DNA of 42,517 nucleotides from the IMG/VR virus record IMGVR_UViG_3300010334_000104, positions 1-42,517 of that record. One strand, given 5' to 3'. The position numbers and the translations under genes were made by a program. Below, piece by piece: positions 1-42,517 of the stretch. The notes beneath the pieces are model-generated. The model was given only the letters and a program-made list of their open reading frames with translations, ran no database searches and was not told the origin of the DNA. The stretch is from a virus. Position 1 is the stretch's first letter; each line of letters starts with the position of its first letter.

Positions 1-111
1 GGGATAATTACTTTTAGCCCTGGGATGTATACCTATGTCTACGTATGAATAATTGTGCAGCATTTAGCTAAATAACGTGTAACCTAAGTTATGTAATTCG
101 CGTCTAATAGT
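1..111. other. Non-coding left end of the window
   Basis: No gene is visible before the first rightward reading frame. The stretch is AT-rich and lacks a clear Shine-Dalgarno site or a convincing -35/-10 pair for the gene that follows. The first bases (GGGATA) repeat the last bases of the window (AGGGATA), so this may be the other half of the right-end control region of a circular or circularly permuted map. That closure is inference. Confidence 0.5.
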
Positions 112-114
112 GTG

Positions 115-306
115 ATGCTAACGAAGCAACAAACCAAACTAGTGGAGCGTATTCAGAAACTGGATACCGCAATATGGGAATTTAGAAAATCAGGTAATTG
201 GTCCCTTGAAAGGACCAATGATGATCTTAATAACGAATTGTGCAATATTAATTGCGCGATTGAAGGACTACTACACTACGCTAAAACAGGTGAGAGACTA
301 AACTAA
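115..306 (+). CDS. Small hypothetical early protein (63 aa)
   Basis: Unrecognised. A short charged protein, probably helical, with a motif-free LVERIQKLDTAIWEFRK stretch that could form an amphipathic helix. GTG at 112 and ATG at 115 are adjacent; I chose ATG, but neither has a Shine-Dalgarno site, so translation may be leaderless. First gene of a three-gene rightward operon. It is followed at once by two hairpins (305-326 and 335-350) before the next gene, so its expression may be uncoupled from what follows. Confidence 0.6.
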   Translation: MLTKQQTKLVERIQKLDTAIWEFRKSGNWSLERTNDDLNNELCNINCAIEGLLHYAKTGERLN

Positions 307-350
307 AGGATTAGCGATAATCCTTTAACCCAGCTATCGGTTATCCGATA
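305..350 (+). terminator. Two adjacent hairpins between early genes (attenuator-like)
   Basis: A 9-bp stem with a 4-nt loop (AAAGGATTA/TAATCCTTT, 305-326) overlaps the stop codon of the first gene. A 6-bp stem (TATCGG/CCGATA, 335-350) follows. There is no U-run, so a partial terminator or RNA-processing site is more likely than a full terminator. Confidence 0.45.
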
Positions 351-392
351 AGAGTCTCAAGTCTCTGTAAATGGGGAGAGAAGGAACAACTA

Positions 393-752
393 ATGGCAAT
401 TGAATTTTATCTAACGCACAAGGTTACCGGAGTAACCTACGGACCTAATATGGGACATTCCCATATTACCGTTGACGACGTTATGCGAGAAGCATTAGGT
501 TATCCGCCTAATTCGGAACACTTCCTATTCGGTTGGGTGGACACTATCGGATATCGAGTAGCGTTCAATCAGTCAGAGACTGTTATAAGTCTTGATCTAA
601 TGCGCTATGCCGAACATGGTTCGGTAGGTGATAAGGAATTACTGCGAATATGGGAATACCTACTAGAAACTTACTACCCGTCTAACAATTGGGGAAAAGA
701 ATCCAATTGGCGTAAACCCACAACTAAAAAGGAAGTGAACGCTAATGACTAA
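393..752 (+). CDS. Hypothetical early protein (119 aa)
   Basis: Unrecognised. Soluble and rich in aromatic residues (Tyr, Trp, Phe), with no membrane segment or zinc motif. The start is well supported: AAGGA at 381-385 lies 7 nt before the ATG. It overlaps the next gene by 8 nt, so the two are translationally coupled. Its codon and base usage looks more G+C-rich than the replication and structural genes, like the rest of the first 2.3 kb. Confidence 0.75.
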   Translation: MAIEFYLTHKVTGVTYGPNMGHSHITVDDVMREALGYPPNSEHFLFGWVDTIGYRVAFNQSETVISLDLMRYAEHGSVGDKELLRIWEYLLETYYPSNNWGKESNWRKPTTKKEVNAND

Positions 753-1002
753 TCGTTCTGAACTAGTGGGGTATATGGTTCCTAATTCGGAATCATTCCT
801 AGACTGTTATGGAATCTCTCCTCTAGTGGATGAAATTCCGATTTACTTCGACTACGTTATAAACTCACCATTCATAACGGTAAAGGGTAGAAAGCTAACA
901 ATCACAATTGGAGACAGGAATTCAACGTGCGATACATTCCCTAGAATCTATGACAGGTTAAGCGACGACAGAATAGGAATGCTAATCCCGGCCGGACTCT
1001 AA
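745..1002 (+). CDS. Hypothetical early protein (85 aa)
   Basis: Unrecognised acidic, beta-rich-looking protein with no membrane segment. It begins inside the end of the upstream gene, with a GGAAG Shine-Dalgarno-like site about 10 nt upstream. It is the last gene of the short rightward operon; a strong intrinsic terminator follows about 25 nt after its stop. One AGTGGG hexamer lies at 765. Confidence 0.7.
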   Translation: MTNRSELVGYMVPNSESFLDCYGISPLVDEIPIYFDYVINSPFITVKGRKLTITIGDRNSTCDTFPRIYDRLSDDRIGMLIPAGL

Positions 1003-1024
1003 CTAACCCACTAGAATAAGAATC

Positions 1025-1056
1025 GATACCCCACTGTTTCCAGTGGGGTATTTTTG
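1025..1056 (+). terminator. Intrinsic terminator of the rightward early operon
   Basis: An 11-bp perfect stem (ATACCCCACTG/CAGTGGGGTAT) with a TTTC loop is followed by TTTTT. Both arms carry the over-represented AGTGGG hexamer. It closes the 115-1002 operon and insulates it from the convergent leftward genes. Confidence 0.9.
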
Positions 1057-1292
1057 CGTCACCTAGCTAGGAATCATTTAAATCCGATTCTACGCACGGA
1101 ACATGGTTCCGCGTGTTCAGAGTAGGGTAGCGAATAAAAACTCGGCTACGGCGATTCTAGACGGCAATACGGGCCCATTTTAAAATCCCCTTCCGTCCAC
1201 CTAGGAAACTACCCCACTAAATAAGAATGGGACAGGCAAACTTAATTACCTATCCCAAAGTTTTAACTAACTAAATTAGTCTACTTAGAAAG
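1057..1292. other. Structured convergent intergenic region
   Basis: There is no gene here. Small dyads can be seen: GAATC/GATTC around 1070-1095, CGGAAC/GTTCCG around 1097-1112, and GGGACAGG/CCTATCCC (one G-U pair) around 1229-1256. The last, read leftward, sits just after the end of the leftward gene at 1293 and is a candidate terminator. The middle part is comparatively GC-rich and could encode a structured RNA, but nothing identifies it. Confidence 0.35.
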
Positions 1293-1565
1293 TCACTTAA
1301 TATCTTTCCGTTCTTTCCTCTTACGCTTACCCAATTGAACGGGTGGAAGATTGTGCGTAGTAGGATTAGCGTGTTCACGTATCCATTCTATTAATTCCCA
1401 ACTTATAAATGGTTCGCATTGAATCCCACTGACCATTTCAAAGTATGCATGAGATTCTGGAGAAGTAAATGCTGTAGGAACCAAAGTTTCCAGAATGGGT
1501 TCGTTACCTACTAGTGAACGAACTGTATTAATTACGTTCGCTGGAATGTTTTCAAATTCTTTCAT
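1293..1565 (-). CDS. Hypothetical protein (90 aa) with basic tail
   Basis: Unrecognised. The body is acidic to neutral; the last 14 residues are strongly basic (GKRKRKERKDIK), which suggests nucleic-acid or membrane contact, though this is inference. No Shine-Dalgarno site precedes the ATG. It lies 80 bp downstream of the 213-aa gene and is probably on the same transcript. Confidence 0.65.
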   Translation of the reverse strand: MKEFENIPANVINTVRSLVGNEPILETLVPTAFTSPESHAYFEMVSGIQCEPFISWELIEWIREHANPTTHNLPPVQLGKRKRKERKDIK

Positions 1566-1645
1566 AGTCTTATTTTGAATTGAGGGATAAATGGAAATAG
1601 TCCCTCAATCCTAATTAGACGAGGGACTTAACGGTGCAATAGTGA

Positions 1646-2287
1646 TTAGTCTTGAGGTTCGTTCACAACCTCATTAGTAATGACTGCTTCATCCTTCTTA
1701 CGCCCAAAATGCTGCTTGCGGATATTGTCAGGGATAATGCCGTGAGTAGCAGTCTTGATTACGTTAAGAATCTTATTCAATGACGTGAGGTCGTCCGCGG
1801 AAATATCACCAAGACCGGAACGGAAATAACCTTCAAGCTTAGAACCTGTAATCATCTCCATTGCGAATACCTGCAGTAGATCAGTACGACCATTGAAAGT
1901 AATTCGTTCAGTTTCGGTATTGCGTCCTCGAGCAAAGTCAAAGTTATCATCATCTAGTGAGTCCAGCCGTTGAATAGCGCTATTTGACCAATTAGCAAAA
2001 TATGCTTGTGCATCAGCTAGTTTGGCGAACGGAGTCCAACCGTATTTAGAAGCTTTATCCCCGAACATCTCCACAATAAGAACAGGGTCTTTCTCATCGG
2101 CAACATCTACTGCTAGTCCAATACTAGAGTGTAATGATTTAGGAATCTTTACACTCAATTCCTTTAGTCCCTTCTCCACCTGCTTCATGTTAGGCGCGAT
2201 TCCCAATCCCATTTGGAATAGCTGTAGCGTGTAGCGAATAGTGGCACGTCGTTCCGCGCTAGTGTTAGTGAACTCTTGAGTTTCCAT
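1646..2287 (-). CDS. Hypothetical regulated early protein (213 aa)
   Basis: Unrecognised soluble protein with no clear motif, helical N-terminus and acidic C-terminal tail. The GC content of this gene is noticeably higher than in the neighbouring 2.4-7 kb region. It has its own strong sigma70-type promoter and a possible operator (CCCC-AACA-GGGG dyad, 2303-2314) between promoter and start, so it looks like a tightly controlled early gene. A short AGG sits 5 nt before the ATG. Confidence 0.75.
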   Translation of the reverse strand: METQEFTNTSAERRATIRYTLQLFQMGLGIAPNMKQVEKGLKELSVKIPKSLHSSIGLAVDVADEKDPVLIVEMFGDKASKYGWTPFAKLADAQAYFANWSNSAIQRLDSLDDDNFDFARGRNTETERITFNGRTDLLQVFAMEMITGSKLEGYFRSGLGDISADDLTSLNKILNVIKTATHGIIPDNIRKQHFGRKKDEAVITNEVVNEPQD

Positions 2288-2322
2288 AGGTACCTGTCAA
2301 TTCCCCTGTTGGGGATACATCC

Positions 2323-2350
2323 AGTATACCGCCAGTCCTGAAATTGTCAA
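2323..2350 (-). promoter_or_regulatory. Sigma70-type promoter for the 213-aa gene
   Basis: Reading leftward: TTGACA (2345-2350), 16-nt spacer, TATACT (2323-2328). Transcription would begin about 28 nt before the ATG and run through a CCCC-AACA-GGGG dyad at 2303-2314 that could act as an operator or leader hairpin. Confidence 0.8.
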
Positions 2351-2441
2351 TAGATATCGCTTACTAGGACGCGAAAAAATTCCAAAAAATTTTGTCAATA
2401 CCCTAAATACTTATTACTTACGTATTACTAATTATCAGTAC

Positions 2442-2498
2442 CTAAGTCATAGTTATACTTTTATTGACTAATGCAATAGCTGAAAGTATACTTAACAT
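2442..2498 (-). CDS. Possible 18-codon leader peptide with a consensus Shine-Dalgarno site
   Basis: A tiny reading frame (MLSILSAIALVNKSITMT) is preceded by GGAGGTG with ideal spacing (GGAGGT at 2505-2510, 6 nt to ATG). This is the best Shine-Dalgarno match I see in the window, yet the frame is only 18 codons long. A promoter (TTAACA-17-TATACT) lies about 100 bp upstream and the 213-aa gene is downstream. It could be a leader peptide, a small toxin-like or membrane peptide, or a relic of a deleted gene. Confidence 0.4.
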   Translation of the reverse strand: MLSILSAIALVNKSITMT

Positions 2499-2540
2499 AT
2501 TGTCACCTCCAACACAAAAATTACCATTAAGCGACAGATC

Positions 2541-2559
2541 ATCCCTAGAACTAATATAT
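2541..2559 (-). repeat. 19-bp repeat shared with the right end of the window
   Basis: ATATATTAGTTCTAGGGAT on the minus strand here is identical to 42498-42516 on the plus strand. The copy here lies in a leader between a promoter and a tiny reading frame. The function is unknown. Confidence 0.7.
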
Positions 2560-2603
2560 GTACTTAACCAAGTGAAAAAGTACCAAATGCTAGAATATGG
2601 ATA

Positions 2604-2632
2604 AGTATACAAAAATGACTTAGAAATGTTAA
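2604..2632 (-). promoter_or_regulatory. Leftward promoter upstream of the leader peptide
   Basis: TTAACA (2627-2632), 17-nt spacer, TATACT (2604-2609), reading leftward. It would produce a leader of about 95 nt before the 18-codon frame. Within that leader lies the 19-bp sequence (2541-2559) that recurs in inverted orientation at the right end of the window. Confidence 0.55.
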
Positions 2633-2717
2633 GAAAAAATCAAAACCAAAATGGCGACGGTTTTTTTTCTTTTTTATTTAAATACATATCTATTTTACCA
2701 AAACTAATTCCCACTAA

Positions 2718-2816
2718 TAATTAGAATCAAATACAGTCCTAGATTCTAATTAAATTCACACAAAAAATACCCCCACTACAAAAGTCTAGTAATGGGGGAG
2801 ATGCTCGCTGTGAATT
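2718..2816 (-). terminator. Two strong hairpins downstream of the 144-aa gene
   Basis: An 11-bp perfect dyad (TAATTAGAATC/GATTCTAATTA, 2718-2752) lies next to a nested dyad with an 8-bp outer stem AATTCACA/TGTGAATT (2753-2760 and 2809-2816) and an inner CCCCC/GGGGG pairing. They follow the stop of the leftward gene at 2910, so they probably end or process that transcript, but no U-run follows on that strand. The rest of 2288-2909 is AT-rich and holds the promoters and the leader frame listed separately. Confidence 0.5.
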
Positions 2817-2909
2817 GTAGATCAAATGCCTACTTAATTTATCACGTAAATCTTAGCTTTCTTTAGGATTAATTTCTTTTGGAATCAAAATATTTGGCGA
2901 AAGGGGACC

Positions 2910-3344
2910 CTATTCTGGGTGAATAAATTTAGTTTCAGAGAAAGTTGTGTGAAACGATATAAGTTCCTTAGGAGTAACAGTAACTACTTTAATAGGTTTA
3001 AACATTCCCGGATGATAAAAATTAGGAAGTGATTCTGTCAATTGTTTTGATCGGCATAAATCAATAACAAATTGCTGTACAAAACTTAAAAATTTAGGTG
3101 ATTCTATATTTGGATAGGCTACAGATATATCAGCAACAGACTTAATTAAAGCTATGTTGTCATTAATATTAATAGCAGTAAACAAAAGTGTAGAAGTTTC
3201 GTAAGTATCTTCGTTTGGGTGAGTAATCCAAGTAGCTAAAACTAGGTTTCCGCCAGAACTTAATCCAAATAGAAAAGCAGCATTGAAAAAAGTTTTGCTT
3301 TGAGGCATTAACTCTTGATAAGTGGAATCGGTAAAAATGTTCAT
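2910..3344 (-). CDS. Hypothetical protein (144 aa)
   Basis: Unrecognised, without membrane segments or cysteine motifs; the middle contains a SGGNLVLATWITHPNEDT stretch. It is the last gene of the leftward small-gene cluster and is separated by 100 bp from the gene upstream. No strong Shine-Dalgarno site precedes the ATG. A 61-aa frame overlapping its start in another phase is treated as a shadow. Confidence 0.7.
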   Translation of the reverse strand: MNIFTDSTYQELMPQSKTFFNAAFLFGLSSGGNLVLATWITHPNEDTYETSTLLFTAININDNIALIKSVADISVAYPNIESPKFLSFVQQFVIDLCRSKQLTESLPNFYHPGMFKPIKVVTVTPKELISFHTTFSETKFIHPE

Positions 3345-3447
3345 TGTCTCTCATAAATAGAGATGGCCACTCAAATTTAATTAAGTAGCCATCAAAGTTA
3401 CTTAGTTTTGTCGTCGCTTACTTTGTTGGTATTTACGTTTGGGTTTA

Positions 3448-3735
3448 TTAATCTGGCTCCACTTCGTTGATAAACTTTTCTACCTCCGGAAGAACTTCGT
3501 TAACCAAAGTATTGTATTCTTCGGTATCTTCGTTAGCCAAAGATTTTACAAAACTACGCAGATAATCTTTATCACCATTATCTTCAGTTAGAACTACTTC
3601 TGATTCACCAGTACTTAGAGAATAATAGAATGCATCATCTTCTACATAGATAACATGCAAAGAAAAATTATAAGCACCAATTTTTGATACTTTAAAAACA
3701 TCATTACCGTCTTCGGTTGTTTTAAGAGTTAACAT
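3448..3735 (-). CDS. Acidic hypothetical protein (95 aa)
   Basis: Unrecognised and very acidic (many Asp and Glu, especially in the second half), which is typical of small phage proteins that bind or mimic nucleic-acid-binding surfaces; that role is only a guess. It is transcribed from its own promoter (3798-3827). The leader holds a 10-bp dyad built on the AGTGGG hexamer, next to the AAAGGA ribosome-binding site about 14 nt before the ATG. Confidence 0.75.
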   Translation of the reverse strand: MLTLKTTEDGNDVFKVSKIGAYNFSLHVIYVEDDAFYYSLSTGESEVVLTEDNGDKDYLRSFVKSLANEDTEEYNTLVNEVLPEVEKFINEVEPD

Positions 3736-3755
3736 TTGTTTTGTTAGTTTCCTTT

Positions 3756-3792
3756 AGTGGGTAACTTTAATTGTGTATCTATGTTACCCACT
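3756..3792 (-). promoter_or_regulatory. Leader dyad carrying AGTGGG in both arms
   Basis: AGTGGGTAAC (3756-3765) and GTTACCCACT (3783-3792) form a perfect 10-bp inverted repeat with a 17-nt loop. It lies between the promoter and the start of the 95-aa gene. In RNA the hairpin would end right next to the AAAGGA site, so it could modulate translation; as DNA it could be an operator. Confidence 0.6.
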
Positions 3793-3797
3793 ATTAC

Positions 3798-3827
3798 ATT
3801 ATACCCCACTGTTGAATTTTCTGTCTA
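3798..3827 (-). promoter_or_regulatory. Promoter of the 95-aa gene
   Basis: Leftward TAGACA (3822-3827), 18-nt spacer, perfect TATAAT (3798-3803). An AGTGGGG hexamer-type motif abuts the -10 box. The stretch 3793-3892 has no gene. Confidence 0.7.
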
Positions 3828-3892
3828 CAGTTAGCTAATTAAAGATTATTCACTGTTCTTTAATAATAGGTTATAAATTGTGATTTTCAGCT

Positions 3893-4123
3893 TCATAAAA
3901 CAGTTACCTTTCTTCCACTAGGAAATAAAACTAAAGATTTTACTTCACAATCTAAAATAGAATCTGCACTAACTTTTTTACCGTTTATCACAATGGAGTT
4001 ATTTCTAAACCATCGTTTAATTTCTGAGTTAGATGCCTTTCCTTGTCTTTCTGTACTGTGGAATCCACAAACAAATTTATTAATCTCTAACATAAATTGT
4101 AAGCAAGTGATTTTGTTTTTCAT
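3893..4123 (-). CDS. Small S4-like RNA-binding domain protein (76 aa)
   Basis: Residues about 28-76 (SNSEIKRWFRNNSIVINGKK...) resemble the S4 RNA-binding fold found in ribosomal protein S4 and tyrosyl-tRNA synthetase tails: a helix pair ending in a V-x-I-N-G-K-K-V turn. The longer upstream frame exists, but the ATG at 4121-4123 has GGAG 5 nt upstream and overlaps the previous stop as ATGA, so I start there. A role in binding structured RNA is inferred from the fold resemblance only. Confidence 0.6.
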   Translation of the reverse strand: MKNKITCLQFMLEINKFVCGFHSTERQGKASNSEIKRWFRNNSIVINGKKVSADSILDCEVKSLVLFPSGRKVTVL

Positions 4124-4311
4124 AATTTCTCCAAGTGGGCACAAATACCGGCGCATTCTGATAAAGTTCCATAAATAGATACTTGAAGCTCATAACTAGA
4201 GGGGTCTAAATAAGTTACTTTTATTTGTGCTTTAGTATAGTGAACGTGACTCCAACTAATTAAATCTTCTCTTTGATTTAATGTCAATCCATGTACGAAT
4301 ACTTTAATCAT
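4120..4311 (-). CDS. Hypothetical protein (63 aa)
   Basis: Unrecognised small protein with mixed helix and strand pattern. It is coupled on both sides: its start overlaps the upstream stop (ATGA at 4308-4311) and its stop overlaps the next start. It is therefore likely to be translated by re-initiation as part of a polycistronic unit. Confidence 0.7.
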   Translation of the reverse strand: MIKVFVHGLTLNQREDLISWSHVHYTKAQIKVTYLDPSSYELQVSIYGTLSECAGICAHLEKL

Positions 4312-4523
4312 CTGTATTTCTCCAACATTTCTTTGAAATCTTTGCTTTTAATGTCAGTCAAATATCTAAACCCATTAAAAACAGCAAATACTTTAAGTCT
4401 AGTGGGATAAATAGATAAATTCTCTCCCACTAAGCATTCAACCCCATTTATAGTTTCAATTCCAGTTACTGAAAGTTCAGTTCTAATTGAAAGTGTGGTT
4501 TCTATTTTAGTTAGTGTTTTCAT
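4308..4523 (-). CDS. Hypothetical protein (71 aa)
   Basis: Unrecognised, beta-rich-looking small protein. It starts with an ATGA overlap on the upstream gene (4520-4523) and ends in one on the next, with no separate Shine-Dalgarno site. It is part of the tightly packed leftward early cluster. Confidence 0.7.
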   Translation of the reverse strand: MKTLTKIETTLSIRTELSVTGIETINGVECLVGENLSIYPTRLKVFAVFNGFRYLTDIKSKDFKEMLEKYR

Positions 4524-4837
4524 TTTAATTCAGACACAGACAATTTATTAAATTCCAAGTAAAACCTAAATGGTTTTATAGAATGTTTATTCATTTTATC
4601 AAAATTAATTATAAAATTTTTAACTTTTTCTGACAAAGGATTAGTCACAACCGTAGAATCACTACATATAACAGTAACAAGGCCAGGAGTTACTGTTATA
4701 TAAGTTATATTTTTATGTTTAAGCCTTCGTTTAATAGATCTAGCCACGGGACATCTTTCACAATTATATTTTATTCCTTTTTTAAGATCTTCTTGAGTTA
4801 CGTAAAAATGTACCTTTTCCAGTGGGCTAGTCTGCAT
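4520..4837 (-). CDS. CPxA-motif hypothetical protein, paralogue 1 (105 aa)
   Basis: The N-terminus (HFYVTQEDLKKG...CPVARSIKRRLK) matches that of the 109-aa protein encoded at 5080-5409, so the two are paralogues. The shared pattern is a strand ending in VT, then D(L/I)xxG, then a CP(V/I)A helix with basic residues, and a C-terminal KPF(R/K)F strand. Small proteins with a similar pattern are common hypotheticals in phages, to my knowledge without an assigned function. A strong GGAGGA site lies 7 nt before the ATG. Confidence 0.8.
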   Translation of the reverse strand: MQTSPLEKVHFYVTQEDLKKGIKYNCERCPVARSIKRRLKHKNITYITVTPGLVTVICSDSTVVTNPLSEKVKNFIINFDKMNKHSIKPFRFYLEFNKLSVSELK

Positions 4838-5099
4838 TTAAATCCTCCAAGCATTTTTTGAATGCTTCTACATAAAAATGATTAATATTTCCGGCAAATC
4901 TTTCGATAGCAGAAATACAATCATTTAATGAACCGTGAAATTTATCTGGTTCTACCGCACAAATATTAGCTGGATAAACCATAAGTGAGAAACTAAAGGA
5001 TTCTTTAACAGCACCTTTAGTTTTTCGAACGAATAATGTCCCTTTCTGTGGGCCTATTCCGTAGGCAAATATCCCACTATTAATTTTTTGAAAATACAT
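4827..5099 (-). CDS. Hypothetical protein (90 aa)
   Basis: Unrecognised soluble protein lying between the two CPxA paralogues and overlapping both neighbours. AAAGG lies about 7 nt before the ATG. Its conserved placement inside the paralogous pair suggests the three genes are one functional or duplicated unit, which is inference. Confidence 0.7.
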   Translation of the reverse strand: MYFQKINSGIFAYGIGPQKGTLFVRKTKGAVKESFSFSLMVYPANICAVEPDKFHGSLNDCISAIERFAGNINHFYVEAFKKCLEDLNAD

Positions 5100-5409
5100 T
5101 TTTTACCTTTATCGGATCTGGAATCTGAAAAGAAAATTTAAATGGCTTAGCTTGCTTTTTATTCTCTGCTAGAAGACTATCAAACATATCTATGAAATGC
5201 CTACACTTATATGCGGTCTCTATTCTATGGAATAGGAGACCTGTTTGATAATAAATACTTATGTTAATTTGACTAACAGTGCATTCATAATTAACATACC
5301 CTCTTCTCTTTAATGCTCTGTTTACAGCTATGGCAATTGGACAAGAGTATGCCATACATTTACCCTCCGAAATGTCTTTTTTAGTTACGTAGACATTAAT
5401 AGTTCTCAT
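5080..5409 (-). CDS. CPxA-motif hypothetical protein, paralogue 2 (109 aa)
   Basis: Paralogue of the 105-aa protein at 4520-4837: VYVTKKDISEG, then SCPIAIAVNRALKRR, and a C-terminal KPFKFSFQI strand align with it in order. The cysteine in the CPxA motif is shared; a further Cys lies near the middle. The start overlaps the end of a small membrane protein gene by 14 nt, and GGAG lies upstream. Function unknown. Confidence 0.8.
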   Translation of the reverse strand: MRTINVYVTKKDISEGKCMAYSCPIAIAVNRALKRRGYVNYECTVSQINISIYYQTGLLFHRIETAYKCRHFIDMFDSLLAENKKQAKPFKFSFQIPDPIKVKNVFSKN

Positions 5410-5539
5410 AACAGTTCACCGGCTCCTTAAAGAACATACCATTCTTTTCTGCGATAGCCATTAAGCTAGATAAAACAAATAACATAACCAGTATAAATAT
5501 ATACATAGTCTGGTGGGGATTTTTTTGACTTTCTTTCAT
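5396..5539 (-). CDS. Small single-pass membrane protein (47 aa)
   Basis: A reading frame with GGAG 7 nt before the ATG encodes a polar N-terminus (MKESQKNPHQ), one hydrophobic segment (MYIFILVMLFVLSSLMAIA) and a short polar tail. It starts 3 bp after the helicase stop and overlaps the next gene by 14 nt, so it fits the operon. It could be a small membrane effector or part of host takeover or lysis, but nothing identifies it. Confidence 0.7.
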   Translation of the reverse strand: MKESQKNPHQTMYIFILVMLFVLSSLMAIAEKNGMFFKEPVNCYENY

Positions 5540-5541
5540 GT

Positions 5542-7032
5542 TTATTCTCCAAACAACATTCGTCGAACTAACGTAACAGGAATACTTTCATTAAACATAG
5601 CGGCTTTCATTTCAATAATAGATTCAATCCACTCTTCCACTGTATTAACAGCCTGAAGAGTAATTGCGGTCATCTTCTTATTTTGGCCAATACGATTAAT
5701 ACGTCCAATAGCTTGTTTAACTGCGGCATCAGTCCACGGCTTATCTGTAAAGATAATTGTACTTGCGGCCGTTAAAGTTAAAGACTCACCACCTGCTTTT
5801 GTAGAGAAAAGAAATACTTTAATGCCGGAAGTAGGATCATTAAAATTCTTTTCCATGTTAAATCGTTCGTCAGTGGTGGAACGTCCAGTTAAACAACAAA
5901 CTTTATATCCTTTTTCTTCTAGTTTCTTAGCTAATGGTCGAAGATAATCAGCATACATAGAAGTAATTACAAACTTTTCATCTTCTTCTGACTCCTCTAA
6001 AATTTCCATAATCTTTTCAGTTTTGGCACCTTCACAAGATGGACCATGCCATAATCCTAAAGATAAAGCTACCTGTTTAAGTCTGCCCACTTGAGCAATT
6101 AAGATACTAGCGCTGATAGATTCTTTACCTTCAAATTCAGCTCTAAAAGAATCACGAATCATATTGTAATACTTAGCTTGATCTCCTTCTAATTCAATAG
6201 GTACGGTAATTTCTCGAAGATCCGGAAGATCTAAAACATCTTCTTTAATTCGTCTAAGCATATATCGGGACATATATTCTTTAAATTGCTTAGGTGAGCG
6301 GTGGGTATATGATTTTTTGGTTCGCGGACCATCATCAACAACTCTGAAATGTTCATTAATCCATCGTTCTTCGGAAGTAAAAGAAGAAGGATAAAGTAAA
6401 TGAAGCAAAGAATACAAATCTCGTGGAGAATTAATTAGCGGAGTTCCGGTAACCAATTTAAGTGGGACCATTTGAAAATGTTTAAACAGTTCTGCACAAG
6501 CTTTATACATTTTAGTATCTCTATTTCTAAGCTTGTGAGCTTCGTCTACAACTATATAATCCCAATGCTGAGACTGTAAAAGTCCAATTAAACTAGGGAT
6601 ACTTTCAAAGTTGACAGAAACTATTGGAGCTTTTTCCATCATAACTATTCTAGTGGCTTCCAATAAACCTTGAGAAGCTTCAATAATAGCAGCATCTTTA
6701 CCTAGCCATTTTTTAATTTCTTTTCGCCAAGTAGCTTTAGCATTTTTAGTAGTTACAATTAAAAGTCTGCCAGAACTACTCTCAGTTTGTTTATCAAAAG
6801 AAGCCAAGACTTGTAAAGTTTTACCTAGTCCCATATCGTCAGCCAAGATTCTACGGTTTAAAGTATTATCAGAAAGAAACTCTACTCCCTTCTTTTGGTA
6901 GTTATAAACTGTAGGAAACTTAACAGAAAAATCATATCCGTCAGAATCTACATTAGATTGTTTCTTATTAGCACGGGAAACTTTTTCAGCGTTTAAATTT
7001 TGGTAAGCTTTCTGTAACGTAAATTTTGGCAT
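5542..7032 (-). CDS. SNF2-family DNA helicase/translocase
   Basis: A complete two-lobe SNF2 ATPase of 496 aa. The helicase motifs appear in order: DDMGLGKT (Walker A, near residue 65), DEAH, TGTP, then in lobe 2 STKAGGESLTL, TDKPW and QAIGRINRIGQ. The family moves along double-stranded DNA; phage members are linked to replication restart or recombination. A TTG start at 7068 has been set aside: ATG at 7032 begins the protein MPKFTLQ and lies 7 nt downstream of a -10 box, so the mRNA is probably leaderless. Second last of the replication block. Confidence 0.93.
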   Translation of the reverse strand: MPKFTLQKAYQNLNAEKVSRANKKQSNVDSDGYDFSVKFPTVYNYQKKGVEFLSDNTLNRRILADDMGLGKTLQVLASFDKQTESSSGRLLIVTTKNAKATWRKEIKKWLGKDAAIIEASQGLLEATRIVMMEKAPIVSVNFESIPSLIGLLQSQHWDYIVVDEAHKLRNRDTKMYKACAELFKHFQMVPLKLVTGTPLINSPRDLYSLLHLLYPSSFTSEERWINEHFRVVDDGPRTKKSYTHRSPKQFKEYMSRYMLRRIKEDVLDLPDLREITVPIELEGDQAKYYNMIRDSFRAEFEGKESISASILIAQVGRLKQVALSLGLWHGPSCEGAKTEKIMEILEESEEDEKFVITSMYADYLRPLAKKLEEKGYKVCCLTGRSTTDERFNMEKNFNDPTSGIKVFLFSTKAGGESLTLTAASTIIFTDKPWTDAAVKQAIGRINRIGQNKKMTAITLQAVNTVEEWIESIIEMKAAMFNESIPVTLVRRMLFGE

Positions 7033-7039
7033 ACGATTA

Positions 7040-7068
7040 ATTATCGCATATAGACCGATAAATTGCAA
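7040..7068 (-). promoter_or_regulatory. Leaderless-type promoter of the SNF2 gene
   Basis: Leftward TTGCAA (7063-7068), 17-nt spacer, GATAAT (7040-7045), with the ATG only 7 nt after the -10 box. The start of transcription would therefore coincide with the start codon. Confidence 0.6.
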
Positions 7069-7096
7069 GTCATAAAATTGCTTTTATCGGCCTATA
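7048..7096 (-). promoter_or_regulatory. Long inverted repeat over the SNF2 promoter (operator candidate)
   Basis: ATATAGACCGATAAA and TTTATCGGCCTATAT form a 15-bp inverted repeat with one mismatch, with a further GCAA/TTGC pairing inside. It covers the -35 box and spacer, so a repressor bound here would block the promoter. The neighbouring 7097-7150 holds no gene. Confidence 0.6.
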
Positions 7097-7150
7097 TTTC
7101 ATGTATATTAGGAACGCACGCGCATAGCACACGGTACGCTTATTTGTCAA

Positions 7151-7675
7151 CTAATCTTTAAATAAGGCTAGGAAAGCTTTTTGAACATTGTCTGCTTTAT
7201 TCTTACGTTGAACTGGTTGAGTAGTTTTTTTCTTAGGAAGATTAACTGGCCTACTATGATAATGCTCTGGAAGAATATCATTAACAGGTTTATCCGGATT
7301 GTTTTCGTACCATTCTTCCCAATAGTTATCTCTCCAATAAATAGTGGGATGAGTTGGTGGCGGCATTTCTAACTGAAGTTTCTTAGTAGACCTAAATGGT
7401 GTTGTTAAAGTATGCTCCCCATTTTTAGGTAGCTTGCGATATTCAGTTCCTCCCTTTAATACATCTGGATTATCGGATGAAACTGGTTCTAAATTTACGT
7501 AATGCATTACTGCTTTACACATTCTCCCACAACTAGGGCAAGTTTCTACACCTGTTCCATTTAATTGTACGTAACAAGTTATAGAAGTTGGTTGAGGGGG
7601 GCTGTAAGAACAAATTTCACAATGATTATTGGGAGTTGTTGAACAAAGAATTTTTACGTAATAGCTGTTGTGCAT
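7151..7675 (-). CDS. Zinc-ribbon-like hypothetical protein (174 aa)
   Basis: Residues about 15-55 contain two cysteine pairs (HCEIC and TCPSCGRMC) spaced as in a zinc ribbon, followed by a His. The rest is Pro-rich and basic at the C-terminus (KKKTTQPVQRKNK), with no recognised enzyme domain. DNA or RNA binding is the likely job. I prefer ATG at 7675 to TTG at 7687; neither has a strong Shine-Dalgarno site. It sits between DNA polymerase and SNF2 helicase, so it may be a replication accessory factor. Confidence 0.7.
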   Translation of the reverse strand: MHNSYYVKILCSTTPNNHCEICSYSPPQPTSITCYVQLNGTGVETCPSCGRMCKAVMHYVNLEPVSSDNPDVLKGGTEYRKLPKNGEHTLTTPFRSTKKLQLEMPPPTHPTIYWRDNYWEEWYENNPDKPVNDILPEHYHSRPVNLPKKKTTQPVQRKNKADNVQKAFLALFKD

Positions 7676-7753
7676 GATATTTGACAAAAAGGGACCCTAG
7701 TTAACTGTAAACTTATATCTTACTAGCTTTACAGACTGTAGTTGTAATTAACA

Positions 7754-10087
7754 CTACTCACCCCACCTATCCATAATTTTGTAGTCAACTTCAAATTTAA
7801 CATTAGTTTTAAAAGGAACATCTTCCATTCTTCCGGTTATCTCTTTAGGATCAAATCCTATGGGTATGCTTGCAAGAAAAGCATCGTGAATAAGAAAGTG
7901 AGATTTAATAGGTAACTCCCTATCGCATCTCATAGAACACAAAGAGTTAAGATCAGATGAGCTACCTTGAATACCTGAGTTAGACATTTGTTTAAGAACT
8001 TCGTCCCAGTTACTTTCAGTAAGTAGTGGGAATCTTCTTTTCCTTCCAAATATAGTGGTAGTATAGTAATTCTTGATAGCTTCACTGAGCATTTCAGTAG
8101 ACCAAAGAAATAGAGTTCTAAACTTATCTCGTGGCATGTCTACAATCTTATTAGCAAGCTCCATTGTCATACCGGGAAACTCTTTCTTTAGATTATAAAA
8201 AGCTGCTCTGGCATCCATGCGATACATAACACCAAAGTTTCCAGATTTAGCAACAAATCTCTGGTCCGGTGTAATATCATAGATACCAAAAATAAGTCTA
8301 GCCATATCAGTATGCATGTCATTACCTGAATTAATATAATCAATTAAAACTTGATCATTGCTCATATGAGCGCCCATCCTAAGTTCTAGCTGTTTATAGT
8401 CAACCTCAATTAATTGCATACCCTCATCTGGTATAAACATACGCTTAATTAGTGGTCCTTTTCTTTTGGGGATTGTCTGGACTAATTCAGCAGAAAGTCT
8501 TCCAGTAGAAGTACCTGCTTGTCTAAACTCTGCATGAATACGACCATCTGGTCTAAGTAATCCCTCTCTCAAAACACCATTTACTTCTCTGCCGTAAATA
8601 CCATAAACATAAGTATTTAGTAGCTTAGATAGAGTTCTAAACTCTACAATTAAATCTAAAGCCTCTGACTTCTCGGGGAATCTAGCAATCAAACTAGAAA
8701 TAGTTTTTTCGTCGGTAGACCTCTTCCCACCTTGAATAGGAAACTGCATTTCATCATATAGTAGGACTGCTAATTGTTGTGGGGAAGCCATATTAATATC
8801 AGATAACCCCACTAGATCTCTGAATCTTTCTTGGGTATGACTTATATCTTCGGTAAGATCTTTTTCTACTTCTTCTACATAAGAAAGATCAATCAAAATA
8901 CCATTCGCAGACATTTTGTTTACAAATGGGATAACTGGCCTTACTACAGTATTGTAAGCATCCCATACATTATCTTTTTTAAGTTCTGGAACTAAAGCAT
9001 CGTACAACCCATAAGTAACATCTACGTCATAAGCTAGATACTCATGCATTAAGTCTTTAGGACAGAACTGCATTTTAGATATGTAAGGTTTTACTGGTCC
9101 ATCCCAATCAGGTGCGCCAAGTATTTTTTGACCTAATGTTTTAAGATCTTTGGCCGCCCATTCATTAGTTCTCTCATCTATTTGATGATACATTAGCATA
9201 GTGTCATCAATATTAGTAAGACGAATGCCATAATGAACATTAAAAAACTTATACTCATGAACTGCATTGTGAACAATTACATGAGTATTAGGATTAAAAT
9301 GATCTTTGTTTCTTAAAAATACTTCGTTAGGAATAATGTAAGTACCGGTTATATGTTTTATACCTGTTACTAGAATAAAAGCATTGTAAGGATTAAACCC
9401 AGTAGTATTTTCAATATCTAAAGAACATACTTCGCCTTCTTGCGCAAGTAGTTTAAAAAGATCAATACATTTTTGATCATCATCTACAATAATATAAGAT
9501 CGTTTGCCCCAATCTCTTTTTGTAGTGGGATCTGTTTGTTCTATAGCAAATCCAATATCTTGAACAAAAGACGGAAAACTTGCATGATTTTTGGGATTGA
9601 GAACAAATTTAGGACTAAAAGTTACTATGGTGGGTATGCCCTGAAACTTGTGTATTTTGTTTCTATTTTTGGAAATAGATTCTACTTCTAATAAAGCAGA
9701 ACACAAATTACTACCAAACAAAATAATAGTTTTTGGCCTTACTAAAGATATTTCGCTTACAAGTCTTCCATTACATTGAAATAATTCGTGTGGGCTAGGT
9801 GGCCTGTCTGATAAGTGTCTACAGCTTGCACCATAAGTAGCATAAACAGTTATCTCTCTGCCAAGCTGCTGAGAAATTTCTTGAATTACTTTATGAACTG
9901 TCTTAGCACTTCTACCTGAAAATTGTTTGCCAGAATAATGTTCGCTGGATTCTGGATTTTCAAAAATCAAAAATAGGTCGGGAGATTCAGTTACCCCCGA
10001 CCCGTTAAGAATTTTATTGTTACCAGTATTTAATGTGCAGGCCTCACAGTTAGGTTTTGTTAGGTTTAATAAGTTGTTGTATCTCAT
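7754..10087 (-). CDS. UDG-like domain fused to family A DNA polymerase
   Basis: Residues about 10-190 match family 4 uracil-DNA glycosylases: four cysteines placed for an iron-sulphur cluster (NCEAC, GASC, FQC) and an RPKTIILFG strand. Their usual GEAPG motif reads IFENPES and the HPS motif reads SPK, so glycosylase activity is doubtful. A DnaQ-like 3'-5' exonuclease follows (LDIE; HNAVHE, where HNxxFD is usual; YDVDVT). The polymerase domain has motif A DYKQLELR, motif B KSGNFGVMYR and motif C LIHDA. Motif C lacks the Glu of the usual HDE, and YR replaces YG in motif B. This is the likely replicative polymerase of the phage. Similar UDG-polymerase fusions are, as I recall, known in SPO1-type phages. 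Confidence 0.93.
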   Translation of the reverse strand: MRYNNLLNLTKPNCEACTLNTGNNKILNGSGVTESPDLFLIFENPESSEHYSGKQFSGRSAKTVHKVIQEISQQLGREITVYATYGASCRHLSDRPPSPHELFQCNGRLVSEISLVRPKTIILFGSNLCSALLEVESISKNRNKIHKFQGIPTIVTFSPKFVLNPKNHASFPSFVQDIGFAIEQTDPTTKRDWGKRSYIIVDDDQKCIDLFKLLAQEGEVCSLDIENTTGFNPYNAFILVTGIKHITGTYIIPNEVFLRNKDHFNPNTHVIVHNAVHEYKFFNVHYGIRLTNIDDTMLMYHQIDERTNEWAAKDLKTLGQKILGAPDWDGPVKPYISKMQFCPKDLMHEYLAYDVDVTYGLYDALVPELKKDNVWDAYNTVVRPVIPFVNKMSANGILIDLSYVEEVEKDLTEDISHTQERFRDLVGLSDINMASPQQLAVLLYDEMQFPIQGGKRSTDEKTISSLIARFPEKSEALDLIVEFRTLSKLLNTYVYGIYGREVNGVLREGLLRPDGRIHAEFRQAGTSTGRLSAELVQTIPKRKGPLIKRMFIPDEGMQLIEVDYKQLELRMGAHMSNDQVLIDYINSGNDMHTDMARLIFGIYDITPDQRFVAKSGNFGVMYRMDARAAFYNLKKEFPGMTMELANKIVDMPRDKFRTLFLWSTEMLSEAIKNYYTTTIFGRKRRFPLLTESNWDEVLKQMSNSGIQGSSSDLNSLCSMRCDRELPIKSHFLIHDAFLASIPIGFDPKEITGRMEDVPFKTNVKFEVDYKIMDRWGE

Positions 10088-10220
10088 TTTCTAAATGATC
10101 TCTCACTTCGTGAAGAACTAATCTCTTAGAATCCCCGTCAATTTGATTTTCATCGGCCGCTATTTGTCCAATTTTATATCGGATATATTCACGGACTGCT
10201 TGAAGAGTTTTTATATCCAT
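10050..10220 (-). CDS. Small hypothetical protein (56 aa) before the polymerase
   Basis: A reading frame begins just after the tRNA and overlaps the polymerase start by 38 nt. The product (MDIKTLQAVREYIRYKIGQI...) is a charged, largely helical protein rich in Glu, Asp and Arg. No Shine-Dalgarno site is seen. The overlap suggests translational coupling to the polymerase. Function unknown. Confidence 0.6.
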   Translation of the reverse strand: MDIKTLQAVREYIRYKIGQIAADENQIDGDSKRLVLHEVRDHLENEIQQLIKPNKT

Positions 10221-10232
10221 GATTTTAATTAG

Positions 10233-10305
10233 TGGGCCCTATAGGAATTGAACCTATGACCAAACGGTTATGAGCCGTCCGCTCTTACCACTGAGCTAAG
10301 AGCCC
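10233..10305 (-). tRNA. tRNA with CAU anticodon (Met type)
   Basis: A full cloverleaf of 73 nt: acceptor stem GGGCTCT/AGGGCCC (one G-U pair), D-arm AGCTCAGTGGTAAGAGC, anticodon stem ACGG/CCGT with loop CTCATAA (anticodon CAT), and T-arm with GGTTCAATTCC. The 3' CCA is not encoded, so a CCA-adding enzyme is needed. CAU can be elongator Met, initiator Met or lysidine-modified Ile; the acceptor begins with a normal G-C pair, which argues against a bacterial-type initiator. It is embedded in the leftward replication operon and is probably excised from that transcript. Confidence 0.93.
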
Positions 10306-10311
10306 AATAAT

Positions 10312-10390
10312 TAGATTTAATGGGGGAGTTATTCAGGTCAAGATCAAACCCCTAAGTAATTACTTATCTTAGTTACCCCCACTAAATCTA
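10312..10390 (-). terminator. Long stem between the ssDNA-binding gene and the tRNA
   Basis: TAGATTTAATGGGGG (10312-10326) and CCCCCACTAAATCTA (10376-10390) pair over 15 positions (one G-U in RNA). The loop contains a perfect 14-bp palindrome TAAGTAATTACTTA (10353-10366). One arm overlaps the stop of the upstream gene. Likely an RNA-processing or partial termination element that frees the tRNA. Confidence 0.55.
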
Positions 10391-10897
10391 GCTAGCAAAT
10401 AGGTTTGCTACATCCTCCGCAGATACTGCGCCAGATTGAGAAGCAATTCCGGAAGTATCTTTGGTACCGTAAACGAAAAATTCATCTACTCGGTTTTGTT
10501 CAATTTCATTTCCTTCGCTATCTTTACCCTTTCCAATGAAAATTTGAACATCAAGTTCTTTTCCAAAAAGATCTTCTTCATCAATACTAATTTCTGCAGG
10601 AGTAGAAGCTAGATTAAGAACATTTAGCAAATTAAACAAACCTCGGTTTGCAGATCGGCCAGTCCTATCCAAAGAAGGATTCAAAGTTAGCATAGCAAAA
10701 ACAATTCGTCCAGCAAATGCTCCCTTAGTAATTTCTAGTTGTAGATTTAGATAAGGATATTTTCGATTTCCTTGTGCATCAGTTTCATCTTTAGGTTGTT
10801 TTACTTTGGCCTCTTTAATTACAACTTGATAAAAGTCTTTAGGAAGAGGAACGTTTTCGGTTACAAGATCAGTGAAGTTTACTTGAAATACTGCCAT
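10388..10897 (-). CDS. Putative phage single-stranded DNA-binding protein
   Basis: A 169-aa protein with a beta-rich core (KDFYQVVIKEAKVKQ..., YPYLNLQLEITKGAFAGRIVFAMLTL) and a low-complexity acidic tail, resembling DUF669-type phage proteins considered OB-fold ssDNA-binding proteins. It lies directly after the Sak4-like ATPase and nuclease genes, the usual place for such a protein in phage recombination modules. A role in protecting ssDNA and loading the recombinase is inferred. Start ATG at 10897, 6 bp after the upstream stop. Confidence 0.65.
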   Translation of the reverse strand: MAVFQVNFTDLVTENVPLPKDFYQVVIKEAKVKQPKDETDAQGNRKYPYLNLQLEITKGAFAGRIVFAMLTLNPSLDRTGRSANRGLFNLLNVLNLASTPAEISIDEEDLFGKELDVQIFIGKGKDSEGNEIEQNRVDEFFVYGTKDTSGIASQSGAVSAEDVANLFAS

Positions 10898-10902
10898 TTC
10901 TT

Positions 10903-11643
10903 TTAGTTTCCATAACGTAGATCATAGACTTTTTTTAATGTGGGGTCTACTATATCTACACTTAGCTTCCCACCCTCAGAGCAATCTTTTCCAAAAGTTT
11001 TACCTTTTGGATAACATCGCAATACACGACGATCATTCAATAAACTTAAATGGCCTGTTTGTTTTAATGCTCCCGGAATATCATTTTTAAGTTTGCCGTA
11101 CAACTGAGGCATTAAATGATTTAAAGTGGGAGAATCTTCACCTTCATCTTTATAAGAGAAAGATGTATAGAAAAGATGACAAGGCCAAGTTCCCATATTT
11201 CTAATTACATTTTTCATTGCAATTCTAGAAATACCATACTCGGGTTGCATAGCAACTCCTTCAAAATTTCTTTTAGATGGTGCAATTCCTGAAACTGAAA
11301 TTGCATTTAACAAAGACAGTTCATCTAGTTCTGAAAGACTATCTGTTAATACTGCCCCACCTTTATACGGGAAGTTGTCATCTTGAGATTTATCTGACAA
11401 CATATTTACTACCGCAAAGTATTGTTTAAAGTTAGTTATCCGAAGTACGTTAATTTTTCCGGGTACTGGCTTTAAAATACTATCGGCTGTAATGTATTCG
11501 CACTTTGATTCAATGGAATCGGTGTTACCTTCAATGTCTAGTAACAAAACATTTTTAACACCGGGAATATCTAAGGCAGTTCCTAACAAAACTGTCTTTC
11601 CAATTCCCGGTACTCCGTGAATAAGTAGTCTTAAATAGTTCAT
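10903..11643 (-). CDS. Sak4-like RecA-fold ATPase (single-strand annealing/recombinase)
   Basis: 246 aa with Walker A GVPGIGKT at residues 10-17, an LLLDIEG strand and a Walker B-like GGAVLTDSLSEL segment near residue 100. This is the AAA_24/Sak4 family of phage RecA-core ATPases, which act with a phage ssDNA-binding protein in recombination; the gene for such a protein is next downstream. The ATG overlaps the upstream nuclease stop (ATGA). The order nuclease, Sak4, SSB makes a compact recombination cassette. Confidence 0.85.
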   Translation of the reverse strand: MNYLRLLIHGVPGIGKTVLLGTALDIPGVKNVLLLDIEGNTDSIESKCEYITADSILKPVPGKINVLRITNFKQYFAVVNMLSDKSQDDNFPYKGGAVLTDSLSELDELSLLNAISVSGIAPSKRNFEGVAMQPEYGISRIAMKNVIRNMGTWPCHLFYTSFSYKDEGEDSPTLNHLMPQLYGKLKNDIPGALKQTGHLSLLNDRRVLRCYPKGKTFGKDCSEGGKLSVDIVDPTLKKVYDLRYGN

Positions 11644-12638
11644 CTTTCTGAATCTGGTTTACGGTTGAAGTCCATTTGAATTAATGATCTTACGTTTAGT
11701 TTTTTATCTTCGTGTTCGCATAGATTATTGTAAGGACATTTTGCACAGCCATCAAATATAGAACTAGAATAAATCGGATAATTTTCTTCTCTAGCTTTTT
11801 TAATCCAATGTCTTAAATTTTCTCCAAAAGAATCTAGTTGTTCATTAGTACGTCGTGCTTCATATCTCTTTACAATATTAGATCCACGTTCCTGTAAAAA
11901 GTCAAGTTCTTTTTGATAGTCAGCTTTGTTTAGATTTAATTTTTCAATTGCTTCTAAAAACAATCGGTAAGAAGTTTGGTTTAAACTTTTTTGTGCTTTA
12001 GATAGCTTCCCACTGTCAAGAATATCTGGATACTTTGGTGGTTCTTTTCTAATACAATTAAGAGTTAAAGATTTTGCTCCAATTTTTAGTTCTCTTGCCG
12101 CCCACAAATATCCAGTAATTTGAAAGTCAAATAAAAGATTATCTTCATCTGGCAAATTTTTGTAGAACTTATGATCCATAATTCTAATTATCGGATCGTT
12201 TGGATTAGTCCAGTCTGTATACAAAAGATCAAAAGTAAAAGCTATTGGTTGTTCATCAATTACTATTGTTCTTTCGTCTTCTACAGATAATACTTCAAAA
12301 GTTTCAGATTTGTACTCATAAACATATTCGTTCATTAATGATTTTATGAGATTTCCGTTATCAGTATCAGGAATTTCGTATGAAGTTTTGGAATATCTAG
12401 CTGCTAATGCTTTATGTCCTATAACTCCAATGTCAAAATACTCCGGTGTTTGATAATAGTTTGGAACAATTCTAAACTTTTTTTCGTACTTAAAACGTCT
12501 TGGACATCTTAGAAAAAGATTAATGTCTGTAATGTGAAGATTCTGTATTAGTTTTGATTCAGTTTTAGTTTCAGTTTGAGTTGGTTGTTCGGTAGTTTGA
12601 ATCAGTCCCCAATTTAATTTTATAGGCTTTTTTCCCAT
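11640..12638 (-). CDS. Cas4/RecB-like PD-(D/E)XK nuclease with Fe-S cysteines
   Basis: 332 aa. The N-terminal ITDINLFLRCPRRFKYE motif, the catalytic DHKF (D-x-K), the QITGYLWAA motif (QxxxY) and the C-terminal CAKCPYNNLC triplet together mark a RecB-type nuclease with a four-cysteine iron-sulphur cluster, as in Cas4 and AddB. It probably resects DNA ends for the Sak4-like protein encoded next. The ATG lies 8 nt after a TACAAT box with a TTGACA -35, so the mRNA is probably leaderless. Confidence 0.88.
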   Translation of the reverse strand: MGKKPIKLNWGLIQTTEQPTQTETKTESKLIQNLHITDINLFLRCPRRFKYEKKFRIVPNYYQTPEYFDIGVIGHKALAARYSKTSYEIPDTDNGNLIKSLMNEYVYEYKSETFEVLSVEDERTIVIDEQPIAFTFDLLYTDWTNPNDPIIRIMDHKFYKNLPDEDNLLFDFQITGYLWAARELKIGAKSLTLNCIRKEPPKYPDILDSGKLSKAQKSLNQTSYRLFLEAIEKLNLNKADYQKELDFLQERGSNIVKRYEARRTNEQLDSFGENLRHWIKKAREENYPIYSSSIFDGCAKCPYNNLCEHEDKKLNVRSLIQMDFNRKPDSER

Positions 12639-12646
12639 GTAGATTT

Positions 12647-12676
12647 ATTGTACCACACAAGGGACTATATTGTCAA
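12647..12676 (-). promoter_or_regulatory. Leaderless-type promoter of the recombination operon
   Basis: Leftward TTGACA (12671-12676), 18-nt spacer, TACAAT (12647-12652), and the ATG of the nuclease 8 nt after the -10 box. Transcription would start at or beside the start codon. Confidence 0.75.
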
Positions 12677-12682
12677 CACTTA

Positions 12683-13177
12683 TTATCTTTTAAGTAACGT
12701 TTGCTTATCAAATATAATCTCAGGCATTTTAGGTTGTTTAGGCATAAGATAATCTACAGCAAAAACTATTCCATGTCTACATGCGCTTCCATAGTGGGAT
12801 GTTAATGAGTGTATTTTTGGATACCATAATTCCGCTGCTTTTCGTCTAGCGGGGTCTTGTTCAAAATAAGTTATTTTTAATTTAGTACAAAGATATTTTA
12901 GAACACCTATCATTTCTATTGGTATTCTTACTTCTTGAGGAGTGGGGTACCTTGTGTTTATTACAATCGACTCATAAAGAAAGATAGTGTTCTCTTTGTT
13001 TAATCTGTTTAAATGGTCTTCGGCCAATACGTAATTAGAAAACTCGCCAGCCTCGAATATGGTGATACTATTACACTCGCGATCTAATCTTATACGCGCG
13101 TAACCCGTGGTGCCTCCCGGATCATAAATAAGCAATTCATTAAATTGTTTAAGAGTCTGTCTAGTATCAATCTTCAC
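12683..13177 (-). CDS. RuvC-like RNase H-fold protein (putative Holliday junction resolvase)
   Basis: 164 aa. The N-terminal YDPGGTTGYA strand carries the first Asp of RuvC-like nucleases, FLYESIV supplies a Glu, and a C-terminal helix SACRHGIVFAVDYL resembles the last motif, though the usual DA pair there reads SA. Such phage proteins resolve branched DNA before packaging. It starts with GTG, supported by GGAGGAG 4 nt upstream, inside the end of the XRE gene. One catalytic position looks altered, so activity is uncertain. Confidence 0.65.
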   Translation of the reverse strand: MKIDTRQTLKQFNELLIYDPGGTTGYARIRLDRECNSITIFEAGEFSNYVLAEDHLNRLNKENTIFLYESIVINTRYPTPQEVRIPIEMIGVLKYLCTKLKITYFEQDPARRKAAELWYPKIHSLTSHYGSACRHGIVFAVDYLMPKQPKMPEIIFDKQTLLKR

Positions 13178-13370
13178 GAATCTCCTCCAATAATTCTATA
13201 GGAGTTTTGTCCCAGTTAAAGTATTTAGATATAGAACACAGAACTGAATACCCCACTTGCTTCTTTCCAGTCTCTAAATGAGAAATACATTTTTGAGATA
13301 CCCCTATTATTTTTCCAAGATCCGACTGACTAAGACCTTTTTTTCTTCTTATATATTCTATTTGTTTCAT
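13167..13370 (-). CDS. XRE-family helix-turn-helix regulator (67 aa)
   Basis: A compact Cro/C1-type HTH: QSDLGKIIGVSQKCISHLETGKK spans helices 2 and 3, preceded by EYIRRKKGLS. The length equals a single DNA-binding domain, as in Cro-like proteins. It is divergent from the primase-helicase gene across 99 bp that contain both promoters and an 8-bp inverted repeat, so it probably represses both directions. No integrase is visible, so there is no evidence for lysogeny. Confidence 0.9.
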   Translation of the reverse strand: MKQIEYIRRKKGLSQSDLGKIIGVSQKCISHLETGKKQVGYSVLCSISKYFNWDKTPIELLEEIRED

Positions 13371-13384
13371 AGCAATACATATTT

Positions 13385-13414
13385 ATTATACCTTAAACAA
13401 AGCCTTAAAGTCAA
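13385..13414 (-). promoter_or_regulatory. Promoter of the XRE regulator
   Basis: Leftward TTGACT (13409-13414), 18-nt spacer, perfect TATAAT (13385-13390). The ATG is 14 nt beyond the -10 box, which leaves a leader of about 7 nt. Confidence 0.85.
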
Positions 13415-13434
13415 TACATACCTAACTATTGACT
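13409..13434. promoter_or_regulatory. Operator candidate between the divergent promoters
   Basis: AGTCAATA (13409-13416) and TATTGACT (13427-13434) form a perfect 8-bp inverted repeat with a 10-bp spacer. Each arm contains one of the two -35 boxes, so a dimeric HTH protein bound here would shut both promoters. Confidence 0.65.
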
Positions 13435-13458
13435 TTTAAATAAACCTTATGGTATAGT
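13429..13458 (+). promoter_or_regulatory. Promoter of the primase-helicase gene
   Basis: Rightward TTGACT (13429-13434), 18-nt spacer, TATAGT (13453-13458). The ATG is 11 nt beyond the -10 box, so the mRNA is nearly leaderless. Confidence 0.8.
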
Positions 13459-13469
13459 TGAAAGACTAG

Positions 13470-15413
13470 ATGGATTACCTCTCGTTATACCAACAGTATC
13501 TTGAGTTCGATCCTTCAAAGAGTAAACCTGACGGTTTTACTCCCTGTAAATGTCCTTTTCACGAAGATAGAAATGCCTCGGCTGGAGTTAATTTAACTAG
13601 TGGGGTATTTCATTGTTTCAGTTGTTCATTAAGTTTATCCGTAACCAAATTTATCTCTAGGGTATCCAATAAAACAATGCCAGAAGCGTTGTTGATTGTT
13701 GATAGCTTTAGACAAGCTAACGGTATAAAGCAAGTTGAAAACAACTTTAGCAATAAGTTTATCTACGTAGAAGAACAATCAGAATGGAGAGATCTTTATT
13801 TAAAGTCTAAAAGGACTATCCTAGATGAAACTTTTGCAGTTGAATATTGTTCAGAAAGAGGATTTCCATTAGATGTACTAAAATCTTTTGACGTAGGTTT
13901 TTTAACAAAAGAAGATTTAAATTCTAAGTCTATATCTCCTAAGTGGGCTGAATCCTGTCCAGATGGCTGTATGGTTATTCCATACTTCTACAGCGGGAAG
14001 ATAGTTGGTCTTAGATTTAGATCTATAGACGGTAAAAAATCAGGTCTTGAGAAGTCCTTATATATCCCATTTGGATTAGATAGGATTCCTGAAATTTGTC
14101 CCACTCTAATTGTCGTTGAGGGCGAGTCTGACTTTTTTAGACTTACTTGGGAATTTAGAAAAAGAGGGATAGATATTCCAGTAATATCTACTCCCGGAAC
14201 TGCTTATAAAGTAGAGTGGGAAAGAGATCTTACAGATATAGGTCAAATAATTATTATTCCTGATTCTGATTCAGCCGGTCAGGAAATGGTTAAGAATTGG
14301 GAAAAACATAAAGGACTTGTAACTGTCTGCGATCTTCAATGGAAAAGAAAACAATTAGGTAAAGATCTTTGTGAATGGTTTGCTCAAAACGATATTGATT
14401 ACTTTGTTGATAATTTAATTGAGCTTACTAAGCTGAACAACATATCTAACCTAGTTGAAGATACCGATGACTTTTTAACTGACAAAGAAGATGACGATCA
14501 CTCAATTAACTACATAACTAAATTTATTAATGCTGGCCAGATAGGTATCATTGGCGGCGCACAAAAATCTAAAAAGACTTGGATATGTTTAAACTTAGTT
14601 AGAAGTTTGTTGACTCCCGGAAGTTATTTTCTAGGTATTGATGATTTTGTTTCTTCAGAAACAGTTCCTAATATTCTTTACGTTCAAACTGAAGGATCTA
14701 AGAGTAAATTCAAAGATCGTATTAGAAAAGTTCTTAAAGATTGTGATTACACTGACAGAGCTAAGTGGAGTTTTAAACCATCTATTAAATTAGATGAACC
14801 AAAAGATGTTACCAAGTTAATAAAAATGGTCAAAGATAAAGACATAGGTGTTCTTATTTTAGATCCATTTCAAAGATTACATTCTCAGGATGAAGATTCT
14901 TCTACTCAAACTGGCCCAGTGTGGGATGCTCTATTTAAAGTGTTAAACAGCCAAGATAAATTATGTATTCTTGTTGTTCACCACTTTAGTAAAGAAGGAG
15001 ACATAAATCAAACTTGGAAAGCATTACGCGGATCTTCACGAATGGCTGGAGAAGTTGACTTTGGTATGTTTGTTGCTAATGATGTTCAGAAAGATTATGA
15101 AGGAATAAAACTTACTTTTGATTTTCGTGACGAAGAAAGATTAACTGACGATGGTAAATCCGTATTTAGGGCTTTCTTTGATGCGGAAACTGGATTGTTT
15201 AGTAAAGTGGTGGAGAAAGAACCTTTGGTTAACTTCACTACTCAGTTAGAAAAATATATCCAAGAAAAAGGAGAAACCAAGTTTATGGATCTAGTCAAAC
15301 ACTTTTCTATTAGTGAGCCTACATTAACTAAGCATGTTGAGAGAAGCCCACTGTTAGAAAAAACAAAACCAGCTGCAGGAAAACCTGCTTGCGTTAAATT
15401 GGTAAGGAAATAA
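13470..15413 (+). CDS. Bifunctional primase-helicase (CHC2 zinc finger, Toprim, RepA-like ATPase)
   Basis: 647 aa in three parts. Residues 20-60 form a CHC2-type zinc finger (CKCPFH...HCFSC). A Toprim primase core follows (VVEGESD near 215, IPDSDSAG near 265). From about 355 comes a RecA/RepA-like helicase domain with Walker A GGAQKSKKT, Walker B VLILDPF and a VVHHFSKEG motif. A winged-helix-like end (FSISEPTLTKHV) closes it. It would unwind the fork and prime lagging strands with the family A polymerase. The start follows a promoter by only 11 nt. Confidence 0.93.
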   Translation: MDYLSLYQQYLEFDPSKSKPDGFTPCKCPFHEDRNASAGVNLTSGVFHCFSCSLSLSVTKFISRVSNKTMPEALLIVDSFRQANGIKQVENNFSNKFIYVEEQSEWRDLYLKSKRTILDETFAVEYCSERGFPLDVLKSFDVGFLTKEDLNSKSISPKWAESCPDGCMVIPYFYSGKIVGLRFRSIDGKKSGLEKSLYIPFGLDRIPEICPTLIVVEGESDFFRLTWEFRKRGIDIPVISTPGTAYKVEWERDLTDIGQIIIIPDSDSAGQEMVKNWEKHKGLVTVCDLQWKRKQLGKDLCEWFAQNDIDYFVDNLIELTKLNNISNLVEDTDDFLTDKEDDDHSINYITKFINAGQIGIIGGAQKSKKTWICLNLVRSLLTPGSYFLGIDDFVSSETVPNILYVQTEGSKSKFKDRIRKVLKDCDYTDRAKWSFKPSIKLDEPKDVTKLIKMVKDKDIGVLILDPFQRLHSQDEDSSTQTGPVWDALFKVLNSQDKLCILVVHHFSKEGDINQTWKALRGSSRMAGEVDFGMFVANDVQKDYEGIKLTFDFRDEERLTDDGKSVFRAFFDAETGLFSKVVEKEPLVNFTTQLEKYIQEKGETKFMDLVKHFSISEPTLTKHVERSPLLEKTKPAAGKPACVKLVRK

Positions 15414-15476
15414 ATTAAAGAAAATTTTGGAACTACCCAAACATTTACAACTCATTCAAGTGTAGTTCAAGCAAAA

Positions 15477-15671
15477 TTGTTTTATTGTGCATCACTTTCA
15501 GTAGGTGCTAAAGTTTACATTCATAGCGTTCTAGGAGAGTTTATTGAAGTGGGAGTTGTAGAGTATGTATCTAGTAATTTTGTCAAGATTATGAATAGAG
15601 AGGGATCTATGCAATTACCATCAAATAAACTTATGATTGTATCTAATCTTTTTGATATAATTAACAATTGA
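15477..15671 (+). CDS. Small hypothetical protein (64 aa)
   Basis: Unrecognised. The pattern GAKVYIHSVLGEFIEVGVVEYVSSNFVKI alternates strands and glycines like a small SH3- or KOW-like barrel, which is a weak impression. The start is TTG with no Shine-Dalgarno site; no better start exists before residue 48. It may be expressed from the primase-helicase transcript, whose stop lies 63 bp upstream. Confidence 0.5.
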   Translation: MFYCASLSVGAKVYIHSVLGEFIEVGVVEYVSSNFVKIMNREGSMQLPSNKLMIVSNLFDIINN

Positions 15672-15672
15672 T

Positions 15673-15810
15673 ATGACTTATTTAATTAACAAGTGTCCCA
15701 ATTCGGGGAAGGTAACAGGTAAAGGGGGGACAACAGGAAAACCCCCTAAAGGGGTTATCCCTACTCCCTACCCTGACGAACCTACGGATAAACACCTATC
15801 CCGAAAATAA
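15673..15810 (+). CDS. Doubtful small frame (45 aa) over a repeat-bearing intergenic region
   Basis: ATG follows the previous stop after one base (TGATATG), which allows coupling. The product is low-complexity, rich in Gly, Lys, Pro and Thr (TGKGGTTGKPPKG), as expected when GC-rich regulatory DNA is read by chance. The DNA contains a CCCC/GGGG hairpin (AACCCC-CTAAA-GGGGTT, about 15740-15756) and one copy of the ACGGATAAACACC element of the right-end array. I favour a regulatory region over a gene. Confidence 0.3.
   Translation: MTYLINKCPNSGKVTGKGGTTGKPPKGVIPTPYPDEPTDKHLSRK
15784..15796 (+). repeat. Outlying copy of the iteron-like element
   Basis: ACGGATAAACACC here is identical to 41611-41623 and one base different from 41554-41566. 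It lies in the gap between two rightward operon segments, suggesting that the protein that binds the right-end array also binds here. Confidence 0.6.
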
Positions 15811-15873
15811 GAATACCAAAAACATTCTTATGTAAAACTAGACAAAATAGTCAAGTACAGGGTACACTTCAAT

Positions 15874-15879
15874 TATAAT
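15874..15879 (+). promoter_or_regulatory. Consensus -10 box before the small-gene chain
   Basis: A perfect TATAAT lies 1 nt before ATGATG. The -35 position is weak. If used, the transcript would start at or just after the second ATG (15884), so this would be another leaderless start. Confidence 0.4.
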
Positions 15880-15880
15880 C

Positions 15881-16081
15881 ATGATGATCCAAGAACTAAT
15901 CAGTAAAGAAAAGCCAAAGTCTATCCCACTAATTGTGGGAGGTAATAACGCAGTAGTTATTGTAGAACATCAAGGACAATCCCATTTAATTATTAATGGA
16001 AAACGAGGACCACTAGTTTCTAGTGATATTGGAACTGTTTTTAATATCCTTTGCTTAAATGGGGTAATCACTAACAATTGA
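15881..16081 (+). CDS. Small hypothetical protein (66 aa)
   Basis: Unrecognised, compact and beta-rich (PLIVGGNNAVVIVEHQGQSHLIINGKRGP). Two ATGs stand in tandem; the second at 15884 would suit leaderless translation from the TATAAT box at 15874-15879. It ends in TGATGG, coupled to the next gene. First of a chain of seven tightly packed rightward genes. Confidence 0.6.
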   Translation: MMIQELISKEKPKSIPLIVGGNNAVVIVEHQGQSHLIINGKRGPLVSSDIGTVFNILCLNGVITNN

Positions 16082-16434
16082 TGGACGAAGTAAAGAAAGT
16101 AGTATTATTTGGGTGGGTAGTAAAAAATCTTATCTGGATGTTTACAGTTAGCAGACGATTTAAACTATTTAGGGAATCTAACTCTCTGCAAGTTGAAGAG
16201 TTTGTTTACATAGCTAAAAAACTTATCCTAAAAATAATTGACTATTGGATAAGCCCCACTGATGAACTTTACAAAGAAACGTTAAGTCTATCACTTGAAG
16301 TCTTATGTTTTAAAGGATTAGATACCAATTCAAAAGTAACTGACTATTTGAAAGACGCTTTATCTGTTGAAAAAGAAAAACAAATTCCAATGAGCGATGT
16401 AGATATTTATCTAAAGAAAATGATACTACCATGA
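16081..16434 (+). CDS. Hypothetical helical protein (117 aa)
   Basis: Unrecognised, mostly helical with hydrophobic stretches near the N-terminus (VVLFGWVVKNLIWMF) that are short for a membrane anchor. The start overlaps the previous stop as TGATG; a TTG at 16078 is an alternative. No Shine-Dalgarno site, so re-initiation is likely. It ends in ATGA, shared with the next start. Confidence 0.65.
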   Translation: MDEVKKVVLFGWVVKNLIWMFTVSRRFKLFRESNSLQVEEFVYIAKKLILKIIDYWISPTDELYKETLSLSLEVLCFKGLDTNSKVTDYLKDALSVEKEKQIPMSDVDIYLKKMILP

Positions 16435-16742
16435 GTGAAGAAGAAATTATTAATTTAACAAATCAACCCCACTTTGAATTGACAGTGAGAAATGCTATGG
16501 ATCAAGTTGTCCAAGCAAGCGTAGCAAAAGAAATTTCTAATAATGATTTTGGTTTAGGTGTTTTTTCTTGCGCTTTAATGCTTCTTGAAGATGCTCAAAG
16601 AATGATTGAAAAAATCAAGGGTGAAAGATCTAAAGAGGTTCATGAACTTATGGTTTCATTAAACACAATGGTTGTAAAAATGTATGTAGGTATCAGAGAA
16701 GATAACGTCTCTAAAACAATTAATGAGGTTTTTCTAAATTGA
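16431..16742 (+). CDS. Hypothetical helical protein (103 aa)
   Basis: Unrecognised, acidic and strongly helical with a possible coiled segment (DAQRMIEKIKGERSKEVHELM). Its start is an ATGA overlap and its end overlaps the next start as TTGA. Part of the re-initiation chain. Confidence 0.7.
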   Translation: MSEEEIINLTNQPHFELTVRNAMDQVVQASVAKEISNNDFGLGVFSCALMLLEDAQRMIEKIKGERSKEVHELMVSLNTMVVKMYVGIREDNVSKTINEVFLN

Positions 16743-16921
16743 AAATAGTTAAGGTTGACAAAAAAGATAAAAGTAAAAATAAAAACATTTGTGAAGGTAT
16801 GTCAAGATCTTACGGAATTCAAATAACTGATTTTTTAAACTCTAACCCAAAGAAACCAAGAGATATTATCTTTGTTCTTTGTAGCGACAACATCCCCACT
16901 GACGAGGTATCCCCACTATGA
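16739..16921 (+). CDS. Small hypothetical protein (60 aa), TTG start
   Basis: Unrecognised, lysine-rich at the N-terminus (KVDKKDKSKNKN). It starts with TTG overlapping the previous stop (TTGA) and ends in an ATGA overlap with the next gene. Two CCCACT hexamers lie within 20 bp of each other at its end (16895 and 16912). Confidence 0.6.
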   Translation: MKIVKVDKKDKSKNKNICEGMSRSYGIQITDFLNSNPKKPRDIIFVLCSDNIPTDEVSPL

Positions 16922-17172
16922 AACAGAAATTTATATTCTTTATCCTTAACTTTATTCCTAAGTGGTTAAAAGTCGAAGTTTTCAAAGAAGTCTGCAATAT
17001 AAATTGCACCGATGAAGAAGCTGATCTTGCAAATGTTATCTTGGCAAGGTATGAGTATCTTCCTAATGTATATCCAGAATATACAGAAACAATTTCAATG
17101 ACAATTCCCACTCTTTCTGAATACCTAAATGAAAGAAGTAAAGTAAGTAACTCTCATAGGAATGGTCAATGA
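16918..17172 (+). CDS. Small hypothetical protein (84 aa)
   Basis: Unrecognised. A hydrophobic, aromatic N-terminus (KQKFIFFILNFIPKW) could form a short membrane-associated helix; the rest is acidic and soluble. Coupled by ATGA on both sides. Frames on the opposite strand over this gene look like shadows. Confidence 0.65.
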   Translation: MKQKFIFFILNFIPKWLKVEVFKEVCNINCTDEEADLANVILARYEYLPNVYPEYTETISMTIPTLSEYLNERSKVSNSHRNGQ

Positions 17173-17468
17173 AAGTCAAAGTTATTATAGGTGGTAACGT
17201 AATTTCTTTATTTGACTCTGAAACCTACGAACCCATTGAGATTGAATCTGTTCATTTTGGAAATTCAAATGAAGCTATACAAGAATCTCAAGTAGTAGAT
17301 AAAAATTTAATTTTAGGTGGGGGATCTGTTATGCCTAATTGGCGTACAGCGGCACCAGAGAGCAATGAATGGATAAAAACATTAGTTGATAATCCGTTTA
17401 TAAATTCTGTTAGCGGGAGAGTTTCCGACAGACAATTAACTCTTGATCTAGATGAAGAAACCAATTAA
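17169..17468 (+). CDS. Hypothetical protein (99 aa)
   Basis: Unrecognised, acidic and beta-rich at the N-terminus (KVKVIIGGNVISLF). Coupled to the upstream gene by ATGA and overlapping the downstream gene by 17 nt. No motif that points to a function. Confidence 0.65.
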   Translation: MKVKVIIGGNVISLFDSETYEPIEIESVHFGNSNEAIQESQVVDKNLILGGGSVMPNWRTAAPESNEWIKTLVDNPFINSVSGRVSDRQLTLDLDEETN

Positions 17469-17898
17469 AATTCTTAAACAAAAAATAGGTCAGAAATTGT
17501 GTGCTGCCCATACTGCTGGAATGATTGCAGGAGATTCAAGTCACAGACCTTTTTTAGATTGGTATTGGAAAAAATCTAATCCAGAAAAGTTTTTTGGCAA
17601 CGAAGAAAAAATTTACAGTGGGCTAATTTACACTACTCTTTATGAATACGATGTTTGTGATTATTTAAGAGAAATACACAATATAATTCTTGCTGAGAGA
17701 AACCCTAAGGTTTTATCTAATGCTGAGAACAAAAGCAAAGATTACTTTGTTGTAAAGCATGTAAAAGGCAGAAGAACAAGTCACGTTTTTGTTATTTCTG
17801 ATGGGGTTATCTACGATTGTAATTACGAAGAACCAGATTCATACTCACTTTTTCTTCACGAAATAATTAGAGTTTATGAAATAATTTCTGATTCTTAA
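17452..17898 (+). CDS. Hypothetical protein (148 aa), last of the rightward operon
   Basis: Unrecognised soluble protein. The second half alternates strands around SHVFVISDGVIYDCNYEEPDSY. Conserved-looking His, Cys and Asp are present, but I cannot match a catalytic pattern. It starts inside the previous gene and is followed 46 nt later by a GC-rich terminator. Confidence 0.7.
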   Translation: MKKPIKILKQKIGQKLCAAHTAGMIAGDSSHRPFLDWYWKKSNPEKFFGNEEKIYSGLIYTTLYEYDVCDYLREIHNIILAERNPKVLSNAENKSKDYFVVKHVKGRRTSHVFVISDGVIYDCNYEEPDSYSLFLHEIIRVYEIISDS

Positions 17899-17943
17899 TT
17901 AATACCCACTGTTTCTGGACACCGACCCGATAACAACAGAATA

Positions 17944-17985
17944 CCCCCGTGCCAGCTTTACGTTGGCGATAGCGGGGGGATTTTT
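17944..17985 (+). terminator. Intrinsic terminator of the rightward operon
   Basis: A GC-rich compound stem (outer CCCCCG/CGGGGG, inner GCCAGC/GTTGGC with a TTTAC loop) is followed by ATTTTT. It separates the rightward operon from the convergent structural operon. Confidence 0.9.
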
Positions 17986-18016
17986 GGGCTCTAGTGGGTA
18001 GAGTGGGATAGTCAGA

Positions 18017-18033
18017 CCGATTCGTAAAATCGG
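18017..18033 (-). terminator. Hairpin after the last structural gene
   Basis: CCGATT/AATCGG with a 5-nt loop lies 14 bp beyond the stop of the tailspike-like gene. Flanking ATAGT/ACTAT can extend it. No U-run follows leftward, so efficiency is uncertain. Confidence 0.4.
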
Positions 18034-18046
18034 ATTTAAACTATTC

Positions 18047-19855
18047 TTAGTAAATTATGTAGTTGGCACTAACTGCACTTCCAGTAAGTTTTAGTTGACT
18101 AGCTATGATATATGCAAGGCTTCTAGTATCATAACATTGGGCTCCAGAAAATTGTTGAATAGTTATAGGATAAGTAGTTGTAGATGCCTCACCTGTTTCT
18201 GGATTAGAACTATAACAATCTATTAACCTAAGAACTTCAGCAGTTGCACCAGCAACACTACCTATTCCATATCCACAATTATATTTAGTGGAAGTATAAG
18301 TAACGTTATCATTACTACCTCTTTGATTCCATTCAAAACATCCTACACACCAAGACTGACAAGACGTAGAAGCAGTTGTAGCTGTTTCAAAAAATCCTTG
18401 TCCGCCATTATAAGAGGCTCTACAACCAACCCTAAGTAGTTTAGAATTAATATGACAGGTAAATCCCTGGTTAGTTCCATAAGAAGCGCTAGTTCTTGAA
18501 TCACCAAATGCAGGAGTTAAACATCCATTATAATGACCATCGCATTGCGTATATACACCTATAAAAGAAGTTCCAGTAGTAGCCCTATCGTTAAATCCAT
18601 CGGATTCATTAAGACTGGCCTTACAAGAAAAACAATATAGTTCTACATTTCCTTCACAATGCCATCCATCACTGCCAGTTGATTTATTAAACTCACATTG
18701 ATCTATAGACATAATTGGCCTATAAGTAGTTGTTGCGAAAGGAGCTACATAGAAACACCTATCTCCCCTTTCAAACTTGACCCTACTCATAAACAAATTA
18801 GCGGGGGAATCATTATGTTGCCCATCTACAGATGCGCGAGTAACTTCTAAGAAGTTAGATGGGTCAATTGTATTTCCAGTATTAACGTACAATACGTTAG
18901 AGATTAAAACCCAACTTCGTGGGGTTGCTCGGCAAGATGCCAAATCTGCGGCATTTGTATATTTAACCCCCTGCAATCCTGTACTATCTAACTGAGCTTT
19001 ATTATAAACATAGTTAGTTGTCAGAGTATTAGAAGTTTGCCAAGTAGTACCCGACTCTATAGTCCAGCTAAAGAAACTAGGTTTTACTTGCATGGTGGAA
19101 GTAACAAATTCATATCCATCTAATCCGTCATCTGGAGTAATAACCATATGACATTTTTGAGTAGCACCGTTCCAACAAAGACCGGTTCCACTAGCTCCGT
19201 ACCAAAATGTACTGCCTTTCTTTAAAAGAAGTCTACGTGGTTTTACACGAGTTCCAGAAGTAAAAGTAACTCCAGTAGAAGTAACTGCTCCGCCAGTAGA
19301 ATTAGTTCCTAAAGTATAAGTAAGAGTAGTTACTGCGCTAATCTTATACCAACCAGCAGCTATAACAATTCCAACAGTAGCATTAGGAATATATACCCAT
19401 TCATTAACTAATAATCCATGAGCGGAAGCTTCTGTAACAACTGGGGAAGTTCCCACAGTCATTCCAGTAATTGTAGCATTTCCTAGAGTAGTACTGTTTA
19501 CGGCATTATAAAGATCTTTAAGTGGGGAAGCTTTTGTACCAGCATTAGCATCATTCCCGCTAACGGGATCTACATAAAAATATGCCCACTTAGCAGTATT
19601 ATAAATATCAGCAGGAAGAGTATTTCTCCAATCAATACTTAGGGTATACCTATCACTAGCTCCTTTAATAATGTCAAAACTATAGCTTAAAGTGGGGCCA
19701 ACTGTTGACCAGTCAGGCAAAGAAGCTAAAGTAACTACAGATCGTCTTTGATCTTCTAATAAATTAAACATAGTTCGTGCCCTACTCTCAACAAGAGCAG
19801 GGGCTAAACTACCATCAAAAGGATTAGGTGCGTAATCAGAATAAACTTGTGGCAT
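18047..19855 (-). CDS. Tailspike-like protein with beta-helix domain (602 aa)
   Basis: Residues about 90-115 (YFYVDPVSGNDANAGTKASP) are the typical start of right-handed parallel beta-helix domains of pectate-lyase and tailspike type; the following sequence is repetitive and strand-rich. The first 60 residues, with a MPQVYSDYAPNPFDG start, are likely the virion-attachment part. It probably binds or degrades a surface polysaccharide. Oddly it holds about 18 cysteines, many in the second half (YCFSC, SCQSWCVGC). Start supported by GGAG 8 nt upstream. It is the most distal gene of the structural operon. Confidence 0.8.
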   Translation of the reverse strand: MPQVYSDYAPNPFDGSLAPALVESRARTMFNLLEDQRRSVVTLASLPDWSTVGPTLSYSFDIIKGASDRYTLSIDWRNTLPADIYNTAKWAYFYVDPVSGNDANAGTKASPLKDLYNAVNSTTLGNATITGMTVGTSPVVTEASAHGLLVNEWVYIPNATVGIVIAAGWYKISAVTTLTYTLGTNSTGGAVTSTGVTFTSGTRVKPRRLLLKKGSTFWYGASGTGLCWNGATQKCHMVITPDDGLDGYEFVTSTMQVKPSFFSWTIESGTTWQTSNTLTTNYVYNKAQLDSTGLQGVKYTNAADLASCRATPRSWVLISNVLYVNTGNTIDPSNFLEVTRASVDGQHNDSPANLFMSRVKFERGDRCFYVAPFATTTYRPIMSIDQCEFNKSTGSDGWHCEGNVELYCFSCKASLNESDGFNDRATTGTSFIGVYTQCDGHYNGCLTPAFGDSRTSASYGTNQGFTCHINSKLLRVGCRASYNGGQGFFETATTASTSCQSWCVGCFEWNQRGSNDNVTYTSTKYNCGYGIGSVAGATAEVLRLIDCYSSNPETGEASTTTYPITIQQFSGAQCYDTRSLAYIIASQLKLTGSAVSANYIIY

Positions 19856-19867
19856 TTTAATTTCTCC

Positions 19868-20080
19868 TTAGATATAAGTAAAGGCAGACATTCCGGTGCC
19901 AACATTAGTATAGTTAGCATTTCCGTTGGCGTACTGTTTTTGATTAGTTGTTTTATTAAGACGAAATACTTTCCAAGCCGCCGCACTAGTCAGGGTTCCC
20001 GGAGGAGCAAAAGCATAGTACACATAAGTGGCATCAGATTCTTGATTAATTGCTTCATCGGCATTAATTACTATTTCCAT
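19868..20080 (-). CDS. Small tail-associated hypothetical protein (70 aa)
   Basis: Unrecognised. The sequence (VYYAFAPPGTLTSAAAWKVFRLNKTT) resembles short beta-rich phage tail or fibre accessory proteins. GAGG lies about 5-7 nt before the ATG. It sits between a membrane-anchored coiled-coil gene, overlapped by 17 nt, and the tailspike gene. Confidence 0.65.
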   Translation of the reverse strand: MEIVINADEAINQESDATYVYYAFAPPGTLTSAAAWKVFRLNKTTNQKQYANGNANYTNVGTGMSAFTYI

Positions 20081-20387
20081 TTTTTCCTCTTTCTTGTTTA
20101 AGCCAATCTACATCCGACTTAAGATGCTCTAAGACTTTTACAGTCTCGTTATTTATATCAGAAATTTCGTGAAGAGCTTTTATGTTTTCTTCTTTAGTTT
20201 TTTGAAAATCTTGTTTCAAATCAACTAAAACACTCATAGTAGTATTGCTACGTTCGTCTAATTTTACGTAAGCAATAAGAATAATACCCACAAAGGAAAC
20301 AAGAGTAATTATGTTTCCTATGCTTATAGTTCCGTCAAATCTCAATTTAGATGAAGGATTATGACTGTCTTCTATTTCCATATCCAT
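20064..20387 (-). CDS. Single-pass membrane protein with coiled coil (107 aa)
   Basis: The real start is taken as ATG at 20387 (MDMEIEDSHN), since the longer frame upstream is a Leu-rich shadow of the fibre gene. AAAGGA lies 13 nt upstream. Residues about 22-42 form one hydrophobic segment (IGNIITLVSFVGIILIAYV); residues 55-95 are a probable coiled coil (DLKQDFQKTKEENIKALHEI). This shape fits a holin-like, spanin-like or tail-assembly membrane protein; the position beside fibre genes suggests lysis or adsorption, but neither can be proved. Confidence 0.7.
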   Translation of the reverse strand: MDMEIEDSHNPSSKLRFDGTISIGNIITLVSFVGIILIAYVKLDERSNTTMSVLVDLKQDFQKTKEENIKALHEISDINNETVKVLEHLKSDVDWLKQERGKNGNSN

Positions 20388-20412
20388 ATTTATTTTATGT
20401 TCCTTTATAATA

Positions 20413-21396
20413 TCAGATAAAAATATTTGTAACGTCAGCAGTCCAAGTGCCGTTAGTCCAAGCAGCAAGAAAATCAATTGCAATCCATGAGTTAGCTTGA
20501 TAACACATAAGAGTAATATGCCCACCAACTGTAGTTGATTCAACATAACCAGCAGAAGCTGTAATATTACCAACAATTCTTATTGTGTCTCCAGTGTTGG
20601 CTTTTACACGAATACCAACTGAATTAGTTATAAAAAATTTTCTAACTATTCCAATAGCGGCAGGTTCAAGAGTAATTATTGGTTTAGAACCGGCTCCAGT
20701 ATTAGTAGTTATGTAGTTTCTATCGGACGAAGTTTCAGTTTTAGTGGCAGTAACGTTTTGAATATTAGCCGACTGATTAATAGGACTAGTGCTACCACCA
20801 TCCCAAACATAGGGACCAGACTGAGTTTTAGTTATAATAATTATACTAGAATCTACAGTCCCAGTAGGAAAAGTAACATCATTAGTCTCCCTAATAAGGC
20901 TACCACTTTTAAAATAAACTACACCACTTTTATCAACTTTAGTTATTGCACCCGCAGAAGTAACAACTGTACCTACAAATACAGATGCCATAGAAGCGGG
21001 GGGAGTTGTTGTTGAAGTTGCTTCAAAAGTTCCATTAACCTTAAACCATATATATCTAGTAGAGTTGTTTGTAATTGCCATTGAAATGGCATTTTTTAAT
21101 TGAATAACGCCATTAATTAATGCAGTTCCTGCGGCAATATTAAGGGTTAAACCAGTGCCGGCAGTTAAATCTAAACCAGATACTACGGCAATAACGCCCC
21201 CACCAACTTGAGAAATTATATCAAGAAGAGCAGCATTTTGATTAAATTTAGAAGACCAAAAAGTATCTCCTGTTTCTACATGCTCAGCAGAAGTATATGC
21301 AGGTAACGAAGAACCTGCATTGTAATCTGTTTTGAATTTGATTGTGCCTATAGTTTGAGGCGCTGGTACCTGTGATCCTAAAAAAGTTACTACCAT
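20413..21396 (-). CDS. Tail fibre or baseplate protein (327 aa)
   Basis: Low-complexity, Thr/Ser/Gly/Val-rich beta sequence typical of phage fibres and receptor-binding proteins; residues 60-110 (GLDLTAGTGLTLNIAAGTALINGV) match the kind of repeat seen in upper-baseplate or fibre stalk proteins. Its start overlaps the stop of the 1045-aa tail protein. It lies in the usual fibre region between tail proteins and tailspike. Exact role inferred from position and composition. Confidence 0.7.
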   Translation of the reverse strand: MVVTFLGSQVPAPQTIGTIKFKTDYNAGSSLPAYTSAEHVETGDTFWSSKFNQNAALLDIISQVGGGVIAVVSGLDLTAGTGLTLNIAAGTALINGVIQLKNAISMAITNNSTRYIWFKVNGTFEATSTTTPPASMASVFVGTVVTSAGAITKVDKSGVVYFKSGSLIRETNDVTFPTGTVDSSIIIITKTQSGPYVWDGGSTSPINQSANIQNVTATKTETSSDRNYITTNTGAGSKPIITLEPAAIGIVRKFFITNSVGIRVKANTGDTIRIVGNITASAGYVESTTVGGHITLMCYQANSWIAIDFLAAWTNGTWTADVTNIFI

Positions 21397-24300
21397 TAAA
21401 AAATCCTATCAAAAGTCAATCCACCGTCTTTAGAGCAAAAGTGGGAGTTAACTGTATCTCCGCTTAATCTACAATAAAGAAGTATCTGTCCAGAAACTGC
21501 GCTAACATCAAAAGATCCCTCTTCTACAACTATATTAGATCCTGTTTGATCTTTTATTATAGTCGGAGAAGGGAAAGAAACATCTCCACTATTATAAGGA
21601 ATAGAATAGAGATACCCCGGTCCAGAGGTCCCAGAAACGTAACCAAAAGAAACAAATAAAATGTCTCCATTTGATTCTTGGACAGCAGTTCTACATCTAT
21701 ACTTTTCAGTAAACAATAAAACCTCGGTATTCCAAGTTAATCCTTGATCTGTAGAGACTCGGTAATATACCGAGGTTCCCTTGTTGTATACGACATACAG
21801 TATGCCATCTGGAGAAATTAACAAAGAAGGGGAGTCGGCATTACTTGTAAAAGTAACTTGAGTTACTTCATCTTCCGATGATGCTAAAATGTAAATAGAT
21901 CTATTTACATAAATATTATTATTTAATACGTATGCATAGTAATATTCTCCAGTGGCGTTATTGTGAACAGTATCACAACCATAACTTGTAAATACTCTAG
22001 AACCGTTTATGACACTAAAATACCCATGCCAAGGCGTAACCTCTGCAAATTCTGTTTCGCTTACTTTTATTTTAAAGTCTACATTCTCAGTGTTATCTAT
22101 AATTGGCTCACTAGTGGATACAAACCAATTACCAAAAGACTCCAGTACAGTAGAGATAACAGTTCCATCTGGTTTTGTTAGTACAGAAGGATCTTTTCCT
22201 GAGTTAATAAATTTTCTAGGTAACTGGCAAATAGACCACACACCCGCACTAAACTGATTGGAAATATTTTCCCAATTAGAATCTCTTTTGTTATGAGCAT
22301 ATCCCAAAAGTGGGGGTATTTCAGAAAGAAGATTTACAAGAGAAGATACCCATTTAGGACTATTAATTGGAGTAGGTAAAATAGAATAAATAGTATTGCC
22401 ATCTACAGCAGAGACAGACTGTACTTCATAGGTATCGTATAGCTGTGTAAGTTCTGTAGTAACATTTATAGTGCCACCATAATAAGGATCTACCCCTTCT
22501 AGTAAAGCCCTCCTATCCATAAGCCAATCTATAACCGTTCCTTTATAAGACAGGCCTGACATTAGCGGAGGAACATTTATCCCACCAGAATAGTAAACAT
22601 TATTTCCTAATCTAACACCCGGACCATTTTTAAATATAGTAGACACACATTGCGCAGACTCCCATAGTTGTTTTTTATTGTTGGAGCATCTATAGAAAAT
22701 CGGATAATTCAGAGTTATTGGAGATGAGGTAGATGTAAATCCTATTAAAAACTTAATTCTTTTTTGAGAATAGGTACCCGAAAATTGAAAGTTTTCAGCA
22801 TACTCTGGGTTAGACATTAATGTAGAACTAATTCCAGATGCGTCAGAATCAGTTCCGGTATCAGTGGCTATTCCTGCTCCATTATCTATTGCCCACGAAC
22901 CACCATACTTATTGTCGTAAGCAAGTGGGATATTGTATGTATGATTTCTTTCTGTAGTAGTATCCGATGGGGACCACTTATACAGTTCTTCGTGGCCACC
23001 TTGACCCACTGCGTACACTTTTATATATGCTACATTTGTCAGAGTCCAATTTAAAAATATCCTATCACATATTGAAGGATACATATAAGGCATTGATGTG
23101 TAACTATTTACATCTAAAAATAGTTCTAGCTCACTTACGGTAGAATTAACAGTTATGTTACCGGCATTGAAAGTTAACGTACCTAATGCATCTGTTACAG
23201 ACCAAAGAGCAGATGAACCAGAAGTTAATTCTATACTTGATGGAGGGGTTATTGATTGAGTCTGCCATCTGCACATACCAACCCATCTTAATCCTACAGG
23301 GTTGCCGTCAGTATCTTTTTCTCCATTACTATTAAAATTATCTAAGAAAGGCGTGTGCCCAGAATTCTCTAAAGCGTCAGTGACTACAAAATTTCTTTTT
23401 TTTGATACGGCAAGATATTGTTCACGAATAAGTCCCCAGTATTCTTTCCAATTAGTCGGGGAAGAATACAGATCCCATTTTCCTGGAACATATCCATAAC
23501 TCCACCAAGGATGACAAGCCATATTAAAATACCTTGCCAATAATATTTTATGATCCATATAGGGAGCAGGACCAGAAGTTGAATCTTCTACATAAGTGGG
23601 GAAGTTAAACCCCATTATTTCTTCATTGTTCTGATAATAACCATTACCAGATCCATCTACTTCCTGATCAAACACCTGTTTTTGAATGTAGGTGTTTATA
23701 GGGGAGTAAGTGGGAAGAGTTGTAAAAGTTTCTATAGAATGTTTAGCGTTAAAAACTTCTGCAGATTTTGCCGTCTCATGACTTAGCAAAACTGGAGTTT
23801 TATATACAGTTGTTGCGCCATTCAGACTACCACCACCTCCGCTATTAGTTCTAGCTATTTGTCTATAGGCAGTTCCAGTACACAAAGGAGTAGCCCACTT
23901 AAAAAAACTGGCTCCAAAATCGTTATTTATTTTATATAAAGACTTGTCTAAATCAGGAACTAAACAAATGCTGCCATTAATAGAGTCAATTACATAGTGA
24001 CTGCCAAATCCATCACTAGCACTATTATGGGCAGATTGAACTATAGAACTTACGCTATTTATATGATTACCCCAAGTTCTAGTAGATATAACGGCTTCAG
24101 GTAAATGTAAACCAAAAGGGGCACAAATAGTAAACTGAGGTGCGGGAGGTGGCGGTCCAAATGCTTTTCCACAAAGGCCAGGTTCACTTTCTAATGGAGG
24201 AATAGTAACTGGATGGTCATACCATACAGAGTTTTCCATAAATCTCCATCCACCAGATACAGTACATTTTGCAGAACCTTCTCCCGAATAAGATCCGTAA

Positions 24301-24533
24301 CTAGGTGGGCCTATATATGGAGGAGTAAAACTAGCGTTTGCAGATCCATTAATTTCTACCAATCCAGAAAATATAGGTAACCAAACAGGACCTAACGCAT
24401 CAGAGGTCATATCTATACCACTTAGTGTAGTAGACAAAGATTCATTTACATATATTTCTATGGAGCTGACTACTAATCTAAATTTTGAATATAGCGTAGC
24501 ATAGAGTGTGACTCCCACCAATACTACAGACAT
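21396..24533 (-). CDS. Large tail protein with BNR/sialidase-like C-terminus (at least 1045 aa)
   Basis: The C-terminal 250 residues hold Asp-box-type repeats (STDQGLTW, SKDGGLTF) and blades such as SPSLLISPDGILYVVYNKG, as in sialidase-fold propellers that bind or cut glycans. The rest is strand-rich with many aromatic residues. The ATG at 24533 is only the first ATG: the same frame is open for 93 more codons to 24812, with coherent protein sequence but no ATG, GTG, TTG or CTG. So the true N-terminus lies upstream, reached by a -1 frameshift from the 81-aa gene, an unusual start, or after correcting a one-base error. Confidence 0.75.
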   Translation of the reverse strand: MSVVLVGVTLYATLYSKFRLVVSSIEIYVNESLSTTLSGIDMTSDALGPVWLPIFSGLVEINGSANASFTPPYIGPPSYGSYSGEGSAKCTVSGGWRFMENSVWYDHPVTIPPLESEPGLCGKAFGPPPPAPQFTICAPFGLHLPEAVISTRTWGNHINSVSSIVQSAHNSASDGFGSHYVIDSINGSICLVPDLDKSLYKINNDFGASFFKWATPLCTGTAYRQIARTNSGGGGSLNGATTVYKTPVLLSHETAKSAEVFNAKHSIETFTTLPTYSPINTYIQKQVFDQEVDGSGNGYYQNNEEIMGFNFPTYVEDSTSGPAPYMDHKILLARYFNMACHPWWSYGYVPGKWDLYSSPTNWKEYWGLIREQYLAVSKKRNFVVTDALENSGHTPFLDNFNSNGEKDTDGNPVGLRWVGMCRWQTQSITPPSSIELTSGSSALWSVTDALGTLTFNAGNITVNSTVSELELFLDVNSYTSMPYMYPSICDRIFLNWTLTNVAYIKVYAVGQGGHEELYKWSPSDTTTERNHTYNIPLAYDNKYGGSWAIDNGAGIATDTGTDSDASGISSTLMSNPEYAENFQFSGTYSQKRIKFLIGFTSTSSPITLNYPIFYRCSNNKKQLWESAQCVSTIFKNGPGVRLGNNVYYSGGINVPPLMSGLSYKGTVIDWLMDRRALLEGVDPYYGGTINVTTELTQLYDTYEVQSVSAVDGNTIYSILPTPINSPKWVSSLVNLLSEIPPLLGYAHNKRDSNWENISNQFSAGVWSICQLPRKFINSGKDPSVLTKPDGTVISTVLESFGNWFVSTSEPIIDNTENVDFKIKVSETEFAEVTPWHGYFSVINGSRVFTSYGCDTVHNNATGEYYYAYVLNNNIYVNRSIYILASSEDEVTQVTFTSNADSPSLLISPDGILYVVYNKGTSVYYRVSTDQGLTWNTEVLLFTEKYRCRTAVQESNGDILFVSFGYVSGTSGPGYLYSIPYNSGDVSFPSPTIIKDQTGSNIVVEEGSFDVSAVSGQILLYCRLSGDTVNSHFCSKDGGLTFDRIF

Positions 24534-24812
24534 AGATATCTCATCTTTAAATACAGAGCCACCTACAGTATAACCACCAAAAGGCTCATTAGGACCTCTG
24601 TAAGTTGCCGACCAAGATCCCGTACCAGATGCGTAAGTAGAACTTACAGTTATAGAAATACCTGTTAAAAGATTTATTGCATCTAATGCGTAATAACTTT
24701 TACATCTGGCATTGTGAGAATAAGAATTACCAACAAAAATACCGGTACTTTTTGCTTTTAACTCTATTTTATCTCTATACCTTAATTTACCGTTAGCTAT
24801 CTTACAACCCCA
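24534..24812 (-). other. Start-less in-frame extension of the large tail protein
   Basis: Ninety-three codons continue the reading frame of the 1045-aa gene upstream and overlap the end of the 81-aa gene by 16 nt in the -1 phase. The translated sequence (KIANGKLRYRDKIELKAKS..., ending FGGYTVGGSVFKDEIS) looks like protein rather than noise. A GGGG run at 24808-24811 lies in the overlap. Confidence 0.65.
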
Positions 24813-25042
24813 CTATCTACACGATCTATATCAACGGCTATATAATACATTCCATAAGTAGGAGATGCTAAATCTAAATCTTGCATAGAAATAGTCCCCA
24901 AATTAGGTAGCTGCATTATTTTAGAACTATCTTTAAGAAAAATTAGTTGTCTACCAAACACGGTTTTAACATTTCCTGTCTGGCCGTGGGTTCTGGCGGA
25001 TAATTCTTTTATCCAATTTTTTAAACTAGTTTCTGATTGCAT
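24797..25042 (-). CDS. Short tail protein or N-terminal part of the large tail protein (81 aa)
   Basis: Unrecognised. It is preceded directly by the 896-aa tail gene (shared base at 25042) and followed by the start-less frame described above. The sequence ends abruptly after GMYYIAVDIDRVDSGVVR. If the GGGG run near its end had one more G, or ribosomes slipped -1, it would be the N-terminus of a protein of about 1,220 aa. Alternatively it is an independent small tail protein. Confidence 0.6.
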   Translation of the reverse strand: MQSETSLKNWIKELSARTHGQTGNVKTVFGRQLIFLKDSSKIMQLPNLGTISMQDLDLASPTYGMYYIAVDIDRVDSGVVR

Positions 25043-27732
25043 TAGACAGCCCTCGGAGCTTCACACTCATAAACAGCAAATTGCAAACCATTTTTTGTAA
25101 AAGTGGGGTTGACATTCCTAATTAAAAATTGCTCCCCATCTATTAAAACAGGATCATAATATCTAAGTATTCTATTACAGCTTGCTTCAGTTTCGTGAGG
25201 TATTTCTATCATTGGGGCAGTAAAGGTTGCCATTTTGATAGCATGAAAAGAAAGATAAGAAATTCTCCTCCATACAGCAGTTAATATTGCTTGCATAGCT
25301 GAATCACTTTTAGCAGAGTATATAGCAGGGTCAACTACATACATAGGTTTCCTTCTACCAAGATAATCAGGATGATTAGGATTGGCAGTAGAAGCACCCG
25401 GCCTATTATAGCTAATAGGATTATGCCCAACAGCACATCGTACTTTAGGACCTTTAGTATCAAAGCTACCCATCCCAGCTACTAGCAACCAATTACATTC
25501 AGGTTCTTTTACTGTAGTATTAAAAGTACCACTTACTATATCGCAAGTGCGAATAGGTAGTCCGGTATTGGGATCTAACATTCCAGCATAACTAGGCAAA
25601 TAATGAGTAACCCTAGGTTGGCCATCACTCATGTCAGGTCCAGTAGTTATGAAGTTAACTAGATTAGTGTATGGAGCTACCGGAGGTGGTATAAGTTTCC
25701 ATTTACCTCTAGGACCTAGATTCTCATCTCTAATTAAATGATGAAAAATATAATCATCACAGAGAGATTCAATAACAACCCCATTGTTCTCTAGCATGTC
25801 TATACCAGAAGAAAAATCTAGCCCGCTATCTGCAAGGATTCTTATAGGTATATCAGTGGGAAAGTCAAAATCATTAACATAATCAAAACCTGCTCTGGAT
25901 ATTAATGCACGGATAAATTCAGACGCAAGATACGGCGTACCCTCATTTGTGACGGTATTGCCATTCATATCCACAGTTCCCTTGGTGTAAAAAGTAGTTG
26001 TATACGGAGAATCTACAGTTGTCTGAGCAAGTAGAGTCCACATATTTTTACACGTAACATCAAACAAAGACCAACTTTGAAGAGGAAGTTTATCGTTAAA
26101 ACTACTTCTTATGTTGTTATTTATTCTAGTTGTGAAACCCCTAAAAATAGTATTTGTTTTTCCTGATGCAGAATCGACGTTAACTATTTTTACAGGTATA
26201 GAAGTTCTGGTTTTGAAAATACCTAACTTTTTAAGAGGGTCTGCTATTGTGAAAGATGCCGATTCTCCAGATATATGTCTCTCGGCTCCCTTCATATCAA
26301 AACGACGAATGACTGTTTTGTAATAAGGAGCAGCGCCTATTTCTTTTATTGTTTGATCAGTTAGCTGAAGATAGGCATTTTTCTTTACTCGCCAACCGTT
26401 TAACCTAGCAGTATGATCTCCATCACTAATAAAAGTACATCTAACAAAATAGTCAGTAACCCCCTCTGGCAACTCATAACTGCATCTGTTATTAGTGGGA
26501 TCAAAACTAGCTATAGTTAATTCTGTATTTGTTTCTTTGTTTATTAATGAGCAAACAACAGTACTTGCACCGGGCTCACAAGCACTCCAATCTAAAAGAA
26601 TATATTGACCAACAGCAGGGGGCTCAGTTAAAGAAAAAGGAGAATCATCTACTACAATGGGATCTGTAGGATAATTTGTTCTAAGTAACGAAAAAGCACC
26701 CATTATGTCCCGTCTAAGATCTATTCTTATGGGGCTTTCAAAAGTAGCTTGTCTGCTACCGGGAACCATATAATGATCTTCTATTCTAGTGGGACTATTA
26801 GTTACCATGTTGGCAATTCTTTCAAGCATATGATTGAAAGAATTCCTTACTGGGTTAGTAGAAAATTCAAAAGTTGTTTTAATAAAACCATTAGTACCTT
26901 CGCCCACATTAAAACATGAGCCAGATTTTCTAATGGTCATTATAAACTTATCTGCGCCCCTAGCTAGAAAATGACCATATACTTCATGTCGTTTTACCCA
27001 ACTATTAACTCCGGGATCACTAACTAATTTTTCAAATAGAACAGCATATCCAGTTCTTATCCACCAGCAATATTGGCCTGTACCTGTTTTAGTTATTCCG
27101 TTTTCAACCGTCTGTCCAGAATTTCCATTAAAATAAATTCTTAACTTAGCTCCAGTCATAATATGATCAAGACTAGATATAGTGAATATAAAACATATAT
27201 CTTGATCAGTACTGTCTGGCGCATAAGTAAACAAAACACGATCCATCTGAACCGTGCTATCCATTCCTTCATTATTGTCTTCTAAATTAGGAGGAGGAAA
27301 AGCAGTCTCGTCTGCTAGTAATTGTTTTGTAGACCAGTCATAACCAGCGGGAACTCTTTTCTTAAATGCTTTATATCCTCTAGGTGCTTGATTTGCAGAG
27401 GCACCAGAATTAACATTAGGCATATTTGTATTAGATGGTGCCCTTGATTGATAACCATAAAGAAGCATACCAGAAGCATATCCACAATCCGTTTCCGGTA
27501 TAAACATAGCAGAAGACTCCTCTCGCTCCCAAACTATATCATTCCAATCTAAATAAGATTTTACTTCCCAACCAGAATTAAACCTAAGCCCCACTGAAGA
27601 AGTATCTGTATTAAGAAACATAGCCGAAGCCTGTCTGGCTATCTCAAAAACAGGCTCAGCTACAGAGTATACAGGTTCATCCAAATAAATCTTTAGATTC
27701 TTATTTGGAGTTACTGGAAGTAGGTTTCTCAA
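25042..27732 (-). CDS. Large tail/baseplate protein (896 aa)
   Basis: It follows the tape measure gene, where distal tail and tail-associated proteins are encoded in siphoviruses. The sequence is strand-rich, with aromatic and Pro-rich loops and no transmembrane part. No enzymatic motif is recognised. The start is TTG at 27730-27732, overlapping the tape measure stop, with GGGAG about 10 nt upstream. Likely a tail-tip or hub component; the assignment rests on position and size. Confidence 0.75.
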   Translation of the reverse strand: MRNLLPVTPNKNLKIYLDEPVYSVAEPVFEIARQASAMFLNTDTSSVGLRFNSGWEVKSYLDWNDIVWEREESSAMFIPETDCGYASGMLLYGYQSRAPSNTNMPNVNSGASANQAPRGYKAFKKRVPAGYDWSTKQLLADETAFPPPNLEDNNEGMDSTVQMDRVLFTYAPDSTDQDICFIFTISSLDHIMTGAKLRIYFNGNSGQTVENGITKTGTGQYCWWIRTGYAVLFEKLVSDPGVNSWVKRHEVYGHFLARGADKFIMTIRKSGSCFNVGEGTNGFIKTTFEFSTNPVRNSFNHMLERIANMVTNSPTRIEDHYMVPGSRQATFESPIRIDLRRDIMGAFSLLRTNYPTDPIVVDDSPFSLTEPPAVGQYILLDWSACEPGASTVVCSLINKETNTELTIASFDPTNNRCSYELPEGVTDYFVRCTFISDGDHTARLNGWRVKKNAYLQLTDQTIKEIGAAPYYKTVIRRFDMKGAERHISGESASFTIADPLKKLGIFKTRTSIPVKIVNVDSASGKTNTIFRGFTTRINNNIRSSFNDKLPLQSWSLFDVTCKNMWTLLAQTTVDSPYTTTFYTKGTVDMNGNTVTNEGTPYLASEFIRALISRAGFDYVNDFDFPTDIPIRILADSGLDFSSGIDMLENNGVVIESLCDDYIFHHLIRDENLGPRGKWKLIPPPVAPYTNLVNFITTGPDMSDGQPRVTHYLPSYAGMLDPNTGLPIRTCDIVSGTFNTTVKEPECNWLLVAGMGSFDTKGPKVRCAVGHNPISYNRPGASTANPNHPDYLGRRKPMYVVDPAIYSAKSDSAMQAILTAVWRRISYLSFHAIKMATFTAPMIEIPHETEASCNRILRYYDPVLIDGEQFLIRNVNPTFTKNGLQFAVYECEAPRAV

Positions 27733-29000
27733 AACTCAAAAGCTCCCAGATTTTCTTGCATTTGAATAAGATATTCTTGATTAGACATCCAAACCATCCC
27801 ACGAGGAAAAGGATTTTTACCTCTGTTTCCGCCGCCAATAGTTCCTTCTTTTTTAGTCCACTTATCTACACCAGATTTAAAATCTTTAGCGGCATCCCTA
27901 ATATCTTTGGCAGCTTTAGCTTGACCATTGTCGGCGTCTTTATTACCAAAAGCATCAGAACCAGCAAAACCACCCTTAGGTCTATTTTGATATTGATCCA
28001 TAACCCATTTAAACAACGGATTATAAGCAAGATCTTTTCCTAGCTGAATAAGACCAGTAAACAAAGTTATTAGTGGGGTTAACTCCAAAAGAGCAGAGTT
28101 AAAAGTATTACTCAAATCTCCCATAGCAGAGTTAAATTCCAAAGTTTTCTTTATTACTTCCGGATTAATTTTTCCTTCGTCATCCAGAATTTTATCTAGG
28201 TCTTTTTTAGACATAGATCGTATACCAGCATTAAGGTATTTTTCTAGCCCAAACTTTTCAGCAAAATAAACGGACGCTTCTTCATCCATAGCATTAAGCT
28301 GTTTAAGTAAATTTTTTAAAACTTTACCTTTACCGGGAGTTCTAGAAGCATCGGCACCTATCTCTTCTGGAGATATGTTTAAAGCAGCACCTAGTTTTTT
28401 TAATCCGGCAAAACTAGAATTTGCACCTGCCCCATAATAAAGAGATATTTGAGATTTAGCTACCTCTGTCCATTTATCAACAGATAGTTTTAACCCAGTA
28501 AAAATTGCTGACAATCCTAATACAGATAAAGTAATAGGATTAGTTACAGCCGCCAAAGCAGCAGCTGCCATACTAGGAGGCACAGGTGGTCCTATACCGC
28601 TTTGAGGTTTGGCAAGATTCTTTGCTATAGTGGGTAAAACTTTGCTACCCAATACTTGTTTTCCAATAGTTACAAGTATTTGTTTCATATCCCCACTGAT
28701 GGCGGCCGATAAAAGATTCCAATCAGATGGCAACATATTGAATCCGCCACGATTAGAGTTTTGTTGGTTAGAACCGCCAGAACCGCCAGATCCTCCGGAG
28801 GCAGGTCTTAATGAAGGAATCCTTGACGGAACCTTTATGTTTTGAACGGCAAGTGCCAGCCTATTAGAAGCATTAAGAAATTTGTTAGCAGTACTATCTA
28901 AACGTCTATCTAAAAGACCAAGCTCTTTATTAAGAGTTTTTAGGCTAGTTATTAGGTTACTAACTCCTTTGAGAGTCAGAGTTAAAGTCATTTGTGCCAT
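27729..29000 (-). CDS. Tape measure protein, short (423 aa)
   Basis: It begins with a helical region (GVSNLITSLKTLNKELGLLDRRL), has a Gly/Ser/Asn-rich linker (residues 68-86), then a hydrophobic Ala/Pro segment (PPSMAAAALAAVTNPITLSVLGLSAI, 140-170) and an alpha-helical rest: the usual look of a tape measure. It follows the G/GT chaperone pair, as in lambda-like gene order. By the usual rule of about 0.15 nm per residue the tail would be only about 60 nm. The start lies inside the -1 frame chaperone extension, without a clear Shine-Dalgarno site. Confidence 0.8.
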   Translation of the reverse strand: MAQMTLTLTLKGVSNLITSLKTLNKELGLLDRRLDSTANKFLNASNRLALAVQNIKVPSRIPSLRPASGGSGGSGGSNQQNSNRGGFNMLPSDWNLLSAAISGDMKQILVTIGKQVLGSKVLPTIAKNLAKPQSGIGPPVPPSMAAAALAAVTNPITLSVLGLSAIFTGLKLSVDKWTEVAKSQISLYYGAGANSSFAGLKKLGAALNISPEEIGADASRTPGKGKVLKNLLKQLNAMDEEASVYFAEKFGLEKYLNAGIRSMSKKDLDKILDDEGKINPEVIKKTLEFNSAMGDLSNTFNSALLELTPLITLFTGLIQLGKDLAYNPLFKWVMDQYQNRPKGGFAGSDAFGNKDADNGQAKAAKDIRDAAKDFKSGVDKWTKKEGTIGGGNRGKNPFPRGMVWMSNQEYLIQMQENLGAFEF

Positions 29001-29220
29001 CTTTTAGTTTTCTCGCTTCGTTAATACTATAAGACATTATATGCTCAAATACATAATCTTCAAGCGGTGGGATGTCTTGTCCCGGTTTTCCAGCTAACCT
29101 ATCATTTATAGAACATAAAACCGCATCTAATCTTATGTCAAGGTCTGGGTGCCTATTTGTAGTTGATATATAGGCAGCTAAAGCGGAAGATACTCCGCAA
29201 CTATAGGGTCCTGTATTCGA
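28960..29220 (-). CDS. Tail assembly chaperone T-part, reached by -1 frameshift (GT)
   Basis: An 86-codon frame (ISTTNRHPDLDIRLDAVLCS...) overlaps the end of the 144-aa chaperone in the -1 phase and overlaps the tape measure start by 41 nt. It contains no start codon in its first part; the only ATG is near its end. This is the classic G/GT arrangement upstream of the tape measure, in which a fraction of ribosomes slip -1. No canonical X-XXY-YYZ heptamer is seen in the usable overlap (29178-29220). Confidence 0.75.
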   Translation of the reverse strand, partial: SNTGPYSCGVSSALAAYISTTNRHPDLDIRLDAVLCSINDRLAGKPGQDIPPLEDYVFEHIMSYSINEARKLKDGTNDFNSDSQRS

Positions 29221-29612
29221 TCATTAAATTTGTTAGATACCTCAGTAACATATTTAATTGCTCCAAGCATATGCTCAGGATAACATTCACCCAAAAATAC
29301 TATCTCTTCAAACTCATATTTATCTTTGTCTTCAACTTGAAGAGAATACAAAAGAGTATATGCTTCTACCATCTCAGCAGAGATTTTTATATTCCTATCT
29401 GAAATGGGAATAGGAAAGGGATAAGGTTCCTTTCCGTCTTTTCCAGTTACATATTTTTCAATATAATTTTCTATTTGAGGCGGAAGACTTAGCATTAAAC
29501 TCAAAGAAGGTTCTTTGAGTTTAAAAACCACATCTCCCTCCGGTATAGAGAAGGAGATTTCTTTTATTTCTTGTTTGGGAACAGATATCCCAAAAACATT
29601 AAGTTTTTTCAT
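29178..29612 (-). CDS. Tail assembly chaperone G-like protein (144 aa)
   Basis: Lies between the tail tube gene and the tape measure, where the G chaperone belongs. The sequence is acidic and helical after an N-terminal strand region (KEISFSIPEGDVVFKLKEPS). Its start shares a base with the tube-protein stop. Its 3' end is read in two frames, giving G and, by -1 slippage, a GT fusion of about 215 aa. Confidence 0.8.
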   Translation of the reverse strand: MKKLNVFGISVPKQEIKEISFSIPEGDVVFKLKEPSLSLMLSLPPQIENYIEKYVTGKDGKEPYPFPIPISDRNIKISAEMVEAYTLLYSLQVEDKDKYEFEEIVFLGECYPEHMLGAIKYVTEVSNKFNDRIQDPIVAEYLPL

Positions 29613-30079
29613 TATCCATACACCAACGGAGCATCACTTCCGGTATCAATTTGACGAACAGTTAGATCTGCTTTTATAGAACCCTTACCACTAGTATTCA
29701 AAGAATAATCAGTAAGTATTCCATATCCAGTAAAAGACTGAGTACCACGAGTAAGCACGAACTTAACTAACCCAGAAGCACCAAGAGTAAATGCCAGATC
29801 TGCCGCCAAATTAGCTCCTGCCGATTTTTCAAACTCAGTTACTTTTAGAGTAGTGTCAGATTCGGTTCCTACGTTATTTGCATAAGTACGATTAATAGCA
29901 CTTATGTTTTCAGTAGTTACTTGAGAATCTAAGGATAACTCAGCACAATGCCCATAGAACTGTTTTACACTAGTACCAGTCAAATCAGTTAGAACACCTG
30001 TAGAAGTATTAACTGATTGAGGAGTAAAAGTTATAGCGGTAATATGCTTACCAATTGCCCAAAGTGGGATAGTTGCCAT
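29612..30079 (-). CDS. Major tail tube protein (155 aa)
   Basis: A beta-rich protein of typical tube size with the pattern IDTGSDAPLVYG at the end and TVRQ... strands; it precedes the G/GT chaperones and tape measure. Tail tube proteins stack as hexamers round the tape measure. The assignment rests on fold impression and gene order. Confidence 0.8.
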   Translation of the reverse strand: MATIPLWAIGKHITAITFTPQSVNTSTGVLTDLTGTSVKQFYGHCAELSLDSQVTTENISAINRTYANNVGTESDTTLKVTEFEKSAGANLAADLAFTLGASGLVKFVLTRGTQSFTGYGILTDYSLNTSGKGSIKADLTVRQIDTGSDAPLVYG

Positions 30080-30082
30080 TTA

Positions 30083-30229
30083 TTATTCTTCCTCCAAAAC
30101 TTCAAATACAGCATCAGGATAATCTTCCTTAAACTGTTCCAGATCAACAAACATTTCTTCGGTAGAAACAGAAGTTTCTCCCATCCTTCCAGCCATTGTT
30201 TTTGTTACTTTAATTTTAACTAAGGGCAT
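30083..30229 (-). CDS. Small hypothetical protein in the tail module (48 aa)
   Basis: AGGA about 8 nt before the ATG and operon-like overlap (14 nt) with the upstream gene support translation. The product begins MPLVKIKVTKTMAGR and is acidic at the C-terminus (FEVLEEE). Unrecognised; possibly a small tail accessory. Confidence 0.65.
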   Translation of the reverse strand: MPLVKIKVTKTMAGRMGETSVSTEEMFVDLEQFKEDYPDAVFEVLEEE

Positions 30230-30644
30230 TTCTTATTCCTACACTTAAATTCCTGTTTCTAAAATACGCCACGTTTGGCAAAGCTTTGTCCATCAAGGGT
30301 CTTGGAATTGTTAGTCCCGGTATACCATTAAGTAGATCATCGGCGTAAGGAGCATCATTATAAGTTTTACTTACTATTGAATCTCCCTTTCTGTACGGAT
30401 CATTTTTCTTCCAAGACAAAACAAATTGGCCGCTCTGTTTATTTACAATTCCGGGATCTTTATATGGAATCATATCTAATGGGAAAGGGTGAGTAGAATT
30501 ATAAGGATGGCCTCTCTTTGCCAATGCTTTATAACTATACTTTCCTTGAGAGCGATCAAGAAATTTACGCATTGCGTAATTGTTTGTTTCTTTTTCAGCA
30601 TTTATCAATGCCAACTCTATTTTAGTAACATTGATTTGATCCAT
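30216..30644 (-). CDS. HK97 gp10-like tail completion protein (142 aa)
   Basis: A basic protein with an N-terminal helix (KIELALINAEKETNNYAMRKFLDRS) and a strand-rich rest, placed between the tail terminator-like and tube genes. This position matches HK97 gp10/tail completion proteins, but the sequence resemblance is weak. It shares a base with the upstream stop and overlaps the small gene downstream. Confidence 0.55.
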   Translation of the reverse strand: MDQINVTKIELALINAEKETNNYAMRKFLDRSQGKYSYKALAKRGHPYNSTHPFPLDMIPYKDPGIVNKQSGQFVLSWKKNDPYRKGDSIVSKTYNDAPYADDLLNGIPGLTIPRPLMDKALPNVAYFRNRNLSVGIRNALS

Positions 30645-31327
30645 TAGATTATCCTGCCAACTAACAAATTTATAGTTGCGCTTGCGGCATAAACTCCATA
30701 ATTTCCAGAAAGAAAATAATCATTAGCTGGGTTCAGATCTGATATAAACAAACCAGGATCTTCTATTACTTGAAAGTTCGTAAAAGAACCTCCCCTAGTA
30801 AAAGCTAATTTTATTTTTTCTGTTTTAAACGCCACATCAGACGTTACATCAGATACAATAGTTCCAGTTATATTTGAAGGTATTGTTGATGCCGCTTTTA
30901 TACTAGTAGGGGAAAGTATTGATTCTATAGTTGTCAATACTTGAGGAGAAGTGCTATCAAACCAAATTTCTTGACCAACAAACATATTATTAGTGTTGGT
31001 AACTGTAATTGGGTTTGCATAAGAAGCACCAGTGGTAGCCGTTGCTGAAGCTCTGTTTCTTTCAGAATCTATGTAATAGATTTCAAAAGGTTGATACCAA
31101 CAATCCGCTGCTAATCCAAAATAAGCTTCCATAGTAGGAAGTGGCCTAACAACAATATAGGGGGGATTTATACCATCCCCACCTCTATCCCATAAAGATA
31201 CAAGACTTCTCCAATCAAACCTAATTAATTTAGTGGCTTCGGCTATAATTCTAGTTTGATCTGTATAGCCTAAAGCAGAAGCTATTACTTCTTTGACTTC
31301 TTCAAATACTAGATTAACCAGAGACAT
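30644..31327 (-). CDS. Putative tail terminator protein (227 aa)
   Basis: A helix-strand N-terminus (VFEEVKEVIASALG...) and a strand-rich remainder with a Thr/Ser/Asn-rich insert (ATATTGASYANPITVTNTNN). Gene order after the stopper-like gene fits a neck or tail terminator component. AGAGGG about 6 nt before the ATG supports the start, which overlaps the upstream gene by 14 nt. Confidence 0.6.
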   Translation of the reverse strand: MSLVNLVFEEVKEVIASALGYTDQTRIIAEATKLIRFDWRSLVSLWDRGGDGINPPYIVVRPLPTMEAYFGLAADCWYQPFEIYYIDSERNRASATATTGASYANPITVTNTNNMFVGQEIWFDSTSPQVLTTIESILSPTSIKAASTIPSNITGTIVSDVTSDVAFKTEKIKLAFTRGGSFTNFQVIEDPGLFISDLNPANDYFLSGNYGVYAASATINLLVGRII

Positions 31328-31724
31328 AAAGACCCTCTATTACTCGCTTGGCAAAGTATACTTTTTTATTGGCTTTATGATTTTTGGTCATTTCGTCGCC
31401 AGTAAGTATAAAGGTTTGATTATAGTAAGGACTCTCCGGATTGGTATTAACTAAATGCCAGTTAACACCTGCTTCTTGAGCTACGTCCATATGAATAGCG
31501 TCAATTAAAGATACAGTATCTTCTCTGTTTATTTTTCCAAAAAACTTACCATGTTCTATTTCTGGACGAGATTCATGAAAATATTTAACACCAGTATAAG
31601 CAGGAGTTTGAAGATGACTTAATGGGTTAATATCTCTTCCAAGTCTAGCGTCAGACAGAGGAGCAGGACGATACAAATCACAAGTATCGGTGTAAAGTCT
31701 TAACTGCCTACCGTTTAAAGACAT
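31314..31724 (-). CDS. Head-tail stopper-like protein (136 aa)
   Basis: Small strand-rich protein with internal KFFGKINREDTVSLI and QTFILTGDEM strands, in the position of head-closure/stopper proteins (SPP1 gp16 type). It follows the adaptor gene by 2 bp. The assignment is mainly by order and size. Confidence 0.6.
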   Translation of the reverse strand: MSLNGRQLRLYTDTCDLYRPAPLSDARLGRDINPLSHLQTPAYTGVKYFHESRPEIEHGKFFGKINREDTVSLIDAIHMDVAQEAGVNWHLVNTNPESPYYNQTFILTGDEMTKNHKANKKVYFAKRVIEGLYVSG

Positions 31725-31725
31725 T

Positions 31726-32397
31726 TTAAATTAATATTTTAGCTTGGCGCCGAGTGTATCGAGAGCTAGGTAATTTGTAAAGTTTTACTGTTTCTCTGTA
31801 GGACAAAGCTCCCTTAGTAAAAAATTGAAAAGGGTCGTACCTATTTCTTACTTCGGTAACATCTGCTTCAGAAAATTTAATTAAATAACCATTAATATCA
31901 AACTGAGTAAAGTTAACAATCATTGCTACAGATTGATATGCTACGCATAGCCAAACATCTGATGGAATACTAGCCCCATAACCCCAGTTAGCATTGATTT
32001 CTATGTTACTTCTTCCAGATGGGAAAGCAGTAATCCATTGATTGTTAAAAGAAAGAGCCCCACCTTGATAAATTTGTATCCTATTTTTAGGATAATTAGC
32101 TACACTTACTTCGTGAAAATGATCAATAGGCAGAGCTATTACAGTGGGGTTACCTATGAAAGTTACAGTAGAAATAGATATGTAATCATCTATTTCTAAC
32201 ATACCGGTCCCACTACCATTAAATGTTCTTACTTCGGTAGTGGGTGTCCAAGTTCTTTTTGTATGCTGTACAAAATTAGCAGATGCAGCAGCTATGAAAA
32301 GATCTATTGTCGAATCCGTGACCCGAGCAGGAATACTTACTCCCATTGCTGAGACTAAGTTTTTTACTTCTGTTCTAGTGGGCCAAATTGTAGACAT
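31726..32397 (-). CDS. Head-tail adaptor-like protein (223 aa)
   Basis: The N-terminal half is helical (TRTEVKNLVSAMG, DSTIDLFIAAASANFVQHTKR) as in gp6/gp15-type adaptors that dock on the portal; then follow beta strands with YISISTVTFIGNP. It sits between the membrane protein and stopper genes. No Shine-Dalgarno site is obvious. Confidence 0.65.
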   Translation of the reverse strand: MSTIWPTRTEVKNLVSAMGVSIPARVTDSTIDLFIAAASANFVQHTKRTWTPTTEVRTFNGSGTGMLEIDDYISISTVTFIGNPTVIALPIDHFHEVSVANYPKNRIQIYQGGALSFNNQWITAFPSGRSNIEINANWGYGASIPSDVWLCVAYQSVAMIVNFTQFDINGYLIKFSEADVTEVRNRYDPFQFFTKGALSYRETVKLYKLPSSRYTRRQAKILI

Positions 32398-32399
32398 AA

Positions 32400-32600
32400 T
32401 TAAGGAGTAGGTATAGGAACACTAAACTCATGGGATAGAGCCGCAGTAACACCGATTACTGCGCCAGCAATCCATCGTTTAATTGCCAAGTCCCATTCAA
32501 ATTTTGAATCTTTTGGTGCTCGTTTCCATGCATCTAAATCTATACATACAGCTCCAAGAAATCCACACATAGCTCCGGTCAAAAGAATGTTATATCTCAT
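32400..32600 (-). CDS. Small membrane protein, two hydrophobic segments (66 aa)
   Basis: Two hydrophobic segments (YNILLTGAMCGFLGAVCI and WIAGAVIGVTAALS) flank a charged loop rich in Lys and Asp. The size and topology suit a holin-like protein, though the position inside the head module is not typical. ATG at 32600 is chosen over TTG at 32606; it overlaps the glycosyltransferase stop by 11 nt. Confidence 0.6.
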   Translation of the reverse strand: MRYNILLTGAMCGFLGAVCIDLDAWKRAPKDSKFEWDLAIKRWIAGAVIGVTAALSHEFSVPIPTP

Positions 32601-33849
32601 GATCAATTATCTCTTTTACTTTATCTACTACGGGTTCCCACTTTCGATCTGGTCCCTGTCTTACCATAGTTATAGACGGATAAAGTGGGGTAATTGTGTC
32701 ATTTAGCCCCCATCTCCATTCACTTAGGTAAGGTAGCATCATTATACATTTCTTACCCATAGATCCGGCTAAGTGGGCTATCATACTGTCTACAGTAACT
32801 ACTACATCTAGGTTTTTAATAAAAGCAGCTGTATAAGCAACATTTGGAAGTCCATCTCTAACATTATAGAGCATGTAATCTGTTTTAACTGGTTCCCCAA
32901 GATCCAAAGATATTAAAACATTATCAGATAACGGTTTAAATATATCTGGATGAGGTATAGATCTATTTTTATCGTTAGGATGATTAGGAGATCCTCTCCA
33001 GTTTAACCCCACAGTTTTTTGATTTGAACTTTTAAAATTAGAAAAAAGAGATTTATCCCATTCTTCAATTACTGATTTCCTAATTTCTTTTACCCAATTG
33101 GGTAGGCTACCATACATATTCTCTTTAAAATCTTCTGGATAAACAGAGACTTTTACAAAGTACAAAGGTATGTCCATTACCGAACAATGATGGTCAAATT
33201 TTACATTGACAGAAAAATCTTTTGATCTACAAATTACGTAATCTATACCGAGACTATCTGCATTATCACTGACCAAATGGTAGAGTTCAGAAGAAGATTC
33301 ATAAATAATCTTATCAAAATACTTTTTTAAAGTGGGAATGTATCGTAAAAATTGTATCTGATCTCCAAGACCCTGCTCAGCATGAACAAATAAAGTTCCG
33401 CCTTTTAGTAGTGTCTGAGTTATATCGGGCTGTCTAAATCTAGTATGATTAGGAAGATGAACTTTTCTCCAGTCATAAAGAGTCCATCCTAATTGATCGC
33501 TACCCCTGCGAAGAAGTACATGAGAAAAATTCCAGTTAATAGAAGGAATATGGTTACATTTGCTATATGCATATGCATATGTATTATACTCCTCTTCTAA
33601 TTCTCCCAAATGATGATAACAAGATGCTAAAGTTACATAGCTTGTTAAATTATTTGGGTCTGCTCCAACACCCTTTTTAGCATATTTCAGTGCTTCTTCG
33701 TACTTACCTGTGTGAAGCAGACATACGGATTTAAGTATGTATAAATCTGGATTCTCGGGTGTAGATAAAATTGCTTGATCTATTTGCGATTCATATTGAG
33801 ATGCAAATAGAGGATCGTTTATTTGAGCGGGGCTTATAGAAATGGTCAT
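32590..33849 (-). CDS. TPR-glycosyltransferase (GT9/heptosyltransferase-like) in the head module
   Basis: 419 aa. Residues about 30-110 are tetratricopeptide-like repeats (LLHTGKYEEALKYAKKGVGADPNN). The rest matches TPR-linked GT9-like transferases: LFVHAEQGLGDQIQFLRYIP, then GLNWRGSPNHPNDKNRSI and VTVDSMIAHLAGSMGKK. Such enzymes transfer a sugar from a nucleotide donor, often to protein or surface polymers. Lying between the capsid/decoration and adaptor genes, it may glycosylate a virion protein; that is inference. It is downstream of two hairpins and has a good GAGGAG site, so expression may be tuned apart from the capsid. Confidence 0.85.
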   Translation of the reverse strand: MTISISPAQINDPLFASQYESQIDQAILSTPENPDLYILKSVCLLHTGKYEEALKYAKKGVGADPNNLTSYVTLASCYHHLGELEEEYNTYAYAYSKCNHIPSINWNFSHVLLRRGSDQLGWTLYDWRKVHLPNHTRFRQPDITQTLLKGGTLFVHAEQGLGDQIQFLRYIPTLKKYFDKIIYESSSELYHLVSDNADSLGIDYVICRSKDFSVNVKFDHHCSVMDIPLYFVKVSVYPEDFKENMYGSLPNWVKEIRKSVIEEWDKSLFSNFKSSNQKTVGLNWRGSPNHPNDKNRSIPHPDIFKPLSDNVLISLDLGEPVKTDYMLYNVRDGLPNVAYTAAFIKNLDVVVTVDSMIAHLAGSMGKKCIMMLPYLSEWRWGLNDTITPLYPSITMVRQGPDRKWEPVVDKVKEIIDHEI

Positions 33850-33872
33850 TAGTTAATGCTCTCCTCATAAAT

Positions 33873-33905
33873 ATAAGCCAATAACTAAATTAGTTATTGG
33901 CTTAT
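33873..33905 (-). terminator. 15-bp perfect hairpin before the glycosyltransferase gene
   Basis: ATAAGCCAATAACTA and its exact complement are separated by 3 nt. It lies between the decoration-like gene and the glycosyltransferase. No U-run follows leftward, so it is more probably an RNA stabiliser, processing site or attenuator than a full terminator. Confidence 0.65.
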
Positions 33906-33908
33906 AGA

Positions 33909-33974
33909 AAGAACCCAACTTTTCAGTATGAATGAATGACCAACACTCATTTGCTATCTAAGCAATGGGTTCTT
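33909..33974 (-). ncRNA. Branched structured RNA candidate
   Basis: On the transcribed strand a 9-bp closing stem (AAGAACCCA/TGGGTTCTT) encloses TTGCT-TAGAT-AGCAA, ATGA-GTGTTGG-TCAT and ACT-GAAA-AGT (a GNRA-type loop). It begins at the stop codon of the decoration-like gene and leads into the 15-bp hairpin. The individual arms are short, so only the closing stem is strong evidence. Confidence 0.35.
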
Positions 33975-34344
33975 ACGGGAACGACAGTCCTGGTTCTACT
34001 TTATAAGCAATAGCCGGAACACCTGCAGTTGAGGAAAATACAACTGCGGCCCGGACATACCTAAAAGTAGTTGAGAAAGTTACGAATTGTTCTATTTGCT
34101 GTGCGGCAGTAGTTCCAGTAATAGGAGGTGCGGCCGCAATATCAAAGAACGTAGTATTATCACTAGATGCCTGAATTTTAAAAGTAAAAACAGTTCCAGC
34201 AGTAGATACACTTGCGTAACTACTTACAAGAAAACGAGCGGTAAAACCAGCACGCTGAGTTCCTGTTTTTAAATCAAAACCGGCACTATTGAATGACGCA
34301 GTTTGCGTAGTTTGTGTTTGTAGGGTAAAATTAACGTCAACCAT
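33973..34344 (-). CDS. Capsid decoration-like or minor head protein (123 aa)
   Basis: A strand-rich, Thr/Ala/Ser/Phe-rich protein with the repeated pattern TFKIQASSDNTTFFDI and YVRAAVVFSS, typical of jelly-roll or Ig-like decoration proteins. It follows the major capsid gene after one base, the usual site for such a gene. It could alternatively be a head fibre base. Confidence 0.55.
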   Translation of the reverse strand: MVDVNFTLQTQTTQTASFNSAGFDLKTGTQRAGFTARFLVSSYASVSTAGTVFTFKIQASSDNTTFFDIAAAPPITGTTAAQQIEQFVTFSTTFRYVRAAVVFSSTAGVPAIAYKVEPGLSFP

Positions 34345-34345
34345 A

Positions 34346-35365
34346 TTAGCTCATCTTAATGTTAAAGATTCGTCCCATGCATCGAGAGTGTTGTGGAAGA
34401 AGTCCTACAGCGTAATCTACGCTAATTCGGGAAATCGTACCATCATTACCAATAGCTCCAAGATCTTTAACAGATTTTTCCATAGGAGCAAATTGCCAAC
34501 CAATAAGACGATCTTCACCGTAAACAACACCATAGATACTAGAAAAGTTACTAGCACCCGGCAAACCTGCGGCAGTTTCCGTATTAGTAATAATACGAGT
34601 AGATTGATCGGCTTTACGTCCAATATCAATAATTCGTGCTCCCTTATAATAAGTTAAAGAACGATCATAAGCATCTTTTGTAATATTCCAACCAGCACCC
34701 GCACCTAGCAAACGTACTGCTCGTTCTAGACGACGCTTCATTTGATCATTCATATAAAGACATACGCCATCGCCTTCTTCTCGTCCAAGATAAGAAAGAA
34801 GAGTTTGAATATATTCGATCATGTTATTGGCGGTAGCAGTAGTCATACCTGCTTGAGACATATCTACACCACTAGCATCAATCTTTATATCCGTAGCAAG
34901 TTTATACGTAGCAGGATTATCTATTCGAGTACGCAAACCAATAAAACTATCTTCATCACCACTGAGGTGGTCATTATTGATAAAGTAGTCATTAAAGTTG
35001 TAAGCTACAGAACTCCAATATGCTTCCAAACTTGCCGCACGAGGATCAACAATTTGATTTCGATCTTCAATTAGCTTATAATCAACATCTATTGAGTTAC
35101 GCAAAAGCCATGCCTGTTCTGCATAAGCAGTGGGCTTACCTTTAGTAACAGTAGTACCTTCATTTAGCTTTGCCCAGTTAACGTTAGGAAGATTATCCAT
35201 CCAACGAACACCCTGCTGAACCAAAGTAGGATCAGTAATCAAAGGAATATCCGCAAGAACAATTCCGTTAAAAAGAAGAGAAGTTACTATTTTCTTAACT
35301 AGTGGGACATTAGACATGACCCCATATTCACTTAGTGAGATTGCATTTACATCGGCAGCAGCCAT
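34346..35365 (-). CDS. Major capsid protein (HK97-fold)
   Basis: 339 aa, following the scaffold gene and preceding the neck genes. The sequence has features of HK97-fold capsid proteins of the N4gp56/encapsulin-like kind: an N-terminal arm, IEDRNQIVDPRAASLEAYWSSVAYNFNDYFINND helix region and a C-terminal RIITNTETAAGLPGA...GVVYGEDRL strand. No protease domain is fused. AGGAG lies 11 nt before the ATG. A 10-bp hairpin stands just upstream of its ribosome-binding site, which may protect the mRNA for high expression. Confidence 0.85.
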   Translation of the reverse strand: MAAADVNAISLSEYGVMSNVPLVKKIVTSLLFNGIVLADIPLITDPTLVQQGVRWMDNLPNVNWAKLNEGTTVTKGKPTAYAEQAWLLRNSIDVDYKLIEDRNQIVDPRAASLEAYWSSVAYNFNDYFINNDHLSGDEDSFIGLRTRIDNPATYKLATDIKIDASGVDMSQAGMTTATANNMIEYIQTLLSYLGREEGDGVCLYMNDQMKRRLERAVRLLGAGAGWNITKDAYDRSLTYYKGARIIDIGRKADQSTRIITNTETAAGLPGASNFSSIYGVVYGEDRLIGWQFAPMEKSVKDLGAIGNDGTISRISVDYAVGLLPQHSRCMGRIFNIKMS

Positions 35366-35398
35366 ATTTTTATTTTCTCCTTACTCCAAGTGTAGCTT

Positions 35399-35427
35399 GG
35401 GACCAATCCTATTACGAGATTGGTCCC
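35399..35427 (-). promoter_or_regulatory. Hairpin between scaffold and capsid genes
   Basis: GGGACCAATC/GATTGGTCCC forms a perfect 10-bp stem with a 9-nt loop. It lies 34 bp before the capsid start. No U-run, so an RNA-processing or 5'-stabilising role for the capsid transcript is likely. Confidence 0.6.
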
Positions 35428-35440
35428 ATTCTTGTATATC

Positions 35441-36001
35441 TTACTTACTTAATACTGCTCCCCATCCAATATTTCGATATGCTTTTATATCTGTTGGTGG
35501 CGGTGGTGGGGTATTTTTGTCATCTTTGTTATTTGGAAAAGATGGAGGTGGAGCTCCGGGATTTGTTACGTTTCCTTGAGAAGTAACTGGTGTAATTACT
35601 TTTGCCGCTGCCTTAATTCGATTTAAAGAATCAAGAATATCTTGTTCATTAAAAGTCATTGTGCGAACAGCTTCACGTTTATCTTCAGGAAAACCGGTTA
35701 AAGTCTCTTCATACAAAGTTTTAATTGATTGCTCATACTTACTTAGATGACTTTTAGCAGATTCTTCTCGTTCTTTAGCTCCCTTAAGATCTTCTACTTC
35801 TTTTGAAAGACGTTCCTTTTCAGAAAGATCTTTAGCTTCTATTGCTTGAAGTCGAGCTTCCAGATCTGCTTTGTCTTTGAGAGCCGCTTCTTTTTCTGCA
35901 TTGGAAGCGTCAATTTTTGCACGCATTTCTTTAATAACAGAATTATTATCATTAGAAGGATCAGGACCTTCTTCAATGGGCAAATATTTATTATTGTTCA
36001 T
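35441..36001 (-). CDS. Scaffolding protein (186 aa)
   Basis: A long coiled-coil region (residues 25-95: EMRAKIDASNAEKEAALKDK and the following Glu/Lys-rich stretch) and a Pro/Asn-rich tail with a PPPPP run: the pattern of DUF4355-type scaffolds, placed between portal and capsid genes. It would guide procapsid assembly and then leave. GGAG lies 6 nt before the ATG. Confidence 0.8.
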   Translation of the reverse strand: MNNNKYLPIEEGPDPSNDNNSVIKEMRAKIDASNAEKEAALKDKADLEARLQAIEAKDLSEKERLSKEVEDLKGAKEREESAKSHLSKYEQSIKTLYEETLTGFPEDKREAVRTMTFNEQDILDSLNRIKAAAKVITPVTSQGNVTNPGAPPPSFPNNKDDKNTPPPPPTDIKAYRNIGWGAVLSK

Positions 36002-36389
36002 ATTCTTCTCCGCTCACCACCACAAATCCATGAAATTCAGCGTAGAATCCCATATTAAGCAGATTTAGCTGATCTGCTATTCCTTCTGGAAAATGTGGAA
36101 TAATTATTGGCATATTCATAGCATCTCTTTCTTTAGTGCTATTTATATATGGATAGCCAATTACGGCAATTGCTTTTTTATCTCCCTGCCAAACTAGCTC
36201 TCCAGTATCTTCATCTTTAACAATTTCTGCACAATTATTTGTTTTTTGTGCATTGTCAATTAATTTTTTAAGAATTTCTGGTGTTATAAGTTCTTTATGT
36301 TCTGTCCCCAACTGTTCCCCCTGATCTTTGTTGTTGTCTTGAAGATTTGGATTTTCTATCGTTACCTTCTCCGTCGGAAGATTGTCCAT
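35991..36389 (-). CDS. Hypothetical head-module protein (132 aa)
   Basis: Unrecognised. The acidic, disordered-looking N-terminus (LQDNNKDQGEQLGTEHKEL) leads into a folded C-terminal part with KAIAVIGYPYINS and FHGFVVVSGEE strands. A GGGAGG site 8 nt before ATG 36389 decides the start over an earlier ATG at 36446. It overlaps the portal gene by 95 nt in another frame and the scaffold gene by 11 nt. Confidence 0.7.
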   Translation of the reverse strand: MDNLPTEKVTIENPNLQDNNKDQGEQLGTEHKELITPEILKKLIDNAQKTNNCAEIVKDEDTGELVWQGDKKAIAVIGYPYINSTKERDAMNMPIIIPHFPEGIADQLNLLNMGFYAEFHGFVVVSGEEYEQ

Positions 36390-37881
36390 CTTGAGAACCT
36401 CCCGGTTCTCTTGATTTACTGGTTTTGTTATCTCGCTCAATTGCATTTTTTACTTCTTTTTCTCTTTCAATTAATTCTTCTTCTGTAATAGAAATTTCTT
36501 CCATTTGCGATACTCTTTGAACTGCTACTTTAGGTGATATATAACCTCCTTTAACCTCTCTATCTATTCTATCAAAGTTATTAAACATTTCGTCGGCGCT
36601 GGCCGTAAATTGACTATACCAAGTTAAACTGTATTCTAAATCAGATATAGTTTTGGTTGCAAAACTACGAAACTCAACAACCCCTATATTAGCAAGAGCT
36701 ATTATTAAAGTTTTCATCAATAGGGATATTCCATTTTCCCCATATTGAATCTTTTTCTGACCAACTACTTCTAAAAGTGGTTGATACATTTGAATTAAAA
36801 CCGATTGAGTTAGTGATCCTTTATTAGTTATATCTTCTTGTCTAGGAAAAACTGCCCCAGTAGAATCAAAAAGCATACTTTTCATATTGGAAGCATAACT
36901 AGCAATATGTTCTCGTATTTTATTTCCCGATTCTAATATCTCAGCTCTACCTTGTTTAGTGGGAGCTTCATCGGAATCAGCTGTTTTCATATCTAAAGTT
37001 GTTCCGGGTGTTCCCGGATGATCCATAGAATCATCATCTTTAGGTTCCAAATCAATAAAGATAACAGTGGGGTCTACTTCTAGCTGATTAGAACGATCCA
37101 TTAAATGATAAGAAAGGTTTATTCGGTCTAACAAATGGGTAAGACCAAATATATCTCCCTTACCATAGTGGGAAAAAGTTTCTCGATTCTTAATATGAAC
37201 AACTGGAATAATTCCAAAATTATTCTTTATTTGTTTATCAATTTCCCATTCTTTTTTATCCAAACTTTCCCAAATGGGGATTGTTCCGGGCATATAGTCA
37301 ATTTTTGCTCCCGCCCCAAACATTTGAGATTCTTGTGGTTTATATCTAATTTCTTCTGTTTCAGTCCATTCTTCACGATACCACATGAATTTACCAGTTT
37401 CTGGATCAAAATATTCGTATTGAATACGAGCCATTAAAAGCGTATCTATATCGTGTGGGTCATAATAAAACCTAACTTGTGTAAGTGGGGAAAGTACCTG
37501 TAATTTTATTTGTTTAGCTTTGCTGGCGTCATAGGTAAATTTAATTACCACTCCCCCATCTCGTCCACCTTGTTCAGCAATGCTGACAAGTTTGGAATCC
37601 ATATTATTTTGTTTCCAAATTTTAAGTAAATACTCATTTACTTTTTGATCCTCTCTAAATTGCATCTCTGGCGGTTTACCAAATAACCATTTAGCGGGCC
37701 TGTCAATTATTTGCTGACCAATACTAAGACAAGTGGGGTATGGTCCCATTTTTTCAGTATTCCAAGCTTTAAAAGCATAATAAGGATACGGATTTAAATT
37801 GTAATAAGCACGACTATTCATTCCCGCACTAACATACTCTACTAACCCGGATGGTTGATGTTTAGTGTTTATTACGTTCAT
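36295..37881 (-). CDS. Portal protein (SPP1 gp6-like)
   Basis: 528 aa, with the typical sequence of SPP1-type portals: an N-terminal clip/wing region, NNFGIIPVVHIKNRE and GLTHLLDRINLSYHLMDRSNQ helices, LFDSTGAVFPRQ and a hydrophilic, disordered C-terminus rich in Ser, Arg, Gly and Gln. It forms the dodecameric DNA gate at the head vertex. I chose the ATG that overlaps the previous stop (ATGA at 37878-37881) over the one 12 nt upstream; neither has a strong Shine-Dalgarno site. Confidence 0.88.
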   Translation of the reverse strand: MNVINTKHQPSGLVEYVSAGMNSRAYYNLNPYPYYAFKAWNTEKMGPYPTCLSIGQQIIDRPAKWLFGKPPEMQFREDQKVNEYLLKIWKQNNMDSKLVSIAEQGGRDGGVVIKFTYDASKAKQIKLQVLSPLTQVRFYYDPHDIDTLLMARIQYEYFDPETGKFMWYREEWTETEEIRYKPQESQMFGAGAKIDYMPGTIPIWESLDKKEWEIDKQIKNNFGIIPVVHIKNRETFSHYGKGDIFGLTHLLDRINLSYHLMDRSNQLEVDPTVIFIDLEPKDDDSMDHPGTPGTTLDMKTADSDEAPTKQGRAEILESGNKIREHIASYASNMKSMLFDSTGAVFPRQEDITNKGSLTQSVLIQMYQPLLEVVGQKKIQYGENGISLLMKTLIIALANIGVVEFRSFATKTISDLEYSLTWYSQFTASADEMFNNFDRIDREVKGGYISPKVAVQRVSQMEEISITEEELIEREKEVKNAIERDNKTSKSREPGGSQDGQSSDGEGNDRKSKSSRQQQRSGGTVGDRT

Positions 37882-38405
37882 ACTAACCACCATTTGATAT
37901 AGCCAGTAAAATCATTAATATCTCTAACACGTCTATATACTCCTTGACCGTCATTTTGAGATCCTTTTTTGCCATCGGAAGTATTTCCCCCAATAGTATG
38001 AATAGAAGTTCCATCTACTTTAATAACTATTTCGATATGCCTTTCTTGAGTTGGACCAAAACCTTTTACCCAATAAGCTAAACAACCCCTAGTGGGCGTA
38101 TTTATTTTTGTTTTATTAGTGATAGACCAATTTCTCCATTCAAGAACAGCTGCCGATTTAAACATTTTCCATCCTGCATTAAACAAACATTCCGAAACAA
38201 AAGCGGCGCACCAAGAATAACCTTCGTTTAAACCAACTAGCTTAAGAAATTTAGCTACCCATTTTCCTTTGTTGTTGCCACCTATTTCAGTTACTTTAAT
38301 AGTGTCTGCATAATAAGCTGCCCAAAGAACAGCGCGTTCTTGAATTGGCAAATTATCCCATTCAAATTGGGAAATATTTATATTTTCTGGTTTAAGATTT
38401 GTCAT
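37878..38405 (-). CDS. CHAP/NlpC-like peptidoglycan hydrolase (175 aa)
   Basis: A single catalytic domain with the active-site Cys in YSWCAAFVSECL (about residue 60) and the His in RHIEIVIKVDG (about 122), followed by IHTIGGNTSDG: the pattern of TIGR02594/CHAP amidase-endopeptidases. No cell-wall-binding domain or signal peptide is seen. It lies between terminase and portal genes, unusual for an endolysin, so it could be either the lysin or a virion-associated enzyme. AGGAG 7 nt upstream supports the start. Confidence 0.82.
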   Translation of the reverse strand: MTNLKPENINISQFEWDNLPIQERAVLWAAYYADTIKVTEIGGNNKGKWVAKFLKLVGLNEGYSWCAAFVSECLFNAGWKMFKSAAVLEWRNWSITNKTKINTPTRGCLAYWVKGFGPTQERHIEIVIKVDGTSIHTIGGNTSDGKKGSQNDGQGVYRRVRDINDFTGYIKWWLV

Positions 38406-40099
38406 ACAAAACTCCTAGATGATCCCATTCTAAATTTAATTTTTGTGGCTTTTTGCTTTTCTTTTGAAAGATATTTTTTTATGGCTATTTTGTCTTTCAA
38501 AATATAACATGCTATTGCTACAGACATAACCCTATCATCATGACCAATTATAGCTCCAAATTTATTACCGGGAAGTTTTGAATAGTTTTTCATCTCTTCT
38601 AATGTTTTTATTTGTCTTATAATCAAAGACCCGTCCATAGACATTTCAAACAAAGCAGCTAATGCCATGCTTTTTGTTTTAACATTAGTATGAAATCCTG
38701 GTTTTCTTACCCTGCTATTTACTTTTGCTTCGTAATCAGTATGATAATAAATATTATCGTATCCTATTACATTTATAAGAGTATTTAGAACTGAGTGGCC
38801 GTGATTATTTCTTTCTACGGCAATTAAAGCTGAGTTGTACCAGTAACCGAGTTGACTAATTAAAACTGCATAATCATATGGTTCCCATCTTCCATGTAAT
38901 GTAGCAACTTGTTCCATTGTTTCTGAATCAATAACGTCAGTAGAACAAGAGTCTGGGTCACCTTTATCATTTAAACCTTCGCTAGGGTCAGCAGAAAGCA
39001 AATATCTATGACCAATAGCAGGTAAAGAAAATATAGATAAAGAAACTCGCGATCGTTTAGTCTCCAAATACAGTTCAGGATATTTTCTAGGTACTTCAAT
39101 TGTTAATTTTTCCGAATCTAAAGCTACTGGAACTAATTCTTTATCTATAAAACCGTTGTCAAAATAACCTTGCCCACTAGTAAGAAACGCTTCTTGAGCG
39201 TTCATTGGATATTCTTGTGGAAAATCTCCTTCTTCTGAAGATCCATCTCTTTTACTATTTCTAAGGGCAAGTATTTTATTTCGTCGCCAATTTAATTGTT
39301 CTGGCGACAAATCAGGATAAAACTCTAAAAGTTTTTTTTCGTCATCAGTGGGCTCCCAAATTTGTTCTTCTTCAAATGGCTTAGCATAGGTGGGTTCTAT
39401 AAACCAAGGAAAAAACCTGTCTGAATAGATACTATTTCCTTCTTCGGCAGCTTTGTATTCTACAAAATAATAATTACCTACGCCATTAGCAGTGCTTTCA
39501 AGAAAAATATTGCCGTCTTCAGGTACGGATTCCAAAAGACCAGCAATAACTGGTCCAGCATTATTATAAAAAGCAACTTCAGATAAATGAACATTATTTA
39601 AAGTTCCTCCACGACCAACTTTAGCAGATCCGGCCCATCCAACAGTAAAACTTGAATTAATATCTTCAAACTCAAGTTTAGTAGCAGAATCCGTGCCTAT
39701 TTTTCTTTTTAAGTGGGGTGGAAGGGTATCGTTAAATCTTTTTACCAATGCAAATAGATTTTTAGCATTAGTTTCATCCTGCGCAATCATCATTGATTGG
39801 GTATTAGGAACATTAGCAGTGTCTACAAATATTCTTCCAGCTATAAAAGTTGTAAAACCCATTTGACGGGCTTTAAGAATTATTTCACGGTTACCTCTAA
39901 ATGTTTCAAGTTTAGGATTCTTCTTCAAGTACAACTGCTGGGCTGAGTTTAGCCGGAATGGGATTATATTCCTTTGCTTGTCTCTGATTTTCAGGTCTTC
40001 CAAGGTTATGCATTGAATTTGTTTGGGCAGTAAAACCTGCGAGATTGCCTCCGCGAATAAGGTTGTCGAGGTGCCTGTGAAGCTGGACCTTTTGTTCAT
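38402..40099 (-). CDS. Large terminase subunit (ATPase-nuclease)
   Basis: 565 aa. The N-terminal ATPase has KARQMGFTT (Walker A variant, near residue 77) and VHLSEVAFY (Walker B with catalytic Glu). The C-terminal RNase H-type nuclease shows ADPSEG, AVERNNHGHS and GHDDRVMSVA as the three acidic motifs. It packages DNA into the procapsid. The ATG at 40099 has AGAAGGA 10 nt upstream, which supports the long N-terminus even though it overlaps the upstream gene by 188 nt. Its stop overlaps the hydrolase start by 4 nt. Confidence 0.94.
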   Translation of the reverse strand: MNKRSSFTGTSTTLFAEAISQVLLPKQIQCITLEDLKIRDKQRNIIPFRLNSAQQLYLKKNPKLETFRGNREIILKARQMGFTTFIAGRIFVDTANVPNTQSMMIAQDETNAKNLFALVKRFNDTLPPHLKRKIGTDSATKLEFEDINSSFTVGWAGSAKVGRGGTLNNVHLSEVAFYNNAGPVIAGLLESVPEDGNIFLESTANGVGNYYFVEYKAAEEGNSIYSDRFFPWFIEPTYAKPFEEEQIWEPTDDEKKLLEFYPDLSPEQLNWRRNKILALRNSKRDGSSEEGDFPQEYPMNAQEAFLTSGQGYFDNGFIDKELVPVALDSEKLTIEVPRKYPELYLETKRSRVSLSIFSLPAIGHRYLLSADPSEGLNDKGDPDSCSTDVIDSETMEQVATLHGRWEPYDYAVLISQLGYWYNSALIAVERNNHGHSVLNTLINVIGYDNIYYHTDYEAKVNSRVRKPGFHTNVKTKSMALAALFEMSMDGSLIIRQIKTLEEMKNYSKLPGNKFGAIIGHDDRVMSVAIACYILKDKIAIKKYLSKEKQKATKIKFRMGSSRSFV

Positions 40100-40841
40100 C
40101 AGATAAATATCCTTCTATAGCCGTTACAATTATTACTGTATTTCTTACAACTTCCGAAACAGGCAAAAAATCTTGCTGCATTTTCTTAATTTCAGCACCT
40201 GTTTTAGCAAGGTTACCATATTCTCGTATGAGTTTTACAGATTCGTCTTTTGCCCGTTGCTGCTTTATGTTAGCATTACAGTGGGCTTCCATTTTAGAAA
40301 CAATTTCGAAAACCTTATTGCCATCTAGACTTTGCCAAGCTTCTTTAAACTCCTGAACAAGCTTTATAAAAGCCCTGTCAGCAAGACTAGCTGTTTCTTC
40401 GCCCAGAGCTTCATTAACTTTTTCATCTACAAGATGATGAATAATATCTAATTCATCTTTAAGATCTGAGTGGGGTTCTTCTTGGAAGATTTTTTCTAAC
40501 AAATCTGGTTGACTAAAAGTAGTTAATTTAGCCCACTTACCTGTTTTAATAGGTGCGCCAGATTTAGCTCCACAAAACCTACATCTTCCATTTAAGTGGG
40601 AAGTAGGATCTGTTGCTGGTGAATTATGGCAAACAATCTCAGCAAACATTTCAGGTTTTTGCTGCTTAAATTCTGCCGGAGTAAGTCCGTTTCTTTGGTA
40701 ATAAGGAATAAATTTAATTTCATCCCAAGTTGCTTTTTTACCTTTTCTTAGCGCACCACAAATAGGTTCACCATTTAAATTAGTAGTCCATTCAATAGGA
40801 ACTACGGATCTTCCACCCAATCTAACTTCTCGTCTAGTCAA
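39912..40841 (-). CDS. Probable small terminase or zinc-binding packaging protein (309 aa)
   Basis: Directly upstream of the large terminase. Residues about 70-95 contain a Cys/His cluster (VCHNSP, SHLNGRCRFCG) likely to bind zinc; the middle is helical (DLKDELDIIHHLVDEKVNEALG and further helices). No standard terminase HTH is recognised, so the name comes from position. It starts with TTG, supported by GAGGAG 8 nt upstream and overlapping the sigma-like gene. Its last 63 codons are also coding in another frame for the large terminase. Confidence 0.6.
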   Translation of the reverse strand: MTRREVRLGGRSVVPIEWTTNLNGEPICGALRKGKKATWDEIKFIPYYQRNGLTPAEFKQQKPEMFAEIVCHNSPATDPTSHLNGRCRFCGAKSGAPIKTGKWAKLTTFSQPDLLEKIFQEEPHSDLKDELDIIHHLVDEKVNEALGEETASLADRAFIKLVQEFKEAWQSLDGNKVFEIVSKMEAHCNANIKQQRAKDESVKLIREYGNLAKTGAEIKKMQQDFLPVSEVVRNTVIIVTAIEGYLSDEQKVQLHRHLDNLIRGGNLAGFTAQTNSMHNLGRPENQRQAKEYNPIPAKLSPAVVLEEES

Positions 40842-41448
40842 TTTTTGTACTCCTCAAAAGAATAGCTAATTTAGCGCAAGCACGAATAAATGGTTTGTAA
40901 TTTCTAATGTACTCAGTTCTTTTTTGTGCCGGAGTTAATTTTTCATCTAGTGGGTAAAGATTACCGTGATTGTTTAGAAATATTGTTATGGCCCTGACTT
41001 CTGGATAAAACATAAAGTCTAATGGGCTCTTCATTATCTTTTCCAATCTTTCAAGTTCTATAAAAGTAAATGGATCGTTTATGTCATTTACTTTTTCTTC
41101 TTGGTAATACTGAAATGAAACCCAATCCTCAAAGTCATTCTCATCGGAAGATTCATTAACTAGATTTTCATAGCTTAGTGTCTTTCTGGCATCTCTTTGG
41201 GATCTAGTTTCATGCCTCACAAAATCTCTTATTTTATTTTTGATTGTAGAAGCTAAAATTCTTTCAATATTATCTTTACTAGTGGGAGTTGATCCGTAAT
41301 GATTCCATAAAGCAAGTATTACCGCTGAGAATATATCTTCCTTGTCGTCAGCACTTATTGAGTAGCTACCTTGTCTGCTGTAGTGGTTAATAAGTTTTGA
41401 GATTTTTGTTTTATTTTCTATTAAGAAGTCGGCTATTAAAATGGTCAT
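40834..41448 (-). CDS. Sigma-factor-like late regulator (204 aa)
   Basis: Residues about 32-90 (DKEDIFSAVILALW..., ILASTIKNKIRDFVRHETRSQRDA) have the spacing and hydrophobic pattern of sigma70 region 2, like ECF sigma factors and ArpU/RinA-type phage late regulators. The C-terminal part (PAQKRTEYIRNYKPFIRACAKL) could be a DNA-binding helix pair. Being first in the structural operon, it may turn on late transcription. AGGA lies 10 nt before the ATG. The similarity is moderate; a terminase-associated DNA-binding protein is the alternative. Confidence 0.6.
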   Translation of the reverse strand: MTILIADFLIENKTKISKLINHYSRQGSYSISADDKEDIFSAVILALWNHYGSTPTSKDNIERILASTIKNKIRDFVRHETRSQRDARKTLSYENLVNESSDENDFEDWVSFQYYQEEKVNDINDPFTFIELERLEKIMKSPLDFMFYPEVRAITIFLNNHGNLYPLDEKLTPAQKRTEYIRNYKPFIRACAKLAILLRSTKID

Positions 41449-41495
41449 TTTTCATTCCTATTTTCAAAGTGGGCTGTTTTCCCGGTGGTGGCCTA

Positions 41496-41526
41496 AGTAT
41501 ACGACAGGGTACGACGGATTGTATAC
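41496..41526 (-). promoter_or_regulatory. Possible late promoter/operator before the structural operon
   Basis: Two GTATAC sites (41497-41502 and 41521-41526) are separated by 18 bp containing two ACGAC repeats in 10-bp phase. Leftward the first gives a TATACT -10 box, but no good sigma70 -35 box stands at the right distance. It could be a late promoter read with the phage sigma-like factor. Confidence 0.35.
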
Positions 41527-41554
41527 GGTTTTGGCGGAAATTTTGATTTTTTGA

Positions 41555-41804
41555 CGGGTAAACACCTTTACCCGTTATTGGCCACCCTTTATCCGTGCCC
41601 GGTTGGGACCACGGATAAACACCCGGTGACCCTGTTTATCCGTTGATTTTAGGTTCAAATTAGACCGGATAAAGCACGGATAAAGCACGGATAAAGGGGT
41701 ACTCAGGTTCAAAGTGGGGTATTTGCCTGTTTACCCGTGGTTTTATCCGTGCCTGTTTAGTGGGCTGTTTTAGGTTCAAAATCAACGGATAAACCCTTTA
41801 CCCG
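41555..41804. repeat. Iteron-like array (12 copies of CGG(A/G)TAAA)
   Basis: CGG(A/G)TAAA or its complement occurs at 41555, 41567, 41588, 41612, 41635, 41666, 41677, 41688, 41730, 41742, 41786 and 41797. Three copies lie in perfect 11-bp phase (41666-41695). AGGTTCAAA occurs three times between them, and a 16-bp perfect inverted repeat (TTTATCCGTTGATTTT, 41635-41650 and 41778-41793) brackets the middle. The layout resembles an iteron origin or a cooperative operator for a phage initiator. Confidence 0.85.
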
Positions 41805-41822
41805 TCGCGAATCCCTAGCCCT

Positions 41823-41866
41823 ATTGCAACGCTTAATATAACCCTTTAGGGTTATTAAGCTGCAAT
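41823..41866. other. Long near-perfect dyad
   Basis: ATTGCA..GCTTAAT..AACCCT pairs with AGGGTTATTAAGCTGCAAT over 19 bp, interrupted by two 2-nt bulges, with a 2-nt loop. It lies next to the iteron-like array. It could be a cruciform at an origin, a single-strand initiation hairpin, or an RNA hairpin. Confidence 0.7.
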
Positions 41867-41943
41867 GCCGGGGGCCGAAGTTAAGGGTCAAATTGAAAAT
41901 AAGAATGACTAAAGTAATTGTTAGATAAGATTTAAATTGAGAA

Positions 41944-41972
41944 TTGATAAATAATTAGGTATAGAATATACT
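41944..41972 (+). promoter_or_regulatory. Rightward promoter candidate in the terminal region
   Basis: TTGATA (41944-41949), 17-nt spacer, TATACT (41967-41972). A similar GGTATAAAATATACT block follows 49 bp later (42007-42021) but without a good -35. If the map is circular, it would drive the 115-1002 operon. Confidence 0.5.
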
Positions 41973-42035
41973 TTATGTAAAAGAAGTTTTTGGGGAGAAA
42001 GTATTGGGTATAAAATATACTATAGTAAAGGCTTT

Positions 42036-42163
42036 CAAAGTAACTTAGAGGTCAATAGGGACCCATAAAGATATTTAGTTTCTTTAGCAAAGACGAGTTA
42101 ATAGTAACTTACTAACTAATATATCTTTATAACTAAATACATATAGTCTAACTAGTTACTTTG
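42036..42163. repeat. Nested inverted repeats in AT-rich DNA
   Basis: CAAAGTAACT (42036-42045) with AGTTACTTTG (42154-42163), and inside it ATAAAGATAT (42065-42074) with ATATCTTTAT (42121-42130). Both are perfect 10-bp arms. No gene lies here. Confidence 0.6.
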
Positions 42164-42292
42164 GTTTATTTTATAGTCTATGGCTAAATAAACCTATGTA
42201 CTAACTCTATGTATTACCGATTGAATATCTATGGCGAAGTCCAATAGATAGCATTAGTAATTAGTTATCATCTACTGATATGTATAAATAAA

Positions 42293-42490
42293 CATATATC
42301 TGCAATAGAAAAAATATTTAATATGCAATTATTTCGCTAATGCAGATATATCTATCTAGTTATGTATCAGCTAAGTACGTATATCTGAAATAGAGAAAAA
42401 ATTTTAAGTGTAACTATTTGGTTATTGCAGATATATCTATGTTGCTATGTATCTGCTAGATAAACTAATTCGTTATTGTAGATATATAAA
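42293..42490. repeat. 85-bp tandem repeat with internal dyads
   Basis: Two units (42293-42377 and 42378-42462) align over 85 bp at roughly three-quarters identity, and part of a third follows (to about 42490). Each unit carries ATATCTG... and ...TGCAGATATAT arms that form a dyad (11 bp perfect in the first unit). AT-rich tandem dyads next to an iteron-like array suggest an origin, partition or packaging element. Confidence 0.75.
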
Positions 42491-42497
42491 ACCAGGG

Positions 42498-42516
42498 ATA
42501 TATTAGTTCTAGGGAT
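42498..42516 (+). repeat. 19-bp repeat, right-end copy
   Basis: ATATATTAGTTCTAGGGAT, identical to the complement of 2541-2559. It points rightward out of the window, whereas the other copy points leftward into a leader. Confidence 0.7.
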
Positions 42517-42517
42517 A

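Follow-up and report, generated by a model that had tools for sequence, protein, structure and literature searches.

A conserved iteron-like array beside the packaging genes of an uncultivated tailed phage as a probable replication locus

A long non-coding region in the genome of an uncultivated tailed phage carries twelve CGGRTAAA sites within 250 bp. This array is real, conserved and functional-looking, and it is most likely a replication locus of a known general kind, in which the parts are combined in an unusual way. We lean towards the view that it is an iteron-type replication locus bound by the phage's own primase-helicase, in a manner resembling SPP1 or P4.

Results

A dense array of CGGRTAAA sites in a circular-map phage genome

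The whole stretch of DNA that was analysed, hereafter called the window (G000), comprises the 42,517 bp of a virus record and is a complete or near-complete tailed phage genome. Its map is circular, because the sequence of a relative that is about 95% identical (G001; 44,914 bp, with a 42-bp end repeat) continues across the junction of the two window ends. Genes recognised for packaging, structure and lysis encode the large terminase (TerL), a CHAP lysin, an SPP1-type portal and the major capsid protein; those recognised for replication and recombination encode a UDG-PolA fusion, an SSB-like protein, a Sak4-like annealing protein, a PD-(D/E)XK exonuclease, an SNF2-type helicase and a primase-helicase. 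In the fusion (7754-10087, - strand), a family A DNA polymerase is preceded at the N-terminus by a uracil-DNA-glycosylase-like domain. A tRNA-Met (CAT) gene (10232-10305, - strand), besides which no known structured RNA was found in the window, lies between the gene for this polymerase and that for the SSB-like protein. A TPR protein with a weak match to glycosyltransferase family 9 (32590-33849, - strand) is encoded among the head and structural genes and is kept in relatives. An RNase H-fold, resolvase-like protein (12683..13177, - strand) was recognised by eye and gave no informative family match; it and its neighbours, the Sak4-like annealing protein and the exonuclease, suit recombination-dependent concatemer formation. 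Neither a host nor a prophage was found in a search of genome contigs, and the array region had no DNA similarity among 50,697 phage records.

Exact CGGRTAAA sites (A sites) were found by motif search 17 times in the window, against 2.3 expected. Twelve of them make up the main array (41555..41804), evenly divided between the + strand (41555, 41612, 41666, 41677, 41688 and 41786) and the - strand (41567, 41588, 41635, 41730, 41742 and 41797). In 500 simulated first-order Markov sequences, the maximum was 2 such sites per 250 bp. The highest count reached by a single 8-mer in the real window is that of CGGATAAA, 8 in 250 bp, compared with at most 3 for any 8-mer in 60 simulated first-order Markov windows, a comparison that corrects for the post hoc choice of the motif. 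The array thus consists of multiple short sites beyond chance, as is expected of an iteron-type locus, and both the number of sites and the density given in the original prediction held up.

The array lies in a long non-coding region, with leftward late genes on one side and rightward small genes (393-1002) on the other. An A precedes the core in 11 of the 12 sites, and the sites are spaced with a helical period of about 10.9 bp (p = 0.0017, Rayleigh-type test). Neither feature had been noted earlier, when three sites in 11-bp phase were reported; these are present at 41666, 41677 and 41688. In G005, an independent relative, the helical phasing of the sites was non-significant by the same kind of test (p = 0.10). 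The three predicted AGGTTCAAA boxes (B boxes) were all located on the + strand. The first (41651..41659) is also found in the arrays of three relatives (G001, G005 and G010), the second (41705..41713) stands in a CTCAGGTTCAAA context that recurs in G010, and the third (41772..41780) has a counterpart in G005 that lies beside matching A sites and is inverted in place (TTTTGAACCTAAAA). The perfect inverted repeat of the prediction also exists, with arms of 17 bp instead of the 16 bp given (41634..41650 and 41778-41794), and both the boxes and this repeat are interleaved with the A sites.

The 11-bp phased repeats resemble centromeres of the ParR/TubR type, and the array might accordingly be a partition or condensation site made of centromere-like iterons. 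Such a function is very improbable, since no ParA, ParM or TubZ gene was recognised among the proteins scanned and the phage is fully equipped for lytic-type replication and packaging.

The array is conserved in number, motif and place across lineages

In relatives, the array is kept upstream of the genes for a sigma-like protein, a candidate small terminase (TerS) and TerL. In G001, 11 of the sites are exact and one is a near-site (CAGGTAAA), and the array differs from that of the window by A/G swaps at site position 4. These swaps include all three tandem sites together (window 41666-41695), which read CGGATAAA in the window and CGGGTAAA in G001, in what looks like a concerted change.

The second lineage, a single species (G002-G005), carries its array at the corresponding place, where 12 exact sites occupy 259 bp with a different spacing, and it retains B boxes, one of them inverted as described above. 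Its identity to the window amounts to 65% for TerL, 64% for the polymerase, 60% for the primase, 42% for the TerS candidate and 28% for the sigma-like protein. A spacing that varies while number and motif stay constant between lineages is as expected of reiterated protein sites. The conservation in related phages that had been proposed as a check was therefore found for number, motif and place, but not for the exact spacing, which is not kept in this relative of about 60-65% identity.

In a third lineage (L035/G010; 48,987 bp, with a 127-bp end repeat; TerL 52% and primase 48% identical), gene order and two AGGTTCAAA boxes are kept, and the sites are degraded to CG[G/C]ATAAA. Five of these lie within about 210 bp (2 exact and 3 with one mismatch), with a further one-mismatch site nearby.

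More distant genomes were also searched. Around TerL in about 80 relatives, most of them about 30% identical in this protein, a search for analogous arrays gave a few k-mer clusters. A search of IMG/VR for the paired-site pattern returned 12 contigs, which by a rough estimate is about the chance level, and some only of these carry real arrays (L125/L128/L129, L131 and L121/L124). In the unrelated gut phages L125 (1262-1590), L128 and L129, which were selected by motif, ACTACGG(A)TAA repeat arrays lie upstream of sigma-region-4-like and Terminase_2 genes. L131, another unrelated phage, has four direct and several inverted copies of the TGACGGAT repeat at 13616-13870, directly 3' of a D5-type primase gene. 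The TGACGGATAAA array of this phage begins right after that gene; as L131 was found by motif search, its motif cannot be counted as independent evidence, but the position of its array can.

The array adjoins the start of the packaging operon

The first gene of the packaging/late operon encodes a 204-aa sigma-like protein (40834..41448, - strand) with weak ECF/sigma-70 similarity. Where regions 2 and 4 would be looked for in such a factor, region 2 alone matched, below the cut-off, and structure prediction gave a low-confidence model (pLDDT 60) with weak sigma matches. It is followed by a 309-aa protein (39912..40841, - strand), a TerS candidate by position only, which has a conserved Cys/His/Gly motif (GRCR..GA..G.P), no match in family searches and a structure prediction too weak to decide (pLDDT 43), and then by TerL (38402..40099, - strand; phrog_2, 2e-23). 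Neither the sigma-like protein nor the TerS candidate had relatives in the collection of 50,697 phage records.

This arrangement raised the question of whether the array is a packaging initiation site (pac or cos-like), which the small terminase would bind and near which TerL would cut. The array stands just upstream of the three genes in all lineages, SPP1 pac overlaps late promoters and gene 1 (PMC6316719), and circular maps, with the end repeats of G001 and G010, allow headful packaging. A pac site is expected in or next to terS; here the sigma-like gene comes first and the TerS candidate second. Like SPP1 pac, the array is placed where the packaging operon begins, but SPP1 pac has two bound regions around the cut, in contrast to our phage with its 12 short sites and its second locus beside the primase gene. 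As a packaging site would leave this second conserved locus unexplained, and the TerS candidate is 42% identical between phages with identical motifs, we regard this explanation as quite improbable.

A structured hairpin and AT-rich DNA border the array

At the edge of the array there is a strong hairpin (41823..41866; -13.9 kcal/mol as DNA). DNA folding gave a bordering hairpin in all three lineages, with z values of -4.3 in the window, -4.6 in G005 and -5.1 in G010, and the hairpin sequences are unrelated. A terminator function of this hairpin was considered and rejected: in each of the three lineages the genes on its two sides are transcribed away from each other, so that it does not end the transcript of a neighbour.

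Beyond the hairpin lies AT-rich non-coding DNA with several inverted repeats (41900..42517), a possible unwinding region. The DNA adjoining the array has 22-31% G+C in the window and 21-34% in G005, as expected of an iteron origin. G010 lacks a long AT-rich stretch because a gene begins right beside its array. Part of the AT-rich DNA (42275-42506) is made of non-coding tandem and inverted repeats with units of about 44-85 nt and a GCAGATATATCTA core, and G001 is without one of these units.

GC skew, which had been suggested as a means of checking the prediction, did not mark an origin: there was no inflection at the array, and the skew at synonymous sites was equal on both sides. A bidirectional origin at the array thus receives no support from GC skew.

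A second locus lies beside the primase-helicase gene

Neither the hairpin at the array nor a second, smaller locus (15716..15792, + strand) figured in the original prediction. The second locus lies just 3' of the primase-helicase gene, from which it is separated by one small ORF, at a circular distance of 16.6 kb from the main array. It comprises a near-A-site (CAGGTAAA, 15716-15723), a hairpin (AACCCCCTAAAGGGGTT, 15740-15756), half a B box (GAACCT, 15778-15783) and an A site (CGGATAAA, 15785-15792). Counterparts 3' of the primase gene were recognisable in all three lineages (G001, G005 and G010). In G001 and G005, a CCCCCTAAAGGGGG hairpin and a GAACCT box are enclosed by two exact sites (70 and 74 bp apart); in G010, a CCCTAAAGGG hairpin is flanked by a CGCATAAA site and, in inverted orientation, a near-copy of that site. 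The hairpin of the window folds no better than shuffled sequences in its wider context (z -0.1), and it could alternatively be a terminator. A second site-bearing locus at the gene of the putative initiator, as in the paired loci of SPP1, is therefore present.

We considered the possibility that the array and the second locus act in transcription. A phage transcription factor, either unrecognised or working with the sigma-like protein, would bind the A sites and B boxes and control the divergent promoters at the array, as well as the promoter of a small + strand operon at the second locus. The array does lie between divergent genes, of which the first late gene is sigma-like, and beside a sigma-70-like promoter match directed towards the sigma-like/TerS/TerL operon (41496..41525, - strand). 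In G005, TATAAT directly adjoins the first A site. The second locus is upstream of a promoter-like match in the window and of TTGACA-17-TATAAT in G005, and in phages of the L125 type the array precedes the genes for a sigma-region-4-like protein and TerS. Yet the promoter-like matches near both loci are no commoner than chance, twelve strict sites in 250 bp far exceed the usual operators, and regulation of this kind needs neither a hairpin nor AT-rich DNA. The sigma-like protein, moreover, is about 28-32% identical between lineages with identical motifs. Control of the late operon is for these reasons a rather unlikely function of the array.

The primase-helicase is a candidate for binding the A sites

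The primase-helicase gene (13470..15413, + strand) encodes a DnaG Zn-ribbon, a Toprim domain, an AAA_25 ATPase resembling RSF1010 RepA and a predicted C-terminal helix-turn-helix (HTH). The Toprim match (Toprim_2) and the match to RSF1010 RepA are weak, and the HTH rests on several weak matches at about residues 589-644. A domain set of the P4 alpha type may thus be present in one chain, with weak Toprim_2 and HTH matches and a helicase family that is apparently not that of P4. From these domains we propose that the primase-helicase could bind the A sites through its predicted C-terminal HTH.

The HTH stretch is 62% identical between the window and G005, which share the same motif, and 30-41% identical to that of G010, whose motif is CG[G/C]ATAAA. 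For the AAA domain, the identity is 67% between the same-motif lineages and 55-57% to the lineage with the changed motif; in the predicted recognition helix the contrast is small (58% vs 50%). With three lineages, these identities make a joint change of HTH and motif suggestive only.

Other candidates were sought in the same genome. No plasmid-type Rep, DnaA-like, lambda O-like or G38P-like initiator or loader was recognised among the proteins scanned, which did not include every small ORF. Pfam and PHROGs gave no G38P-type initiator, G39P loader or DnaB-type helicase among these proteins, nor was RepA_N, Rep_3 or a similar initiator recognised. The original prediction, which had described the array as iteron-like, possibly bound by an unrecognised phage protein and without a Rep of a known plasmid family, remains the best reading in its main part; the protein that binds the array may, however, be one already recognised, the primase-helicase being a sensible candidate. 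The sigma-like protein and the TerS candidate are poorer candidates because of their low conservation between phages with identical motifs, although either of them could contain a short DNA-binding segment that is conserved.

Discussion

The features of the array find partial parallels in several known systems. In SPP1, G38P binds repeats and AT-rich DNA at two loci 12-13 kb apart, oriL, which lies in its own gene, and oriR (PMC6316719, PMC3485210), and oriR possibly stalls the fork and starts the switch to concatemer synthesis (PMC6316719; PMC3485210). Our phage likewise has two repeat loci with AT-rich DNA, one of them at the putative initiator gene, and SPP1 has a circularising genome of about 44 kb (PMC6316719, PMC3485210). 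Unlike those of SPP1, the two loci are very unequal (12 sites vs 1-2), they are accompanied by conserved hairpins, and they have no demonstrated sequence relation to oriL or oriR; and whereas SPP1 has a separate initiator, loader and DnaB-type helicase, the sole candidate here is a fused primase-helicase.

Other parallels concern the protein and the hairpins. The P4 origin also consists of two cis loci, ori1 and crr. The alpha protein of P4, a Toprim primase-helicase, binds the repeats of its origin through a winged helix (PMC4234260); in our phage, primase and helicase are similarly joined in one protein with a predicted HTH. In contrast to P4, the helicase core is of the AAA_25/RepA-like kind and apparently not of the P4 type, the motif differs, and the phage is no satellite. 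Origins of the pRN1 type, which have also been proposed for phage BIP-1, take the form of stem-loops on the 3' side of the replication gene (PMC4234260). The hairpins described here are comparable in being conserved in shape rather than in sequence and in lying 3' of a multifunctional replication protein, that of pRN1 having a C-terminal winged helix (PMC4234260), but they are shorter and are combined with iterons, which pRN1 lacks. Short repeated sites as a platform for an initiator are shared with iteron plasmids and the RepA_N origins of PLE (PMC7145576), though no RepA_N, Rep_3 or similar initiator was recognised here. A search of the literature for iterons, terminase and sigma factor in combination found nothing.

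In the mechanism that we propose, the C-terminal HTH of the primase-helicase would bind the CGGRTAAA sites along a single face of the DNA helix. The resulting nucleoprotein complex, aided by the adjacent hairpin and AT-rich DNA, would open the duplex, and the same protein would then load, unwind and prime. The smaller copy of the locus, in which a hairpin is accompanied by one or two A sites, would pair with the main array over 16.6 kb, like oriL and oriR or ori1 and crr. One locus would serve theta initiation, and the other would be its partner or act in a late switch to concatemer synthesis.

Several observations argue for a replication locus: the hairpin, the AT-rich DNA and a second locus with A sites and a hairpin; the arrays at the same place in the window, G001 and G005, with 12, 11 plus one near-site, and 12 sites; and the position of the L131 array right after a primase gene. 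A model of packaging only or of a single operator has no need of a second locus at the primase-helicase gene. Against a replication locus count the position of the array, which adjoins the packaging operon and not the replication genes, the lack of a GC-skew inflection and the non-significant phasing in G005. The arrays of L125, L128 and L129, lying upstream of genes for a sigma-region-4-like protein and TerS, fit transcriptional control or packaging better than replication. A more specific proposal, which we put forward tentatively and hold to be possible though doubtful, is that a single Toprim/RepA-type primase-helicase is its own initiator at two unequal loci and thereby couples the start of replication to the concatemer switch or to late expression.

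Origins of lytic phages are rarely found by sequence alone. The strict number of sites, the hairpin conserved in structure and the matching second locus provide a concrete and testable pair of origin and initiator for an uncultivated phage group. They also suggest a route by which origins may be found, namely through short repeated sites that are common to a non-coding region and to the 3' side of the primase-helicase gene.
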